Shown in pieces: positions 1-64,000 of a stretch of DNA of 64,000 nt. Below the pieces are notes generated by a model. The model ran no database searches. It saw only the letters and a program-made list of their open reading frames with translations, and was not told where the DNA came from. The DNA is from Candidatus Zixiibacteriota bacterium (GTDB taxonomy: Bacteria; Zixibacteria; MSB-5A5; GN15; FEB-12), in contig JANQPI010000035.1 in assembly GCA_028289585.1 (NCBI GenBank), positions 342,717 to 406,716 on the forward strand, written 5' to 3'. The position numbers and the translations under genes were made by a program. Position 1 is the first letter of the stretch. The number at the start of each line of letters is the position of its first letter.

Positions 1-644
1 GAGATTTCCTGGACTCGCTTGGCATGGGCCGCCCACAGGGGTTGTGCTATCTCAAGCAGTCCGAAGAAGACATCGCAAATGCCGAAGATAGTGCTGAAGC
101 TGTCAGATCTCATCGATTGAGCGGTATACAAGGCATCATGAAGTTGATTGGTCCGGTCCTCGACTGTACGTCGGAGCTCTTTTGAATGGTCCTCGAGTGA
201 TTGGACTTGCCGCTCATGCTCAATGAGTTCAGATTGAAGATTTTTTTTCTGTTGGTGTTTTCGTATCGCACCTTCAATCGTCTCCGCCAGTTCTTGATCA
301 TCCCATGGTTTCTGGAGAAACTTGAAGATTCCGCCGTCGTTGATGGCAACCTCAACGTCTTCTGTACTTGCTTGGCCCGTTAACATGATGCTCACCATGT
401 TCGGACGCTTATCCCGGAGTTTGGCCAACAGGTGAGCGCCTGACATCTCGGGCATCTTGTGGTCGCACACAACTACTGCGATTTCTCGCTCCGCGATAAT
501 CTTAACAGCTTCCGAGGGACGCGTGGCGAAAAGGCAATCCCAATCGTCTCGTTTCCTGAATAGCCGACGAAGTGAACGAATGACATTTTCCTCATCATCA
601 ATGAAGAGAACGGAAATCTTATCGACAATTGGCTCTTCCATCAT
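1..644 (-). CDS. Response regulator receiver protein with C-terminal output region (partial, runs off left edge)
   Basis: This gene is not in the ORF track because it is cut by the window edge. I read it by hand on the minus strand. It starts with ATGATG directly after the TAG of the HDOD gene (TAGATGATG), so translation is likely coupled. The N-terminus is a receiver domain: acidic pocket FIDDEE near residue 15, phospho-acceptor Asp in VVVCDHKMPEMSG near residue 61, the Thr of MLTGQ, and a conserved Lys in FLQKPWDDQE. A charged helical linker (about residues 130-165, probable coiled coil) follows. The remaining residues include LWAAHAKRVQEI, which resembles the start of an HD or HD-GYP domain, but too little is visible to decide. 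It probably acts as the output of the adjacent kinase. Confidence 0.85.
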   Translation of the reverse strand, partial: MMEEPIVDKISVLFIDDEENVIRSLRRLFRKRDDWDCLFATRPSEAVKIIAEREIAVVVCDHKMPEMSGAHLLAKLRDKRPNMVSIMLTGQASTEDVEVAINDGGIFKFLQKPWDDQELAETIEGAIRKHQQKKNLQSELIEHERQVQSLEDHSKELRRTVEDRTNQLHDALYTAQSMRSDSFSTIFGICDVFFGLLEIAQPLWAAHAKRVQEI

Positions 645-1484
645 CTATTCCTCTATGCCCAGAATACTTACCTGAGTAGCAACGTCACCGGGGAGTGAGG
701 TAACAATGCGTTCTAGCTCAGGCGAACTCTCGATGTTGCATGAGGTACCGGTGTTGGCAATCGGAAATGCAAAGCCCGCACGTTCTGCAAGATCATGGGC
801 GATTGCGAGCCCACGACGGTGAGGCAGGCTGGCATCGTCAGTCGATGCTGGTGAACCGAGCATCTCGATTCCCAAAACGATGTCTGCCGGGAAGTTCCAA
901 CTGTGGCAGAGCTGAACGGCAATCTTCCAGGCCGGTCCGCCAAGGAACTGAATCTCGGCTGACTCGTAGGATAAGCCTGAGTTCAAGCAGGCATGCTCAA
1001 GTGAGCGCCATGATTCGGGGAGGGAGAACGCCTGAATGAGCTTCCCGATGTCATGGACCATCCCGATGAGAAACGCTTGATCGCGTAACTGTCGCTGCTT
1101 TGCTCCAAAGAGTTTGTAGCAGGCGATAGCCGTGGCGTAAGAATGCTGCCAGTATTTTAGCCAGTCAAACGAGTGCTGAGGTGGCCGAATATGACGCAGA
1201 CCATCGGTTAGTGAGACTGCGATCGTCATTGTCTTGACTGTATTCAGCCCCAGAATCATGACTCCTTCGTGAACCGTTCGAACTCGACTTTGAACGGCAT
1301 AGAATGGAGAATTGGCCATCTTGATTATCTTGATCGATAAGGACGGATCAGAGGATACGAGTTCCGCAATCTCCTCAAGGGATACCCGATCATCGTCGAG
1401 TACCCGAAGAAGTTTTGCTGTAACCGCCGGGAACGGTGGTAAGCTGGCTAGTCCATGTGGGACTTCACTCTGGGCACTAGGCAT
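645..1484 (-). CDS. HDOD domain signalling protein
   Basis: About 279 residues. The N-terminal two thirds match the HDOD domain (a degenerate HD phosphohydrolase fold used in bacterial signalling): LPPFPAVTAKLLRVL, an SSDPSLSIKIIKMANS block, a VRTVHEGVMILGLN block and a later MVHDIGKL segment. I prefer the ATG at 1484 over the upstream GTG at 1502 because AGGAGG lies seven bases before it. This start overlaps the stop of the preceding receiver gene (ATGCCTAG). HDOD proteins usually have no known catalytic activity and act as scaffolds in two-component or cyclic-nucleotide pathways. Position between two receiver genes suggests it relays output of this operon. Confidence 0.85.
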   Translation of the reverse strand: MPSAQSEVPHGLASLPPFPAVTAKLLRVLDDDRVSLEEIAELVSSDPSLSIKIIKMANSPFYAVQSRVRTVHEGVMILGLNTVKTMTIAVSLTDGLRHIRPPQHSFDWLKYWQHSYATAIACYKLFGAKQRQLRDQAFLIGMVHDIGKLIQAFSLPESWRSLEHACLNSGLSYESAEIQFLGGPAWKIAVQLCHSWNFPADIVLGIEMLGSPASTDDASLPHRRGLAIAHDLAERAGFAFPIANTGTSCNIESSPELERIVTSLPGDVATQVSILGIEE

Positions 1485-2052
1485 GGTCAACCTCCTGAAC
1501 ACGGCGAGATGCCTCTGATTCCTCGTTTAAATTTGCCGTCCTATGGCGAAGGAGTGAATCAGGGCACAAGAGAGCGATTTCCGAGAGAATGGAGCGAAGT
1601 CGTTCGTTTTCTTTGGTCAACTCAAAAAGACGATCAACCAGTTTTGCCTGAGCCAACGCCAGGGTTACGGCCAACCGCATTTCCTGATCGTCCCATGGCT
1701 TGACGATAAATTTGAAGATTTCGTTTTCATTGATGGCAGATAACACCAACTGTAAATCAGAGTGACCCGACATCATGACCCGAACGACGGCTGGGCGATG
1801 CTCCTGGATGTACCGAAGCAATTCGAGTCCGTTCTCTTCAGGCATCAAATAATCAGTGACGACGACACGAATTGACTGATCATACAGGAGTTTCTTGGCT
1901 TCTTTGACGCTTCCCGCAAAGTAGCTTCGGAAGTTTGCCCGATGAAACAATCTCTGAAGGGCGGCTCGGATCGGACCTTCGTCGTCGACAAAAAGCACGC
2001 TGAAATCGCTCTCCGGTGACACCTCTGATGTAATCCCAAGATGGCTGAACAT
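1477..2052 (-). CDS. Response regulator, receiver domain with helical tail
   Basis: A 191-residue protein with one receiver domain: FVDDEG acidic pair, phospho-acceptor Asp in VVTDYLMPEENG near residue 67, MMSGHSD, and the Lys of FIVKPWDDQE. The KPWDDQE motif is shared with the partial receiver gene downstream, so these two are probably paralogues. After residue about 130 it is a helical tail (FELTKENERLRSIL) with no recognisable DNA-binding domain. Start chosen at ATG 2052, which has GAGGAG eight bases upstream; the track's TTG start at 2067 would place the ribosome site inside the gene. It follows the hybrid kinase by four bases. Confidence 0.85.
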   Translation of the reverse strand: MFSHLGITSEVSPESDFSVLFVDDEGPIRAALQRLFHRANFRSYFAGSVKEAKKLLYDQSIRVVVTDYLMPEENGLELLRYIQEHRPAVVRVMMSGHSDLQLVLSAINENEIFKFIVKPWDDQEMRLAVTLALAQAKLVDRLFELTKENERLRSILSEIALLCPDSLLRHRTANLNEESEASRRVQEVDHA

Positions 2053-2056
2053 GAAT

Positions 2057-3724
2057 CTACTCCTCAACGACAGGATTTACAGGAAGCCGAATCTCGAAGG
2101 TTGTCCCGATACCAACCTTGCTGGAAGCGGTGATTGTGCCGCCGTGGCGTTCGATGATACCGAAGGAAATAGACAGCCCCATGCCTGTTCCTTTGCCCGG
2201 CGCCTTTGTTGTGTAAAACGGGTCGAAAATTCGAGAAAGTACGGTTTCCTCGATACCACTTCCTGTGTCAGTCACAGTTATGAGGACATCGTCGTTGTCG
2301 GGTGCTGTGATAATCGTTAGCGTACCCTTCTCTGGCATCGCCTGAGCAGCGTTCACGAAGAGATTGGTAAACACCTGAACCAGTTGTTGAGGGAATCCGC
2401 GCAGGATTGGTATCTCGGCTAAATCAGTCTGGACAGTGACCGTATATTTGAGCTCGTTTCGCGTGAGATTGAGGGCGTCGGATATCGCTTGATTGACGTT
2501 CAGGTCTTCACGCTCTGCATTGTCAGCGCGGGCGAATGTCTTGAGATCACGAACGATCTTGGCGACCCGCTCAATGCCATCGTTCGTCTCCTCGACCAGA
2601 CTGGTGCTGTCCTGCATGATGTACTTAATGTCGAGTTTCTCAAGCAGCTTGGTGAGGTCCAGTGCTGGTAGGCTGTCCCCATTATCCGCAAACTTGTACA
2701 GAGTCGAGGCAAGAGCGGCCAATTCCGTTACATATTCGTTGAGGGTGTGGAGATTGCTTCGAACAAAGGCAAGGGGATTGTTGATTTCATGCGCGACTCC
2801 GGCCGCGAGCTCGCCGATAGATGCAAGTTTGGCCGTTTGATGCAATCGAACTTGAAGCTGTTGAAGCTCTGTTTTGTCATTAACCAGAAGTGCGAATCCT
2901 GATTGCTCCCCTCGAAAGTTTAGAGGATAGGCGTGGAGTTCCAGGTACTTTTCGGTTTTAGAGCACTCCATGTACTCGGTAACGGGCTCTCGTGTATCGC
3001 GACACGCTGAGCAGAGGGCAAAGACTTTGGCACAGAAAGGACAGCTGTATTCGGCGGCGAGTGTGTCGCCAACAGCAATCGGGCGGTCAACACCAATTTC
3101 TGCAAAGAGACTGGTCATCCACGGATTTACGTTGTGCACTGTGAACGCGTCGTCGATTGCGATAAATCCAAATGTCGCGTCAGCCAATATGCCGGCCAGG
3201 CGTTCCTGCTCGATCTCAAGACGTTCGGTTCTAAAAGCCAGCTCCTGACGGGCCCGCACAACTTGTTCGGACAGAGAGCGCGACTTCTGGTTGTTTGAGT
3301 GAATAGAGCGAACGTACGCTGCTGCCTGCTTGACTTCGGATCGAAAGCTGTCTAAACCAAACGGTTTCTGAAGAAACGAGTATGCATGGTTGTTAACGAT
3401 CATGCACAAGTCGCTGAAGTCGGCATAGCCGCTCATGAAGATGATCTGAAGGTTAGGGTCGAGGCTCCGTAGTTGCTTGCCGAGCCAGTTGCCGTCTCCA
3501 TTCGGCATCCGAACGTCCGTTACCACCAGGTCAATGGGCGTCGACTTGAAGATGGCTAGTGCTTCGTTGCCTGATTTTGCGGGGGTAACCGTGTAGCCAA
3601 GGTCTTCGAGTACCTCGACAAGTGGTTGAAGCAGAGCCTCCTCGTCGTCGACAAGTAGCACGGAGAACGGATCGGACGACGAGGTGGCAGACACTGCCGT
3701 CGCAGTAGCTTCGAATGGTGTCAC
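2057..3724 (-). CDS. Hybrid sensor: receiver-PAS-histidine kinase
   Basis: A 555-residue soluble kinase without membrane segments. Order of domains: receiver (about 20-135; phospho-acceptor Asp70 in VVTDVRMPNGDG; Lys in FLQKPF), coiled linker (150-180), PAS-like domain (180-290) with a four-cysteine motif CPFC-x6-CSAC at residues 228-241, HisKA with phospho-acceptor His312 in GVAHEINNPL, and a HATPase with N-box NLFVNAAQAM, G1 DTGSGIEE and G2 GKGTGMGLS. GTG start with GGGGAGG just upstream. It is the first gene of a four-gene signalling operon and probably phosphorylates the downstream receivers. The cysteine pattern could bind a metal or Fe-S cluster, but Cys-containing PAS loops are also common without one. 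Confidence 0.9.
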   Translation of the reverse strand: MTPFEATATAVSATSSSDPFSVLLVDDEEALLQPLVEVLEDLGYTVTPAKSGNEALAIFKSTPIDLVVTDVRMPNGDGNWLGKQLRSLDPNLQIIFMSGYADFSDLCMIVNNHAYSFLQKPFGLDSFRSEVKQAAAYVRSIHSNNQKSRSLSEQVVRARQELAFRTERLEIEQERLAGILADATFGFIAIDDAFTVHNVNPWMTSLFAEIGVDRPIAVGDTLAAEYSCPFCAKVFALCSACRDTREPVTEYMECSKTEKYLELHAYPLNFRGEQSGFALLVNDKTELQQLQVRLHQTAKLASIGELAAGVAHEINNPLAFVRSNLHTLNEYVTELAALASTLYKFADNGDSLPALDLTKLLEKLDIKYIMQDSTSLVEETNDGIERVAKIVRDLKTFARADNAEREDLNVNQAISDALNLTRNELKYTVTVQTDLAEIPILRGFPQQLVQVFTNLFVNAAQAMPEKGTLTIITAPDNDDVLITVTDTGSGIEETVLSRIFDPFYTTKAPGKGTGMGLSISFGIIERHGGTITASSKVGIGTTFEIRLPVNPVVEE

Positions 3725-3939
3725 GATCCCTCCCCTGGTGATCGCTCAGTCTCTGTGACCTTCCCACCCTGCAACACGTAACTGAGTCGCTGCCGCTGGT
3801 GGATTCGGCCCCCTATGTAGTAAGCTCGACAGTGTCCAAAGAAACTTAACGCCAGAAGTGTAGTGCGTAGGTCTCTTAGTGTAGAGAAATCAGCTTTTTA
3901 TGACTGGTGTTGACGTAAAATGAACGAAGCTGTCTTTGT

Positions 3940-3954
3940 TTTGGCATTGCCAAA
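3940..3954. promoter_or_regulatory. Perfect inverted repeat TTTGGCA-T-TGCCAAA upstream of the signalling operon
   Basis: In the 270-base gap between the small orphan gene and the kinase start there is a 15-base dyad with 7-base arms. It could be an operator of the kinase operon or a weak terminator of the gene to its right. No long T-run follows it on the minus strand, which favours a protein-binding site. I see no other gene in 3725-3994. Confidence 0.35.
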
Positions 3955-3994
3955 CGTTACCAGCTTCACGGTGCTGGTTTTGAGTCTAGTTACG

Positions 3995-4243
3995 CTACCT
4001 AGTAATGACTGCTTTGGCCGCTGCGGTTGACCAATCTTGATCAGCGGTGACGTTTTCAAGAGTGCGAGCAAGAGTTGTTGGAGGGAGGAAATCGCCTAAG
4101 CGTCCGAGCACGAAGGCAGCGTACCAGCCGGGCCAGTACTCGTCGCGCTTCCCGTTGAGATAGTTGACCTCATACTCGTGGTGTGCCGTACCCGCCGCCG
4201 CTAAGGCCGCCTGCAGCTCCGCCTGACTCGGTTTCGGACTCAT
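3995..4243 (-). CDS. Small conserved-looking protein of unknown function
   Basis: An 82-residue acidic/aromatic protein: an N-terminal helix SQAELQAALAAAG, a central EYWPGWYAAFVLGRLGDF and a C-terminal PTTLARTLENVT helix. It has no signal peptide and no membrane segment. GGAG precedes the ATG at a somewhat long distance. It lies 18 bases after the DUF1579-like gene and is probably co-transcribed with it and the PNGase F-like gene. I do not recognise a named domain. Codon use and position support a real gene. Confidence 0.65.
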   Translation of the reverse strand: MSPKPSQAELQAALAAAGTAHHEYEVNYLNGKRDEYWPGWYAAFVLGRLGDFLPPTTLARTLENVTADQDWSTAAAKAVITR

Positions 4244-4261
4244 GGACTTACTGCTCCTGCT

Positions 4262-4714
4262 CTAACTTGCCGATTCATACTGGTGTTCGACAAAGCGATT
4301 CCAGCCTTTCTTCGTCTGCGATTCCACCGCCCAGCTCCAACTACCATCAGTATTTGGCCAGTAGATCTGCCGGGCAAATCCGGCGTCCATATGAGCGGAA
4401 AAGCAGAGTGCCTCGGCATGGATATCGGTTCCATCGTCGAGTTGGCCGTGCGACTGCTTGCCGTCGTTGGTAAACGACCAGAAGCACAGTTGCTTCTCTT
4501 TGTTGACCCCAAAGAGGCAGATCTCCTCATACGGCTTCTTGGCAATATGCCAGACTACCCGCATCTCGACATACTTGCCACCAAGAACAGTTTCGAACGA
4601 CCGCTCGACGAGCATCGGTTTACCGTCGGGGCCCTTAGTCTTCGTCGTCCACTCGCCCATGAGCGGTGCAAAGACACCGAGTGTCCCGCGACCTTTTTGC
4701 CAGAGTTTAGGCAT
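4262..4714 (-). CDS. DUF1579-like (lipocalin-fold) protein
   Basis: A 150-residue cytosolic protein. LMGEWTTKTKGPDGKP, then FETVLGGKYVEMRVVW and later WSFTNDGKQ match the layout of DUF1579-type single-barrel proteins, where the conserved block is L-G-G-x-Y-V/L-E. Such proteins bind small hydrophobic ligands or have no known role. The start follows the preceding stop by three bases (TAGGCTATG) with AAGGA upstream, so it is translationally coupled to the PNGase F-like gene. The functional link between the two is unclear. Confidence 0.6.
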   Translation of the reverse strand: MPKLWQKGRGTLGVFAPLMGEWTTKTKGPDGKPMLVERSFETVLGGKYVEMRVVWHIAKKPYEEICLFGVNKEKQLCFWSFTNDGKQSHGQLDDGTDIHAEALCFSAHMDAGFARQIYWPNTDGSWSWAVESQTKKGWNRFVEHQYESAS

Positions 4715-4717
4715 AGC

Positions 4718-5743
4718 CTAGTCCTTGCTTGTGCTCTTGTAGGTGATACCCACGAGTTGCACCGATGTCCGCCAGTAGCCTTTGCCGGATTCGTCGGCGG
4801 GACGGATATCGTCGATGCGTACGGTCACTGCGTGTTCGCCAGGGGGTAAATGATCAGTGAGATCAAGCACGAGCGGCGAAACGATGTCGCCCGGGCACCA
4901 ACCGGAGCGGTCGTAATCCGATGACCACATACCGCTGGACCAGCGACGCGTGTATGGATTGATCGCTCGGAAGTCACGGCAATCATCGCGCCACGGTTGA
5001 TAGCGATAGACAACACGGTCATTGACCAGGATAACATTGTCTTTCTTCATGAATTCATCGGCCCCACGACCGTCAGTGCAGTGCCCCGAGACATAGTAGT
5101 ACAGCAGTACCCGCTCCTGTATGTCGGGAATAGCTACCGTAGTCGTGTAGCCGCTGTCGCCGTAGGTTTCGAGATCGAAGTTATCGACCAGCATGACTGG
5201 CTGATTCCAGGCGACTCGTGTAGAGTCTCGCCCTGGTTCCGATGAGAGGTCGACGGACACGTGCCAGGCCGGGGAAACCCACGTGTCGATGAAAGCGCCG
5301 ATCGTAACCTCACCGGATAACAGCGGGGCAAGATGGGTAACGTCGACCTCCCAAACCGTGTGGCCTCCATAGGCCGTGATGAACTTCACGAGCTCTGCTT
5401 CCTGCCCGTTCTCCGTCGCGATCCGAATTGATCCAGCCCGATCCCATTTGTCGTGGACAGCGATTTCGTCCTTGGGGATCGGATCGATCTCGACGCGAGC
5501 AAACACGCGATGATCGTTTGGAAACGGAGCAATCGACACCGTGCGATAGATGCGCCGGCCATTATCGATCACTTCGATTTCAGCTCTCGCTCCTGAATCA
5601 GGCATCTCCGTATTGAAGTGGATGAGATCATCTTCGAAGATCGATACCCTTTCCGCTTCGCTTGATGCGGTAGCTAGCAGTATGGCCAATACGGCCGATG
5701 TGAGTATTCTCATGGCCGCCAACATGGTTCTTGGCGGCTCCAT
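4718..5743 (-). CDS. Secreted PNGase F-like (N-glycanase C-terminal domain) protein
   Basis: About 341 residues with an N-terminal signal segment (MRILTSAVLAILLATASSEA). The C-terminal half has the layout of the PNGase F fold, two jelly-rolls related to peptidylglycine hydroxylases: YYVSGHCTDG, a DEF segment, a paired-Cys region around WRDDCRDF, and RSGWCPGDIVSP, which resembles the conserved GWCPG block. The N-terminal part fits the first jelly-roll. PNGase F removes N-glycans from asparagine, but I cannot confirm the catalytic Asp and Glu residues. The fold is also used by other copper or non-catalytic proteins. Three in-frame ATGs (5743, 5725, 5713) are possible starts; none has a strong ribosome site. 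It heads a three-gene operon. Confidence 0.6.
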   Translation of the reverse strand: MEPPRTMLAAMRILTSAVLAILLATASSEAERVSIFEDDLIHFNTEMPDSGARAEIEVIDNGRRIYRTVSIAPFPNDHRVFARVEIDPIPKDEIAVHDKWDRAGSIRIATENGQEAELVKFITAYGGHTVWEVDVTHLAPLLSGEVTIGAFIDTWVSPAWHVSVDLSSEPGRDSTRVAWNQPVMLVDNFDLETYGDSGYTTTVAIPDIQERVLLYYYVSGHCTDGRGADEFMKKDNVILVNDRVVYRYQPWRDDCRDFRAINPYTRRWSSGMWSSDYDRSGWCPGDIVSPLVLDLTDHLPPGEHAVTVRIDDIRPADESGKGYWRTSVQLVGITYKSTSKD

Positions 5744-5785
5744 ACTCAACCGATAAATGAGGTCGGCTCGTGCCCGTCTCTGACG

Positions 5786-6787
5786 TTACTGAGTCCGGTT
5801 ACGCGCATACTCACGAATCGCGGTGAGGGTTGCTTCGGGGTTATCTTTCCAAATGAAGAGTCGTGAATCGGGAATTGTTTGCAGTTGCAGATTGTCGGTG
5901 TGACCGTCCCACGCCGCACGTGTGTATGCGTCCAGGTAATCACCTTCCGGTGCCGGTTGATAGCACCCCTCAAGGCTTGGTTGAAGCGCGAGGACCGGGT
6001 AGGGGAGTGAATCAACGAGAGGCGTCGCATCCTGGGCAAAGAATTCACACAAGTAACGTACCCAGGTAGCCCTGGTCGGTAGCGATGCTTCATACCAGAG
6101 CTGAAAGGCGACCACATCGTTCACTGCGTAATCGCCAGGGAGGAAGTTGTTCTCGTGCCAGGTCCGATCCGTAACCATCTTGAACCAGCTTGGTGCCATT
6201 TGATAGTCGACGTAGGCGATCATCCCGGGGAGAGGCATCTCCCGCTTGCGAGCTTCAGGATCCGCCGGTACCCACCGGGCAGTCCCTGCCAGTAGTATTG
6301 CTCCAGAGACGAGTTCCGGCTCCTTTAACGCCAGATTGAGAGCGACCTGGGTGCCGGTCATCCAATGGCCAACTACGATTACATTCGTGAGAGTCTTTTT
6401 TCGAAGCAGTGACTGCAATGCCGTTACCGCCGCGTGTGTCCACGTTTGCTTGCCGTAACTCGTTCCTTCCGGAGGCATTTCGAGGGCCGGGTGCCCTCCC
6501 ATGCCCGGGAGCGTTACGGCAAGGCAGTGATAGTCTTTCAGCAGAGAATCAGTCAGATCGGAGAATTCGTCAGCGCTGAAGCCGAGCCCAGGGACGAACA
6601 GCAGCGTTGCGCTACCATTGCCCCGATCAACGATTTCCGGAAGCTCGTTCGTTGTTGCAACGACGTAGTCGATCGGATGCTGGAGATTGTTCCGTGTTGA
6701 ATCTAGGTCCATCGTCCGGACCTGACCGAACGCGGATACTGCTGCGGCCAGTAGCCCGGTTACAACTAGCGATTGACGTATCGTCAT
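5786..6787 (-). CDS. Secreted alpha/beta-hydrolase-fold protein lacking the nucleophile (probable pseudoenzyme)
   Basis: About 333 residues; start at ATG 6787 with AGGAGG six bases upstream, followed by a signal peptide ending near AVSAFGQ. The fold is clear: LLFVPGLGFSADEF (oxyanion region), VTLPGMGGHPA, then the strand-elbow IVVGHWMTG, then a cap and a C-terminal DSRLFIWKDNPEA. In active members the elbow reads GHSxGG; here the Ser position is Trp, read from TGG on the minus strand. In the C-terminal block HFI-x-x-D-x-P-E the catalytic His position is Leu. Loss of both residues argues for a non-enzymatic role rather than a read error. Compare the intact hydrolase at 26252-27580. Confidence 0.75.
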   Translation of the reverse strand: MTIRQSLVVTGLLAAAVSAFGQVRTMDLDSTRNNLQHPIDYVVATTNELPEIVDRGNGSATLLFVPGLGFSADEFSDLTDSLLKDYHCLAVTLPGMGGHPALEMPPEGTSYGKQTWTHAAVTALQSLLRKKTLTNVIVVGHWMTGTQVALNLALKEPELVSGAILLAGTARWVPADPEARKREMPLPGMIAYVDYQMAPSWFKMVTDRTWHENNFLPGDYAVNDVVAFQLWYEASLPTRATWVRYLCEFFAQDATPLVDSLPYPVLALQPSLEGCYQPAPEGDYLDAYTRAAWDGHTDNLQLQTIPDSRLFIWKDNPEATLTAIREYARNRTQ

Positions 6788-7055
6788 GTTCCCTCCTGTC
6801 GCTTGCTCTTGGTATCCTGTGTGCTCTACGACTAGACGTATTCTCGGTTGCTTCTGTTGACCCGATGGGCTCAAATGCTTGATCGACTAGAGCGCCCAGT
6901 AGGAGATTTAGAGAGGCTATAAGTTATTGCCTGGCAGTACGATACGGGGCGTCGTAATTGTCATTTGACTGTCATAATCCTATTGATTGGGAAGGATAGC
7001 CGATATAAACTGTAGAAGACGAGTAACCGACGTTGTGGGAGATGGAGGTTCTGTT

Positions 7056-7571
7056 ATGAAACGCGGGAAGCTGATTACGCTGATCTTTGGGGTCGGGGCG
7101 CTTTTTGTCACCCTTGCAGTGGCGCAGGAAGAGGCCGAACAAGAGTATGACTACATTGGAGCCAAGCGCTGTGGCTTGAAACCGTGTCATGGCGTGGGCA
7201 ACGACAGTACCTACGAATCGTGGCAGGAAACAGTCCATGCGACGGCATGGGATAATCTGACCGAAGAACAGAAGGCCCAGGAGATCTTCCTGCAGTACTA
7301 CACGACCGGAACCACCGCCAAAGGCGTTCTGCTAGAGGGCGTTCAATGTGAGGCGTGCCACGGACCGGGCTCGGGTTATCAAAAGCTGTCAGTTATGAAA
7401 GATCGAGAAAAGTCGATCGCTGCCGGCATGTGGCTACCCGATTCAACGACCTGCATCAGTTGTCACAACGCTGATGCTCCGGGCCGGCTTGGTGAAACGG
7501 CCGCTGAATTCGACTACGAGAAGATGTTCGATGCGGGTGTTCATATCATTCCATCGAGAGCATCTGAATAA
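7056..7571 (+). CDS. Periplasmic triheme cytochrome c family protein
   Basis: 171 residues from ATG 7056, which has GGAGG seven bases upstream; the longer track start lacks this. A signal peptide ends near AVAQEE. Three heme sites are visible: an unusual CGLKPCH (C-x4-CH), CEACH and CISCH. The spacing and the GAKRCGLKPCHG start resemble the cytochrome c554/c3-like families that use C-x4-CH sites. It is convergent with the multiheme operon on the other strand and probably feeds or drains the same electron pathway. It ends at a strong terminator. Confidence 0.85.
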   Translation: MKRGKLITLIFGVGALFVTLAVAQEEAEQEYDYIGAKRCGLKPCHGVGNDSTYESWQETVHATAWDNLTEEQKAQEIFLQYYTTGTTAKGVLLEGVQCEACHGPGSGYQKLSVMKDREKSIAAGMWLPDSTTCISCHNADAPGRLGETAAEFDYEKMFDAGVHIIPSRASE

Positions 7572-7594
7572 GCTCAATCGAGCATAAACAGCGA

Positions 7595-7626
7595 GCGGGC
7601 CACCCCTTAGGGGTGGCCCGCTTTTT
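7595..7626. terminator. Rho-independent terminator
   Basis: A 12-base perfect stem (GCGGGCCACCCC / GGGGTGGCCCGC) with a three-base loop is followed by TTTTT on the plus strand. It lies 23 bases past the triheme cytochrome stop and may also stop read-through from the convergent cytochrome gene. Confidence 0.9.
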
Positions 7627-7649
7627 CGTGCGGCGGCTAAGTCAGATGC

Positions 7650-10433
7650 TCAGTGATGGAAGATCACGGAGTAAAAGATCAACACAACCAAGACGATACC
7701 GAGCACCAGTGCGCCGAGTCCGAGCCATCGGCCCGTTGCTTCGAGGTAGCGGGGAATCGGTTTGACCAGTTTGCGACGGATCTGTCGGGTTCGGATGAGT
7801 TCTTTGAATTCCTCCGGCCGTTCGTGTCGTAGTTCCTCGATCGTTTGCTGGCCGGAGAACATCACGGTGTCGATCGGGAATTTGTCCGGTCGGAAGTGGG
7901 TGTTAAAGAAGTGGATCGTGAAGATAAAGCCCACCGCAAGCAACGCCTCGTCTGAGTGAATAATTGTTGCAACGTTGATCATCCATCCCGGCATGAACTG
8001 CGTAAAGAACTCGGGGAACCAGAGGATGAGACCGGATGAGCCAATAATCGCTACGCCCCAGAAGACGGCGAAGTAGTCGAATTTCTCCCAGTAGGTGAAA
8101 CGTCCGTAGCTTGGTTTTTCGCCAAGACCAACGAACCATTTGAGTGTGCCGACCAAGTCCGAGAGATCTTTGCGGTTCGGGATCATCGAGTCCTTGTCGG
8201 TAAGAAACTCCCACCAGCTCTTGCGCAGTCGTGTCTTGGTCCGCACTAAGTCCCAGATATGAATCGCGAAGTACAGGAACGTAATGATAGCGGCGATGCG
8301 GTGCACATAGGCGCTGATCACCGGGCCACCCATCCACGTACTCAAGACCTGAGCCCAGGTCATATCGGAGAACTTCAGTGTCATACCGGTCAGTGCGAGA
8401 GCGATGAATGAGACAACAATCATCGCATGCAAACGGCGGTGGAGTGGTTTGAATCGTTCGTAGACAAGCACCGGACGCACTTCAACCGGCTGAGGACGCC
8501 GCTGCAACAGTCCCTGAATCGTACGTGGCAACCAGAGCAGCGTGTGACTACCGGCGATCGTAAACGTGAAGATGAGCAGGCCGGTCATGAACCAGAAGAC
8601 GTAGTAGAGCAAGGGTTCCTGCTCTTTATCGTCATGAGGGGCATGGGCGATGAATCCAGCGAAGTTCGCATTGGCTCCGGCATGACATTCTTGACATGTC
8701 CCGACGATGTTGCCAATGGCGAGGCGTGATGACGGTTCTGTCAACGGCATGATATCATGAGCGCCATGGCAGTCGTAGCACATCGCCGCGGTCGCGCCGA
8801 GCTGGGTGAACTTACCGTGTGCGGTTTCGAAGTAGAGTTCGGTCACTTCGGCATGGCAATCACCACACTGGGTCATGATGTCGAGGCGGACACCTGCGAG
8901 CCGAGTTTCGTCAATGCGATGCGACTGGTGACAATCGGAGCAAATGGGAAGGGTCGAATCGGTGGTCGTCACGGTTGGCGAATGGACCGATCGACTGAAC
9001 GCCTCATTAATGCCATGGTGGCAGGAGGCACACGTCTCCGGGATGTTGTTCGGATGTACCGAAGACGCCGAGTCGCTGGCCGGTAGTTCTCGGTGCGTCG
9101 TGTGGCAGTCGGTGCACGTGGCCGTTACCACCAATCCCGAGCTGCTCAGGCCAATGCCGTGGGTCCCATGGAGATATTCATCGACGACGTTTCGGTCCCC
9201 TTCAGCGTAGCGCTGAGTTGCAACACCATCTGCGCCGTGACAACGTCCGCACAGACTAGGTATCGCGGTTGCGAATGTCGGCGAGGTCGGGTCGAGGTGG
9301 CTTTTCGTCGCGTGCGTTCCGTGACATTTAGTGCACGTCGGTGCGTCCAGATCATGCTGGGCGATAAGTTGGCCATGAATGCTGGCACTGTGGTCAGCAA
9401 CGGCTTCGGCATGGCAAATCGAACAATCGACCTGGTCGATAACCGTCGCACAGGCGCGCTCCGGATGGTTTAACGTTGTCCCGGTATGGCATGACGCACA
9501 GGCAGTCTCCTGATGGACCGAGTGATACGCTTCGGCTGTATCGACATACATGGAAACAACCTGGCCGCCGCGCGTTCCGGTGAGGTCGGGTCGACTGTGG
9601 CACGATAGACAGTTTGCATCGGCGATCGTCGAATCAACCGTCTGGATACTCACCTCATGGGGGCGATGGCAGTCGTTACAAGCCGGAACTTTGTCTGGTT
9701 GCTCCGACCACAGGCGCCCATCAATCACCTGCTCATGGACCTGTTCGATGCGAGCGTGACAGGTTTGACACATGGTGGCGATGTTTTGGCGATGAATGGT
9801 CGATTGCGGATCAGTCAGCGGACGAATGTCGTGTGCGGTGTGGCAATCGGTACAGACAGCGGAGACAATTAGTCCTTGCTCAAAGAGACCGAATCCGTGA
9901 ATCGATTGGGAGTAGTGCAGGAGGACCGAATCGACCGGTAGATCATACTTTTGCGTGACCGGTGTACCCTCTTTGTGGCACGTTCCGCACATAACTGGAA
10001 TGTTGAACTTGTTGGTGCGAGCGAGTGGGTCAGTCGGTCGTCTGATATCATGGGCACCATGGCAATCCCAGCACTGGGGTCCGAGTGGTTCACCGGCAGC
10101 AACGACTTCGCCGTGAATTGACTGCATGTATTCGTCTGCTACCTGATCATGACAGAGTTCGCACATGACCGGTTCAAGCGGTACATCGTGTCCCATTTCC
10201 GTGCCGATGAGATCAATATGGCAGTCAACGCACGAAAACTCACCGTGTACCGACAGAAGGTATGTTTCAGGATCGACATGACCTGATCGTATGACACCGT
10301 TTCGTTCGTATGTCAGCCCTGGATCATCGTGGCAGAGATAGCATTCGTCGTTTTCCTGCGCACCGAGGGGTGATACCCAAAGCACGAACAGCAGAAGAAG
10401 ACAGTTGACAGGTCGGTAAGGAGTGTTTCGCAT
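7650..10433 (-). CDS. 19-heme cytochrome c fused to membrane cytochrome b domain
   Basis: A 927-residue protein with a signal segment followed by 19 CxxCH motifs (first CYLCH at about residue 31, last CQECH) in a periplasmic region of roughly 580 residues. The C-terminal part has a first membrane helix (YYVFWFMTGLLIFTF) and then a cytochrome b561/FdnI-like four-helix unit with His pairs (RLHAMIVVSF, YVHRIAAIITF, IHSDEALLAVGF, IHFFNTHF) and a cytoplasmic WWEFLTDKDS loop. It would oxidise quinol in the membrane and pass electrons to the c-heme wire. Hemes 1-8 and 9-16 repeat each other (see finding). It starts four bases after the 11-heme paralogue without a clear Shine-Dalgarno site, so it is probably translationally coupled. 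Confidence 0.9.
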   Translation of the reverse strand: MRNTPYRPVNCLLLLFVLWVSPLGAQENDECYLCHDDPGLTYERNGVIRSGHVDPETYLLSVHGEFSCVDCHIDLIGTEMGHDVPLEPVMCELCHDQVADEYMQSIHGEVVAAGEPLGPQCWDCHGAHDIRRPTDPLARTNKFNIPVMCGTCHKEGTPVTQKYDLPVDSVLLHYSQSIHGFGLFEQGLIVSAVCTDCHTAHDIRPLTDPQSTIHRQNIATMCQTCHARIEQVHEQVIDGRLWSEQPDKVPACNDCHRPHEVSIQTVDSTIADANCLSCHSRPDLTGTRGGQVVSMYVDTAEAYHSVHQETACASCHTGTTLNHPERACATVIDQVDCSICHAEAVADHSASIHGQLIAQHDLDAPTCTKCHGTHATKSHLDPTSPTFATAIPSLCGRCHGADGVATQRYAEGDRNVVDEYLHGTHGIGLSSSGLVVTATCTDCHTTHRELPASDSASSVHPNNIPETCASCHHGINEAFSRSVHSPTVTTTDSTLPICSDCHQSHRIDETRLAGVRLDIMTQCGDCHAEVTELYFETAHGKFTQLGATAAMCYDCHGAHDIMPLTEPSSRLAIGNIVGTCQECHAGANANFAGFIAHAPHDDKEQEPLLYYVFWFMTGLLIFTFTIAGSHTLLWLPRTIQGLLQRRPQPVEVRPVLVYERFKPLHRRLHAMIVVSFIALALTGMTLKFSDMTWAQVLSTWMGGPVISAYVHRIAAIITFLYFAIHIWDLVRTKTRLRKSWWEFLTDKDSMIPNRKDLSDLVGTLKWFVGLGEKPSYGRFTYWEKFDYFAVFWGVAIIGSSGLILWFPEFFTQFMPGWMINVATIIHSDEALLAVGFIFTIHFFNTHFRPDKFPIDTVMFSGQQTIEELRHERPEEFKELIRTRQIRRKLVKPIPRYLEATGRWLGLGALVLGIVLVVLIFYSVIFHH

Positions 10434-10437
10434 ACGC

Positions 10438-12483
10438 TTAGTAGAGCCCCTGCAGCGCCGACCAGATAATCATGACCAGCAAGGCAATCCCGGTTACGAA
10501 CATGAGGAGGCCAAAGAGGTGCATCCACCAGACACGGCGGGGTGACAGGGCCGGAACCAGGCGTTCTTCCAGTTGCCCGGAGGCGACCAGCTCCTCGTAC
10601 TCCGCGGCCCGTTCGTGTTTTAGTTCCTCGACAGTCATTTGACCAGTGAACATCACGTTATCAACCGGGAACTTGCCCGGTCGGAAATGGACGTTAAAGA
10701 AGTGGATACTGAAAATGAAGCCAACGGCCAGCAGTGCCTCAACTGAATGAATGACCATCGCCATGTTGACTACCCAGCCGGGGAAGAAGAGCGTGAAGAA
10801 TTCCGGGAACCACAGAATGAGTCCCGAACCGCCGATAATGCCCACACCCCAGAAGACAGCCCAATAGTCATGCTTCTCTAAATAGGTGTAGCGACCGTAC
10901 TTCGGCATCGGACCCCGGAAAACCATCCACTTGAGCGTTGCTTTGAGGTCCTTCCAATCCTGCTTGTTGAACATCATTGAATTCGGGCTGAAGATAAACT
11001 TCCACCACGAGACACCACGTTTGCGCCTGGTCGCGATCAGGTCGCCCAGGTGAATGGCGAAGTATGCGAACGTAATCAGGGCGCAGACGCGATGGATGAG
11101 CGCCGAACCTTCGGGGCCACCCAAGAACGGCGCGAGCCACTGGGCCCACGTTGACTGTGCCCACATCAAGGTCATCCCGGTGATCGAGAGACCGACAAAG
11201 CTTACGATGATCATGAGGTGAAGCAGGCGGTCGATTCGTCGAAAGCGCTGGTACACTTTTGTCCCCTCGGGCACCGCGGCATGACGCTTGGAGGAGAACA
11301 ACCCTTGAAGCGTTCGCGGTATCCAGAGCAGGGTATACGATCCAGCCATTACGAATTCGCCGATGAGAAGCGCCATCCACAACCAGAACGTATAGAACAG
11401 AATGGGGAAGCGTTCTCGGTCGGTACGGTCGGCATGGGCAATGAAACCTACGAAGTTGGCGTTCGCACCCTCATGGCAAGCGGCACAGGTTGCCACAATG
11501 TTCGCCTCAGAAAGACGCGACAGCGAATCGTTGAGGGGGCGAATGTCATGGAAACCGTGGCAATCGTAGCACATCGCTGCTGCCATACCGCCCAGCGTCG
11601 CCCGTTTGCCGTGCACGGTTCGCAGGTAGAGATCCGTAATCTCGGCATGACAGTCACCACACTGAGTCATGATTTCCCGCTGAACGCCACGTGTCTCGGG
11701 CGATGAGATATCGTGGGCCAGGTGGCAGTCAGAACAGATCGGCAATTCACCTGCCGACTGTGTCACCGTTGGTGAGTGGACCGATTCATTAAAGGAGTCC
11801 CCGATCCCCACATGGCACGATTCGCACATCGCCGTGATGTTATCCCGGTGGACACGTGATTGCGGATCGTCGGCGGAACGTGCACCGTGGGCGCTATGGC
11901 AGGAGATGCAGGTTGCGGTGACGACCAGGCCATGGGCCACGAGACCCTGGCCATGGACACCGTCGAGATACTGATCGACGACATTTCGTTCATCCGAGGC
12001 GTACCGTTCCCACGCAACACCCTCCGCACCATGGCACGTGGCACACATCTCATGGACGTTGAGAAGATGCGTGCGGGCGCGTCGATCAGACGGGGCTAGG
12101 ATATCGTGGGCGCCATGGCAGGAGGCACAGGTTGGCGCATCGGGATCGTCATTGGATAGCAGGACACCATGGACGGATTCATAGAAGTCACCGGCGTCGT
12201 GGCACATGTCGCACATGACCGGCTCAAGATTCGATTCGTGTGGGATTTCCGCATCGATAAGATCGATATGACAATCGACGCAGGCCATGTCGGCATGCAC
12301 CGATTCGAGGTAGCGCGCCGGGTCAACGTGTCCGGAGATCTCGACACCGTTCTTTTCGTAGACCAGACCTGGGTCGTCGTGACAGATGTAGCAATCGTCG
12401 TTGGATTGGGAGTAGGTTACCGAAGTGCTTAGGAAGAGGAGAGAGAGAAGGACTAACGCTCTGAGGACCAACCAATTACGCAC
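10438..12483 (-). CDS. 11-heme cytochrome c fused to membrane cytochrome b domain
   Basis: A 681-residue paralogue of the downstream 19-heme gene. It has a signal segment, 11 CxxCH motifs (CYICH, CVDCH, CDMCH, CASCH, CATCH, CISCH, CESCH, CSDCH, CGDCH, CYDCH, CAACH), one membrane helix (WLWMALLIGEFVMAG) and the same four-helix b-type unit (LLHLMIIVSF, IHRVCALITF, IHSVEALLAVGF, IHFFNVHF). GTG start with AGGAG nine bases upstream. Role inferred: quinol-cytochrome oxidoreductase delivering electrons to periplasmic carriers and the outer-membrane conduit encoded just upstream. Confidence 0.9.
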   Translation of the reverse strand: MRNWLVLRALVLLSLLFLSTSVTYSQSNDDCYICHDDPGLVYEKNGVEISGHVDPARYLESVHADMACVDCHIDLIDAEIPHESNLEPVMCDMCHDAGDFYESVHGVLLSNDDPDAPTCASCHGAHDILAPSDRRARTHLLNVHEMCATCHGAEGVAWERYASDERNVVDQYLDGVHGQGLVAHGLVVTATCISCHSAHGARSADDPQSRVHRDNITAMCESCHVGIGDSFNESVHSPTVTQSAGELPICSDCHLAHDISSPETRGVQREIMTQCGDCHAEITDLYLRTVHGKRATLGGMAAAMCYDCHGFHDIRPLNDSLSRLSEANIVATCAACHEGANANFVGFIAHADRTDRERFPILFYTFWLWMALLIGEFVMAGSYTLLWIPRTLQGLFSSKRHAAVPEGTKVYQRFRRIDRLLHLMIIVSFVGLSITGMTLMWAQSTWAQWLAPFLGGPEGSALIHRVCALITFAYFAIHLGDLIATRRKRGVSWWKFIFSPNSMMFNKQDWKDLKATLKWMVFRGPMPKYGRYTYLEKHDYWAVFWGVGIIGGSGLILWFPEFFTLFFPGWVVNMAMVIHSVEALLAVGFIFSIHFFNVHFRPGKFPVDNVMFTGQMTVEELKHERAAEYEELVASGQLEERLVPALSPRRVWWMHLFGLLMFVTGIALLVMIIWSALQGLY

Positions 12484-12594
12484 GGGCTACGCTCCTGGGA
12501 AATCACAACTAAATCGAACGTAATTGTCATCGGCGTGTCACGCAACTGAATTAGTGAATTCCTTCACAATTCTCGCCGTCCACCTAGAAGGCAA

Positions 12595-12624
12595 ATTCGG
12601 CGGCTACGGATGTAGCCGCCGAAT
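12595..12624 (-). terminator. Strong hairpin between barrel gene and cytochrome gene (partial terminator or processing site)
   Basis: A 13-base perfect stem (ATTCGGCGGCTAC / GTAGCCGCCGAAT) with a four-base loop lies 12 bases beyond the barrel's true end. On the minus strand only a weak T-rich stretch (TTTGCCTT) follows. It may reduce read-through into the two b-type cytochrome genes or stabilise the upstream mRNA. Confidence 0.6.
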
Positions 12625-12635
12625 GCAAGAAGCTC

Positions 12636-13106
12636 CTAGAAATCAATCGAAACACCTGATCGAAGGATGAACAACGACCCGCTCTCGTCGCCGTAGACCC
12701 ATTCCTCATCGGCGGTCAGGTCGGCGAATTCGCCCGCTATCGTCAATACGATATTGGGAGATAGCCGATAGTCAAAGCCGCCGTTGAAGCGCAGAATCTG
12801 GTAATCGAGATCGGAATAAGTGTTCATCTCCTCAAACGTGAAGTTTTGATGAGGCAGCGTACTGGTCACATCGGATGACACGGTCGGCATCTGCACACGC
12901 TCAAGCTCTGCGTTTGAAAACGTGAGCGAGGTCGACGCGAAGAATGAAAGACGATTGGTCGCAACCACGTTACCGGTCAGGTAGACGAAGTGCGATGTCG
13001 TCGAAAACTCTTCGTCGGCGAACAGCGTACCGAGGTGCTTCGGCTGAATCTGCAACGTATCCGGGGTCGAGCCGATACTCACGGTATCGGTCAAGAAATG
13101 GGACGC
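12636..13106 (-). pseudogene. C-terminal continuation of the MtrB/GSU2204-like barrel after an in-frame TGA
   Basis: This stretch continues in exactly the same frame as the 582-codon barrel gene: ...ALFDG-TGA-ASHFLTDTVSIG... The track shows it as a separate 152-residue ORF from a TTG, but there is no ribosome site and no signal peptide. It encodes alternating beta-strand sequence and ends SLFILRSGVSIDF, the aromatic C-terminal signature expected of an outer-membrane barrel, which the upstream part lacks. The full protein would be about 739 residues. Either a TGG Trp codon mutated to TGA, the base is a read error, or the TGA is recoded. The clean frame suggests any loss is recent. Confidence 0.7.
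13072..13090 (-). promoter_or_regulatory. Hairpin 16 bases downstream of the in-frame TGA (candidate SECIS-like element)
   Basis: On the minus strand CCGATAC-CGTGA-GTATCGG forms a perfect 7-base stem with a 5-base loop. The loop begins 23 bases after the TGA and has G as its second base, which fits the loose consensus for bacterial selenocysteine insertion elements. It may equally be chance. Confidence 0.25.
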
Positions 13107-14855
13107 TCAGCCATCAAAGAGCGCGACCGCAATCGGACCCTGGGACGTCATCTGATTCAGCGTCCAGCCTCCCGAAAACGCCACCCGCTCGGTGGGCAAG
13201 AAATTGACATTCAGATGTGGACGAAGGCTGGTTCGCTCCACATCGAAGGTGTCAATGTCGTTGTTTACGTCGAATTCAGCCAGAAGCGAGAGCGTCAGAT
13301 TCAGCCGTGGTGATGGCCGAATCGATGCTGACAGTTCAACCTCCTGAGCCAAGGTTGGCTCGGTGGTCGCTCCTACCGTGCGGAATTGCTCCCGCTCGTA
13401 GTAATAGAGGAAGCGATGAACCGTCTCACCGTCCTCAAAGTTACGAACAAGCGTCTCTTTGAGCCGAGGTTCCAGAATACCACGACTGGTGGTAAATGGC
13501 TCGTCCGTTGCCGCCGCACGATACCGGATTGATCCGGTGAAACGCCGACTCGGACGATAGCGCAACTTCCCCTCCCCAAAGACCGTCGTGGCCGTGCCAC
13601 CTTCGAGCGTATCCGGGAACGATGACCAGTCCAGTACACGCACACCGCCGGTGACATCGATCGTTGCCTCGCGGCTTAATCGATGAATGACTTCGACCTC
13701 ACCGCGGCCATCGCGACGATCGAGCGTCGAGTAGCGGGTGAAGTCGAATGAGGGTTGGGGGCCGGGCCGTCCCTCTCGGAACGTCCGAATGTCGATAAAC
13801 GGATCGTCATTCTCCACCCGCCGTCCGGTAAACCGAGCGATGAGACGAGTCTTCCGGGACAGACGCGTGGCGAGATTGGCGTGTCCGAACCATGACGATG
13901 CTGTTAGATCCTGGTTAATGTTCTCGGTTGTGTTGTAGCCCAGCGAGGCGGACAATGATGTCGCTTGCGAGAAGCGCCCACGCACATTCACCTTGCCCGA
14001 CAGTTTCTCGGTCTCCGGCAGCACAAACACTGGTAAGACCGTATCCGAGAACAGCAGTCGAGATGGAAACTCAACGTCGCGTCCCGGATTCGCTGCCGGT
14101 GGGAACCCGGCAATGTCGTATTCACGGTTGATGGCGTTACTCTTTGACTCGTAACGCCGGTACCCAACCTCAGCTCCAACCGTCATCATTTCTGACACGT
14201 CCGCTTCGAAACCGCCCTCGATCTGATGCGATTGTTCGTCGCGAGTGCACGTCTCCGATTCGACATGGCAGGTAATGCAGTGACTGGTTGAGGTCATCTG
14301 GGTCGTACCCTCCCGCCAGAGGGACCGGTGCTGTGCCAAAAAACGGATGTCCCCGCTGCGCGTGATGGCATGCTTGATCCGGGTCAGGACTTCACGGCGA
14401 TGCGTGTTGTAGTCCGCGCCGGGATCAAGAACTTCATGGCCCATCATCTTGCCACCCGGGTTGCCGTTGATCTCTTCGCGGGCTTCAATATTGGTCAGCA
14501 GATCCTGACCTTCACGGAAAGTCATGGAACGAAAGTCGACGTCGATCGCCATTGTTGTCCCACGACGGTACTTGGCATGTCCGAGGATGTTCCGACGGTC
14601 ATAGAAGTTGCCGTCGATATCCACCAACAGCCCCCGGTCGGTAGCCAACAGGTAGGCGAGTCCAAACTCTCCCATGCCCTCTTCAAGGCCCAGATTGTAC
14701 TCGCCAACTTTGCGGGTGTAGTCGTTCAGGCCGGTGTAGTGTCCGCCGGCGGAAAGGGTCCATTGGTTGAACAGAGGCTCGGCCTGACCGGTCGATGCGG
14801 TGATTCCCAGGAGCAGGCCGACCGCAACGACGGCACAAACGTATCGTCGCATCAT
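13107..14855 (-). CDS. MtrB/PioB/GSU2204-type outer-membrane beta-barrel (N-terminal 582 residues before in-frame TGA)
   Basis: A signal peptide (MMRRYVCAVVAVGLLLGITAS...) precedes amphipathic beta-strands throughout. The layout (NQWTLSAGGHYTGLNDY, GLLVDIDGNFYDRRN, then a long series of strands) matches porins of porin-cytochrome conduits that sheath a periplasmic decaheme cytochrome. An odd feature is one CITCH motif followed by CTRDEQ in an early loop; a single CxxCH in this barrel could be a heme or a disulfide. Two adjacent ATGs (14855, 14852) follow AGGAGG; the second has better spacing. It starts seven bases after the decaheme stop. The C-terminal strands lie beyond an in-frame TGA. Confidence 0.8.
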   Translation of the reverse strand: MMRRYVCAVVAVGLLLGITASTGQAEPLFNQWTLSAGGHYTGLNDYTRKVGEYNLGLEEGMGEFGLAYLLATDRGLLVDIDGNFYDRRNILGHAKYRRGTTMAIDVDFRSMTFREGQDLLTNIEAREEINGNPGGKMMGHEVLDPGADYNTHRREVLTRIKHAITRSGDIRFLAQHRSLWREGTTQMTSTSHCITCHVESETCTRDEQSHQIEGGFEADVSEMMTVGAEVGYRRYESKSNAINREYDIAGFPPAANPGRDVEFPSRLLFSDTVLPVFVLPETEKLSGKVNVRGRFSQATSLSASLGYNTTENINQDLTASSWFGHANLATRLSRKTRLIARFTGRRVENDDPFIDIRTFREGRPGPQPSFDFTRYSTLDRRDGRGEVEVIHRLSREATIDVTGGVRVLDWSSFPDTLEGGTATTVFGEGKLRYRPSRRFTGSIRYRAAATDEPFTTSRGILEPRLKETLVRNFEDGETVHRFLYYYEREQFRTVGATTEPTLAQEVELSASIRPSPRLNLTLSLLAEFDVNNDIDTFDVERTSLRPHLNVNFLPTERVAFSGGWTLNQMTSQGPIAVALFDG

Positions 14856-14862
14856 TCTCCTC

Positions 14863-15810
14863 CTATCGGGTTAGCCCGTTACCACCACTCGACGTTGCCT
14901 GCGACGGATTGTCCGTGCCGTGTACCGCCGAGTGACACTGTGAACACTTGGTCAGCATGCCACGCTTCCACGAGTCTTCCTCGGATTCGTAGTCACGTCC
15001 CAGACGGTCCTGCGATACTCCTTCGAACCCGACTACCGTGGCGTGAAAGTGCATGTCATGACAATTGAGACAGAGCGTCGGCTCCTGGTAGATGAGAAGG
15101 TTATCCGCAACCGAACCATGTGGCTGGTGACAGATCATGCAGTCCTCATTGACCGGAGCGTGCTCGTAGACAAACGGACCCTCGTACTGCGGATGACAGG
15201 AGAGACAGAGCTCGCGATTATCGATATCGCGAGTCAGCATTGCCTCCGCACCGTGAGGATTGTGACAGTCGTTGCACGATACCTTCCCCTCAGCAATCGG
15301 GTGATGCGATGGCATCCGTGTTGCCGCCAACACTTCTGCGTGACAACTGTAGCAGAGATCGGGAACCGGTTGCTTGAGGGCGCCACCGTATTCGGCGTGG
15401 GCATCATGGCAGTCGGTACAGTTCATGTCCTCGGTGTGGTGACTCGAAAACTCCCAATCCTGAAACTGTGCATCACGATGGCAATCAAGACAGAGGATCG
15501 GGTCGTCAAACTGACGGGAATTCGCCGGATTGATAATCGACTCGACCGTTCCCTCCTCGATATGCCGGGTGCCAGAACCATGACACGCTTCACACCCGTA
15601 GTCCCGCAGTGCCGGACGAGCCTGGTAGTAGATTCCGTGCGCTGTCTTGGCAAAAGCCGCCACGATCTCTTCGTGGCAGGCAGCACACGTCTCGTTGTCG
15701 ACATCGCCCGCACGAGCGGGACCTCCGATTAGACCTATGGTTACGACCGCAACCAGCAGTGCGAGACACCTACGGTATCTCGGGCTGCCCCTTCCATAAC
15801 TACTCTCCAT
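14863..15810 (-). CDS. DmsE/MtrA-type periplasmic decaheme cytochrome c
   Basis: 315 residues from ATG 15810 (AGGAGG five bases upstream). A signal peptide ends near GPARAGD. Ten CxxCH sites are visible: CAACH, CEACH, CLDCH, CTDCH, CYSCH, CNDCH, CLSCH, CMICH, CLNCH, CSQCH, with distal His in patterns such as SHHPIAEG and EHAPVNED. This is the layout of DmsE/MtrA proteins, which insert into an MtrB-type barrel and carry electrons across the outer membrane. The barrel gene follows directly, so the pair forms a porin-cytochrome module. No surface lipoprotein cytochrome is encoded in the window. Confidence 0.9.
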   Translation of the reverse strand: MESSYGRGSPRYRRCLALLVAVVTIGLIGGPARAGDVDNETCAACHEEIVAAFAKTAHGIYYQARPALRDYGCEACHGSGTRHIEEGTVESIINPANSRQFDDPILCLDCHRDAQFQDWEFSSHHTEDMNCTDCHDAHAEYGGALKQPVPDLCYSCHAEVLAATRMPSHHPIAEGKVSCNDCHNPHGAEAMLTRDIDNRELCLSCHPQYEGPFVYEHAPVNEDCMICHQPHGSVADNLLIYQEPTLCLNCHDMHFHATVVGFEGVSQDRLGRDYESEEDSWKRGMLTKCSQCHSAVHGTDNPSQATSSGGNGLTR

Positions 15811-15845
15811 TGTCACCTCCTGTTGTCTCTCGGACGTGGTGAGTG

Positions 15846-16466
15846 TCAGTTGGGGGTGTGTCGGTCTGCGCGGCGAAGTCCTCGCGCGTAGATCGGCACG
15901 TTATTGGCAATGATTCGATCCGGTGGGTAGTGTGCGCCTGACTGTAGGCCGCGCCAGAGGGTCTGGCCCATCGCACATTCGAAGACCATCCCCACGAAGC
16001 AACGGGCGGTGATCTCCGGATTGATTTCAGCAATGAACCCTTGATCCCCCATGCGATGTAACTGCTCGGTAAGCCAGATTGCATACTGACCGCGCGACGT
16101 TGCATAAACTGACCGCGCCTGTTCGTGTCCGGTCAGCGCGGCGTAGAGAAGGAGCCTGACCGAGTCATGATGTGTGCTGAAGGTCGTGAGGAGATGCTGT
16201 GCCAATCCCCGGAGAAGTGGCTCGGGATCGGTCTCGCTACAAAGGTGATCCAGAGCGTACCCGGGGGAGAGCCGCAACGCCGCCTGCGCGAGCACTTCGT
16301 CGATGAGGCTAGCTTTGGAGGGAAAATGGCGGTAGAGCGCCGGTTCGGTAATCCCCACAGCAGTGGCGATCTCCCGGATCGATACTCCCGAAAATCCGTG
16401 GGCGGCAAACAGGGTAGTTGCAGCGGTGGTGAGCTGGTCACGACGATTCGGATGTGAGCTTGGCAT
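15846..16466 (-). CDS. TetR-family transcriptional regulator
   Basis: 206 residues with an N-terminal TetR HTH: LTTAATTLFAAHGFSGVSIREIATAVGITEPALYRHFPSKASLIDEV. The C-terminal ligand-binding part is helical and variable. GGAGG precedes the ATG. The gene is the first of the electron-transfer operon on the minus strand (35 bases to the decaheme start) and is divergent from the LolA/ABC cluster. A TetR-like palindrome sits just upstream of its own start, so autoregulation and control of both directions is likely. The ligand is not predictable. Confidence 0.9.
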   Translation of the reverse strand: MPSSHPNRRDQLTTAATTLFAAHGFSGVSIREIATAVGITEPALYRHFPSKASLIDEVLAQAALRLSPGYALDHLCSETDPEPLLRGLAQHLLTTFSTHHDSVRLLLYAALTGHEQARSVYATSRGQYAIWLTEQLHRMGDQGFIAEINPEITARCFVGMVFECAMGQTLWRGLQSGAHYPPDRIIANNVPIYARGLRRADRHTPN

Positions 16467-16478
16467 GCCTACCTCCGG

Positions 16479-16500
16479 TTAGTTAGTCCTCACTAACTTA
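16479..16500. promoter_or_regulatory. TetR-type operator (TTAGTTAGTCCTCACTAACTTA)
   Basis: The core AGTTAGT-CCTC-ACTAACT is a perfect 7-base inverted repeat 14 bases upstream of the TetR start codon. AGTTAGT/ACTAACT half-sites are typical of operators bound by TetR-family repressors. A possible -35/-10 pair on the minus strand (TTGCGT, 17 bases, TAAGTT) would overlap it, so binding would block transcription. Confidence 0.7.
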
Positions 16501-16531
16501 TTTGTCATGAGACTGTCACGCAAGCTGATAA

Positions 16532-16547
16532 CGTGAAAATGATCACA
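16532..16547. promoter_or_regulatory. CRP/FNR-like site CGTGA-N6-TCACA
   Basis: CGTGAAAATGATCACA matches the CRP-family pattern TGTGA-N6-TCACA with one mismatch. It sits about 65 bases upstream of the TetR gene, a plausible position for activation of the electron-transfer operon by an anaerobic CRP/FNR-type regulator. Based on one short match only. Confidence 0.3.
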
Positions 16548-16906
16548 TTTCTTTGGTTTTTCGGACTAGTTTGGCGGGCTCACAGCCATGGTGCTCAGAA
16601 AACAATGAGGCAAAAGTTTACAAAAAAGTAAGGCTCGCGCGGGAGGGGGCCAGCGGATCGAGTCTACGGGAGTCAACTCAACCATCACCACCCTCCCCGG
16701 CTACTCTCTCCCGCAGGGGGCGAACCGGGAAGCGAGTACCGTTGCGAGCATAGTAGAGTGTAGGCTTGACCCCTCCGGCCAAAGACTACTTGGCGACCTA
16801 TATTGCCCTGATTTCTGAGCATAGAACACCTCTTGCCCGGGGTCAAGTTCGTAAACAGACTCACTTTCTCGGACCCGATGAGTCATTCCCCAGGTTGGAG
16901 ACCGTG
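16548..16906. other. Intergenic region between regulator and LolA/ABC cluster
   Basis: About 360 bases without a convincing gene. The track ORF that extends through it from 16766 has no ribosome site and lacks protein-like sequence before the signal peptide at 16907. The promoter of the plus-strand cluster should be here, but I see no clear -35/-10 pair. Confidence 0.5.
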
Positions 16907-17695
16907 ATGACAAAACTCAGCCGCCCGCTCATTCTACCTCTCTTGCTGTTTCTGACAGGGTTTTCGCTGTCCGCAGCCGACGAGTCGGTGCCACTCCCGG
17001 ATACAATGACTTCCGAAGAGCTCGCCGAGGTAATCCGCGAGGTCGACGAACTCTACCGTAGTCGCTCGTCCTTTGCGCAGATCGAAATGGCGATCGAAAC
17101 CGCTCACTGGGAACGAACGCTCTCGATGGAGGCCTATAGCCAAGGCACCGAGCGAACACTCATCCGTATTACGTATCCACGTCGCGAAGCCGGAGTGACG
17201 ACGTTGCGGCTTGGGAACGAGATGTGGAACTACCTGCCGAAGACCGACAAGACAATCAAGATTCCACCATCCATGATGATGGGTTCCTGGATGGGTTCAG
17301 ACTTCACTAATGATGATCTCGTTCGCCAGACCTCACTGATTGACGATTATCAGTTTGAGGTATTCACTCCAGATGATGCCTCCGCAAGCGTACTCTACGT
17401 CCGCTGTCTGCCCTCAGACGACCTCACGATCGTGTGGTCCGAAATTCATATCGCCGTTGATCGTATCAGTCGACTGCCTGTGTGGCAGCGGTACTTTGAT
17501 GATGATGGTTCATTGGTCCGCACGCTCACCTTTTCCGATGTGACTCGCTTTGGCGATCGCGATGTACCGGCGACCATGACGATGACACCGCATACTGAAG
17601 AGGGGAGACAGACAGTAATCACCTACCAGATGATTGACTTCACACCCGATTTTGAGTCCGATCTCTTCTCCCTGCGTTCTCTTCGGACTCGGTAG
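16907..17695 (+). CDS. LolA-like outer-membrane lipoprotein-sorting protein
   Basis: 262 residues from ATG 16907 (GGAG six bases upstream), with a signal peptide MTKLSRPLILPLLLFLTGFSLSA. The mature part has the LolA/LppX half-barrel features seen in proteins annotated as outer membrane lipoprotein-sorting: TERTLIRITYPRREAG, LRLGNEMWNYLPKTDKTIKIPPSMM and GSWMGSDFTNDDLV. These proteins accept a lipid or lipoprotein from an ABC or RND partner and carry it across the periplasm. Two FtsX/MacB permeases, an ATPase and an outer-membrane barrel follow in the same operon, so a complete envelope lipid or lipoprotein transport route is likely. Confidence 0.8.
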   Translation: MTKLSRPLILPLLLFLTGFSLSAADESVPLPDTMTSEELAEVIREVDELYRSRSSFAQIEMAIETAHWERTLSMEAYSQGTERTLIRITYPRREAGVTTLRLGNEMWNYLPKTDKTIKIPPSMMMGSWMGSDFTNDDLVRQTSLIDDYQFEVFTPDDASASVLYVRCLPSDDLTIVWSEIHIAVDRISRLPVWQRYFDDDGSLVRTLTFSDVTRFGDRDVPATMTMTPHTEEGRQTVITYQMIDFTPDFESDLFSLRSLRTR

Positions 17696-17698
17696 CTC

Positions 17699-18916
17699 GT
17701 GAAGCTCTGGTTCCAACTCGCATTGCGCAATGTATGGCGACAGAAGCGTCGTACGTTTCTGACGCTCATCACCATGTTTGGTGGTTTTGGTGTCGCCTCG
17801 ATTTCGATTGCCTGGTCCGACGGTACGTTCGAGAAGGCGATTGATGTCTACACGCGCAATTTTTCGGGACATATTCAAATTCATTCCCCGGGGTACCTCG
17901 ATACTCCCTCGCTGTACGCCGCTGTTGACGGGGGTGAGTCGCTTCTCGCTTCGGTGCAAAGTCATCCTCAGGTCATTGCGGCTACTCCACGCGTCAAGGC
18001 AGCAGGGCTTGTCGCTGTTGGTGACGTTAGTGCCGGGGGACGTTTCTGGGGAGTGGACATCACGCGCGAGTCGTCCATGACACGGCTTCCTGACAAGATC
18101 ATTTCGGGTCAGTCGTTCTCAGGACCGGCGGCGAACGAGGTTCTCGTCGCGAACGGTTTGGCTCTCGCGCTCGACGCTGATCCGGGTGATACGCTGGTAG
18201 TCGTCAGCCAGGGGATCGACGGTTCTCTCGCGAATGACGCCTACCTCGTGGTCGGAATCTTCGAATCGGGTGAAGCCCTGGTCGATCAAACGACGGTCAT
18301 TTTCCCCATCGACGCCCTCCGCGAGTTACTCGTTCTCGGTGATCGTGTTCATGAGATTGCCCTTATCGTCGATGATGTCGCGGCGGTTCCGGCCGTTGCT
18401 CGGGATTTACAGCAGCGTTTAGGTGATGCCGTTGATGTCGCAACCTGGCAAGTATTTGCGCAGACCTTTAATCGGGCGATGGAGCTGAACCGTCGCGGAA
18501 CCTGGGTCTCACTACTCATCATCTTTGCCGTTGTTGCCGTTGGTGTTTTGAATACGGTTCTCATGACCGTTCTTGAGCGCACGAGAGAGTACGGTGTTCT
18601 CCGTGCTCTCGGTACGTCGCCTCTCCAGATTGTTCGCCTCGTTCTCTTCGAAGTCACCATCATGGCAGTAATCGGTGTGACGATTGGTTGTGTGCTCGGA
18701 TTCGCTATCAACTCGGTAATCGCCTGGGTCGGCATCCCTTTGCCCGCGCCGATTAGTCATGGTGGCGTCGAGTTTTCACGACTTAACTCTGTGGTGCGGG
18801 CGCAAAGTTTCTGGATTCCGGCTGTCTGTGTCTTCGCTTCGGCACTCGTGGTGTCGATCTTTCCAGCACGTCGTGCCGCACGGACCGCTCCAGCGCTGGC
18901 GATGAGGGCGCGCTAG
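17699..18916 (+). CDS. ABC transporter permease, FtsX/MacB family (first copy)
   Basis: 405 residues. An N-terminal helix (LALRNVWRQKRRTFLTLITMF) is followed by a large periplasmic domain and three C-terminal helices (LLIIFAVVAVGVLNTVLMTVLERTREYGVLRALG, then FEVTIMAVIGVTIGCVLGF and AVCVFASALVVSIFPARRA). The ERTREYGVLRALG block is the typical FtsX-domain coupling region. GTG start three bases after the LolA-like stop. It pairs with the next permease as in LolCE-type complexes. Confidence 0.9.
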   Translation: MKLWFQLALRNVWRQKRRTFLTLITMFGGFGVASISIAWSDGTFEKAIDVYTRNFSGHIQIHSPGYLDTPSLYAAVDGGESLLASVQSHPQVIAATPRVKAAGLVAVGDVSAGGRFWGVDITRESSMTRLPDKIISGQSFSGPAANEVLVANGLALALDADPGDTLVVVSQGIDGSLANDAYLVVGIFESGEALVDQTTVIFPIDALRELLVLGDRVHEIALIVDDVAAVPAVARDLQQRLGDAVDVATWQVFAQTFNRAMELNRRGTWVSLLIIFAVVAVGVLNTVLMTVLERTREYGVLRALGTSPLQIVRLVLFEVTIMAVIGVTIGCVLGFAINSVIAWVGIPLPAPISHGGVEFSRLNSVVRAQSFWIPAVCVFASALVVSIFPARRAARTAPALAMRAR

Positions 18917-18917
18917 C

Positions 18918-20159
18918 GTGGCCAAGACGGCTCTTTTTCTGCAGGCCAAACTCGCTTGGCGTAATCTGATGCGAAATCGGCGTCGTACGATCATTACCGG
19001 GATTGGAATTGGGATCGGTCTTGCTTCACTTATCTTCACCGATGCTTACATCCTTGGCTTAGAACGTTCGGTCATCAATGCGGCAACCGAGTCGTTTCTT
19101 GGTGAGGGACAGATTCATCGCGCCGGTTTTCGTGAACAGCGAGAGGTCGATTTGACGATTGCCAAACACCACGACGTGATGGCCGCTCTCGCTAGGGATT
19201 CATTGGTCAAAGCTTGGGCGGAACGGGTTGTTACCATCAGCATGGTCTCATCCGCCGGGGGAATGGAGCCGGTCTCGCTCTTGGGTATTAATCCTGACCG
19301 CGAACGCGCTCTGTCTCAGTTCGATGAGGGATTGATCGACGGTTCCTACTTCCAACCGGAGGGGAGTCGCGAGATCATCATTGGTGCCCGTTTGGCCCAA
19401 CGCCTCAAGGTCGATATTGGGGATCGTCTGGTCGTTACCGCATCGCAGGCGACCTCCGGGGAGATCGTCCAGGAGCTCTTCCGTCTCTCGGGCATTTACG
19501 AGTTTGGCGCTGCGGAAATCGATCAGGGGATTGTTGTCGTCAGGCTCGATCGTGCTCAGGCGATGATGAACCTTGATGACCGTATCCATGAAATTGCGAT
19601 TCGTTTCCACGGCACCGACATTGGACGAGACAAAACGCATGCCTTCTGGAGCACGTACTCGCAGTCGGGAAACCACGCGCTGGGGTGGACCACCCTGCTT
19701 CCGGAGATGGAGGCGGTTTTCATGTTGACGCGCTTCTCGATCTTACTCGTCGCGGCCTTGCTCTTCGCCGCAGTGGCGTTGACGATCGTCAACACGCTCT
19801 TCATGTCGCTGTACGAGCGAATGTATGAGTTCGGAGTCTTGCGCGCGGTCGGCACGCAGCCCGGTTTGATGGCTCGTTTGGTTATGCTGGAGGCGGGTGG
19901 ACTTGCTGTTGTTGCCTCCGTTTGCGGAGTGGTGTTGGCGTCGGCTGTCATCGCACTGACCCTGGTGACTGGCATTCCGGTTCAGGGGCTCGACATTAGC
20001 GGAGTGACGCTGGGTGAACCTTTGTATCCGGTTGTCCGTTTTATGCAGTATGTTGAGTATCCGTTTTGGGTTCTGGTGATGGTGCTGACGGTAGCGATCT
20101 ACCCGGCTCGCCACGCAGCTCGACTGACACCGGCCGTAGCCATGAGGAAGAGTCTGTGA
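18918..20159 (+). CDS. ABC transporter permease, FtsX/MacB family (second copy)
   Basis: 413 residues with the same topology: N-terminal LAWRNLMRNRRRTIITGIGIGIGLA, a periplasmic domain, then FSILLVAALLFAAVALTIVNTLFMSLYERMYEFGVLRAVG and a C-terminal helix ending YPARHAARLTPAVAM. The GTG start lies one base after the previous stop. Together with the previous permease it likely forms a heterodimer that extracts a lipidated substrate from the inner membrane; the substrate is unknown. Confidence 0.9.
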   Translation: MAKTALFLQAKLAWRNLMRNRRRTIITGIGIGIGLASLIFTDAYILGLERSVINAATESFLGEGQIHRAGFREQREVDLTIAKHHDVMAALARDSLVKAWAERVVTISMVSSAGGMEPVSLLGINPDRERALSQFDEGLIDGSYFQPEGSREIIIGARLAQRLKVDIGDRLVVTASQATSGEIVQELFRLSGIYEFGAAEIDQGIVVVRLDRAQAMMNLDDRIHEIAIRFHGTDIGRDKTHAFWSTYSQSGNHALGWTTLLPEMEAVFMLTRFSILLVAALLFAAVALTIVNTLFMSLYERMYEFGVLRAVGTQPGLMARLVMLEAGGLAVVASVCGVVLASAVIALTLVTGIPVQGLDISGVTLGEPLYPVVRFMQYVEYPFWVLVMVLTVAIYPARHAARLTPAVAMRKSL

Positions 20160-20884
20160 TTCACCCCAGTATTGTTGCATCACACGCTACCACCACGGCC
20201 GAGCATGTCGTTGTTGCCGAAAATGTAACGAAAGAGTATCGCGACGGTGGCTTGGTCGTACACGCGCTGAACGGGATCAATCTGACCCTCGACCGCGGCG
20301 AGTTTACGGCTATCGTCGGTCCGTCGGGATCGGGGAAGACGACGTTCCTTAATCTCGTCTCCGGTCTTGATAGCGTCACCGGAGGGGATATCTGGCTTGC
20401 CGAGAAACGGCTCTCCCGTATGACCTCGGCCGAGCTCTCTGACTTTCGACGCGATCACGTTGGCTTCGTGTTCCAATCTTACAATCTCATTCCCGTACTC
20501 ACGGTAGCCGAGAATGTCGAGTATGTCATGTTGCTGCAAGGTGTGCCGGCTGAGGAGCGAGCGGGGCGTGTGGAACGGATGCTCGATCGTCTCGGTATGC
20601 ACGGCTACGCCGGCCGTTTTCCGAATCAGTTATCCGGTGGTCAGCAGCAGCGGGTAGCGATTGCGCGCGCGATTGTGGCCGAACCGGATTTGATTCTTGC
20701 CGATGAACCAACCGCTAATCTTGATTCCACGACAGCGGGAGAGTTGATCGATCTACTGCGTGAGTTGAATGAGGAAAACGGCATCACCTGTATCTTTTCG
20801 ACCCACGATTCACGAATCATGGAACGTGCGCGCCGACTGGTCATGCTTCAGGATGGCTGTGTCGACCGTGATGAGATCCTCTAG
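20156..20884 (+). CDS. ABC transporter ATP-binding protein, LolD/MacB type
   Basis: 242 residues from a GTG that overlaps the permease stop by four bases (GTGA), with GAGGAAGAG upstream. Walker [11 protein letters not shown]-loop [13 protein letters not shown], signature LSGGQQQR, Walker [13 protein letters not shown] and H-loop STHD are all intact. The track's longer start at 20066 runs back into the permease gene and is rejected. It powers the two preceding permeases. Confidence 0.92.
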
Positions 20885-22142
20885 GGTCGCGCTTCATCTC
20901 GTTGTTACCGCGGCTTCGTTACTCGTTGTGTCATCTCCCGCTCTCGCTCTCGATCTTCGCATTACCGGCTATCTGAAGTCGTTTTCGAGTGTCCTCGATC
21001 CACCGCTGCTACTCGACGATCCCATCGAAGTCGATCTGCCGCTCCTGGGCCGTGCGACCCACCGGTTGCGTCTGACGACCGCTCTCCGTATCACTCGCAA
21101 TCTGAGTCTGTCCTATGCCAACGACCTGGGGGCAGAGGTTCAGGACCGACTGTTGTTTCTTGGTGAGGAGCTACCGCTACCAATCAACCAACGTACCTAT
21201 CGACTCACCGATCCGCCTCGAAGACTCTACCCAGAGACCCTCAGTGACTTGAGTTCGTTTGGTGCGACCCACAACATCGATCGCCTGAACCTCTTCTGGC
21301 GCTTACCTCGTTTCGACATAACGGTCGGACGTCAACCAATCGCCTGGGGAGCCGCTCGAGTTGTAAATCCAACAGATATCTTCGCTCCGTTTACCTATAC
21401 CGATCTTGATACCGAGGATCGAGTTGGTGTCGATGCCATCCGCGTTTCCGTCCCGATTGATATCTACAGCTCCATTGACTTCGGTTGGGTTACTGGTGAA
21501 GATCTAGATGACGAGACCTCCGGATTTTTTGCCCGCGTCCGTACGTTTGCCGTGGGCTTGGACTGGTCGGCGACGGCGATTCGCTTTCGCAACAATTTCT
21601 TACTCGGTGCCGATGTTGCCGGTTCTTTGGCCGGCTTAGGTTGGTGGACGGAGTTTGCTGTCGTCGATCCCGAGGCGTTCCTGGAAGGGACTGAAGTCGA
21701 CGACTATACACGGCTGTCCGTCGGTGTCGATGTCGCCCCGTTCCCCAACAGTTACGCCTTTCTCGAATACCACTACAACGGCCCGGGAACGACTCGCGCC
21801 TCGGAATACCTGGGCAGGCTAACCGACATCGCGTACAGCGAGGGAACGGTCTATCTGCTCGGCAAGAATTACCTCGCGCCCGGATTCGTGTGGCAGCCCC
21901 AGCCACTGTGGTCCGTGACAATGGGCGCACTGACCAACCTCGACGATCCATCGATTCTCGTGGCGCCATCGGCCGAGGTAAATGTCGCTCCGGATGTCTA
22001 TCTTTCCGTCGGCGCCTATGTCGGTTTTGGATCGAAACCGAATCCGCGCGTGGATTTCCTGGCGGGGGATCTGCGGGTAGCGCAATCCGAGTTTGGCACG
22101 TACCCCGATATCTTCTTTGGCTCGTTTCGGTATTACTTCTGA
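20871..22142 (+). CDS. Outer-membrane beta-barrel protein
   Basis: About 423 residues from ATG 20871, overlapping the ATPase stop by 14 bases. A signal peptide (VALHLVVTAASLLVVSSPALA) is followed by amphipathic strands and a C-terminal FFGSFRYYF ending in Phe. Segments such as DRLNLFWRLPRFDITVGRQPIAWGAARVVNPTD resemble DUF1302-type porin-like barrels found beside LolA-like and RND/ABC genes. It probably completes the envelope transport route begun by the LolA-like protein. I cannot assign a substrate. Confidence 0.75.
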   Translation: MRSSRVALHLVVTAASLLVVSSPALALDLRITGYLKSFSSVLDPPLLLDDPIEVDLPLLGRATHRLRLTTALRITRNLSLSYANDLGAEVQDRLLFLGEELPLPINQRTYRLTDPPRRLYPETLSDLSSFGATHNIDRLNLFWRLPRFDITVGRQPIAWGAARVVNPTDIFAPFTYTDLDTEDRVGVDAIRVSVPIDIYSSIDFGWVTGEDLDDETSGFFARVRTFAVGLDWSATAIRFRNNFLLGADVAGSLAGLGWWTEFAVVDPEAFLEGTEVDDYTRLSVGVDVAPFPNSYAFLEYHYNGPGTTRASEYLGRLTDIAYSEGTVYLLGKNYLAPGFVWQPQPLWSVTMGALTNLDDPSILVAPSAEVNVAPDVYLSVGAYVGFGSKPNPRVDFLAGDLRVAQSEFGTYPDIFFGSFRYYF

Positions 22143-22146
22143 GTGA

Positions 22147-23505
22147 TTAGTCGAAGATCTTACCGGGATTCATGATCCCGTGCGGATCGAACTGTTTCTT
22201 GATCGCTCGCATGAGGGGCAGCGCCGACGCCTGTTCAACCGCAAAACTCTCTTTGAGATTCAATCCGATGCCATGCTCACCGGAGACGGAACCACCCAGC
22301 CGGACGGCTTCATCGATTATTGCACGATTGACCGCCTCAACGGACCGGCGGCGCGAGGCATTGTCGCGGGGCGACAGCATGAGGGCATGAAGTAGCCCCA
22401 TGCCAACGTGTCCGAAGGTAAACAGCGTTACGTCATGAGCGGTGGCCTGATCATGGGCGAAGGCCACGATCTCCGGCAGAGAAGAGATCGGGAATGCTAC
22501 GTCGTTGCGGATGATCTCATGGTTCGGCAGGTAGTGTTTGACCGCTTCGGTCGACCAGTGTCGCACCTCCCACGGATTGATCTCGTCGGCCAGAACCAAA
22601 GCGGTCCCCCCTTGGTCATCTACGAGTCCGTCGACCATCTCCGCGGTGCTTTCCAGCACCGGATCAGGGCCATGGATCTCGCAGAAGAGAGCTGGAACCT
22701 CTGCGAGGCCGTACCCTTTGAGGCGATTCAACGCCCGCATCAGAGAATCATCGAGAAACTCAAGGGCGGCGACATCAAGGCCGTAGCGGCGAATCTCGGA
22801 TACGGAGCGAGCCGCAGCCACCGCATCGGGGAATTGATAGGCCAGCTGGCGACGGCCTTCGGGGAGTCCGGCCAACCGAAGCGTGAGCTGAGTGATGAGG
22901 CCAAGGGTCCCCTCTGAACCAACCATGAGTTCGACCATGTTGTAGCCACTGGAGCGCTTGACCGCGCGCGAACCAAACGTGACCCGCTCTCCCGTGCCTG
23001 TTACGACGTCGAGGGCGAGAACGTAATCGCCCGTGCCTCCGTAGCGAACGGAGTAGATGCCACTCGCATTGGTCGCCACCATACCACCAACGGTAGCCAG
23101 GTCGCTGGACCCGCCCGGGGAGGGAGGAAAGAACAGTCCGTGTCGCTTCAGTTCATTATTCAGATCGCGATAGATGATCCCAGGTTCGACCGCAACCTGG
23201 AGATCGTCGGCCCAAACCTGGACGATCCGTCGCATCCGCGTGAGATCGACCACGATACCGTCCGCGGCCGGGACCGCAGAACCTTCGAGCGCGCTCCCGC
23301 CTCCACGTCCGGTGATCGGGGTTCGTGAGGGAATGCAGGCGCGGACAATAGCGGCTATTTCATCGGCGGTCTCGGGCCAAACCACGGCTTGCGGCGGGCA
23401 CGGGGGATGTGATGACTCGTCGCTCCCGGCGACCGTCAGCTGGTCAGCTTGGGTGGAAAGGCGGTCGGGAGGAACGATCGAAGCGAGAGCGTCAAGTAGT
23501 GACAT
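22147..23505 (-). CDS. FAD-linked oxidase, GlcD / D-lactate dehydrogenase type
   Basis: 452 residues. The FAD-binding type-4 (PCMH) domain covers the first half: VWPETADEIAAIV, TPITGRGGGSALEG, FFPPSPGGSSDLATVGGMVATNASG and MVGSEGTLGLIT. The C-terminal cap and FAD-oxidase domain contains LFTFGHVGMGLLHA and GGSVSGEHGIGLNLKE, the conserved His-containing end of GlcD/Dld enzymes. It oxidises a 2-hydroxy acid such as glycolate or D-lactate and passes electrons to a quinone or cytochrome. It stands alone and converges on the barrel gene with four bases between the stops. The substrate is not decided by sequence alone. Confidence 0.85.
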   Translation of the reverse strand: MSLLDALASIVPPDRLSTQADQLTVAGSDESSHPPCPPQAVVWPETADEIAAIVRACIPSRTPITGRGGGSALEGSAVPAADGIVVDLTRMRRIVQVWADDLQVAVEPGIIYRDLNNELKRHGLFFPPSPGGSSDLATVGGMVATNASGIYSVRYGGTGDYVLALDVVTGTGERVTFGSRAVKRSSGYNMVELMVGSEGTLGLITQLTLRLAGLPEGRRQLAYQFPDAVAAARSVSEIRRYGLDVAALEFLDDSLMRALNRLKGYGLAEVPALFCEIHGPDPVLESTAEMVDGLVDDQGGTALVLADEINPWEVRHWSTEAVKHYLPNHEIIRNDVAFPISSLPEIVAFAHDQATAHDVTLFTFGHVGMGLLHALMLSPRDNASRRRSVEAVNRAIIDEAVRLGGSVSGEHGIGLNLKESFAVEQASALPLMRAIKKQFDPHGIMNPGKIFD

Positions 23506-23708
23506 GCAGAGTGGTATCCTTCAGCGATGCGGCCTCAGGTATATACGCTAAATCGGTCGGACAACAGCTACTTTTGTACCGCTTGTGAAGATTTTCTCTA
23601 GAGAGCGCTTGCCCTTTCTATCAATCCCCAAGATATTCAACAGGGATGTCAATGATCTCGCAAACGGGATAACTCGGTCGCAGATTGTCGACCGACGGTG
23701 AGGGTGGT

Positions 23709-25121
23709 ATGGCTAAGCAGTTGTCGTTTTTCGAAACGGTCCTCGCCTTTTTCGATAAGGCCGCCGCACACACGCGGCACCCCAAAGGGCTGCTCGAACA
23801 GATCAAAGAGTGTAACTCCGTCTACTCATTCAAATTTCCCCTGCGCCATGCGAACGGGCAGATCGAAACGATCTCTGCCTATCGGGTCGAGCACAGTCAC
23901 CACAAGATGCCCACCAAAGGTGGCATCCGGTACTCCGACATGGTGAATGAGGATGAAGTCAAAGCGCTGGCTGCGCTCATGACCTACAAATGCGCCGCCG
24001 TCTCGGTCCCGCTGGGCGGAGCCAAGGGTGGCGTGCAAGTCGAGCCTCGGAACTACTCTGAGCACCAGCTGGAGAAGATTACACGACGGTACACCGCAGA
24101 GTTGATCAAAAAGAACTTCATCGGTCCGGGTATCGATGTCCCGGCACCTGATTACGGTACCGGTCCTCGCGAAATGGCCTGGATCGCCGATACCTATTCC
24201 GCCATCGTTGAGGATCAAATCGATTCGCTCGCGGCCGTAACCGGCAAGCCGATATCCCAGGGCGGCATCATGGGGCGGACTGAGGCAACCGGTCGCGGCC
24301 TGTACTACGCGGTAGAGGCGGCGATGTCCTACGCCGACGACATGAAGAAGCTCAAACTGACGACCGGTGTCGATGGGAAGACTGTCGCGGTTCAGGGATT
24401 TGGAAATGTTGGCTATTACGCCGCGTACTTCCATCGTGAGGCTGGTGGCACGATCGTTGCCATTTCGGAACACGACGGTACGATTGTCAATCCCAAAGGC
24501 CTCGACCCAGTCAAGGTTAAGGAGTGGCAGAAAGAGCACGGCACGATTACGACCTTCCCGGGCGCCAAGAAGAAACCGTCGAATGCCGTTATCGAAGTCG
24601 AGTGTGACATTCTCCTTCCTTGTGCGCTTGAATCGACGATTACCGCCGACAACGTCAAGAACGTCAAGGCGAAGATTGTGGGTGAGGGGGCGAACGGCCC
24701 GCTGACGATGGATGCCGACGAGCATCTGATCAAGAAGGGCGTCCTCGTGGTCCCGGATATGTACGCCAACGCTGGTGGAGTGACGGTCTCCTACTTCGAG
24801 TGGCTCAAGAACCTCAACCATGTCCGTTTCGGACGGATGAGTAAGCGATTTGAGGAAGCGTCGAACATGCGGCTTTTGGCCTCGGTCGAGAAGTTGGTTG
24901 GGCGCTCCATGACGATGGACGAGAAGAAACTGATTGCCCGTGGTGCGGACGAAATCGATTTCGTCAACTCCGGGCTGGAAGATACGATGTACGAGGCGTA
25001 CGATGCGATTCGGTCAGTTTGGAAGAAGCGCAAGAAGGTCGATGACCTGCGCACCGCTGCGTTCGTTATGGTGATCGACAAGATCGCCGTCTCGTACGCC
25101 GATCTCGGCATCTTTCCGTAG
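23709..25121 (+). CDS. gdhA: Glutamate dehydrogenase (Glu/Leu/Phe/Val dehydrogenase family)
   Basis: 470 residues from ATG 23709, chosen over the track start because a GTGAGGGTGGT purine-rich site precedes it. Substrate and catalytic region: [38 protein letters not shown] and [19 protein letters not shown]. The Rossmann NAD(P) site contains [14 protein letters not shown]. The chain is longer than small hexameric forms (about 420) but within the family. It interconverts glutamate and 2-oxoglutarate plus ammonia. Monocistronic, closed by a terminator. Confidence 0.9.
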
Positions 25122-25149
25122 ACGTACGTCAACCAAGCTTCATATACAA

Positions 25150-25178
25150 ACGGGCCTCAACGATCGAGGCCCGTTTTC
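25150..25178 (+). terminator. Rho-independent terminator of glutamate dehydrogenase
   Basis: A 9-base stem ACGGGCCTC / GAGGCCCGT with a 7-base loop is followed by TTTCG, 28 bases past the stop. Confidence 0.85.
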
Positions 25179-25196
25179 GTTTGTTTACCGGTTAGC

Positions 25197-26153
25197 TCAG
25201 CTGAGGATTCGTACGAGATCGGGGTGGCTACTGTCCTGGCGACCTGTCGGTTCGGTCACACGGATGTCGTGTGCGAGAGAAATTGAGGGACGAGCATCGT
25301 CGAGCCCAAAGCCATTACCGCCCAGGGTTCGCCGATAGACTTCGGTATGCAGGTCGGTAAAGCCCCCGGAAAACTCGACTTCGTCACCGTCGATCGTGAT
25401 CGAGCGATACGTCGTTTGCTCGGTCCCCTGGACCGATGCCGGGAGATCGTTGCGATCGATCGAGAGAAACCAGCGAACATCAGCGCGTTCGAGTTCGAGA
25501 AAGCCGCCAACCTTGGTTTCATCCCGATAGTGCACGTCCGTCTTCTGAACACTGCCGAACATCCAGATGAGCATATCGAAGAAGTGAATTCCAATATTGG
25601 TAGCAAGACCTCCCGATTGGTCGCGATGCCCCTTCCAGGAGATCAAGTACCACCGTCCGCGTGAGGTGATGTACGACAGGTCGACGCGATGCCGGTGCGG
25701 CGAGCTTCCGGACATCAATCGTTCCCGCAGGGCAACCAGGGCGGGATGCACGCGTAGCTGGAGGATCGTCGTTATCGATCTTCCAAATTCGCGTTCGAGG
25801 TCGGCAAGGGCATCGATATTCCAGGGATTCAGTACCAGCGGTTTCTCGCAGATGGCATCGGCGCCAGAACGTAACGCGAACCGGCAATGTGCGTCGTGGA
25901 GGTAATTGGGCGTGCAGATCGTAACGTAGTGCACGCGTTGGTCCTCGCCAAGGCGACGGAGCTTATCTATGTGTCGATCAAACCGTTCGAACTCCGTGAA
26001 AAAACTAACATCATAGAAGTAGCGGTCGAGAATACCAACCGAATCGGCCGGATCCAGAGCGGCGACCAACCGATTCCCCGTATCCTGAATTGCCTTGAGA
26101 TGTCGCGGGGCGATGTACCCGCCCACGCCCGTCAGTGCGAAGTTCTTAGCCAT
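25197..26153 (-). CDS. Gfo/Idh/MocA oxidoreductase, WbpB/WlbA-like UDP-sugar 3-dehydrogenase
   Basis: 318 residues. The N-terminal Rossmann fold begins NFALTGVGGYIAPRHLKAIQDTGNRLVAALDP, and a distinctive run FERFDRHIDKLRR, ICTPNYLHDAHCRFAL, CEKPLVLNPWNIDAL and TILQLRVHPAL follows, which is close to WbpB/WlbA (UDP-N-acetyl-2-amino-2-deoxyglucuronate dehydrogenase). The catalytic Lys is in CEKP and the conserved His in NIGIHFFD. It would oxidise the C3 hydroxyl of UDP-GlcNAcA for surface polysaccharide synthesis. The usual partners (WbpA, WbpE, WbpD) are not in the window, so the gene is an orphan here. AGGA lies eight bases upstream of the ATG. Confidence 0.8.
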   Translation of the reverse strand: MAKNFALTGVGGYIAPRHLKAIQDTGNRLVAALDPADSVGILDRYFYDVSFFTEFERFDRHIDKLRRLGEDQRVHYVTICTPNYLHDAHCRFALRSGADAICEKPLVLNPWNIDALADLEREFGRSITTILQLRVHPALVALRERLMSGSSPHRHRVDLSYITSRGRWYLISWKGHRDQSGGLATNIGIHFFDMLIWMFGSVQKTDVHYRDETKVGGFLELERADVRWFLSIDRNDLPASVQGTEQTTYRSITIDGDEVEFSGGFTDLHTEVYRRTLGGNGFGLDDARPSISLAHDIRVTEPTGRQDSSHPDLVRILS

Positions 26154-26251
26154 GTACGTTCCTGTCGGCTGTGAGCCGGTTTGACCTTACGCTGGTGCGA
26201 GGCGAAAGTAGTGAGCATCGGTCGTACCGGCCAGCCAAAAGCGGAACGCGG

Positions 26252-27580
26252 CTATTCGCGGATCTGATCCCGGTGCCAGAGCCCGATCGTTTCGATGACC
26301 GAACGATCGACGAAGCCCGGCCGCTCGTACTCCGCTGCCGTGCTCAGCCCCTCGCCCATCATCAGCAGATGATTCAGCCCCGGCAGTCGGCGAATGGTTA
26401 CTCTGTCCAGATCACCGACAGACTCCGTCCAGAGTTCTTCTTCAGCCAGGGGGACCTGATAGTCACGTTCACCGAAGATCAGGAGTGTCGGAACGTCAAG
26501 ACCGGCGAGAGTCGTGTGAGGCTCATAATCCTGAAGATCGATCCAGTATTCCGGGACGATACCAAAGGGAAGCGAGTCTGCCGACGTTTGCGGCGTCACG
26601 TTGCGAGCGACCGCAATAGTCGTTAGGCGTTGTTCGATTACCTCACGCTCCATGTCGCTTAACTCGGCGCTCGTCTCCACGATGTATGCGTATTGTTCTT
26701 CCATCAGATCGAGCAGCGAGCGAGCCGGGGCTGCCAGAAGAATGAGTCCGGCCACATCAACACGAGAAGCAATACGAGGAGCTAGGTATCCGCCTAGGGA
26801 GTGTCCCACAAGATAGATGTGTTCGCTGTCGATCTCTGGCTGTTGGCGGAGCCAGGTAATCGCCGCGACCGCATCGTCGGTAACCTCATCGTCGACCGTA
26901 TACGCGGTCATGGCGGCTAATTCAGCCCCGTATGTAAACGTCCGCTTGTCGTAGCGGAGCACCGCCATGCCGATCGACGATAGTCCTGATGCCAGGTCAC
27001 GGAATGGTGCATTTGGTCCGATCTGCGAGTTGCGATCAGATGGACCGCTTCCGTGGACCAGTACCACGGCCGGAACTTTGCGTCGGCTGATGGGAAGGGT
27101 AAGGGTGGCACCCAATTCGTATGGAGCTTCACCGATTGTCACATTTCGTGCCGCGTAGCGCGACGTATCGGCATAGGCAGGAACGGAAGAGCCGTTAGTC
27201 TTTGGTGGGGCTGCCTGGAAGAACAAGCCAACGATTGTACCGTACTGATTGTAGGCGATCCGGGCGTTGATGCGCAGTTGCTCCATGGCAAGGGTCACAA
27301 CGGCAACGTCATGACCAGATTGTTTGGATACGACAACGGTGTCGATGCCTTGGAATCCACCGACCTGAGACTGTAACTGATTCCAGACGGTCTCAAGCTG
27401 CTCAGCGGGCAAGCCGGCTTTCATCTGCTCGGAGAACTGGGCAACCAGGGGAGGATAATTACCGGCGACAAGTAATGCGATGACCTCCCGGGCACGTTCC
27501 TCAATCGTTTGCGCGTGAGGTTGACCAGTCAGGATGAGCATGAGGGAGAGAAAAGCGGGGATCAGGCGGTGAGCAGACAT
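26252..27580 (-). CDS. Secreted DUF3887 plus alpha/beta-hydrolase protein
   Basis: 442 residues from ATG 27580 (GGAG nine bases upstream), with a signal peptide MSAHRLIPAFLSLMLILTGQPHA. The N-terminal part (residues about 25-130) is a DUF3887-like NTF2-fold domain: LLVAGNYPPLVAQFSEQMKAGLP...VWNQLQSQVGGF. The C-terminal hydrolase has VVLVHGSGPSDRN, a GHSLGG nucleophile elbow, an Asp in FGERDYQVP and a His in PGLNHLL, so the triad appears intact. These proteins are probable extracytoplasmic esterases or peptidases; the substrate is unknown. It is divergent from hisS. Confidence 0.85.
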   Translation of the reverse strand: MSAHRLIPAFLSLMLILTGQPHAQTIEERAREVIALLVAGNYPPLVAQFSEQMKAGLPAEQLETVWNQLQSQVGGFQGIDTVVVSKQSGHDVAVVTLAMEQLRINARIAYNQYGTIVGLFFQAAPPKTNGSSVPAYADTSRYAARNVTIGEAPYELGATLTLPISRRKVPAVVLVHGSGPSDRNSQIGPNAPFRDLASGLSSIGMAVLRYDKRTFTYGAELAAMTAYTVDDEVTDDAVAAITWLRQQPEIDSEHIYLVGHSLGGYLAPRIASRVDVAGLILLAAPARSLLDLMEEQYAYIVETSAELSDMEREVIEQRLTTIAVARNVTPQTSADSLPFGIVPEYWIDLQDYEPHTTLAGLDVPTLLIFGERDYQVPLAEEELWTESVGDLDRVTIRRLPGLNHLLMMGEGLSTAAEYERPGFVDRSVIETIGLWHRDQIRE

Positions 27581-27704
27581 CGGTTGGGCTCCACGGTCGG
27601 GGTCGCAGTTACAAGCAATTCTGACTACTGATACCACGATCAGGACCAAGTATTCACCCTTTTTTGCTTGGCCGAGACGCTTCGAGGCTTCAGCTTCCGC
27701 GACC

Positions 27705-29150
27705 ATGGCGGACAAACGGAAACGCACCAAAGTGAAGCCGGAAGTGCTGAAAGGCTTTCGCGACTATCCACCGGCTGAGCAGATTGCCCGCGAGGCGATG
27801 TTGGCCACGGTTCGTGAGTCTTTGGAGCTAAACGGCTTCCTGCCGTTGCAGACACCATCGCTGGAGTTTGCGGCCACCCTTCTTGGGGACCATTACACAT
27901 CCGAGACGCTCGGTGAGCTGTTTGGGTTTACTGGTCCCGAAGAGACCGAGATGGCGTTGCGCTATGAGTTCACCGTATCCCTGGCGCGCTTCGTCGCCGC
28001 CAATCAACAGGATTTGCCTCTTCCTTTTCGTCGCTACCAGTATGGCAACGTCTGGCGTGTCGATAAGCCCGGTCCGGGGCGATATCGCGAATTTATGCAG
28101 TTCGATATCGATATCATTGGGACGCGTAATCGGTTGGCCGACGCCGAAATCATCGCCACCATGGTTGCCACCCTCGATCGTCTTGAGATCGAGCGCTTCT
28201 CGGTTCGGTTTTCTCATCGCGAGATGCTCAACGGCGTTATTGCCTGGGCCAGTGTCGCTCCGGAGCGGGCAACTGATGTGATGCGCGTCATCGACAAACT
28301 TGAGAAACAGGGGGAAGAGGCGGTTCTGCTGGAACTCGGCCCCGGACGTGTCGATAGCTCTGGCGATCGTATCCCGGGACTCGGTCTGTCTGAGGAGCAG
28401 ATTGCGCGGCTGCGAGATTTTCTGCAACTAGCGCCATCGGTCACTCACCAGTCCCTGCAGTCAATCGTCGAACTTACCAACGATAATGAGCAGGTTGTGA
28501 CCGGTTGTCGTGAGTTGACTGAAATTGTCGAAGCGCTTGACGCCCTCGGGAGCAATCAGTCGCAATTTCGCATCGACCCGACGATTGTTCGAGGTCTTGG
28601 GTACTACACCGGCCCCGTCTTCGAGACGACCCTGGACGATCTTCCCGATTATGGCTCGGTCTTCTCTGGTGGCCGATACGATAACCTTGTCGAGCGGTTT
28701 CTCAATCGCTCTATTCCCGCCGTCGGTGCATCGATAGGTGTCGATCGGTTGCTCGCCGCCCTTAAGCACCTTGGCGCACTCCGTGAGCAGGCGGCAACGG
28801 CAGTGGCCTTAGTAACGGTCATGGATCCGGAACGCATCACCGACTACCTTGCTATGGTTGCCGAATTGCGATCGGCCGGTTTAGCGACCGAACTATACGT
28901 TGGCGATACGCGGAACATCAGTAAGCAGGTGCGGTACGCTGATCGGGTCGGAATCCCCTTTGCGATCATTGCTGGATCAGACGAGTTTGCGAGCGGACAG
29001 GTGACGGTCAAGAATCTCGCTAGGGGACGCGAGCAGGCCGCCGCTGCGAGTGATCGTGACGAGTGGCTCAAGGCCGCCGGATTCCAGGAGACGATCGCCC
29101 GCGCAGACCTCATCCCGTTTCTTCGCAAGCAGTTGAACTCGCGAGACTGA
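27705..29150 (+). CDS. hisS: Histidyl-tRNA synthetase
   Basis: 481 residues, class II aaRS. Motif 1 region KPEVLKGFRDYPPAEQIAREAM, motif 2 FRRYQYGNVWRVDKPGPGRYREFMQFDIDIIG, the HisRS-specific GLGYYTGPVFE, and motif 3 GGRYDNLVERF...AVGASIGVDRLL are present, followed by the anticodon-binding domain (VTVMDPERITDYL...). It charges tRNA-His. No strong ribosome site is seen before the ATG. It lies far from the histidine biosynthesis operon at 50165, although charged tRNA-His is what the attenuator there would sense. Confidence 0.95.
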   Translation: MADKRKRTKVKPEVLKGFRDYPPAEQIAREAMLATVRESLELNGFLPLQTPSLEFAATLLGDHYTSETLGELFGFTGPEETEMALRYEFTVSLARFVAANQQDLPLPFRRYQYGNVWRVDKPGPGRYREFMQFDIDIIGTRNRLADAEIIATMVATLDRLEIERFSVRFSHREMLNGVIAWASVAPERATDVMRVIDKLEKQGEEAVLLELGPGRVDSSGDRIPGLGLSEEQIARLRDFLQLAPSVTHQSLQSIVELTNDNEQVVTGCRELTEIVEALDALGSNQSQFRIDPTIVRGLGYYTGPVFETTLDDLPDYGSVFSGGRYDNLVERFLNRSIPAVGASIGVDRLLAALKHLGALREQAATAVALVTVMDPERITDYLAMVAELRSAGLATELYVGDTRNISKQVRYADRVGIPFAIIAGSDEFASGQVTVKNLARGREQAAAASDRDEWLKAAGFQETIARADLIPFLRKQLNSRD

Positions 29151-29282
29151 AACACCCCACCTACGAGAGCTTCGATGCCAACTAGAGGACAGTGCCCAAA
29201 GAAAGTGCATCTTGTCCAAGAGCCCTGATACCGTCGGTAATTGTTCCGATATCTCCCCGTAGGGAGATCGAGGAACCTACCT

Positions 29283-29993
29283 GTGCTATTAGTTCTCACC
29301 GCGTTGGCCGAAGAAGTGACCCCCTTGGTCGCGGCCATGGAAGTTCAAGGAACCGACCGCATTGGCCAGTGGACTGTCCATACTGGTCGCTTGGGGCAGC
29401 GGCTCATCGCCGTCTCCGCGACCGGTATCGGAAAACTCTCTGCCTTTCGTGCCACGGAATTACTCAGTCGGGAGCTAATGCCCCGTGAGATTATCGCCGG
29501 TGGTTTGGCGGTCCCGCTGATACCCAGTCTGCGGCAGGGGGATGTTGTGGTCGCGAGTCAGGTGATTCAGTTCGATGTCGACCCGTCGGCGTTTGGTCGA
29601 CATATCGGTCCACGTCCGGAACTGACCGAGGCAATCGACTGCGATCATCAGATGGTCGAGCGCTCGGTCCGTGCTTTTGAGGCCCATGAGGGCGACCGTT
29701 TTGCCAATTGCCAGTTGGTGGTTGGGCCAATCGCTTCGGGGGATAGCTTCGTGACTAATCGGCAGGAGATTCGGCGGCTCCATACCGACCTGGGGGCGGT
29801 AGCGGCGGATATGGAGGGCGTCGCGATCGGTTTGGGGGCTCGTTCGAACAACACACCATTTACGCTCGTTCGCGTCCTCGCCGGAGGAGGAACTACAACG
29901 ACCGCGGACCTCGCCGCTGATTCTTTGGCCGACGGAGCGGCTACGCTGACTGAGATCATCCGTATCGGCGAGCGCGCCCCCGCACTCCCTTAA
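29283..29993 (+). CDS. MTA/SAH nucleosidase-like protein with altered catalytic loop
   Basis: 236 residues from GTG 29283 (GAGGA eight bases upstream). The phosphorylase/nucleosidase fold is visible: LTALAEEVTPLVAAM, SATGIGKLSAFRATELL, VGPIASGDSFVTN and AVAADMEGVAIGLGA with the substrate-binding Glu. In active 5'-methylthioadenosine/SAH nucleosidases the next strand ends R-A-I-S-D with the catalytic Asp; here it reads RVLAGGGTTTT, so that Asp is absent. It may have a shifted catalytic residue, a different nucleoside substrate, or no activity. It follows hisS by 132 bases. Confidence 0.7.
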   Translation: MLLVLTALAEEVTPLVAAMEVQGTDRIGQWTVHTGRLGQRLIAVSATGIGKLSAFRATELLSRELMPREIIAGGLAVPLIPSLRQGDVVVASQVIQFDVDPSAFGRHIGPRPELTEAIDCDHQMVERSVRAFEAHEGDRFANCQLVVGPIASGDSFVTNRQEIRRLHTDLGAVAADMEGVAIGLGARSNNTPFTLVRVLAGGGTTTTADLAADSLADGAATLTEIIRIGERAPALP

Positions 29994-30041
29994 TACTGTT
30001 TGCTATTTGACATCACCATCTCACCCGGGCACCATGGGGAC

Positions 30042-31577
30042 ATGCCACGAGCTTTCTGGATAGCCACCGTTGGTCTGTTACTCGGCTGGTTTGCCGTCCC
30101 CGCTGTTGAAGCTCAGGGACGAACCTCCGTTAAGGCATCGGAGAGCGTCACTGCCGTTCGCCCGGTGGGTGACTTCCGATTGTGGACGTTTACCTCTCGC
30201 CAGAAGAACTTTGGTCGACTGATCTCGGTCGTCAAGGACACAACAACAGTCGACGGTCGACCGACGGTGATCATCGATCAGGAGTTCGTCGCCGATTACA
30301 ACCAGCTGGGCGTTGAGCGTTCGATCGCACGTTTGGGGGAGCATTGGATCGACCAGGTCACCGGCGCCTACATGGGAACACAAGCGACAATCACCGTTAA
30401 TGACCAGGAAGGTCGTTTGGAGACGAGTCGCCGTGGTGGGACAATTGCGGGTACCTTCACCCGCGGTGACCGTGAGGTTGCCCTTGATAAGTCGGTTCCG
30501 GTCGATCGGGTGGCGTGGGATCCAAACTTTGTCGATCAGCTCGAGCTGTACTTCGCCCTTCGCGATATCAACGTCAACGACACAATCATCGATAGTATCT
30601 ATCAGCCGGAGGCCCAGGTCTTCGCAGGCCTCCGTGGAACCGTGCCGTACTTTATGTGGCAGGAGATCTATCGCGGCAAGATTGACTCGGTGTTTATCAT
30701 TCGGCTTTCGGAGCCAGTTGAGACACAGCTTTACTTTACGACAGATAAGCGGCTGTTACGCTGTGACTTCACAGAGCAAAATATACGGGTCTACCAAGAC
30801 CTGGTCACACAGGCCGGGCAACCCGGAACGGCCACCGGGCGCATTCCGGATGCCGGAGATGGTGACGAATCGCCATCACTGATCAGTCAGCTGCTGGCGA
30901 TGCTTCCGCACGTTGTTGTCCTTGTCATCCTGTCTGCTCTCTGTGTCGCGATGGTTGCCGCACCCGGATTCAACCAGCCAGTCAGTTATTGGGGGTTGCT
31001 GCTGGGTGCCGTGGCGTTCCTGATCATGCCGTTTACACAGATGCCATTGGTTGCTTGGGTCTTTCAGGATTTTGTCGCGCCGGGTGTGTCCCGCGGGCAG
31101 TCGTTGCTTGGCTGGGGTATCCTGACCGCCGCCGTGACGGCTCTGATTCAAGAGTTTGCCAAGTTCGGAGCAGTCGCAATTGGAGTTACGTGGCAACGAG
31201 CGAGTGGCCGCGAGGCCCTCTGGTTTGGTGCGTTCTGTGGGGCGGCCTTTGGCTTACTAGAAGCCCTCTTCATGATCAGTGGGTCGCTCCCGTTACTCGT
31301 GAGTACGGCGATGGGCGAGCGCTTGGCATTCGTGCTCTTTCACACGATGTCCGGTGCGGTGGTCGGGTTTGCCTGGGGAAACCGCCGGTCAAGCATCGCC
31401 TCCGTTGTCGGCCTGCTCTTGTTGGTCCATGTCGTGTGTCGGTACCTTCCTGTCCTCGTGCGAGAGGGGGTAACCGATCAGAATCTCATGCTCATCATCT
31501 TCGCTTTTACGGTACTGGTGGTGACGGTCATCACGATGCTTTATACGCAGGCTCCGAAGCGTTCGGCCGGACGATGA
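30042..31577 (+). CDS. Membrane protein with PrsW/YhfC-like intramembrane protease domain
   Basis: 511 residues from ATG 30042, beginning with a signal-like helix (FWIATVGLLLGWFAVPAVEA). The first 260 residues form a periplasmic beta-rich domain. The second half has about seven membrane helices with features of the PrsW/YhfC/CAAX-protease superfamily: IQEFAKFGAVAIG, FGAFCGAAFGLLEALF and LFHTMSGAVVGFAWG, giving a Glu-x-x-Lys, an intramembrane Glu and a His. The family cleaves membrane substrates or acts on lipids. The fusion to a periplasmic domain may provide substrate recognition. The function is inferred only from the motifs. Confidence 0.6.
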   Translation: MPRAFWIATVGLLLGWFAVPAVEAQGRTSVKASESVTAVRPVGDFRLWTFTSRQKNFGRLISVVKDTTTVDGRPTVIIDQEFVADYNQLGVERSIARLGEHWIDQVTGAYMGTQATITVNDQEGRLETSRRGGTIAGTFTRGDREVALDKSVPVDRVAWDPNFVDQLELYFALRDINVNDTIIDSIYQPEAQVFAGLRGTVPYFMWQEIYRGKIDSVFIIRLSEPVETQLYFTTDKRLLRCDFTEQNIRVYQDLVTQAGQPGTATGRIPDAGDGDESPSLISQLLAMLPHVVVLVILSALCVAMVAAPGFNQPVSYWGLLLGAVAFLIMPFTQMPLVAWVFQDFVAPGVSRGQSLLGWGILTAAVTALIQEFAKFGAVAIGVTWQRASGREALWFGAFCGAAFGLLEALFMISGSLPLLVSTAMGERLAFVLFHTMSGAVVGFAWGNRRSSIASVVGLLLLVHVVCRYLPVLVREGVTDQNLMLIIFAFTVLVVTVITMLYTQAPKRSAGR

Positions 31578-31678
31578 CTGTGGAGTTGACACCTGTTTCG
31601 AGGCCACCTATCCTGCCCGCTTCCGTGGGGATAGACACTTGTCCCCGACGCGTGATCCTGTGCTAAGAGGCATGATAC

Positions 31679-32653
31679 TTGTCAGGTAGTCCCGTCTACG
31701 CCGGAATTGATATCGGCGGCACCAACATCAAATTTGGCTTGGTCGACAGTTCCGGTAAGGTTCTGTTTCGAGATCAGAAGCCGACCCCCACTGACAAGGG
31801 TGCCGATCCCGTCATGCACCTGGTTACCAACGTTGCCGAGAACCTGCTTTTCCACGCCGCCGAGGATGAACTCGATGTTCGTTGGCTAGGGGTTGGGACG
31901 CCGGGGGCGGTCGATGAGAAGACCGGCACGGTCGTTGGTCCGTGTCCGAATATCCCCGGGTGGACCGGAATGCCGATCGGGAACAATCTTCGGGATCGCC
32001 TCAACATGCCGGTCCTGGTTGATAACGATGTGAACGTTATGGCCCTGGCTGAGGCAAAGTTCGGCGTTGCCTCTGGCTATAAAGCGGTCGTTTGTCTGGC
32101 GATTGGTACCGGGATCGGCGGAGCGCTCGTGATCGATGGTGATTTGTGGCGTGGCAGTCACCACGCTGCGGGTGAGATTGGTCAGATGACTATCGACCTC
32201 AATGGTCCCGACTGCCGAGCCGGAAACCCGGGGTGTTTGGAGGCGTATTGCGCCTCACCGGCAATCATCAAGCGGGCGACGGCCCGCCTCAAAAAAGAAA
32301 TGACCCCAGTCTTCACCGAGATCCTTGGCGGTAACCTGGAGAACCTCACGATCCGCAAGCTCTTCAACGCGGCCAAGAAGGGAGACGCGGTAGCCACCGA
32401 GGTTATTGATGAAACCGCTCATTACCTTGGGGCCGGGCTGGCGAATGTCGTGAACCTCTTAAACCCGGATATCGTAGTTCTGGGTGGGGGAGTCACTGAG
32501 GCCGGAGGAGGATTGCTGGAAGCAGTCACGAAAGTGGTGCGAGAACGGGCAATTCCGCCGGCGGTCGAGGAACTTCGGATTGCGCGCGGATCGCTCGGGA
32601 ATGACGCAGGATTCATTGGCGCCGGTATCCTCGGCGAATTCCGCAGCTGGTAG
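31679..32653 (+). CDS. ROK-family sugar kinase, probable glucokinase
   Basis: 324 residues from TTG 31679 with GAGG eight bases upstream. Phosphate-1 motif YAGIDIGGTNIKFGLVD, LGVGTPGAVDEKTG, catalytic Asp in LVDNDVNVMALAE, ROK signature LAIGTGIGGALVIDGDLWRG...AGEIGQM, and the zinc loop CRAGNPGCLEAYC are all present, as is the adenosine site VVLGGGVTEAGG. It phosphorylates glucose or a related hexose/N-acyl amino sugar in the cytoplasm. The next gene starts 11 bases downstream. Confidence 0.9.
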   Translation: MSGSPVYAGIDIGGTNIKFGLVDSSGKVLFRDQKPTPTDKGADPVMHLVTNVAENLLFHAAEDELDVRWLGVGTPGAVDEKTGTVVGPCPNIPGWTGMPIGNNLRDRLNMPVLVDNDVNVMALAEAKFGVASGYKAVVCLAIGTGIGGALVIDGDLWRGSHHAAGEIGQMTIDLNGPDCRAGNPGCLEAYCASPAIIKRATARLKKEMTPVFTEILGGNLENLTIRKLFNAAKKGDAVATEVIDETAHYLGAGLANVVNLLNPDIVVLGGGVTEAGGGLLEAVTKVVRERAIPPAVEELRIARGSLGNDAGFIGAGILGEFRSW

Positions 32654-32664
32654 GACACGATACG

Positions 32665-33045
32665 ATGACAGACTCATCCGAAACCCGCCCTCTGCCATTT
32701 CGCATCGTGAAGTGGTACGGATTCATCTTCTCCGGCATGTATGTGCTCTGGGGGGGAGTAAGTATTCTCCTCAAGATTCTCGATCGTGACACGAGCACGC
32801 TCGCCCAGCCGATTATCGTATTGCTGCTGGGGCTCGCGATGTTGGCGGTTTGTTATGCTTTCCGCGACGCCAAGACGCCGGGCTGGTATGGACTCCTGAC
32901 TATTAATGGTCTCATCATTCTTAACGCCCTCATCGGCTTCCGCGATCCGCTGAACCTCGTCTATCTGGTCGTCTCGGCGGCCGCGATCGGGCTGATGCTG
33001 ACGTCGCCTGTTCGGCAGATCTTTTTTGTCTCCGGTCGGTCGTAG
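32665..33045 (+). CDS. Small integral membrane protein of unknown function
   Basis: 126 residues with four predicted membrane helices: WYGFIFSGMYVLWGGVSILL, IIVLLLGLAMLAVCYAF, GWYGLLTINGLIILNALIG and LVYLVVSAAAIGLMLTS. No motif that I recognise. It follows the ROK kinase by 11 bases with AGGA upstream and is probably co-transcribed. Confidence 0.65.
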   Translation: MTDSSETRPLPFRIVKWYGFIFSGMYVLWGGVSILLKILDRDTSTLAQPIIVLLLGLAMLAVCYAFRDAKTPGWYGLLTINGLIILNALIGFRDPLNLVYLVVSAAAIGLMLTSPVRQIFFVSGRS

Positions 33046-33067
33046 ATCTCCCGTCATTCATTAGGAA

Positions 33068-33095
33068 TTGACTAATTGGTGATCACCGATATACT
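33068..33095 (+). promoter_or_regulatory. Sigma-70-type promoter of tRNA-Phe
   Basis: TTGACT, 16 bases, TATACT, located 27 bases before the tRNA 5' end. Confidence 0.6.
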
Positions 33096-33122
33096 GGCAG
33101 TTCCGCGTTCAGCGGTTAAGGC

Positions 33123-33198
<76 letters not shown>

Positions 33199-33342
33199 TT
33201 TCATAATCCATTGTTTGACAGCTATGACATCGACTTTGCGGTCAACGATGACGCAAGGTTCGTTGGATAGCAGCAAACCAGCTCGATGCGTCTGATGGCA
33301 GGCTGACAGGTCTTGGATAAGCCTCCTTTCTAGCCAGCGTTT

Positions 33343-36300
33343 CTAGCTTGGAGGATCAGCAGGCGGCAGCCAGGCTTTGTACGAGTTGGCAAACTCTTTC
33401 TCTTCCAGAGTTTCTGCCTTCACCTTCAAATCATCGACATGATTTATCCGCTCTGCCGTGGTTTGCCATTTCTCCATATGCTCTTTGATACGCGGCTCTT
33501 TTGCTACAACGCTGGTGATAAGATCGGCGCGCTCTTCCTGGTCGAATGGGATAAGGCGCGGGCCAATCGTCTCGTGCCAGATCTCGCTGAAAATGCGCGA
33601 CTCGGTAGGCTCGTAGTATTTTTCTAAACTCTTAATGTCAAAACTCACTTCGCAGATGACAAGCCCTCGTTCGCGGCTTTTGTCTTGCAACTTCGACAGT
33701 GACTCGACAATAGGTGCCAGGTGTTCGCGCACCCACCTGGAGTGTGACGTTATGATGTCCATCCCGCCTGTTTGCCGCTTCTTCAGCTTCTTGGTGATCG
33801 CGCCTTCGCGTGTTATAAGACGCATTTCTGTATCTTCTTCGATATCTTCCTTTCGCAGGAACCTCCAGAAGCCGTTTGCCTCTCTTGGACCAATGGCAGC
33901 GATTCGCTCGACTCGATTCATAGTTGCTAAATTTATGACATTGACCGATTTGTATATAGGTTTACGTTCGAGGATGATTGGGAATACAGAAGACCTACTT
34001 GAATGAACTATGGATACTTGTGAGCTGAGGCAGTTTTGCTCCGCGAAGAGTTCGGCGCCAACTTGGAACCCTTGCGAACTGAACGGCTCAAAATTGGTTC
34101 GCAAAAACCTCATTTCATCACTACAACCAACGACGCAGAGGGTGCTACTACCGGCATTGATCTGGCACACCTTCGGATCGAAGGGGGCGAAACCTTCGGG
34201 CGAACTAAAGTAGGTCATATCGGGATCAATAAGTGGATAATGAGGTCCGTAAGCGGACCATCGATCGCTTCGAGAACCGAATGGGTGTGTTGGGCTGAAG
34301 CTGAGCAGAAAGGCAAGATAATCAAGTAGAACGTCTCTTTTCAAGGGTTCCCAGATGGGGGACTTGGTGTCCAAAATAGAGTCCCGCTGCAGATTGAGGT
34401 GGATCCGTTGAGATTCGTCTCGGATGTTCACGCCTGGACTTTTAACCTTCGATTTAACGGTGTGGCTAAGCTTTTTCACGACTTCAGACAATCTGTATTC
34501 ACGTTCAAAATGGAGCGTTGTTACTGACATGATCTTGATTCCATTGACCAGTACCTGAAACGGATGGTGTGGGGTCCATGTCATCGTTAGGCCGTCACCG
34601 CATTTCAGAAATCGACGAGTTCCGCACGAACTTCCTTCAGTTGGTACTGGCTCAATGACAGATTGCGGTAGGTACTCTTTTTCACCATCGCGCTGTTTAA
34701 TGAGCCTCTTGACTCGCGGAGCATCATGAGCAAACCAATCCCAGGTTTCGGTACTTTTTACCAGAGCAGTAACAACGTCCCAAGTAAGCGTCACTTCGAC
34801 AATGGTGCCGATCGTCGGCTTATCGTAATGCCTTACCTCGACAGCGAATTTTTCCTCCTGAACTTCGAATTCGTAGCCAGTGGCTTCGCCGACATTTCTA
34901 GTCTGCACTCGTACCGTTGAGCCAAGGATAAAGGCTGCGATGACTCCAACGCCGAAGTATCCGGATCGGGCAATACGGCTTCTGTTGTTATCATCAAGAT
35001 GCAACTCCCGCCACTCCTGACTGTCGCGATAAGAGGAGCCGACGTGCAGAAAGTAATTGTGTATCGTGTCGAGTGTCATGCCGACGCCGTGGTCCGAGAC
35101 CCTCAGAAGCCAGCTTTCGTCTTTTTGTTCGACCAGTTCGATCAAGACGTCCGGATCGTCCGGATCGTCAAGCGTGTAGTCGTACTGGGGATCAGGAAGT
35201 GCCTGCCGCTCACGGCAGGCGTCGACGGCGTTCTGCATCAACTCACGAATGCCGTACTGCGGCACATTGCCATACAGCGGCTCTGCAAAGAGACGAGCCA
35301 GATGCGGGTGGCAATGAATTTGCGTGTCAAGGGGGACGTAGGGCAGGGCGTTGTGCATTGCTTCCAGGTCGAGATTCGACTCTATTCGTGACTTAGCAAG
35401 TTGTAGGAGATTGAGTCCGCCATCTGTGCGGCCGCCATAGAATTCCGACAACACAGCCGAGGACTGGTCAAGCTCCTCTTGGATCGAGCGAAAGAGACGT
35501 CTCAACATCAGGTGGGTTTTGAGTGAATGGGGTTCGCGCGTTCCAGCGAGCGGTTGATGAATTTCGACCCAGATCTTGCGGTCTAACTCGATATCGAGCT
35601 GTACATCTGCAATCGCCTGATGTGTTTCCCATTCTTGAACGGAGAAGCGGCTGGCTGGATTGCGAAGCCGCAGGAGTGATCTCGGGGCACGATCACCTTT
35701 TAGGTCGAGATAGTCCGCTACTCGGAGGAGGGCCATTGCAAACGGTGGTTTGCAGCCGAGCGGTTTCCGATTGTTGGGGTAGCGCTTGCCCACGAACGCC
35801 GTTGCATCGCGCAGCGGGATGCCGTGGGAGCGCGCGACAACGCCACTCAGTTCGGCCAAGCCGGCACCGCCGATATTGTCCAAACCGTATGCGCCGAGCG
35901 GTTTGAAGCTATCTTGAATTCCCGGAAAACCGCAAAGTGCGACTTCGTGGGCGATCCGAGGGTGGTGCCGGCGGATAAAATCGCCAATGAACAGCTTGTG
36001 TGTGTCGTTTTTTTTTAAGTCAGACAGATGTCGAACGGAATTCCACGGCTCATGCTCTGGTCCGGCGGCACGTTTCTTTTTCGGACCGAAGATTCGTTCG
36101 AGAACGACTTCATCCCATTTTTTAGCCTCTAGGCAGAAGTTGTGCCAGGCGCTCGGCCAGGGGATATCCCCAAATTCTTCACGTCGCCCACTCGTCGAGT
36201 TACCCTTGATAAGCGAGATGAATGCATCCCAGCTGAGATGCATGCCGATGTCATGGATCAACGTTGAGGTAATGATGAGGAACGCATCGGCGGCTGACAG

Positions 36301-36639
36301 GAGAGACTCTGTTCCCCCGGCACCTGGGGGGACGTCCCAAACCACTGACGGGATCAGCTTGACCTGATACTCCAGAACCCTCTGGATGTGCCGCAGTCCA
36401 TGATTAGTATAGCCCGGGAAGAACTCGAGTCGGTTATCCAGGAGCACCTCGGTAGCGGAGCGACAATATGAATCGACGGCGATTCGATAGTCGCCGGTCA
36501 GAAGATCATAGAGTTTAGCCGGAACGATGCGTTCCGCTGAGGTTTCGTTGATCGACGGCGCCAAGTCTCCCTCCCATAGCAATCGAGGTGTTGCGTGATC
36601 TGTTTGGCGTTCAGCTGGATAGGAAGGTCGGCGAATCAC
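33343..36639 (-). CDS. HD phosphohydrolase-Hsp90-like ATPase fusion, probable conflict/defence protein
   Basis: 1098 residues from GTG 36639. The N-terminal third is a metal-dependent HD domain: His80/His84 in NHGLRHIQRV, the HD pair at 129-130 in LIHDIG, HHPRIAHE near 225-231 and Asp309 in RVADYLD. From about 450 there is a GHKL ATPase of the Hsp90 type: N-box RELMQNAVDA (466 is the catalytic-type Glu), G1 VSDHGVGMT near 516 and G2 SGYFGVGVIAAF near 560. The C-terminal half is a large region with an Hsp90-middle-like segment and no domain I recognise. HD-Hsp90 fusions of this kind are known from predicted bacterial conflict systems, where the HD enzyme is thought to act on nucleotides or nucleic acid under ATPase control. 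It is a single-gene cassette beside tRNA-Phe. No strong ribosome site is visible. Confidence 0.8.
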   Translation of the reverse strand: MIRRPSYPAERQTDHATPRLLWEGDLAPSINETSAERIVPAKLYDLLTGDYRIAVDSYCRSATEVLLDNRLEFFPGYTNHGLRHIQRVLEYQVKLIPSVVWDVPPGAGGTESLLSAADAFLIITSTLIHDIGMHLSWDAFISLIKGNSTSGRREEFGDIPWPSAWHNFCLEAKKWDEVVLERIFGPKKKRAAGPEHEPWNSVRHLSDLKKNDTHKLFIGDFIRRHHPRIAHEVALCGFPGIQDSFKPLGAYGLDNIGGAGLAELSGVVARSHGIPLRDATAFVGKRYPNNRKPLGCKPPFAMALLRVADYLDLKGDRAPRSLLRLRNPASRFSVQEWETHQAIADVQLDIELDRKIWVEIHQPLAGTREPHSLKTHLMLRRLFRSIQEELDQSSAVLSEFYGGRTDGGLNLLQLAKSRIESNLDLEAMHNALPYVPLDTQIHCHPHLARLFAEPLYGNVPQYGIRELMQNAVDACRERQALPDPQYDYTLDDPDDPDVLIELVEQKDESWLLRVSDHGVGMTLDTIHNYFLHVGSSYRDSQEWRELHLDDNNRSRIARSGYFGVGVIAAFILGSTVRVQTRNVGEATGYEFEVQEEKFAVEVRHYDKPTIGTIVEVTLTWDVVTALVKSTETWDWFAHDAPRVKRLIKQRDGEKEYLPQSVIEPVPTEGSSCGTRRFLKCGDGLTMTWTPHHPFQVLVNGIKIMSVTTLHFEREYRLSEVVKKLSHTVKSKVKSPGVNIRDESQRIHLNLQRDSILDTKSPIWEPLKRDVLLDYLAFLLSFSPTHPFGSRSDRWSAYGPHYPLIDPDMTYFSSPEGFAPFDPKVCQINAGSSTLCVVGCSDEMRFLRTNFEPFSSQGFQVGAELFAEQNCLSSQVSIVHSSRSSVFPIILERKPIYKSVNVINLATMNRVERIAAIGPREANGFWRFLRKEDIEEDTEMRLITREGAITKKLKKRQTGGMDIITSHSRWVREHLAPIVESLSKLQDKSRERGLVICEVSFDIKSLEKYYEPTESRIFSEIWHETIGPRLIPFDQEERADLITSVVAKEPRIKEHMEKWQTTAERINHVDDLKVKAETLEEKEFANSYKAWLPPADPPS

Positions 36640-36716
36640 GCTGGCGCGTCAAGGGGTGCAGTAGCGGACTAACCCTTTCCTTGCTCGTGCTTTGTGATCC
36701 CTTCTCCAGCCTGGGT

Positions 36717-36728
36717 CGCCACCATTTC
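36717..36728 (+). repeat. Direct repeat CGCCACCATTTC, right copy (candidate att)
   Basis: Second copy of the tRNA-Phe 3' end repeat, 78 bases upstream of the fusion gene's start codon and just before the promoter of the next gene. The rest of the tRNA is not repeated here. Confidence 0.5.
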
Positions 36729-36740
36729 CGACCATCTCCC

Positions 36741-36769
36741 TTGACATACTGTCAACAATTGACTATACT
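36741..36769 (+). promoter_or_regulatory. Strong sigma-70-type promoter with overlapping dyad
   Basis: TTGACA, exactly 17 bases, TATACT, 35 bases before the start of the dockerin-type gene. The -35 box is one arm of a perfect dyad TTGACA-TAC-TGTCAA (36741-36755), and a further TTGAC follows at 36759. A repressor bound there would block RNA polymerase. Confidence 0.75.
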
Positions 36770-36804
36770 CTGTGTGACCGCCGAGCACAGAGAGGGGTAT
36801 TGGT

Positions 36805-38196
36805 ATGCTCTGGTTACGTCTACTTGCGTCGGGGGCCTTCCTAATCATCTGTATCGTAGTCATGTCCGGTACCGGTCAGAGTGACTCCGAAGCGGCATGG
36901 CAAAACACAAGGACCACCGAATCTGTCGACAATCGCGGGCTGACGATCGTAGGTCTATCAGCTTCGTCGACTGTCCTCTTCGACACGATCGCAACGCCTC
37001 GATCCCGTCTGGCAGTGTCGTCGATTGGCGGCTTTGGTCTCGGTCCCGTGACTGCTGGCGGTGTCAATCTCGACTACACGGCGTTCGGCAACGACTGTGA
37101 TCCGCTGGCCACTGTGTACATTTTTGATGGCGGCCCCTTTGTTATCACCGATGTCACCGGCACGCCGGTCTATACGACCGCGCTGTACAATCAGTCGACT
37201 GCTGACACGACGGCGTTCCGGCCGCTGGCCACGTCGGTACCAATGTCGGTGACCGATCCGCATTATGACGGATACATCACCGACGTCTTCGTCAACCGTG
37301 ATTCGACCGTTGGTCTGATTCGGGAATGGTTCGCACCGTCAGCCTCGGGACAGGCGGGAGACAGCGTTCAGTTCGTGATCTCACGCACGCACTATTTCAA
37401 TTTAACGGCAGCGCCGCTCACGAATGTGCTGGTTGGCGAGATCGTTGATTGGAATATACCAACCGCCCGTCCGGATTCGAACAGCAGTGGTCTGGCTGGT
37501 CACCTCGTGACGATCTCCGGTCTTGACACAAATGCCGTGGCAGAGTGTCAGCCGTACGCCTCGCGATTTGGCGCCACCGAAGTGCTTGGTTGGTACTACA
37601 CCTCGGATGTCGTCCCAGGCCAGTGCGAGGCTAAGTTTGATGCCGGTCAGTTCGCTGCCAGTACGGCCGACCTCCTCACCACCGGATCGTCCGGCAACGG
37701 AAATGTCAGTTCGATCCTCAGCCTCATCGGCGCGGTCGGCCTTGCAACCGCCGCCAGTTTCGAGCTTGCCGACTACCACACAGTGACAACGTTCGGAACA
37801 GAGTCGGACAATCAGCTGCAAACTGGATACACGCTTGGCGTTGGGGATACATTAGTCGCGTACCTCGCGCACATCAGCCTTCACCGTGGAACCGCCAGCG
37901 ACGTTGCCTCGGCATTTGATCGGCGGGAACTGTGCGACTGGATCGATAGCAACATCGTCGCTCATTGCGATTTCTGCGACTGTTGCGAGCTTGTCGGTGA
38001 CCTCAACTGCGACGGTGCGGTGAATGCCGCTGACCTGCCGTGGATCATCTCATATCTCTTCATTGATCCGGGAACAGAACAGTGTTGCCCCCGACACTTC
38101 GATATGAATGCTGATGGAAGTTTTGGACTACCTGATATCTCAGTGCTCGTCGATCACCTATTCATATCGTTTACACCATTGCCACCTTGCTTCTAA
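36805..38196 (+). CDS. Secreted protein with C-terminal dockerin-like EF-hand repeats
   Basis: 463 residues. An N-terminal signal helix (LWLRLLASGAFLIICIVVMSG) precedes a beta-rich region of unknown family. The last 70 residues hold a Cys-rich linker (CDFCDCCELVG) and two dockerin-type calcium loops: DLNCDGAVNAADLPWIISYLF and DMNADGSFGLPDISVLVDHLF. Such C-terminal pairs are common in secreted proteins of candidate FCB phyla and may attach the protein to a surface partner. GAGGGG lies eight bases before the ATG. It has its own promoter and terminator. Confidence 0.8.
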   Translation: MLWLRLLASGAFLIICIVVMSGTGQSDSEAAWQNTRTTESVDNRGLTIVGLSASSTVLFDTIATPRSRLAVSSIGGFGLGPVTAGGVNLDYTAFGNDCDPLATVYIFDGGPFVITDVTGTPVYTTALYNQSTADTTAFRPLATSVPMSVTDPHYDGYITDVFVNRDSTVGLIREWFAPSASGQAGDSVQFVISRTHYFNLTAAPLTNVLVGEIVDWNIPTARPDSNSSGLAGHLVTISGLDTNAVAECQPYASRFGATEVLGWYYTSDVVPGQCEAKFDAGQFAASTADLLTTGSSGNGNVSSILSLIGAVGLATAASFELADYHTVTTFGTESDNQLQTGYTLGVGDTLVAYLAHISLHRGTASDVASAFDRRELCDWIDSNIVAHCDFCDCCELVGDLNCDGAVNAADLPWIISYLFIDPGTEQCCPRHFDMNADGSFGLPDISVLVDHLFISFTPLPPCF

Positions 38197-38218
38197 AGCT
38201 GGTCGTTGAATGAAGGAG

Positions 38219-38241
38219 GGCCGGCGCTGCCGGCCTTTTTT
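38219..38241 (+). terminator. Rho-independent terminator (GGCCGGC-GCT-GCCGGCC)
   Basis: A 7-base GC-only stem with a 3-base loop followed by six T. The core is almost identical to the terminator at 41429. Confidence 0.85.
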
Positions 38242-38366
38242 ATCGAAGGTGTCGAGTCACTCCGTCGAAGTCACCTGGTGCTGTAAGTTCATGTCTCAAG
38301 GTCTCTTGTCTTGGTTTGTTAGGCTATGGTTGCGGAGCAACGGACATACCGGACTAAATAACTCCT

Positions 38367-38382
38367 TGACACTCGCCTGTCA
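38367..38382. promoter_or_regulatory. Dyad TGACA-N6-TGTCA in the gap before the cysteine-peptidase gene
   Basis: In the 299-base gap 38242-38540 I find no ORF. TTGACA at 38366 could be a -35 box, but no good -10 lies at the right distance. The TGACA/TGTCA arms resemble those of the dyad over the promoter at 36741, so one regulator may serve both genes. Confidence 0.3.
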
Positions 38383-38540
38383 CACACTAGCTAGTAGGTA
38401 TCGCGGATAGCTGTATCGCCGATTCTCATATCCGTGTTACGCACAGCAGCTAGAACTCTACCGTGCCACCAGGTCACATCCGGCGCGGAGGAGCGACTCG
38501 ATACCAGATCTAACACCGGGGAGCGTGTGGAGGGATGAGT

Positions 38541-41396
38541 ATGCGATCTGTGCAAATGGTGGCGGCTGCGGCTGTCGCAACTGTCGTGCTGCTATCGACT
38601 CCGAGTCAGGCGCAGCAAACTGTTTTAGAGGGAAGTGATGGATTGGTCAGTATCAATGGCCAGTCAGCGTGTGTCCAACCGGACGCCTCGTTTATCATCC
38701 GCAACATCCCAGCCAATGCCCTGCGACCCGGTTCGGAGCCGATCGATTGTCCCGTCCGACTCCAGGGTGTTCCGATTCCGTCAAACCCACCCAACGCCCT
38801 CGATCCGATTTTTCTAATCTGGGAGCGCCTGGACAGCCTGTTCTTTCCCGCGATCCCAAGTGCGGCGACGGTCCCGATTCAGATTACGGCTCTTGGGCTG
38901 CAATCGTGCGAGCCGATCACGGTTGTGACGAATGGACAGCCCGAACGCTGGGATGTCTTTGTCACACTTTCAGAGGTTCAACCTCAGCCGCCGGGTCAGC
39001 TGCAGGCGTTTCTCGACCATGCTGATGGAGGCGCGTTCATCGCCGACATCCCAGTTCGACCGCGGTTTGTGTTCACGAGTGTGGATGGTCCGCCCGCAAC
39101 GGTGACGATCGAATCATCGATTGACTATCTGATAACGATCAACGATGCGCCGTGGAGTTACGTCCCACCGTTGTGGTACAATCCAATCCAGATCCAGGGG
39201 TTTGAACAACTGGATGGCGACTTCAGCTTATTGACGGCGCCGTTTGTGCCGCTACCCAACAGCCCGAACTTTTTCCCCGGGGTAGTTGGTGGAGGCTCGT
39301 TCCCCGTTCCCCCGTGCCCGAGCGTTATGGGATTGGAACTCGCCACGCAGGCCATCCTGGCATCCCCGTCTCCGGGCGCACCGGCTCAACGTCCCGTGCT
39401 CACCGAAATTCCATCATCGATTATTGCGTACCCGCCGTTTACTCCCGGTGGACCTATTGGGTCGAGCTGCATCCCTGACTTTGGCTGCGTGCTGACCGAT
39501 CCGACCTGTGGTGGAGTCATCGGGTCGTACAACGGCGATGGCTCCTTCTGTGACCCGCTGATTTGTCTCCCGCCGATTCCAACTCTCGGACTGCAGTTTG
39601 ACCAGGTCGATTTCGTCTTTTCATCGGTGCAGTTGCTCGATACCGAGTGGGGGAGACTACAAGTTGATGTTCCGGTAGTAAGTGTCGATTTCGGGCTGAC
39701 CGCGGGTTACATCAACATTTACAGCAACCTCGGATGGGTCGTGCAGAACCTTCCCTTCGACATCAACGACGGGAACGATCTGTTCTCTTACTATTTCACC
39801 ATCGCTCCATTGTCCGGCGTTCCGGTCTTTGATCTTTCGATCTATCTGGAGGTTACTAGCAACCCACTCCAACTCTTTTTCGATGGACCACGTTCGTTCA
39901 CGTCGGTCGGTGATATCGAGTTCAATGCACAGGGTAAAGCTCCCGGACCGGTCACGTTCCTGGGTATAGGGACACCAATCGCCCCCGGGACGATTCTCTT
40001 CCCTACGATTGGTTTGACCGAGTCACTCACTCAGCCGAACAAGTCCAATGTGCAGTCGGCTCACAATCAATGTTATCCGATGTCGATTGCGAACTCACTG
40101 CAGTATCTTGAGGACCGGTACGGTCTGCCGGTACCGGATCCGCATATCCCGGGACTGAAAGGGGACACGTCGCTGGTCGGGAAGCTCGATTCAGCCGCTG
40201 ACCGTGGCGTCACATCGCGCTCTAATGGTTCGGGGATTGGGGATGTTGACATGCTCACCGGAAAATTCCTCTACCTGAAGAACACCGGCCTCGATAAGAA
40301 GCTCGTGCTTAAGCATCAGGGGAGCCTCGAAGCGGGCGTCAAGGGACAGAACTTCACGCGCCACGGCGTTACGAGCACCAATGAGTCCGATTCCACCGAC
40401 AAAGTTACGTGGCAATGGGTGTGTGATGAGCTGGCCAAGGGAGAGGATGTAGAGCTCAGCTGGCTCTATGATGGCGGAGGCGGCCATGTTGTCCGTGTGT
40501 TTGAGTGTGGTAAGACGCTCGGGATTCCCTGGATCGGCTACGTCCATGATCGACTGCAAACCGATGTGGATCCGATGGACAACAAGGGCCTCGAGTGTGT
40601 TCGCGTTTTCATGATCGATACCGATAACGATAACAATCCAAATGCCGGGGCGAAGAATCGGGAGATTGATTTCGCACACTCCGAGTCGGCCGATACCGAT
40701 ATGGATGGTGTGACCAACGGCATCGACAATGCCCCGAACGCGTTCAATCCCGGTCAGGAAGATCTTGATACGAATGGCGTTCCTGATGTTTTAGAATCAC
40801 CGTTCCTCGTTGAGGATACGATTCCGGGGGCGTCGATCCCGGCGGCAGGGTCGGAGCGCTTCGGTGCCTTCCCGAATCCTATGCCCAGTGATCCATTGTT
40901 CAAAGATCTGTGGTACGAGGGGACCGTAGCCAACCAGACGAATGATTCGGTGCGAGTGGCAATCTCATTCGAGTACTGGTTCGGCGGCTCGGGAACAAGC
41001 ACGACCGATATCGATACCACGTTTCTCCCGGCTAACTCGGTTCGCGACGTCGGCGCGGGAATACGTATCAACGATTGTCCCGACTCGGTAGCGGTTCAGT
41101 TCACGTCGATCGACGGTCCGGTTGTCATCAATGCTGGCCTGTTGAAGCACCTGTGCTATGGCTTCGATACCGGCGGCGGTTGCTGTGTTGGCTCACGCGG
41201 TGATTTCAACTGCGATGGCGGCGTGGGGCTGCCTGATCTTTCGACAATGATCGACTACTTGTTCATCTCGTTTACCCCCCTCTGTTGTGTTGAGGAGGCG
41301 GATCTCAACATCGATGGGGCTATTGGTCTGCCGGATCTCTCGTTGATGATCGACCATCTGTTTATCACCTTCACGCCGCTCCCGCCCTGTCCGTAG
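38541..41396 (+). CDS. Large secreted protein with C39/papain-like cysteine peptidase signature, TSP3-type and dockerin-like repeats
   Basis: 951 residues from ATG 38541, which has GGAGGG six bases upstream (the ATG at 38535 abuts it). A signal peptide ends at PSQAQQ. Residues about 25-510 are a beta-rich region with scattered Cys pairs. Near 515 the motif AHNQCYPMSIANSLQYL and later GGGGHVVRVFECGK look like the Cys and His of a papain/C39-like peptidase. Near 715 a TSP3-type calcium run (DTDMDGVTNGIDNAPN...DLDTNGVPDVLE) follows, and the C-terminus has two dockerin-like loops (DFNCDGGVGLPDLSTMIDYLF, DLNIDGAIGLPDLSLMIDHLF). Enzymatic activity is inferred from the motif only. Confidence 0.75.
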   Translation: MRSVQMVAAAAVATVVLLSTPSQAQQTVLEGSDGLVSINGQSACVQPDASFIIRNIPANALRPGSEPIDCPVRLQGVPIPSNPPNALDPIFLIWERLDSLFFPAIPSAATVPIQITALGLQSCEPITVVTNGQPERWDVFVTLSEVQPQPPGQLQAFLDHADGGAFIADIPVRPRFVFTSVDGPPATVTIESSIDYLITINDAPWSYVPPLWYNPIQIQGFEQLDGDFSLLTAPFVPLPNSPNFFPGVVGGGSFPVPPCPSVMGLELATQAILASPSPGAPAQRPVLTEIPSSIIAYPPFTPGGPIGSSCIPDFGCVLTDPTCGGVIGSYNGDGSFCDPLICLPPIPTLGLQFDQVDFVFSSVQLLDTEWGRLQVDVPVVSVDFGLTAGYINIYSNLGWVVQNLPFDINDGNDLFSYYFTIAPLSGVPVFDLSIYLEVTSNPLQLFFDGPRSFTSVGDIEFNAQGKAPGPVTFLGIGTPIAPGTILFPTIGLTESLTQPNKSNVQSAHNQCYPMSIANSLQYLEDRYGLPVPDPHIPGLKGDTSLVGKLDSAADRGVTSRSNGSGIGDVDMLTGKFLYLKNTGLDKKLVLKHQGSLEAGVKGQNFTRHGVTSTNESDSTDKVTWQWVCDELAKGEDVELSWLYDGGGGHVVRVFECGKTLGIPWIGYVHDRLQTDVDPMDNKGLECVRVFMIDTDNDNNPNAGAKNREIDFAHSESADTDMDGVTNGIDNAPNAFNPGQEDLDTNGVPDVLESPFLVEDTIPGASIPAAGSERFGAFPNPMPSDPLFKDLWYEGTVANQTNDSVRVAISFEYWFGGSGTSTTDIDTTFLPANSVRDVGAGIRINDCPDSVAVQFTSIDGPVVINAGLLKHLCYGFDTGGGCCVGSRGDFNCDGGVGLPDLSTMIDYLFISFTPLCCVEEADLNIDGAIGLPDLSLMIDHLFITFTPLPPCP

Positions 41397-41428
41397 CCGA
41401 GGGAACGGATCAATCACGCCCGACTTTT

Positions 41429-41457
41429 GGGGCCGGCACTGCCGGCCCCGTTTTTTT
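41429..41457 (+). terminator. Rho-independent terminator (GGGGCCGGC-ACT-GCCGGCCCC)
   Basis: A 9-base stem with a 3-base loop, one G, then seven T. Confidence 0.92.
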
Positions 41458-41531
41458 GTGACCGGTTACTCCCGGTTCTATCGCGTCCCGGACAGAGAGA
41501 TTTAAGCGCGATAGGATTGGGATTATCGAAG

Positions 41532-42173
41532 ATGCTCAAACGTACTGTTACTCTTGCTGTTAGCACGGCGGCCCTGCTGCTCGCCGTTGGTTGCTCCAAC
41601 GACTCCGGTTCCACCGGCCCCAGCGGTCCGCCCGTGCCAATGGACAAGATCACGCTCGAGTTTTACGAGTTCAACTGCACCTGGGACTGCGAGGGGGCCG
41701 ACGAGCCGAACGAGGGCGACTTCACGCTTTCGCTCACGGCCTCAGTCGCCGACTCCAATGGTTCATTCCAGCCGGTTGGCGCAACGATCTCGGAAAAAAT
41801 CTCAGCCGGTTCCGGTGAAACGATTCTCATCGATGGAAAGAAGCTGGTCTTCTTTGTGCCGCGGGGAGCTGGGCAGGAGTGGTCGCTGAGCGTGATTGTC
41901 GAAGAGAACGACGGGGGACCACTACCCGATGCGATGTCATCGTCGTGGACCCGATTCGGCTTCATGGATATGACGCCGCTCCGCTGGCAGCCGATCACCG
42001 GGACTAACTATATCCATACGTTCAATTCGGGTAAGCGTGTTGGGCTCGGTCGTCACGAGGCCACCATTCGTAAACGCAAGGTGAATTGGATTACCGGAGT
42101 AACCGAAGAAGGTTGCAAGTTCACGTATCGCTGGCGTATCACTGCCGAGGATGTAACCGGCCAGACGATCTAA
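41532..42173 (+). CDS. Lipoprotein of unknown function
   Basis: 213 residues from ATG 41532; the track start at 41427 would lie inside the previous terminator. A lipobox LLLAVGC places the lipidated Cys at residue 21, followed by a Ser/Gly/Pro linker (SNDSGSTGPSGPPVP). The mature part is beta-rich with Cys pairs (FNCTWDCEG). No family that I recognise. It ends at a terminator and starts after one, so it is monocistronic. Confidence 0.75.
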   Translation: MLKRTVTLAVSTAALLLAVGCSNDSGSTGPSGPPVPMDKITLEFYEFNCTWDCEGADEPNEGDFTLSLTASVADSNGSFQPVGATISEKISAGSGETILIDGKKLVFFVPRGAGQEWSLSVIVEENDGGPLPDAMSSSWTRFGFMDMTPLRWQPITGTNYIHTFNSGKRVGLGRHEATIRKRKVNWITGVTEEGCKFTYRWRITAEDVTGQTI

Positions 42174-42204
42174 ACAACTTCGCTAATCATAAACAGACTG
42201 AACA

Positions 42205-42240
42205 CAACGGAGACCGGTGTTAGACCGGCCTCCGTTGTTT
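42205..42240 (+). terminator. Rho-independent terminator of the lipoprotein gene
   Basis: Stem CAACGGAG-A-CCGGT / ACCGG-C-CTCCGTTG with one internal mismatch and a 5-base loop, followed by TTT. Confidence 0.75.
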
Positions 42241-42366
42241 CATTATTGTCGAAGGACTGTTCGCGCAGATGTGGTTGTTACGCAATCCTCACTCAACTGT
42301 GTTTGATTACCGTCGATTACTAGCAAAGTGAATCACTGATAAACAATTGCAAACTTCCAGTAGTCG

Positions 42367-42380
42367 ACACGTCCACGTGT
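42367..42380. promoter_or_regulatory. Dyad ACACGT-CC-ACGTGT upstream of the hydrogenase promoter
   Basis: A perfect 6-base inverted repeat 31 bases upstream of the -35 box, at a position typical for an activator. No regulator gene is nearby. Confidence 0.4.
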
Positions 42381-42411
42381 ACGTTTTTTGCCACTTTCGA
42401 TACACACTTGA

Positions 42412-42440
42412 TTTACAACGATTCGTAGAGCCCGTATCAT
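42412..42440 (+). promoter_or_regulatory. Sigma-70-type promoter of the hox operon
   Basis: TTTACA, 17 bases, TATCAT, each box with one deviation from consensus, 33 bases before hoxE. The rest of the gap after the previous terminator holds no ORF. Confidence 0.6.
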
Positions 42441-42473
42441 TGAGGATGAAAACAGTTCAGTTTAAGCATCGAG

Positions 42474-42980
42474 ATGCCAGGTATGCTTGACTACAAACAC
42501 CCCGAACCTCCGCAGCAGGATAAGCGCTGGAAAATGGTTCGGGCCGAGATGCGTCGTCACGGTTACTCCCCTCACGCTCTTATCCAGGTTCTTCACGCAG
42601 TGCAGAGTGCTTTTGGTTACCTCGATAACGAATCGCTGCGTTATGTGGCCCAGGCACTTCGTGTTCCCCTCAGTCGTGTGTACGGAGTCGCCACATTCTA
42701 TCACTACTTCACGCTCAAGCCATTGGGTGAACACCTCTGTGTGGTATGCACGGGAACAGCATGTTACATTAAAGGTGTGCCACAGTTGCTTACGGCGATG
42801 AAGGATGAGTTTGGTATTGGCCTTGAGGAAACGACGGCCAACCGGAAGCTTTCGGTTACATCGGCGCGATGTGTTGGTGCCTGCGGTTTGGCCCCGGTCG
42901 TTGTCGTTGACAACGAAGCTCATGGCAATCTGACACCCGACGACTTAGTCAGCCGTCTCAAGGAGGTTACTGAAAAGTGA
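42474..42980 (+). CDS. hoxE: Bidirectional [NiFe] hydrogenase diaphorase subunit HoxE
   Basis: 168 residues, NuoE-like. The conserved [16 protein letters not shown] block is followed by the thioredoxin-like [2Fe-2S] ligands C-x4-C (CTGTAC) and C-x3-C (CVGAC). HoxE is an accessory diaphorase subunit carrying one [2Fe-2S] cluster in the NAD-linked cytoplasmic hydrogenase. It is the first gene of an overlapping operon. Confidence 0.9.
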
Positions 42981-44599
42981 TTCACGAGATGCTTGAGGAA
43001 CTCGGCAGTGGTATCGCCAAAGAGCGGGAAAAGACCAAGCATGAGATTCGCGTTTGCACTGCCGCCGGGTGCATGTCAAACGGTGCGGACAAAGTGCTGG
43101 GTGCCTTTCAGTCGGAGTTGAAGGAACGTAAACAGACGGCGTGCAAAGCCAAGGGCGTCGGCTGTATGGGACCGTGTGCGGGAGGACCGGTCGTTGTCAC
43201 GCATCCTGACAATAGAATGCATCACAAAGTGGAAGTGTCGGACGTTCCAGCGATTATCGATTCGATTGGTGCAGCCGCATACACTGCCCGTCAGGTCTCA
43301 ACAGATACGCCGTTCTACAAGCGACAGCAGAAGATCGTCCTGGAGAATTGCAGCAGTCTCGATCCGGAACGCCTCGAAGACTACATCGCACATGATGGCT
43401 ATCAGGGCTTGGCGCATGTCCTGTCTGAGATGTCTTCTTCGGAGGTGATTCAGGAGATCATGGCTTCCGGTCTCCGAGGACGGGGTGGGGCAGGATATCC
43501 GACCGGCCTGAAATGGAGTACCGTTGCGAAAGCGGGTGGCCGCAAGAAGTATGTCGTCTGCAATGCTGATGAAGGAGATCCCGGTGCGTTCATGGATCGA
43601 AGTGTTCTGGAAAGCGATCCTCACCGCGTCATTGAGGGAATGGCCATTGCCGCGGTCGCCGTGGGAGCCGAGGAAGGTTATCTCTACGTCCGCGCCGAGT
43701 ATCCCCTGGCGATCTCAAGGCTGCACAAGGCGATTCGGCAGGCCGAACGGGCCGGCGTCCTCGGCAAGCGGATGCTCGGATCGACACATGACTTTCATGT
43801 CCAGATCAGACTGGGAGCGGGAGCATTTGTGTGCGGCGAGGAGACCGCGTTGCTCGCATCAATCGAAGGAAAAGCCGGCAAGCCACGGCCGCGCCCACCC
43901 TATCCTGCCGAATCCGGTTTATGGGGCTATTCCACGCTGATCAATAATGTCGAGACGTTTGCGTCGATTCCCGCAATCATCAAGAACGGTGGAGACTGGT
44001 ACGCAAGTATTGGTACCGAATCGAGCAAAGGAACAAAGGTGTTTGCGCTCGCCGGTTCGGTTACTAACACCGGTCTGATTGAAGTACCGATGGGGATTTC
44101 ACTGCGTGAGATCGTCTTCGATATCGGCGGCGGTGTGCCCGATGGACGCTCCTTCAAAGCGGTGCAGACAGGTGGCCCATCGGGTGGGTGCATTCCCGCC
44201 GAACATCTCGACACACCCGTCGATTTCGAAAACCTCGCCAAACTCGGCTCCATTATGGGTTCGGGAGGCATGATCGTGATGGATGACACTGCGAACATGA
44301 TCGACGTCGCTCGCTACTTCATGGAATTCTCAATGACCGAATCGTGCGGGAAGTGCGTTCCGTGCCGGGTCGGCACCGTGCATATGTACAATCTTTTAGG
44401 GGATATCCTCGACGGGAAAGCAACGGCCAAGGATCTCGCTCTGCTCGAAGAACTCTGCGATGTCACGCGGACTGCCAGCCTGTGTGGTCTCGGGCAATCC
44501 GCACCCAATCCGGTCGTGAGCACCCTGCAGTATTTCCGATCGGAGTATGACGCTCTGCTCGTTGAAGAAGCACCGGCGGTACCGGCGGCCAAGGAGTGA
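42977..44599 (+). CDS. hoxF: Hydrogenase diaphorase flavoprotein subunit HoxF (NuoF-like)
   Basis: 540 residues; the GTG start overlaps the hoxE stop by four bases. An N-terminal thioredoxin-like [2Fe-2S] domain (CTAAGC, CMGPC) precedes the FMN/NAD domain ([45 protein letters not shown]) and a C-terminal [4Fe-4S] site ([12 protein letters not shown], with [10 protein letters not shown]). It transfers electrons between NAD(H) and the Fe-S chain. Confidence 0.93.
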
Positions 44600-44602
44600 T
44601 GT

Positions 44603-45328
44603 ATGGATGAGCAACCGATCGCCATCAAAACATTAACCATCGACGGAAAAGAAGTTGGGGCGCGTTCTGGCGATACGATTCTGCAAGTTGCCCAGGAACA
44701 CGGCATCTGGATTCCAACGCTTTGCTTCCTCGACGGTCTCACGGCCTACGGTTCCTGCCGGATTTGTATGGTTGAACTGGAGGGCAACAACCGCCTCTTC
44801 CCAGCGTGCGTGACAAAAGTCTACGAGGGGATGGTCGTTATCATTCACTCGCCAAGACTCGAGCACTACCGCCGGGTCATCGTTGAAATGCTTCTCAGTG
44901 AACGGCCCCATATCTGTTCGGTCTGTGTGTCAAATGGCCATTGCGAACTCCAGACGATGGCACAGCTGCTCGGTGTAACGTCGGTACGGTATCCCTACCT
45001 GATGCGGAAGCACGACGTTGATGCCTCCAACCATCGATTCCTTCATGATGACAATCGTTGCATTCTCTGCGGCCGCTGTGTTCGGGTCTGTTCCGAAATC
45101 GAAGGAGCCCACACGTGGGCATTCAGCGGTCGGGGAGTCGAGTCTCGAATTGTTACCGATCTTGACCAGCCCTGGGGAGAATCAGAGAGCTGTACTGGTT
45201 GCAGTAAGTGTGTGCACGTCTGTCCGACCGGGGCTCTCATCGAGAAAGGTCGAAGCGTGGCTGAGATGGCAAAACGGCGCCAGTTCTTACCTTACCTGAC
45301 AGTCATGCGGAAGGAGGATGCGGAATGA
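44603..45328 (+). CDS. hoxU: Hydrogenase diaphorase small subunit HoxU (NuoG-like)
   Basis: 241 residues. An N-terminal ferredoxin-like [2Fe-2S] (CFLDGLTAYGSCRICMVE), a NuoG-type Cys-rich segment (HICSVCVSNGHCELQ) and two [4Fe-4S] motifs (CILCGRCVRVC, CTGCSKCVHVCP) are present. It links HoxF to the hydrogenase HoxYH. AAGGAG sits seven bases before the ATG. Confidence 0.93.
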   Translation: MDEQPIAIKTLTIDGKEVGARSGDTILQVAQEHGIWIPTLCFLDGLTAYGSCRICMVELEGNNRLFPACVTKVYEGMVVIIHSPRLEHYRRVIVEMLLSERPHICSVCVSNGHCELQTMAQLLGVTSVRYPYLMRKHDVDASNHRFLHDDNRCILCGRCVRVCSEIEGAHTWAFSGRGVESRIVTDLDQPWGESESCTGCSKCVHVCPTGALIEKGRSVAEMAKRRQFLPYLTVMRKEDAE

Positions 45329-45858
45329 GTCGACCAAAGATAGCGACACTCTGGCTCGACGGCTGCTCCGGCTGTCACATGTCGATCCTGGACATGGATC
45401 AACGTATCCTTGAGCTCGCGTCCCGAGCCGACATCGTTTACAGTCCGCTGGTTGATACCAAAGAGTTTCCGGAAGGTGTTGATGTTGCGATCGTCGAAGG
45501 GGCGATCAGTACCGACGAAGATGTGCATAAAATCCGACTCGTGAGAAGCCGCTCGAAATTCCTCATTTCACTTGGTGATTGTGCGATAACCGGAAACGTA
45601 CCGTCGATGCGAAACCCGTTCTCGACGCAGGAAATCCTCGAACGCACGTTTGTTGAGAACACAACGACCAACCCGATTATTCCAAGTGAGGATATTCCTA
45701 AGCTGCTCGATAAGGTTGTTCCGTTGCATCACGTTGTCGACGTCGATCTGCACCTTCCCGGATGTCCGCCGCCAGCCGACGTTATCTGGGAGACTGTTAC
45801 GAAGCTGCTCGACGGCGAGATGCCCGAGGTGACGATCAAGACCCGGTTCGGAAAGTGA
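45325..45858 (+). CDS. hoxY: [NiFe] hydrogenase small subunit HoxY
   Basis: 177 residues; start overlaps the hoxU stop (ATGA). The proximal [4Fe-4S] cluster ligands are visible as CSGCHMS near the N-terminus, ISLGDCAITGNVPS and LPGCPPPADVIW. No Tat signal, so it is cytoplasmic, as expected for group 3 enzymes. Confidence 0.93.
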   Translation: MSRPKIATLWLDGCSGCHMSILDMDQRILELASRADIVYSPLVDTKEFPEGVDVAIVEGAISTDEDVHKIRLVRSRSKFLISLGDCAITGNVPSMRNPFSTQEILERTFVENTTTNPIIPSEDIPKLLDKVVPLHHVVDVDLHLPGCPPPADVIWETVTKLLDGEMPEVTIKTRFGK

Positions 45859-45868
45859 GAGTCTGACC

Positions 45869-47290
45869 ATGGCACGCACGATCAGTATTGATCCGGTTAC
45901 CAGAATCGAAGGGCATGCACGCATCACGCTGCAGCTGAATGACGACGGCGTGGTCGACGATGCGCGTTTTCACGTGACTCAGTTTCGTGGGTTTGAGAAG
46001 TTCTGTGAGGGGAGACCGTTCTACGAAATGCCATCGTTGATGGCGCGCACGTGTGGTATCTGTCCGGTATCGCACCTGATCGCCGGTGCGAAAGCGTGTG
46101 ATGACCTGTTTGCGGTGCAGATTCCCTACCCGGCACAAATGCTCCGGCGTCTTATGAATCTGGCTCAGATTCTTCAGTCACACGCACTCAATTTCTATTA
46201 TCTGTCGCTCCCTGACTTGTTCTTCGGAATGGATGCTGATCCAGCCAAACGGAACATCATTGCGGTGGCACAAGAAAACCCCGAGTTGGCGCAGGATGGT
46301 ATTCGTTTGCGGCAGATCGGTCAGCAGATCATTGAAACGCTTGGTGGTAAACGCATCCATCCGTCGTGGGTCGTTCCCGGTGGCGTCAATGCCCCCCTCA
46401 CCCCCGAACACCGAGAGATGATTCTCGGCGGAGTTCCGGAGGGTCTGGCGATTCTTAAACGGGCGCTTGAATGGTTCCATGCCCATCGGGATGCCTTCAA
46501 GCCCGAAGTTAACACGTTCGGTAATTTTTCCAGTTACTATCTCGGGATCGTGAATGAGAAGGGTAATCTGGAGCACTACGACGGTAACTTCCGTGTGATG
46601 GATGCTGCTGGCAACATCGTGGTCGATCAACTTGATACGCTCAAATATCAGGATCTGATCGCCGAGGCAAACGAGGCATGGACATACGAGAAGTTTCCGT
46701 ATCTCAAAGAGCTGGGCTATCCGGATGGGATGTATCGAGTCGGCCCGCTCGCTCGTTTGAATATTGCTACGGCGTGTGATACCTACCGCGCGGACGAAGA
46801 ACTGAAGAACTTCCGTTCCTCCACCACGACCCCGGCGGCAAGTTCGTTCCATTACCACTGGGCCCGTCTGATTGAAATGATCTACTGCCTGGAACGAATG
46901 GAGCAGATTCTCAATGATCCGGATATTCTCTCCACACACGTACGGGCGTTTGCCAAGCCAAACTCATTCAATGGAATTGGTGTGGCCGAAGCACCCCGAG
47001 GTACCCTGATTCATCACTATCGAATCGATGAGAATGGCCTGATGACCTGGGCGGACCTGGTCATTGCTACCGTGCACAATAATCTCGCGATGAACCGGGC
47101 GGTGTTGCAGGTCGCTAAGAGCTTTGTTGACGGGAAGGAGTTGACCGACGGTGCTCTGAATCGCGTTGAGGCGGTCATTCGTGCCTTCGACCCGTGTCTA
47201 AGCTGTTCGACGCACGCCGATGGTCGACGGGACTTGCAGGTCGACTTGATCGATGCCGACGGTCGTTTGGTCGACAGTACCACTCGCTAG
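45869..47290 (+). CDS. hoxH: [NiFe] hydrogenase large catalytic subunit HoxH
   Basis: 473 residues. The NiFe site is coordinated by L1 ARTCGICPVSH and L2 DPCLSCSTHADG. About 24 residues follow the conserved His, a C-terminal extension expected to be cleaved after nickel insertion by the protease encoded next. With HoxEFUY it forms a bidirectional NAD-reducing group 3d-type hydrogenase. The hyp maturation genes are not in the window. Confidence 0.95.
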   Translation: MARTISIDPVTRIEGHARITLQLNDDGVVDDARFHVTQFRGFEKFCEGRPFYEMPSLMARTCGICPVSHLIAGAKACDDLFAVQIPYPAQMLRRLMNLAQILQSHALNFYYLSLPDLFFGMDADPAKRNIIAVAQENPELAQDGIRLRQIGQQIIETLGGKRIHPSWVVPGGVNAPLTPEHREMILGGVPEGLAILKRALEWFHAHRDAFKPEVNTFGNFSSYYLGIVNEKGNLEHYDGNFRVMDAAGNIVVDQLDTLKYQDLIAEANEAWTYEKFPYLKELGYPDGMYRVGPLARLNIATACDTYRADEELKNFRSSTTTPAASSFHYHWARLIEMIYCLERMEQILNDPDILSTHVRAFAKPNSFNGIGVAEAPRGTLIHHYRIDENGLMTWADLVIATVHNNLAMNRAVLQVAKSFVDGKELTDGALNRVEAVIRAFDPCLSCSTHADGRRDLQVDLIDADGRLVDSTTR

Positions 47291-47299
47291 CTACCTGAC

Positions 47300-47779
47300 T
47301 TGTCCGTGCGCATTGTCCTGATCGGTTATGGTAACGAGCTACGTTCCGACGATCGCTTCGGACCGGAAGTTGTCCGACGTCTTGGCGAGTTGTTTCACGA
47401 TGTTTCGTCGATAACCACGGTCGTTGCAACCCAGTTGCTTCCGGAACATGTGACCCTCTTTGACGGTGCTCGACTGGTCGTTCTGTTTGATGCCGCGCAC
47501 AATGAACCGGGGAGCGTGTCGGTGTGCTGTATCTGCTCAGACCGCGATACTGCCGGCCCGCTGACTCATCAGCTCACTGCCGACATGATAGTCGGGTTAG
47601 CAGCGAAGACTATCCGCCGGATGCCCCGCGTGTTTCTCGTCTCTGCCGGCGGTTACAGCTTCGATCTCGGTGAGCAGATGTCAACCGGAATGCAGGATAT
47701 CGTCGACGAGGTTGTCGAGAGCGCAGCTTTGCGAGTAACTCGAATCTTGCGGCTCAGTTCGTCGGGACCGAGAAACTAA
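47300..47779 (+). CDS. Hydrogenase maturation protease (HoxW/HycI type)
   Basis: About 159 residues. The HupD/HycI family motifs are clear: IGYGNELRSDDRFGP at the N-terminus (nickel-binding Asp), FDAAHNEPGSV, and later LVSAGGYSFDLGEQMS. It removes the HoxH C-terminal extension. The start is either TTG 47300 or GTG 47306; neither has a good ribosome site, and GTG is more usual. Ten bases after hoxH, so co-transcribed. Confidence 0.88.
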   Translation: MSVRIVLIGYGNELRSDDRFGPEVVRRLGELFHDVSSITTVVATQLLPEHVTLFDGARLVVLFDAAHNEPGSVSVCCICSDRDTAGPLTHQLTADMIVGLAAKTIRRMPRVFLVSAGGYSFDLGEQMSTGMQDIVDEVVESAALRVTRILRLSSSGPRN

Positions 47780-47792
47780 GCCTGACGAAACG

Positions 47793-48239
47793 CTATGGCG
47801 TGCCAGAGGGGACACACGGTACCCAGATGAAGCCACACGTGTCGCGGAGAAATGCCTCGCGCAGGCCATGAGGCTTATCACAGGCCGATTCGACAACCTC
47901 CCAACCAGCATCTGAAGCTCGATCCTGCGATGCATCGGGGTCACATCCCTGCAGACGAATCTCACACCCCGCTCCACGCGGTAAATCCTGAGAGAGGGCT
48001 GGAGAGAGGGGGTGTTCAGCGTACGTCTCATCAGCATGAAGCATCCAGAAGGAGTTTCCGTAGCGCAGTATGGCGAATGAGGGATCGGCGAAGACAAGCT
48101 CCGCTCCCAGGACTGTGACCTGACCTTGCGTTGCGTCGGCAATACTCGGTACGAGCAAATTCAACCAAACGCCCGTGGGCAGTGACTTGGCCAGTTCATG
48201 GACGTTAGCACACGGGTCCTTTGCTTTCCACCGTTCCAC
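47793..48239 (-). CDS. VOC-fold (glyoxalase/bleomycin-resistance-like) protein
   Basis: 148 residues. The beta-alpha-beta-beta-beta layout of one VOC module pair is visible: VLGAELVFADPSFAILRYGNSFWMLHADETY, GAGCEIRLQGCDPDA, then DKPHGLREAFLRDTCGFIWVP. Metal ligands (His in MLHADE, possible Glu in REAFLRD) are plausible but the substrate is unknown. It converges on the hydrogenase protease with no obvious terminator between. Start codon uncertain. Confidence 0.6.
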   Translation of the reverse strand: MERWKAKDPCANVHELAKSLPTGVWLNLLVPSIADATQGQVTVLGAELVFADPSFAILRYGNSFWMLHADETYAEHPLSPALSQDLPRGAGCEIRLQGCDPDASQDRASDAGWEVVESACDKPHGLREAFLRDTCGFIWVPCVPSGTP

Positions 48240-48319
48240 TTGATCACCTGTAGAGTGTTACGAGTTCACATTAACGCAGCCTACGTCAGAACGCAGTGCT
48301 GGGTTGCCTTATAGAAACG

Positions 48320-48354
48320 AAACTAAAACGGGCCACGCAAACAGCGTGACCCGT
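48320..48354 (-). terminator. Rho-independent terminator of the tyrosine phenol-lyase gene
   Basis: On the minus strand ACGGGTCACGC / GCGTGGCCCGT (one mismatch, 5-base loop) is followed by TTTTAGTTT, 25 bases past the stop. Confidence 0.8.
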
Positions 48355-48378
48355 CGATGTTCGAAGAGGGTGAAAATG

Positions 48379-49791
48379 CTAAACGGTAGCTGGCTCCGGC
48401 ACCAGCGCTTCAAATCGTCCCTGGAAGAACCGCAACATGGGCGGTTCGTATGTGAATTTGAGACCGTGGACGTCGTGCCGCTGGTCGTAGATTTCTGCAA
48501 CCGATTCAGCAACGATGTCCATGTGCGCTTGGGTATAGACCCGGCGGGGGATAGTCAGGCGCACCAGCTCCAGTTTCGGCATGTAGTTTTCGCCAGTCTC
48601 TTTGTTACGACCAGCGGAAACGGCGCCTCGTTCCATTGAACGAATCCCCGACTCCACATACAGTGCTGCGGCGAGTGACTGCGCGGGAAACATCGTCTGC
48701 GGGAGATGGTTGAGAATCTGACCAGCATCCAGGAAGACGGCATGGCCACCAATCGGTTTGACGATCGGAATGCCCTCCTGCTCTATGTGCTCGCCGAGGT
48801 AGCGGACCTGTCCGACCCGCGCCCGAATGTGATCATCCTGAACTGATTCGCGGATACCGATGGCAAGCGCTTCCATGTCACGACCGGCCATGCCACCATA
48901 GGTATGGAGCCCCTCGTAAACGACGACCAGATTGCAGGCCTTATCATAGAGTTCCGGATCATTGAGCGCCAACATGCCGCCAATGTTGACCATCGCATCT
49001 TTCTTCGCTGAGAAAGTGGCGGCATCGGTCAGGGCGCAGATTTCGTAGACGATTTCCTTGACCGACTTACTCGCATAGCCAGGCTCTCGTTCCTGAATGA
49101 AGAACGCGTTCTCGGCGACCCGCGTCATGTCGTGCACGATCAACACGTTGTGTTCGTCGCACCACTGCCGAAGTTGCTTCAGATTCCCGAGCGATATCGG
49201 CTGACCACCGGCCATGTTGACACAGGTGGCAATGCAGACATATGGGACCTTGTCGGCACCGACTTTTCGCACGAGGTCATCCAGCTTTGCGATATCGACG
49301 TCCCCTTTAAAGGGGTGTGGGTCCTGAGAGTCATGCGCTTCATCGATGATCACGTCGACAAACGTGCCCCCGGCCAACTCCTGATGCAGACGGGTGGTGG
49401 TGAAGTACATGTTACCGGGAATGTAGTCACCCGGCTTGATAAGAATCTGCGAGATGAGATTCTCGGCTCCGCGGCCCTGGTGGGTGGGGACCGTAAACTT
49501 GTAGCTGTAATACTCTTCAACGAAATCGCGGAGGTTGTAGAAGTTACGCGAGCCGGCGTATGCCTCGTCACCCTTCATCAAGCCAGCCCACTGATCGTCC
49601 GACATAGCCGACGTCCCAGAATCAGTGAGCAGGTCAATGTAGACATCTTCGGAGCGAAGCAGAAAGGTATTGAATCCGGCGTCTTTGATCGCTTGTTGCC
49701 GTTCCACGCGGGTGGTCATTTTGAGCAACTCAACCATCTTGATCTTGTACGGCTCTGCCCATGAGTGCCGTCGAGAAGTGCGTTTTGGCAT
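48379..49791 (-). CDS. tpl: Tyrosine phenol-lyase (beta-eliminating lyase)
   Basis: 470 residues, PLP fold-type I. The family blocks are strong: NTFLLRSEDVYIDLLTDSGTSAMSDDQWAG, FTVPTHQGRGAENL, and the PLP Lys in SAKKDAMVNIGG. Substrate specificity: the block ESGIRSMERGAVSAGRN has Met and Arg at the positions that in tyrosine phenol-lyase contact the phenol ring; tryptophanases carry EIGS-type residues there. RFFQGRF matches the C-terminal Phe region. It would cleave tyrosine to phenol, pyruvate and ammonia. AGGAGA precedes the ATG. Tryptophanase activity cannot be excluded. No transporter gene accompanies it. Confidence 0.82.
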   Translation of the reverse strand: MPKRTSRRHSWAEPYKIKMVELLKMTTRVERQQAIKDAGFNTFLLRSEDVYIDLLTDSGTSAMSDDQWAGLMKGDEAYAGSRNFYNLRDFVEEYYSYKFTVPTHQGRGAENLISQILIKPGDYIPGNMYFTTTRLHQELAGGTFVDVIIDEAHDSQDPHPFKGDVDIAKLDDLVRKVGADKVPYVCIATCVNMAGGQPISLGNLKQLRQWCDEHNVLIVHDMTRVAENAFFIQEREPGYASKSVKEIVYEICALTDAATFSAKKDAMVNIGGMLALNDPELYDKACNLVVVYEGLHTYGGMAGRDMEALAIGIRESVQDDHIRARVGQVRYLGEHIEQEGIPIVKPIGGHAVFLDAGQILNHLPQTMFPAQSLAAALYVESGIRSMERGAVSAGRNKETGENYMPKLELVRLTIPRRVYTQAHMDIVAESVAEIYDQRHDVHGLKFTYEPPMLRFFQGRFEALVPEPATV

Positions 49792-49988
49792 AAGTCATTC
49801 TCCTGTCAACCGGACCGCCACAGGGCCCGGACTGTACCCTATCTATGTGAAAAAGGTAACAAGCACTTGCTGTCACTGTCAAGATTGTGAACGCCTCGGA
49901 GGTCGTCCCGCGACAAAAAACGTGGTGCTGGGGAACCGCTGCGAATTCGCTTGTGTTAACCCGTTCAGTACGCAGATTGACGCGAGCT

Positions 49989-50069
49989 ATGAAACGTATG
50001 ACCTGCCAGACGACCCATCACCATCATCATCATGGCGGAGCTCCGTTGGAGAACCGGTCGGTCGGGTAG
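49989..50069 (+). CDS. hisL: Histidine operon leader peptide (six consecutive His codons)
   Basis: A 26-residue ORF, MKRMTCQTTHHHHHHGGAPLENRSVG, absent from most ORF calls because of size. The His run (CATCACCATCATCATCAT, 50016-50033) lies about 75 bases before a strong terminator and 130 bases before hisG. In histidine attenuation, ribosome stalling at His codons under low charged tRNA-His lets an antiterminator form. Here GAACCG (50051-50056) can pair with CGGTTC (50117-50122), which is part of the terminator stem, so the two structures exclude each other. The ribosome site is weak (GCGAGCT). An alternative ATG is at 49998. Confidence 0.75.
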   Translation: MKRMTCQTTHHHHHHGGAPLENRSVG

Positions 50070-50106
50070 TGTCTGTGTGTAAATAACGCGGACAGCAGAG
50101 AGTCAG

Positions 50107-50136
50107 CCCCCCGGAACGGTTCCGGGGGGTTTTTTT
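50107..50136 (+). terminator. Attenuator terminator upstream of hisG
   Basis: CCCCCCGGA-ACGGT-TCCGGGGGG (9-base stem, 5-base loop) followed by seven T, ending 28 bases before hisG. A full terminator placed before the first gene of a biosynthetic operon, with the His-rich leader upstream, marks it as an attenuator. The remaining sequence from 49792 to 49988 shows no gene; the his promoter should be there but is not obvious. Confidence 0.88.
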
Positions 50137-50164
50137 ATGCCCGCGATCTTATGAGGAGATCACC

Positions 50165-51040
50165 GTGACAGAACAATTGAAACTCGGCCTACCGAAGGGC
50201 TCCCTCCAGGAGGCCACGCTCGACCTCCTGGCGAAAGCCGGTTGGCGGGTCCGTGCCAACGAGCGCTCGTATCGACCATCGATTGATGATCCCTGTCTCG
50301 ATCCGTTTCTCATTCGAGCTCAGGAGATGTCCATCTATGTCGAGCAGGGCATTTTTGATTGCGGCATTACCGGCTACGATTGGGTGCTGGAAAACGACTC
50401 GACAGTCGAATCGGTTACCGAGCTCGTCTACTCAAAAGCCTTTTATCGACCGGTTCGCTGGGTCCTCGCCGTCCCCGACGATTCGCCGATCAAGCGACCT
50501 GAGGATCTCCAGGGCAAACGGATCTCGACTGAGGTCGTCAACCTGACGCGCCGGTGGCTCGCCGAGCGTCAGATTGATGCCCAGATCGAGTTTTCCTGGG
50601 GGGCAACCGAGGTCAAGCCGGGACTGCTCACCGACGCCATCGTGGAGGTTACGGAAACAGGTAATTCGCTGCGCGCGAACAAGCTGCGAATCGTCGACAC
50701 AATCATGGAATCGACGACACGGTTCATCGCCAACGCTGACGCTCTCATTGTCCCTTGGAAACGTGATCGCATCAACAACCTCGCCCGTATGCTGACCGCG
50801 GCGATCGATGCGACCGGACGGGTCGGACTCAAAATGAACATTCAATCAGAGAATTTGGAGGGATTACTCGCCGTGCTCCCCAGCATGAAAGCGCCAACGA
50901 TTAGTCAACTCGTCAACGGCTCGGGAGCAGCCGTCGAAGTTGTTATTGAGGAACGTCAAGTCCGTGATCTGATCCCGCAGGTCGTAGCGGTCGGAGCGAC
51001 GGATATCATTGAGTATCCGCTCAATAAGGTGATTCCGTGA
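50165..51040 (+). CDS. hisG: ATP phosphoribosyltransferase (long form)
   Basis: 291 residues from GTG 50165 with GGAG seven bases upstream. LKLGLPKGSLQEATLDLLAKAGW starts the catalytic fold; GIFDCGITGYDWV, DAIVEVTETGNSLRANKLRIV (PRPP site) and a C-terminal regulatory domain (from about residue 220) mark the HisG-long form that works without HisZ and is feedback-inhibited by histidine. It catalyses the first step, ATP plus PRPP to phosphoribosyl-ATP. Confidence 0.95.
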   Translation: MTEQLKLGLPKGSLQEATLDLLAKAGWRVRANERSYRPSIDDPCLDPFLIRAQEMSIYVEQGIFDCGITGYDWVLENDSTVESVTELVYSKAFYRPVRWVLAVPDDSPIKRPEDLQGKRISTEVVNLTRRWLAERQIDAQIEFSWGATEVKPGLLTDAIVEVTETGNSLRANKLRIVDTIMESTTRFIANADALIVPWKRDRINNLARMLTAAIDATGRVGLKMNIQSENLEGLLAVLPSMKAPTISQLVNGSGAAVEVVIEERQVRDLIPQVVAVGATDIIEYPLNKVIP

Positions 51041-52311
51041 TGCTTCCAACCATTACCTCGACAGACGAGCTGGCCGCCCGTCTGGCCCAGCGTACGGAAC
51101 AGCTTCGTATCGACACGACCTCGGTCGAAGCGATCGTCAGTGCCGTCCGCGAAGAAAAAGATGCGGCCCTACGCCGCTTCACACGAGAGTTCGACGGGGT
51201 AGACGTGCGCAGCTTGCGTGTCGACGATTCAGAGTTGATGAGAGCTCGCGATCGCCTCGACACGGCGCTGAGCGAAGCAATCCGGAGCGCTGCTGACAAC
51301 ATCCGCCGATTTCATGAACAACAACGGCCCGAAAACTTCTCGCTTGTCCAACCAGATGGCACACGATTGGAGTATCGCTGGCAAGCGTACCGTCGAACCG
51401 GAATCTATGTTCCGGCCGGTCGTTACCCGTTACCGTCGACACTACTCATGGGCGCTATCCCGGCGCAGATTGCGGGATGCGATCAGATAGCTGTAGTGAC
51501 ACCACCCTGTGCATCGGGGCGGCCTGACTCAACAATTCTGGCGACCTGTAACCTACTCGGCATCTCCGAAGTCTATGCTCTCGGCGGAGCCCAGGCGATT
51601 GCTGCGCTGGCCTTCGGTACCGAATCGGTAACGCCCGTTGACATGATTGCGGGTCCGGGCAATGCCTTTGTGACCGTTGCTAAACAGCTTGTCACGAACG
51701 AGGTCGGAATCGATCTTCTGGCCGGACCAACCGAACTTGTGGTCATTGCCGATCACACCGCCGATCCGGTGCTGGTCGCGGCCGATCTTATTTCGCAGGC
51801 TGAACACGACTACGATGCGTTGCCAATCCTCATTACAACCGATCTGTCATTGATTGAGCGTGTTGTCTCAAGTCTTACCGCTCAACTGTCGGATCTTCCC
51901 ACTGCCGAGATCGCACGACAGTCGCTTCGTGATAGTGGCTTCACCTTCGTAGCCAACTCCACTGAATCGGCAATCGCCGTTTGTAATCGAATTGCTCCGG
52001 AGCATCTCTCGCTGCACGTGTCCGATCCGGCAGCATGGCGGGACTCGGTGACGGCCGGTGCGATTTTTGACGGTCGTACGGTTCCGGTTACCTGGGGCGA
52101 TTACTGGGCCGGGATGAATCATACGTTGCCAACTGGGGGACAGGCGCGGATTACATCAGGCCTTTCGGTGCTATCGTTTCTTAGAGCGACAACGTACGTG
52201 AGTGCGACACCCGCTACCATTCAGGCGTCAGCACCGGACGTACTGCGACTTGCCACTAGTGAGGGGCTGATTGGTCACGCGCGAGCGGTAGAGCGGAGGT
52301 TGCCGCAATGA
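51040..52311 (+). CDS. hisD: Histidinol dehydrogenase
   Basis: 423 residues; the ATG overlaps the hisG stop by one base (TGATG). The conserved blocks are AYRRTGIYVPAGRYPLPSTLLM, ALGGAQAIAALAFGTESV, DMIAGPGNAFVTVAKQ, GPTELVVIADHTADP, AEHDYDALPILIT with the metal-binding His, and EHLSLHV. It oxidises histidinol to histidine in the last two steps, using NAD and zinc. Confidence 0.95.
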   Translation: MLPTITSTDELAARLAQRTEQLRIDTTSVEAIVSAVREEKDAALRRFTREFDGVDVRSLRVDDSELMRARDRLDTALSEAIRSAADNIRRFHEQQRPENFSLVQPDGTRLEYRWQAYRRTGIYVPAGRYPLPSTLLMGAIPAQIAGCDQIAVVTPPCASGRPDSTILATCNLLGISEVYALGGAQAIAALAFGTESVTPVDMIAGPGNAFVTVAKQLVTNEVGIDLLAGPTELVVIADHTADPVLVAADLISQAEHDYDALPILITTDLSLIERVVSSLTAQLSDLPTAEIARQSLRDSGFTFVANSTESAIAVCNRIAPEHLSLHVSDPAAWRDSVTAGAIFDGRTVPVTWGDYWAGMNHTLPTGGQARITSGLSVLSFLRATTYVSATPATIQASAPDVLRLATSEGLIGHARAVERRLPQ

Positions 52312-53408
52312 AGACGATTGACCGCATCGTACGGCCAGCCTACCGACGGCTCGAATCGTACACCGTCGATCTGCCAACGGTACCGATTAAGCTGAATCAG
52401 AATGAGGCCGCCGACGAACTGCCCGATGACCTCAAGCGTGCGATTGCGAGCGAATTGCTGACGGTCGATTGGCGTCGCTATCCGCAGCTGACGCCCGTCG
52501 ACGTAGTGGAGCCGATTGCCTCGACGTTTGGTCTCGATCCATCGGGCGTACTCGTGAGTAACGGATCAAACGATGTTCTCCGGGCGATCTTCGACGTCTC
52601 GGTCGGTCGCGGGAGTAGAGTTGTGACCCTGACGCCAACGTTTGGCGTCTATCGGCTCCTGGCCGAGCAGCGGGAGGCAGTTGTTGATTGTTCGCCCCTG
52701 GATCACAGATTTCGGGTACACGACCGTGATCTGATTGAGCGGTCCCGTCAGGCGACACTGACAATCGTTACGTCGCCGAATTCTCCGACTGGTACACGAG
52801 TGAAACCTGAGACGATCCGAGAGGTCTGCCGACAAACGCGTGGTCTCGTTGTTATCGATGAAGCCTACGTAGAATTTACAGATCAGGATTTTCTACCGTT
52901 CGCACGCGAGTTCGCCAATCTGATCATAACACGAACGTTCTCAAAGGCTGCCGGACTGGCGGGGCTGCGTGTCGGCTGGGCGACGATGGCTCCCGCGTTG
53001 GCTCGACAGGTTCAGAAGGCAATCCTTCCGTTTGCCTTGGATGTTGTCTCCACGATTGCTGTGAGAACCATTCTGGATAACTGGGCATTGGTAGAATCTC
53101 GAGCCGGCGATACGGTCCGAGAACGAGACCGCTTGATAGCCGCTGTCGCCAATCTCCCTGATCTCACGGTGTTCCCATCGGAAGCTAACTTCTTTGTCGT
53201 CGAGAGCGCTGACAGAAACGCATCAGCTATCATTGCTGCGCTTCTTGATCGGGGTATCCTCGTTCGACCGATGACTAGCTACGGGTCAACCGGGAATGGA
53301 ACTGAGCGGCAACTCTTTCGCGTATCGGTTGGCCGTAGAGAGGAGAACGATGCTTTCGTAGCAGCCCTCTCGGAGATCGTGGCAGATGTTCAGGAGGTGC
53401 GACCATGA
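52308..53408 (+). CDS. hisC: Histidinol-phosphate aminotransferase
   Basis: 366 residues; starts inside the hisD stop (ATGA). PLP fold-type I: LVSNGSNDVLRAIFD, TLTPTFGVYRLLAEQ, TSPNSPTGTRV, VVIDEAYVEF, and the Schiff-base Lys in TRTFSKAAGLAGLRVGW. It converts imidazole acetol-phosphate to histidinol-phosphate. Confidence 0.93.
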   Translation: MKTIDRIVRPAYRRLESYTVDLPTVPIKLNQNEAADELPDDLKRAIASELLTVDWRRYPQLTPVDVVEPIASTFGLDPSGVLVSNGSNDVLRAIFDVSVGRGSRVVTLTPTFGVYRLLAEQREAVVDCSPLDHRFRVHDRDLIERSRQATLTIVTSPNSPTGTRVKPETIREVCRQTRGLVVIDEAYVEFTDQDFLPFAREFANLIITRTFSKAAGLAGLRVGWATMAPALARQVQKAILPFALDVVSTIAVRTILDNWALVESRAGDTVRERDRLIAAVANLPDLTVFPSEANFFVVESADRNASAIIAALLDRGILVRPMTSYGSTGNGTERQLFRVSVGRREENDAFVAALSEIVADVQEVRP

Positions 53409-53977
53409 TCTCCGTGAATCGAACGACTCGCGAAACCACAGTCAGGGTGGAGATCGATATCGCAACCGCCGGACCAACGCAGATCAATACCGGAATTGGC
53501 TTTTTCGATCACATGCTGACAACACTTGCCCACTGGGCGGGATGGACATTGTCAGTGCAGGCGAGCGGAGATCTGGAAATTGACACTCACCACACGATCG
53601 AAGATGTCGGCATCTGTCTAGGTCAGGCGCTGGCGAAATCATGGCCATCCGACGGTGCCGTGGAACGCATAGCATCGGCGTATGCACCGCTCGATGAAGT
53701 GCTTGCGCGTGCTGTTGTCGACTTGTGTAATCGTCCGGTAGCAATCGTCTCGGCAGAGATCTCGCTGCCAATGATCGGCGCATATCCATCCGAAATGACC
53801 ATCCATTTCTTCCGGACTCTGGCGACTGAAGGTCGGTTTACACTCCACCTCGATCTAGTTCGTGGCGGTAACTCGCACCACGAGGTGGAAGCCATGTTCA
53901 AGGCCCTGGCTCTGGCCCTGCGCGGAGCCCTTCAGCCGCGAGGCAAATCGGCAAACTCAACGAAGGGGGCACTGTGA
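53405..53977 (+). CDS. hisB: Imidazoleglycerol-phosphate dehydratase (monofunctional HisB)
   Basis: 190 residues, without the N-terminal phosphatase domain of enterobacterial HisB. Metal-binding blocks: NTGIGFFDHMLTTLAHW, DTHHTIEDVGICLGQAL, and RGGNSHHEVEAMFKALALALR. Because it is monofunctional, a separate histidinol-phosphatase must exist elsewhere. Confidence 0.94.
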   Translation: MISVNRTTRETTVRVEIDIATAGPTQINTGIGFFDHMLTTLAHWAGWTLSVQASGDLEIDTHHTIEDVGICLGQALAKSWPSDGAVERIASAYAPLDEVLARAVVDLCNRPVAIVSAEISLPMIGAYPSEMTIHFFRTLATEGRFTLHLDLVRGGNSHHEVEAMFKALALALRGALQPRGKSANSTKGAL

Positions 53978-54561
53978 TCGGGCTTGTTGACTATGGAGTC
54001 GGCAATATTGGTTCGCTCCGCTTCGCGTTCGACCGAATCGGCTTGCCGGTTACCGTGTCGCGGGAACCAGAAGTGTTGGACATGTGCGACGGCATACTGC
54101 TTCCGGGGGTCGGGGCGTTCGCACCTGCTGCGGAGCGGCTCATCGAACTGGAACTCGTCAGATACTTACGAGACTGGGCTGCAAAGGGACGTTCGTTGCT
54201 CGGCATTTGCTTGGGTATGCAGCTCCTCTTCGAACGGTCTGAGGAAGGTCGACCGGCGCCGGGACTGGGACTCCTCAGCGGAACGGTGACGAAACTGGCA
54301 ACCACCAATCGATCATCGCACGTGGGATGGAATCGGGTTGTCGACACGCGGTCCAACATGCCATCGCACTACGCATATTTCGTTCACTCATATGCATGTC
54401 ATCCAAGCGATTTGGCAATCGTTCAGGCGACCACGACATACGGAGCAACGTTCCCGGCAATCGTCACACGACAAAACGTCAGTGGTTGTCAGTTTCATCC
54501 TGAAAAGTCAGGTGAGTTTGGGCTCGATATATTGAGGAGATGGGCTCGTGGCGAACTGTAA
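53974..54561 (+). CDS. hisH: Imidazole glycerol phosphate synthase glutaminase subunit
   Basis: 195 residues from GTG 53974, overlapping hisB by four bases. Class I glutaminase: VDYGVGNIGSLRFAF, ILLPGVGAFAPA, catalytic Cys in LGICLGMQLLFERSEEG, and the His-Glu end in SGCQFHPEKSGEFG. It releases ammonia for HisF. Confidence 0.94.
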   Translation: MIGLVDYGVGNIGSLRFAFDRIGLPVTVSREPEVLDMCDGILLPGVGAFAPAAERLIELELVRYLRDWAAKGRSLLGICLGMQLLFERSEEGRPAPGLGLLSGTVTKLATTNRSSHVGWNRVVDTRSNMPSHYAYFVHSYACHPSDLAIVQATTTYGATFPAIVTRQNVSGCQFHPEKSGEFGLDILRRWARGEL

Positions 54562-55270
54562 AGTTATACCCGCAATCGACCTGATGGACGGTCGTGTAGT
54601 CCGACTCCGTCAGGGGAACTTCAGTGATGTCACGGTTTATGGTGATGATCCAGTTTCGCTCGCTAAGGCATTTTACGACCGGGGGCTCGATCGTGTGCAT
54701 GTGGTCGATCTTGATGGCGCGCGTCAGGGCATTCCGCGACATCTGAAAGCGATCGAACGAATCACTCAGCAAAATGTTACCGTCGAATTGGGCGGCGGAA
54801 TACGAAGCCGGCAGACAATCAGAGATGTGTTCGACGCTGGAGTCGCGTATGCGGTTATTGGCTCGGTGGCACTGACCGATCCAGATGAGTTCGAGTCGTG
54901 GGTTGACACCTATCCGGATCGACTTGTCGGTGGTCTCGATGTGCGGGAAGGGCGACCCGCAATCGCCGGTTGGGAACAAGAAGTCAGAGCGAAGATTGAC
55001 GATGTGCTGGCGAACTGGAACACCCTTCCCCTCGCGGGTGTGATTGTTACTGACATTGTGACCGATGGCATGGCAACCGGTCCCAACGTGGCGTTACTTC
55101 GCGATGTTTGCCGCCGTACCACACACCCGGTTACTGCTTCGGGAGGAATCGGATCGGCTGCTGACATTCGCCGGGTCCAACAACTGGCGATCGATAATTT
55201 AGTGGGAGTGATCGTTGGCAAAGCGTTCTACGATGGCCAGATCTCTCTCGACGAGCTCGCCACATGTTGA
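54548..55270 (+). CDS. hisA: Phosphoribosylformimino-5-aminoimidazole carboxamide ribotide isomerase
   Basis: 240 residues, TIM barrel: [69 protein letters not shown] and [11 protein letters not shown]. The GTG start overlaps hisH by 14 bases, with GAGGAG upstream. Confidence 0.94.
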
Positions 55271-56052
55271 CCAAGCGAATCATCCCCTGCCTGGATATCG
55301 ACGACGGTCGTGTGGTCAAAGGTGTCAACTTCGTGAACCTCCGCGATGCCGGTGATCCGGTTGTGCTGTGCGAGCACTATTCGGCCTCCGGAGCGGATGA
55401 GCTGGTGTTGCTTGATATCACCGCGACCTCGGACTCTCGACAACATATACTGGAGACGGCCTCGGCCGTGGCCGCTGCTTGTTTTATCCCATTCACCGTT
55501 GGCGGTGGTGTTCGAACGGTCGATGACATTTCGCAATTGCTGGCCACGGGTGCGGACCGGGTTGCCATCAATTCGGCCGGCCTCGCCAATCCGGAGTTTA
55601 TCACCACAGCCGCTAGTCAGTTCGGTTGCCAATGTATTGTTGTCGCGATCGATGTCCGGCGCAGCGACGACGCGTGGCATGTCTTTTCGCATGGCGGTCG
55701 GATCGATACTGGTCGCGACGCGCTGTCCTGGGCGATTGAAGCTCGTGATCGCGGGGCGGGGGAGTTGCTGGTAACGTCGATGGATGCCGACGGCACCAAA
55801 GCGGGCTGCGACAATGAGATCACCAGACTGATCTCGGAATCGGTCGATATACCCGTCATTGCGTCCGGCGGAATCGGGACGCGGGAGCATTTCCGAGATG
55901 CTATCACTGAAGGTCAGGCCGACGCTGTTCTGGCCGCCTCTGTCTTCCATTACGGTGAGTTAACCATTGGCGAGGTGAAAGCATTTCTCGACGATATCGG
56001 GGTACCCGTACGTCCTCTTTCTGAATCTTATATAAGCGGAGCGAATCAGTGA
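55264..56052 (+). CDS. hisF: Imidazole glycerol phosphate synthase cyclase subunit
   Basis: 262 residues, TIM barrel homologous to His[30 protein letters not shown] with the catalytic Asp11-type residue, [28 protein letters not shown] with the second catalytic Asp, and [11 protein letters not shown]. Overlaps hisA by seven bases. Produces imidazole glycerol phosphate and AICAR with HisH. Confidence 0.95.
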
Positions 56053-56396
56053 CGAGTGTAAAGACGATATCCCTTGGGGACTTGACCCTTAAGACCGATG
56101 CAGACGGGCTTCTTCCGGCAGTCATTCAGGATGATCAGACAGGCGACGTTTTGATGGTCGGCTACATGAATGCTGAAACGTTGCGTATGACTATCGCCGA
56201 AGGACGGACCGTCTTCTGGTCGCGCTCCCGGCAGGAGGTCTGGCGCAAGGGTGAATCGAGCGGGAATGTCCAGCGCGTCAAATCGATCGCAATCGATTGT
56301 GACAACGATACGCTGTTGATTCGGGTCGATCAGACCGGTCCTGCCTGCCACACCGGGCAGCACAGCTGCTTCTATACCGAGATTCAGGGTGATTAG
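56049..56396 (+). CDS. hisI: Phosphoribosyl-AMP cyclohydrolase
   Basis: 115 residues from a GTG overlapping hisF by four bases. [39 protein letters not shown] is the catalytic block; [10 protein letters not shown] and [13 protein letters not shown] contain the zinc and magnesium ligands. It lacks the C-terminal HisE (pyrophosphohydrolase) domain of fused HisIE, and no separate hisE lies in the operon. Confidence 0.94.
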
Positions 56397-56478
56397 GTGT
56401 GTGCCTGCACATAACGGCTTCTGTCGATCGTTAATCGGTTTAGATTGACGGCGGTGCTTGCCGGTATAACTATCCGTC

Positions 56479-57162
56479 ATGGCACTGCTCTCCATTCGTG
56501 ATCTTCGTAAGACCTACCGCGCCCCCGACGGCTCCAGCCTGGCAGTGCTCGATATCCCGCGCTTCGAACTTGAAGGCGCAACGCAGGTCGCTCTGCGGGG
56601 TGCTTCGGGATCGGGGAAGACGACATTGCTGCATGCGATCGCCGGGATCATCGGCGTTGATGCGGGGGAGATCGTTCTCGATGACCATAACTTGCATCGT
56701 CTGACCGAGTCGGAGCGAGACCGCCTCCGTGCGCGCACGCTTGGGTATGTCTTCCAGACGTTCAATCTGCTACCCGGGTTCACGTCTCGGGAGAATGTCG
56801 AGCTCGGAATGCTCTTCGGACCGGGCGTCGATCCTGCGTTTGCTGAGCAGTTGCTCGAACGGGTTGGCCTGGCCGACCGCATGACGTATCGGCCGCCGCA
56901 ACTTTCGATTGGGCAGCAGCAACGGGTTGCGGTTGCCCGTGCCCTTGCCAACCGACCGAAGCTCGTCCTTGCCGATGAACCAACTGGTAACCTTGATGTC
57001 CGTCGCGCGCACGAAGCGCTGGCCTTAATCCGTGAGGTTTGCGCCGAACAGAATGCAGCTTTGCTGCTGGTGTCGCACGATGAGTCGATTCTCGCCGAGT
57101 TCGAGACGGTCCACGATCTCGCCGAGATCAATCGTGCGCTACAGGCTGAATCTGCATCATGA
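56479..57162 (+). CDS. ABC transporter ATP-binding protein (probable zinc-linked ABC system)
   Basis: 227 residues, MacB/LolD type. Walker A RGASGSGKTTL, Q-loop YVFQTFNLLPGFT, signature LSIGQQQRVA, Walker B LVLADEPTGNLD and H-loop VSHD are intact. It overlaps the following permease by four bases. The neighbouring Cys-free S18, His-rich lipoprotein and DUF3299-like genes suggest a role in zinc acquisition; that is inferred from context and not from this protein's sequence. The 82-base gap before it shows no clear Zur-type palindrome. Confidence 0.85.
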   Translation: MALLSIRDLRKTYRAPDGSSLAVLDIPRFELEGATQVALRGASGSGKTTLLHAIAGIIGVDAGEIVLDDHNLHRLTESERDRLRARTLGYVFQTFNLLPGFTSRENVELGMLFGPGVDPAFAEQLLERVGLADRMTYRPPQLSIGQQQRVAVARALANRPKLVLADEPTGNLDVRRAHEALALIREVCAEQNAALLLVSHDESILAEFETVHDLAEINRALQAESAS

Positions 57163-58424
57163 GTCGCAAAATTTCTCTCTTCACGATTATTCGGCGTTCG
57201 CTGCGCCAACATGCGCTGTCGACAACGATCACCGTCGGAGCGGTCGCGCTTGCGGTTGGTCTAACAATCTCCGTCTTCTCGATCCGTCAGCAGACGTACG
57301 ATGCGTTTACGGGAGGACAAACCGGCTTTGATGCCGTCCTTGGGGCGCGTGGATCCCAATTGCAACTGGTCCTCAATTCCGTCTTTCACCTCGAAACATC
57401 CCCCGGCAACATCCCGTGGTCGCTCTACCAGGCGGTTGCGAACGATCCGCGGGTCGAGCTCGCGGTACCGTACGCGACCGGCGATAACTACTTCGGCTAT
57501 CGCATCGTCGGTACTGAACTGTCGATGTTCAACGAATTCGAATATCGAGAAGGCCAAAAGTTGATGGCGCAGGAGGGGGGGCGCATCTTCGATCCGAATC
57601 GCATGGAAGCGGTCATTGGACACTTTGCCTCGCGCCAGACCGGGCTCACGGTTGGTTCGACATTTAGCCCGTACCATGGCCTGTACTTCGATGAGACACA
57701 GCAGCACGCCGAGGAGTACACCGTTGTCGGGGTGCTCGAACCGACGAACTCACCGACGGATCGAGTCATCTTCATCCCGATCGAGGGAATCTTCCGAATG
57801 GGTGGACATGTGCTTCGGGGAGCAGGAGTCGTCTATGAGCCGACGCCCGGGAAAGCTATTCCCGACGAGCACAAAGAAGTTTCGGCGGTAATGCTGAAGT
57901 TTCGATCGCCTCAGGCTGGCTTCCAGCTCGACCAAACGGTTAACAAGCAAGGCCGAGTAGCCACCCTCGCCTGGCCAATCGGTACGATCATGGCCGACCT
58001 CTTCGACAAAATCGGCTGGATGAATAACGTCCTCGCGCTGGTAGCGTACCTCGTAATCGTTGTCGCCGCCGGGACGATTATGGCATCGCTTTACAACACG
58101 ATGAACGAGCGGCGGCGTGAATTTGCGATTCTCCGCGCTTTGGGGGCGCGACGGCGGACGGTCTTCGGGGTGATTATTCTCGAATCGACGGTCATCGCGG
58201 CTCTTGGCACTGCTGTCGGGATTGCGGTCTACGGTGCCATCCTGGCCGTAGCACGAGTCATTATCCGGGCCGAGACGGGGGTCGTACTCGATCTGTTTGC
58301 GTTCGATGCCGCGCTGGTCTTCGTCCCGGCGGTTATGATCGTCCTGGGGGCGATTACCGGAATCGTCCCGGCGGTAAAGGCGTACAAGACTGCGGTTGGC
58401 GCGAACTTGACAGGTGATCAGTAG
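57159..58424 (+). CDS. ABC transporter permease, FtsX/MacB family
   Basis: 421 residues. An N-terminal helix (SLRQHALSTTITVGAVALAVGLTISVFSI), a periplasmic domain and three C-terminal helices (VLALVAYLVIVVAAGTIMASLYNTMNERRREFAILRALGARRR, IILESTVIAALGTAVGIAVYG, LVFVPAVMIVLGAITGIVPAV). The REFAILRALGA coupling block is typical of the family. Only one permease is encoded, so it may act as a homodimer. Confidence 0.88.
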   Translation: MSRKISLFTIIRRSLRQHALSTTITVGAVALAVGLTISVFSIRQQTYDAFTGGQTGFDAVLGARGSQLQLVLNSVFHLETSPGNIPWSLYQAVANDPRVELAVPYATGDNYFGYRIVGTELSMFNEFEYREGQKLMAQEGGRIFDPNRMEAVIGHFASRQTGLTVGSTFSPYHGLYFDETQQHAEEYTVVGVLEPTNSPTDRVIFIPIEGIFRMGGHVLRGAGVVYEPTPGKAIPDEHKEVSAVMLKFRSPQAGFQLDQTVNKQGRVATLAWPIGTIMADLFDKIGWMNNVLALVAYLVIVVAAGTIMASLYNTMNERRREFAILRALGARRRTVFGVIILESTVIAALGTAVGIAVYGAILAVARVIIRAETGVVLDLFAFDAALVFVPAVMIVLGAITGIVPAVKAYKTAVGANLTGDQ

Positions 58425-58436
58425 GTCGGCATATTT

Positions 58437-58446
58437 GTTAGCTAAC
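58437..58446. promoter_or_regulatory. Palindrome GTTAGCTAAC before the S18 gene
   Basis: A perfect 10-base palindrome lies in the 53-base gap between the permease and rpsR-like gene. It could be the core of an operator; it does not obviously match a Zur box. Confidence 0.25.
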
Positions 58447-58477
58447 GACTTTTCGGATAACCAATTAGGAGATTCCT

Positions 58478-58711
58478 ATGGCCGACTTTCGGCGCAAACG
58501 ACGTAAAATCAGCTTCCTGAGCGAACACAAGATCGACTACGTCGACTTCAAAGATGAAAAACTGCTCCGTCGCTTCATCACCGAGCGCGGCAAGATTGTC
58601 CCGCGTCGGGTTTCCGGTCTGACTGCCAAGCAGCAGCGGATGGTCGGGACCGCGATTAAGCGCGCCCGCATGATGGCGATTCTTCCGTTCACGGCGGAGT
58701 CGTTTAAATGA
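58478..58711 (+). CDS. rpsR: 30S ribosomal protein bS18, cysteine-free (zinc-independent) form
   Basis: 77 residues. [54 protein letters not shown] is unmistakable bS18. Zinc-binding S18 has Cys near R-R-K-x-C-x-x-C and in G-T-C-x-K-H-Q-R; here the first region is KISFLS and the second GLTAKQQR, so all zinc ligands are gone. Cys-free ribosomal proteins often replace zinc-binding copies when zinc is scarce. It is separated from the usual rpsF/rplI neighbours. AGGAG lies seven bases before the ATG. Confidence 0.93.
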
Positions 58712-59340
58712 TTAGCGCTCGGCTACGTCAGATCACTGCGGCGACGCTCCTTGGTTCGGTGGCCCTCCTTGCGGGCTGTTCCCAGGAGCCAGCTGAGAGC
58801 GGCGACGCCAATGCCGACGCCGATTTCGCCTCGGTCGACCACTCAGGGCACGTGCATACCGCTCCGCATGGAGGAACGCTGGTCGCTCTGGGCGATCATG
58901 TCGGTAACGCCGAGGTCCAGCTCGATGCCGAAACCGGAACGCTCACCGTTTGGCTGCTCGATGGCTGCGCCGAGAAGCCAGTTCGCGTTGCCGATCCGAG
59001 TCTCTCGATGATCGTCGTTCCGCATTCGAGTGAGGGGGACGGTGAGGAGATGGTCTTTGCTCTGGGCGCGGTTGCCAACGAACTGACTGGCGAGGAAGTT
59101 GGAAACACGTCCCAGTTCTCTTTGCAGTCAGATCGCCTGATGGGCATTGAGGAATTCCACGGGCAACTTGTTTCTGTGCAAATGCTTGGACAGATGATCT
59201 CACCCACCAGTTTCGATTACCCTGGCTCCTCCGAGCATACGATCGGGGGGCACGATCATGACCATGGAGATGACCACGGCCACGATCATGATGACCATGA
59301 CCACGGTCACAGCGACGAGGCGCTCCATCCAGGCAGCTAG
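58708..59340 (+). CDS. His-rich lipoprotein, probable zinc-binding periplasmic component
   Basis: 210 residues; start overlaps the S18 stop (ATGA). Lipobox LLAGC with lipidated Cys24. A first His-containing stretch ([15 protein letters not shown]) is followed by a small beta-domain ([19 protein letters not shown]) and a C-terminal tail of alternating His/Asp ([23 protein letters not shown]). Such tails bind zinc in zinc chaperones and ZnuA-type proteins. It probably captures zinc for the ABC system upstream. Confidence 0.85.
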
Positions 59341-59388
59341 ATTCGCCGAACGTAATGAACTGACCGCTTCGGTCGACATAGAAGCAGT

Positions 59389-60096
59389 ATGACTACGTCA
59401 TCACGCCAGCGGCTGCTGCGACGGTTATCCGTCGTGCTGTCCCCCTTCGCAATCGCGATTCTGGCCTCGGCTTATTGGCCGACCGGGAGTTGTTCCATTG
59501 CGTTGGCGGAGCCGATTAGGGGGAAAGGCTTCGGCGAGGTGCAGGCGAAGACCGACACCGCCTCGTACGATGACGTCACCGGTATCAATCCGCCGGTTGT
59601 GCTTCCCGATTCACTCGACGCTGATGGCTATCGCCTTTTACACTTCGAGGATATCGCCAGCTACGAGTACATCTATCCTGATAACGCGATGACTTTCGGA
59701 ATGGGACTCTCGTCTGACGCTCCTTTTGAGAAGCGTATCCCGGAGCCCATCCGTAGTCTCGATTCCACCGAAATCGCGCTTACCGGCTTCATGATGCCAA
59801 TCCAGATCGGGAAGTCAGGTGTGACGCAGTTTCTCCTGGTCCGCAACATGATGATCTGTTGCTACGGGGTCGCGCCCAAAATGAACGAATGGGTACAGGT
59901 CGAATCAGCTACGGGTGAGCCACTCCGGTACTACCCCAATATGCCGGTCCGGGTGCGGGGGACGTTTGCGGTCGATGAGCAGGTCAAAGACGGTTACGTT
60001 GCCAAGCTCTATGCGATGACCGCTAAGGACCTTGAGCTTGTCCGTCCCAGGGAATTCCGTCGCGGCGGATTCATGGATCGAATGCTCGGGCAGTAG
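59389..60096 (+). CDS. DUF3299-like periplasmic protein (first copy)
   Basis: 235 residues with an N-terminal signal segment (VVLSPFAIAILASAYW). The domain ALTGFMMPIQIGKSGVTQFLLVRNMMICCYGVAPKMNEWVQV, followed by MPVRVRGTFAVDEQ, matches the layout of DUF3299: membrane-proximal beta-fold with a conserved Gly-Phe-Met-x-Pro and a Cys pair. Proteins of this family occur beside zinc-regulated ABC transporters. The Cys pair could bind metal. Confidence 0.75.
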   Translation: MTTSSRQRLLRRLSVVLSPFAIAILASAYWPTGSCSIALAEPIRGKGFGEVQAKTDTASYDDVTGINPPVVLPDSLDADGYRLLHFEDIASYEYIYPDNAMTFGMGLSSDAPFEKRIPEPIRSLDSTEIALTGFMMPIQIGKSGVTQFLLVRNMMICCYGVAPKMNEWVQVESATGEPLRYYPNMPVRVRGTFAVDEQVKDGYVAKLYAMTAKDLELVRPREFRRGGFMDRMLGQ

Positions 60097-60099
60097 CCA

Positions 60100-60780
60100 A
60101 TGTTGCGCCACCTCCTGCATCTCGGTCTGGCGCTCCTCTTGATCTCCCCAACCATCCTCGGGTCCGACAGTACCAAGTCATCAGACTCCGCCTCAGTGCA
60201 GGGGATTCTGTTTGGGGCGATCCATTCGGGAGCGGGGAAACGGCAGTCCGTACCTATTCATCCAACCCTTAATCAAACCCCAAAGGCCTTAGACACGACC
60301 GACGACGGTATCTGGCGGAACGTGACATTCTCACGCCTGGGTGGCTTTGACTATGCTGCCACAGTGGACCCTACTGATTCCAACGCTGGATTGCCGCCAC
60401 AGGTGCTGGCCCTTGATGGCAAAGATGTCGCTATCGAAGGATTCATGTTGCCGCTTGTGTTCAACCGCGGCTATGTCACTGAATTCATGCTCCTTCGCAA
60501 CACGCTCGCCTGTTGCTTTGGGATCACGCCCAAACTGAACGAGTGGGTCTATGTGAAGATGGTCGAGGGAAACAAGACGACGTACAGACGTGACACGCCG
60601 GTCAAAGTCCGTGGGACCCTGCGAGTGCGGGAGAAGGTCAACGGCGTGTTCGTCGAATCACTTTTCGCTATGGATGCGATAGTGGTCGAGGAGCTGATCG
60701 ATCGGGGTGACTATGACTTTCGCGAACAGTTTCGCCGCGCTGGTTCGATGAAGCCGACCTTCGGCCCCAAGCCCCAATAG
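60100..60780 (+). CDS. DUF3299-like periplasmic protein (second copy)
   Basis: 226 residues, paralogous to the preceding gene: IEGFMLPLVFNRGYVTEFMLLRNTLACCFGITPKLNEWVYV and TPVKVRGTLRVRE. An N-terminal signal helix (LHLGLALLLISPTIL) is present. The two copies share the Cys pair and the PK-x-NEWV block, so they arose by duplication. The start lies three bases after the first copy's stop. Confidence 0.75.
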   Translation: MLRHLLHLGLALLLISPTILGSDSTKSSDSASVQGILFGAIHSGAGKRQSVPIHPTLNQTPKALDTTDDGIWRNVTFSRLGGFDYAATVDPTDSNAGLPPQVLALDGKDVAIEGFMLPLVFNRGYVTEFMLLRNTLACCFGITPKLNEWVYVKMVEGNKTTYRRDTPVKVRGTLRVREKVNGVFVESLFAMDAIVVEELIDRGDYDFREQFRRAGSMKPTFGPKPQ

Positions 60781-60794
60781 ACTTTGCCCAAAGA

Positions 60795-60822
60795 AACAGC
60801 CGCCTGGTCAGAGGCGGCTGTT
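60795..60822 (-). terminator. Terminator between the zinc cluster and kamA-like gene
   Basis: An 11-base perfect stem AACAGCCGCCT / AGGCGGCTGTT with a 6-base loop. On the minus strand it is followed by TTTCTTT, so it ends the radical SAM transcript; it lies 14 bases after the convergent DUF3299 stop and may serve both. Confidence 0.8.
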
Positions 60823-60845
60823 GTGACATCAGATCGCAGATCTGA

Positions 60846-62021
60846 TCAGGCGGCGTTCTCTTTCGCCGGATCATAGAACGGATTCTCGTAGCCTGCGATC
60901 GGCTTGAGTTGATCCAGCCAGTAGGCGTCATCGTTGCGCTCGCAGACAACCATACGCTGCTCATTGGCCACGTCTTTGGCGCGATGGTACTTCAGGTAGA
61001 TATGCTGATGGTCAACGCCGATGATCTCAATCTTACCCGACTCATGCGACATTGAGTACTTGATCCGTTTGGCGAGTCCGGAGCTGCGCTTCTTCGCCTC
61101 TTCGATCTTGAAGTACGCTTCTACAATCGGTACTTCAAACGGTTCGTTCCCGGCCGTCGGACGGCCCTGGAAAACATAGTACTGCGGGACGCCGAGGTAC
61201 GAGAGCTCATTCCAGAGCGTCGACATGACGACCGGATCGTCCGAGATCCCGCGGATAATCGGATTCTGGTTAACGGCGATTGCGCCAGCGTCGAGAATGA
61301 GTCGCAGAGCCTCGCGGGACTCCGGTGTCAACTCGACCGGGTGATCGTAGTGACACATGAAGTAGATCCGCTTCTCGGGCAGCGAGAATTCGCGGAGCAG
61401 ATCAAGCAACTCGGGATCCTCGGTAAACCGGAACGGATTAAACGCCGGCATCTTGGTTCCGATACGGATGATTTTAACATGATCGATTGCCCGCAGCTCC
61501 TCGAAGATCACGCGGAGCTTTGGGGTCTGGAGAATCATCGGATCGCCACCGGTCAGAAGAACGTTCGAGATTTCTGGATGCTCACGGATGTACTCAAGGC
61601 CTGGTGCGATATCGAATGACACTTCGTCATTATCGTTCATGAACAGACGCTTCCGGAAGCAGTAGCGACAGTAGGCACCGCAGACCTCGTTCACCAACAA
61701 CAGACAGGTCGAGGCGTACTTGTGCTGAACGCCGTGAGCGACAGTCACCGCACTTTCTTTCGAGGCGTCCAATTCTCCCCATTCATTGATCTCGGCCTTG
61801 TCCGGAATAACGAGGCGTCGGATCGGGTCGTGGGGATCCTCCCAATTGATCAGGTTGATGTAGTAGTCATTCACGCGAAATGCATAACGCTGGGCGACTT
61901 CCTTCAAGTCCGCCTTTTCGTCCGGCGAGAGCTGTTCCAGCCGGTCGATTTTCATGATGTACTTCGCGCGGCGCTTGGTGGGCCGTTCAGTTTGGGGTGC
62001 GGCCGGGGCGAGTGGCTTCAT
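60846..62021 (-). CDS. KamA-family radical SAM protein (lysine 2,3-aminomutase-like)
   Basis: 391 residues with GGAG seven bases before the ATG. The radical SAM cluster motif is CGAYCRYCFRKR; GGDPMIL and IIRIGTKMPAFNPFRF follow, and the PLP-domain layout of KamA/EpmB is kept (AINQNPIIRG-like AVNQNPIIRGISDDP; FQGRPTAGNEPF). Members interconvert alpha- and beta-amino acids using PLP and SAM. The CRYCFRKR version resembles EpmB-like and other KamA subgroups as much as true lysine 2,3-aminomutase, so the substrate is open. No ablB or kamDE nearby. Confidence 0.8.
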   Translation of the reverse strand: MKPLAPAAPQTERPTKRRAKYIMKIDRLEQLSPDEKADLKEVAQRYAFRVNDYYINLINWEDPHDPIRRLVIPDKAEINEWGELDASKESAVTVAHGVQHKYASTCLLLVNEVCGAYCRYCFRKRLFMNDNDEVSFDIAPGLEYIREHPEISNVLLTGGDPMILQTPKLRVIFEELRAIDHVKIIRIGTKMPAFNPFRFTEDPELLDLLREFSLPEKRIYFMCHYDHPVELTPESREALRLILDAGAIAVNQNPIIRGISDDPVVMSTLWNELSYLGVPQYYVFQGRPTAGNEPFEVPIVEAYFKIEEAKKRSSGLAKRIKYSMSHESGKIEIIGVDHQHIYLKYHRAKDVANEQRMVVCERNDDAYWLDQLKPIAGYENPFYDPAKENAA

Positions 62022-62202
62022 GCTGCGCTCCTTTCGGTCGCGGTACCACCGATTAATCGGTAACGCCGTCGAGAACTGTTGGGGAAGGGGTCTTGGATGC
62101 GGTCGGCTGATTCAATCTCAGCTGACATCACCCCTACATTGAGGATCGATGGCGAATCGGCGGTGGGTTGCCTGGTTCGTCTCTTGTCTTTTTCTCGCCC
62201 CC

Positions 62203-62231
62203 AATATAGTACCCCTGGTCCTTGGCTGCAA
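62203..62231 (-). promoter_or_regulatory. Candidate promoter of the KamA-family gene
   Basis: On the minus strand TTGCAG, 17 bases, TATATT. The -10 is good, the -35 weak. The remaining gap 62022-62326 holds no ORF that I can support. Confidence 0.35.
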
Positions 62232-62326
62232 GCTCCTGATGCACAAGGATTTTCGGAGAAGGGCGGACGTCGATCTACCCCTTATACCCCTATTCTAGGT
62301 CGGATATTCAACCGGAAATCTTGAGA

Positions 62327-62758
62327 TCAATCGGCGGGGGGGACTGAGCCGGTGCCGCAACCCTCACAGGCGGCAATTTCGGCGGTCATCGCGTCGATCC
62401 GAATCACCCCCTTCAGGACCACGCCATCGGGACCGTATTCCACCGATTCAAGGGCGCAGGGCGCCTCCGGGTCGGAATCGGCCAGACCCTCGAGGGCGGC
62501 CACCGCCGCTCTCAGCGCGAAGAAGTGCTTGAGGTGAACTACTTCGCTGACCAGTGACTTGGCCGAAGCAGACGCGAGAAACGCCGCGGGATCGGCAGCC
62601 AGAAGCTCCTGGGGGGATTGTCCCCGAGCCCAGCCCAGAATTAACGCCGGTCGACCAAGGGAGCCCCCGCAAGTCTGTTTGCTCAACCGGTAGCGATGTA
62701 GTCGCCCCTCTCGGTCGAGGCGAACCGAAATGAGTTCGGTGATATCGGAGCATGGCAT
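62327..62758 (-). CDS. IscU/NifU-N-like protein
   Basis: About 143 residues from ATG 62758 (track start at 62794 also possible). The block YRLSKQTCGGSLGRPALILGWARGQSPQELLA followed by LVSEVVHLKHFFALRAAVAALEGL has the order of NifU-N/IscU scaffolds, but only one of the three cluster Cys is kept (TCGG); the HCS-type position is HLKHF. A new CEGCG pair lies at the C-terminus. It may have become a different Fe-S carrier or a non-Fe-S protein. It is divergent from the aminotransferase gene. Confidence 0.45.
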   Translation of the reverse strand: MPCSDITELISVRLDREGRLHRYRLSKQTCGGSLGRPALILGWARGQSPQELLAADPAAFLASASAKSLVSEVVHLKHFFALRAAVAALEGLADSDPEAPCALESVEYGPDGVVLKGVIRIDAMTAEIAACEGCGTGSVPPAD

Positions 62759-62865
62759 CACCCGAAAATAGGCCGGGCAAGCCCTGAGAGACAACTTGGA
62801 TTTTGAAGGTAGCCTGATTTCGTAACTCCGCTATATTGGAGGCTAGGCTCGGGAGGAGCAGCTGA

Positions 62866-64000
62866 ATGCTTGAACCACAACTGCTTAACGGATGGGAACT
62901 GCGTCCGGAAGTCGACGCCATGGCGCCTTCGGCCATTCGCGAAGCGCTGAAGACCGCGTCTCGTCCGGGCGTCATTTCCTTTGCTGGCGGACTGCCCGAT
63001 CCCCGCCTGTTTCCACTTCGCGAACTCCGCATCGCGATTGACGACATCTTCATGATCCACGGGGCCGCGGCCATGCAGTACTCCATTACGCAGGGAGTAC
63101 TGTCACTGCGCGAGCGTCTGGCCGAACGGGCGACGGGACGCGGAGCCGCGACGGATGCCGCTAACCTGTTGATAATCTCCGGTGCCCAACAGGGACTTGA
63201 GATGATTGCCCATGCACTCATCAATCCGGGTGAGACGATTATCACCGAACAGCCGACCTACATTGGCGCTCTCCAAGCGTTTACCCACTACGGGGCAAAA
63301 TACGTCAGCGTTCCGATGGATGATGATGGGATGCAGGTTGAGGCGCTTCCTGAGTTGATTGACAAGCATCACCCTAAGTTGATTTACACGGTCCCGGATT
63401 TCCAGAATCCCAGCGGGCGATCTCTGTCGCAGGCACGGCGAGAACGACTCGTGGAGATCGCCGATCACTACGGACTTCCGATAATCGACGATTCGCCGTA
63501 CGCAGACATTCGTTTCGCTGATGAGAAGCCTCTCTCGGTTAAGGCGATTGGTGGTGACAGTGTCATTGCCCTGCGAACGCTTTCCAAGCTGATTGCTCCC
63601 GGATTACGCATTGGCTGGATCAATGCCCGCCACGAATTGATTGTGAAACTGGAACGCCTCAAGCAATGCCTCGATCTGCACACCAATACACTCGGTCAGT
63701 ACGTCATGAACACGTTCCTGATGCGGGGATTGTTCGAACCGCACGTCAAGTCGCTCCGCGTTGCCTACAAGAAGAAGCGCGACGCCATGTTGACCGAGCT
63801 CGACCGCACCATGCCTGCAGCCGTGTCCTTCACCCGCCCCGAAGGCGGTCTCTTCCTCTGGGTCGAACTGCCCAATGATCTCGATGCAACCGATTTGCTC
63901 CCACGTGCCGTGGACCAGCAGGTTGCCTATGTGCCGGGAGCGCCGTTCTTCCCGAACGGTGGGGGAGAGAACTGCCTGAGACTATCGTTTTCGAGTGCAC
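62866..64000 (+). CDS. PLP-dependent aminotransferase, 2-aminoadipate/MocR-like class (partial, runs off right edge)
   Basis: About 378 residues are visible from ATG 62866 with GGAGGAG upstream; absent from the ORF track because the stop is outside. Fold-type I: VISFAGGLPDPRLFP, MQYSITQGVLSLRERLAERA, ISGAQQGLEMIAHALINPGE, YTVPDFQNPSGRSLS, IIDDSPYADIRF and the Schiff-base Lys in RTLSKLIAPGLRIGW. The layout matches LysN-type 2-aminoadipate and aromatic aminotransferases without an HTH domain. Its neighbours do not define the substrate. Confidence 0.88.
   Translation, partial: MLEPQLLNGWELRPEVDAMAPSAIREALKTASRPGVISFAGGLPDPRLFPLRELRIAIDDIFMIHGAAAMQYSITQGVLSLRERLAERATGRGAATDAANLLIISGAQQGLEMIAHALINPGETIITEQPTYIGALQAFTHYGAKYVSVPMDDDGMQVEALPELIDKHHPKLIYTVPDFQNPSGRSLSQARRERLVEIADHYGLPIIDDSPYADIRFADEKPLSVKAIGGDSVIALRTLSKLIAPGLRIGWINARHELIVKLERLKQCLDLHTNTLGQYVMNTFLMRGLFEPHVKSLRVAYKKKRDAMLTELDRTMPAAVSFTRPEGGLFLWVELPNDLDATDLLPRAVDQQVAYVPGAPFFPNGGGENCLRLSFSSA

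Follow-up and report, generated by a model that had tools for sequence, protein, structure and literature searches.

The leader of the his operon

Is the his operon of this Candidatus Zixiibacteriota genome controlled by its own leader, through the ribosome-mediated attenuation known from enteric bacteria, and where did operon and leader come from? A first-pass annotation of the window (the whole stretch of 64,000 nucleotides that was analyzed) had proposed that a short ORF with six consecutive His codons, a mutually exclusive GAACCG/CGGTTC pairing, and a strong terminator just before hisG form the full attenuator layout. Based on sequence and comparison, we conclude that the leader very probably attenuates transcription of the his operon by a ribosome-mediated mechanism. 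The operon comprises eight genes in the order hisG-hisD-hisC-hisB-hisH-hisA-hisF-hisI (50165–56396, + strand), which were named by identity to the operon of a Neomarinimicrobiota genome, G198. The features of the locus are as follows.

49989–50069, + strand: predicted hisL leader peptide ORF, MKRMTCQTTHHHHHHGGAPLENRSVG followed by a stop; a His-rich short ORF, found at the same place in relatives
50003–50015, + strand: region 1, putative protector 5′ strand (CTGCC-A-GACGACC), from folds; predicted partner of region 2 in the untranslated leader
50016–50033, + strand: six regulatory His codons (putative stall site), from the rarity in the genome of CAY runs of five or more
50049–50069, + strand: region 2, putative antiterminator 5′ strand (GAACCG, UCGG, GGGU), from the fold of 50034–50124 and group permutation tests
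50070–50094, + strand: predicted hairpin, TGTCTGTGT...ACGCGGACA, in the spacer that separates leader ORF and terminator, from folds
50105–50136, + strand: intrinsic terminator, a 12-pair stem with loop CGG, then T7; covariation in relatives
50165–51040, + strand: hisG (long-form ATP phosphoribosyltransferase), first gene of the operon, with a GTG start and AGGAGA 5′ of it
51037–56396, + strand: hisD-hisC-hisB-hisH-hisA-hisF-hisI, contiguous or overlapping, in the order of the G198 operon minus one HAD gene

The candidate hisL runs from an ATG at 49989 to a TAG at 50067–50069, and its six His codons (CAT CAC CAT CAT CAT CAT) follow one another without interruption, as first described. The upstream ORF with several cognate codons that characterizes a ribosome-mediated attenuator is thus represented by the predicted hisL, with 26 codons, six of them His, ahead of hisG–hisI. 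The 64-kb window holds no other CAY run of at least five, and the 3.15 Mb genome has such runs in only two places, one being the hisL run, 149 bases from hisG. The other (C23:146176–146193, minus strand, L185) lies between the end of a peptidase-like gene and the next region; it showed no link to a his gene and is probably unrelated.

Apart from the His-codon cluster in a short ORF, the leader peptide diverges among relatives. The C-terminus NRSVG is common to the window and the loci L007, L008, and L149; GGTCGGTCGG and the peptide end RRSVG also recur in L007 and L008. The frame, whose loss in relatives would have spoken against the first reading, is conserved together with the peptide end (NRSVG/RRSVG) in the nearest relatives. 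No clear Shine–Dalgarno sequence is visible before the window's leader ORF, and a sigma-70 promoter search there gave no good match. Most Neomarinimicrobiota leaders likewise lack a Shine–Dalgarno core; in KSB1 leaders, one is mostly present. L007, L008, and L149, also without a Shine–Dalgarno sequence, carry TATATT ending 10 bases 5′ of the leader ATG, a spacing that suggests leaderless or near-leaderless hisL transcripts and that we take as a lead only.

A search for HisE found no PF01503 (PRA-PH) match in the host genome, which is 99.6% complete. Neomarinimicrobiota with the same operon type give weak PF01503 matches (E 1e-4 to 1e-6), mostly in frames of 257 to 360 aa, and these are possibly MazG-like. 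The unrelated his operons of genomes G103, G104, and G114 have strong HisE matches. In the operon lineage of the window, by contrast, no recognizable enzyme could be assigned to the phosphoribosyl-ATP pyrophosphatase step.

The layout at hisG loci of other bacteria

Eighty hisG loci were gathered by protein, together with further loci from the host phylum and from Neomarinimicrobiota, and the 300 bases before hisG were scored. The layout was called when an open frame held at least three His in seven codons and a strong terminator followed within 90 bases. Loci were picked regardless of their leaders, with the exception of four Neomarinimicrobiota loci (L149, L151, L158, and L161) that came from a second search; in that search, a number of loci were left unscored because they lay at contig ends or the start of the gene was uncertain.

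A His cluster and a terminator precede hisG at 17/17 Neomarinimicrobiota loci (counting L007, which is labeled “FCB group bacterium” and nests among them), at 20/20 loci of the KSB1/Calditrichota clade, at 4/6 loci of a third, mixed clade (Caldithrix/KSB1), and at 2/2 Planctomycetota loci. These four clades therefore total 43 of 45, vs. 0 of 34 for all other loci (0/16 Omnitrophota-type, 0/5 Bacillota, and 0/13 others), and only one of 840 shuffled upstream regions passed. The idea of an attenuation layout is well supported by these counts, and relatives do not lack the His run or the terminator, the outcome that the first-pass annotation had named as fatal to it.

The window itself also has the layout, as does one genome of its class, G104. 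The latter carries a second candidate His attenuator (locus L104), with MKKINTTDYRQNHLHHGHHHHDEGGAVCSG plus a terminator about 190 to 42 bases before hisG. The hisG of G104 is divergent in sequence (36–37% identity), and its his operon is organized otherwise, with hisC fused to a HAD domain and hisA fused to hisI/hisE.

Gram-positive his genes can be under T-boxes and the HisR repressor (PMC9413887), and one could suppose that the peptide ORF is incidental and that the leader senses by other means, through a His-specific T-box, a metabolite riboswitch, or a protein. Yet no Rfam family matched the leader at the gathering threshold, the T-box covariance model matched neither the window nor the leader, and the sole his-related match was a subthreshold one to RF00514. 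Moreover, what has been kept across relatives is the His-codon cluster in an otherwise divergent short ORF. We consider a different sensor very unlikely, and attenuation by a translating ribosome remains our reading.

The terminator and the alternative helices

Between the leader ORF and the first structural gene lies an intrinsic terminator (50105–50136), as an attenuator demands. Its stem (50105–50131) has 12 pairs, a loop of 3, and a ΔG of −22.8, with T7 at 50130–50136. When the window was aligned with eleven relatives, both sides had changed at 9 of the 12 pairs, and 91% of alignment cells were paired, vs. 48 to 72% in slid versions. The strong terminator that was first reported just before hisG is thus confirmed, and it is here that the compensatory pairing sought in relatives was found. 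The fold of the whole leader is more stable than 199 of 200 dinucleotide shuffles (z = −2.55).

Attenuators with translational variants exist (PMC9413887), and a stalled ribosome might control hisG translation or RNA stability, either by refolding the RNA around the hisG ribosome-binding site or by changing how the leader decays. The anatomy argues for transcription termination instead: the hairpin is followed immediately by T7, covaries, and ends 29 to 34 nt 5′ of the hisG start, leaving the AGGAGA outside. Control at the level of translation or stability therefore appears highly improbable to us.

The antiterminator demands more care than the terminator. GAACCG at 50051–50056 does have its complement, CGGTTC, at 50117–50122, and their pairing excludes the terminator; to this extent, the first-pass claim stands. 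A 6-base complement of this kind, however, arises in 24% of shuffles, and as a column-wise conserved, covarying helix GAACCG:CGGTTC had to be rejected, since 39% of cells pair and slid versions reach 39 to 59%. In the window alone, region 2 pairs with the terminator no better than shuffled region 2 does (p = 0.34–0.42) because both strands are G+C-rich, and region 1 × region 2 gives p = 0.086 against shuffles. What persists in relatives is complementarity of region with region, rather than the exact columns, as read from the aligned sequences, and the GAACCG/CGGTTC helix is just a part of the likely antiterminator.

At group level, the alternative pairing emerges. Across 39 loci, the duplex energy between each leader and its own terminator arm beat that with permuted arms (0/5000). 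By clade, permuted pairs did as well as region 2 with the terminator arm in 0/10,000 cases for Neomarinimicrobiota plus the window and in 3/10,000 for KSB1/Calditrichota; for the protector (His region × region 2), the corresponding values were 10/10,000 and 0/10,000. KSB1/Calditrichota leader ORFs end in a complement of the terminator 5′ arm, for example, ACCGGTGGGT vs. GCCCACCGGT in L020. The mutually exclusive helices 1:2, 2:3, and 3:4 are thus supported as a class by comparison of sequences, and the GAACCG/CGGTTC pairing of the window is compatible with them. Given that the window's own pairings do no better than shuffles and that the columns are unpaired in relatives, its antiterminator rests on homology of layout.

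Simulated folds of the window alternated with the position of the ribosome. With a ribosome on the second His codon and RNA to 50124, the antiterminator GAACCG:CGGUUC formed, flanked by UCGG:CCGG and GGGU:GCCC; with the ribosome at the stop codon, the terminator alone remained; and with no ribosome, region 1 took up region 2 and the terminator formed. In the clade-wise comparison, the difference between stalled and stop-codon states is partly trivial because a ribosome at the stop codon leaves less RNA free. The spacer hairpin (50070–50094) would, in the folded model, cap the antiterminator; the alignment holds no counterpart of it in the A+T-rich spacers of relatives.

That the window's own antiterminator pairing is no better than in shuffles could be taken to favor a constitutive terminator, or an insulator against upstream transcription, behind a His-rich ORF due to chance. 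The gene upstream of the leader is, however, a divergent tryptophanase, so that no terminator is needed here; CAY runs of five are almost absent elsewhere in the genome; and, in the relevant clades, His run and terminator stand together at 43/45 hisG loci, vs. 1 of 840 shuffles. Chance association with a constitutive element is, in our judgment, barely credible, and we return to ribosome-mediated attenuation.

Proposed mechanism

When charged His-tRNA is plentiful, the ribosome would pass the six His codons and reach the stop at 50067. Region 2 extends over the final codons of the leader and its stop, so that a ribosome halted there would mask it; the terminator (50105–50136) could then form, and RNA polymerase would stop before hisG. 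A scarcity of His-tRNA would stall the ribosome on the His codons and leave region 2 (50049–50069) free to pair with the emerging terminator 5′ arm and loop (GAACCG:CGGUUC, UCGG:CCGG, and GGGU:GCCC), and transcription would continue into hisG–I. If the leader were untranslated, region 1 would pair with region 2 and the terminator would form. Sequence and comparison show the ORF with its His codons, a terminator that covaries, the operon itself, complementarity of the three alternative helices at group level, and a conserved layout; that the ORF is translated and ribosomes stall on it, with what kinetics, and how the operon in fact responds to histidine are what we infer.

Origin of the operon and its leader

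HisG is rare in the host phylum. A Pfam profile found it in 7 of 133 genomes (5 of 79 good assemblies), leaving 126 of the 133 without it, which suggests widespread histidine auxotrophy, as far as gene content can tell. The window's HisG is 63 to 67% identical to HisG of Neomarinimicrobiota, vs. at most 39% to others of its own phylum, and a maximum-likelihood tree places it inside Neomarinimicrobiota with support of 99/92 (12-row set) or 100/100 (17-row set). Its end branch in this tree is long, which blurs the exact donor. For each of the eight His proteins, the closest counterpart is in the G198 operon, whose gene order is the same but for an additional HAD gene. The host RpoB, by comparison, shows 70% identity within its class vs. 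53 to 55% (full-length matches) to Neomarinimicrobiota. Based on these comparisons, operon and attenuator were probably acquired together by horizontal transfer from a Neomarinimicrobiota-like donor. With HisG absent from most of the host phylum, acquisition by this genome is a more probable history than repeated loss. The convergent origin that the first-pass annotation offered as an alternative does not hold in the sense of a fresh one in this genome: within this lineage, the HisG tree and the match to the G198 operon speak for inheritance plus horizontal transfer of operon and leader together.

Composition was uninformative as evidence of transfer (operon G+C 0.568, surroundings 0.559), and a search for an empty site by flanking genes yielded no clean site, the matches of the downstream permease in the family being weak. 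Mis-binning is an unlikely source of the foreign operon because the contig in which the operon is embedded spans 545 kb and the neighboring gene is a family-typical tryptophanase, homologs of which are widespread in the host family (up to 67% identity). Downstream of the operon, at 56479–58424, an ABC transporter ATPase and an FtsX-like permease are encoded. The permease has weak, partial matches in family relatives (up to 38% identity); this stretch, judging from those matches, may therefore be foreign too.

We give about equal weight to belief and doubt for a broader scenario, in which the His attenuator is old and clade-wide in the his operons of Neomarinimicrobiota, KSB1, and Calditrichota, distinct from that of Proteobacteria, and crossed phyla as a self-contained cassette of operon plus sensor into a phylum mostly without HisG, the Neomarinimicrobiota-type leader peptide possibly being made from a near-leaderless transcript. 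A predicted attenuator that is nearly universal at the hisG loci of several uncultured phyla, and that probably traveled with a transferred operon, indicates that a regulator needing just ribosome, polymerase, and RNA can function at once in a new host. The hisL-to-hisG read ratio could serve as a readout of histidine status in metatranscriptomes of uncultured lineages.

Comparison with known attenuators

Amino-acid attenuation has been described chiefly in Proteobacteria, Actinobacteria, and a few Firmicutes. The his leader of E. coli has seven His codons and more than three helices. Like hisL of E. coli and Salmonella (RF00514), the window combines a short ORF with a His run, mutually exclusive helices, and a terminator before hisG of a his operon. 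It differs in having six His codons and, since the antiterminator strand takes in the final codons of the leader, three main helices, fewer than the E. coli leader; and its operon, hisGDCBHAFI, has no hisE fused to hisI, unlike those of E. coli and Salmonella.

In a 301-base search, the Rfam model of the enteric leader (RF00514, His_leader) matched the window over its full length but below threshold (28.1 bits vs. a cut-off of 49, E 0.0083). Neither the window nor any of 20 relatives (0/20) reached the 49 bits of family membership. A score of 28 bits alone is not evidence because the end of a dockerin-like gene plus a terminator, without His codons, scores 29.2 bits elsewhere in the host genome (C23:53563), a false positive.

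A close likeness is also seen to the leaders of Neomarinimicrobiota (L007–L019, L149, and L151) and of KSB1/Calditrichota metagenome-assembled genomes, which have the same layout at the same gene and place. The window differs in its six uninterrupted His codons, compared with 3 to 5 in most relatives and up to 8, in its G+C-rich spacer hairpin, and in its host from another phylum.

His attenuators have been predicted in Firmicutes, namely in the Bacillus cereus group, Peptostreptococcaceae, and Erysipelotrichales, where they are missed by RF00514 (PMC9413887), and His leader peptides of hisZ/hisS paralogs are described in bacilli (PMC2965389). In Actinobacteria, trp, ilv, and leuS attenuators have been predicted (PMC1262725). 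The Firmicutes attenuators, like the window's, combine non-proteobacterial his genes with a His-rich leader peptide plus terminator and escape RF00514; compared by description, they occur in scattered lineages, whereas here nearly all hisG loci of whole clades are involved. In the open-access literature, we found no description of a His attenuator for Neomarinimicrobiota, KSB1, Calditrichota, or Planctomycetota. The range extension that was first proposed hence holds for these clades, but the Firmicutes predictions (PMC9413887, PMC2965389) had already carried the range past the enterics. The mechanism is a known one, of the enteric his leader type, with a wider range, and not a new kind.
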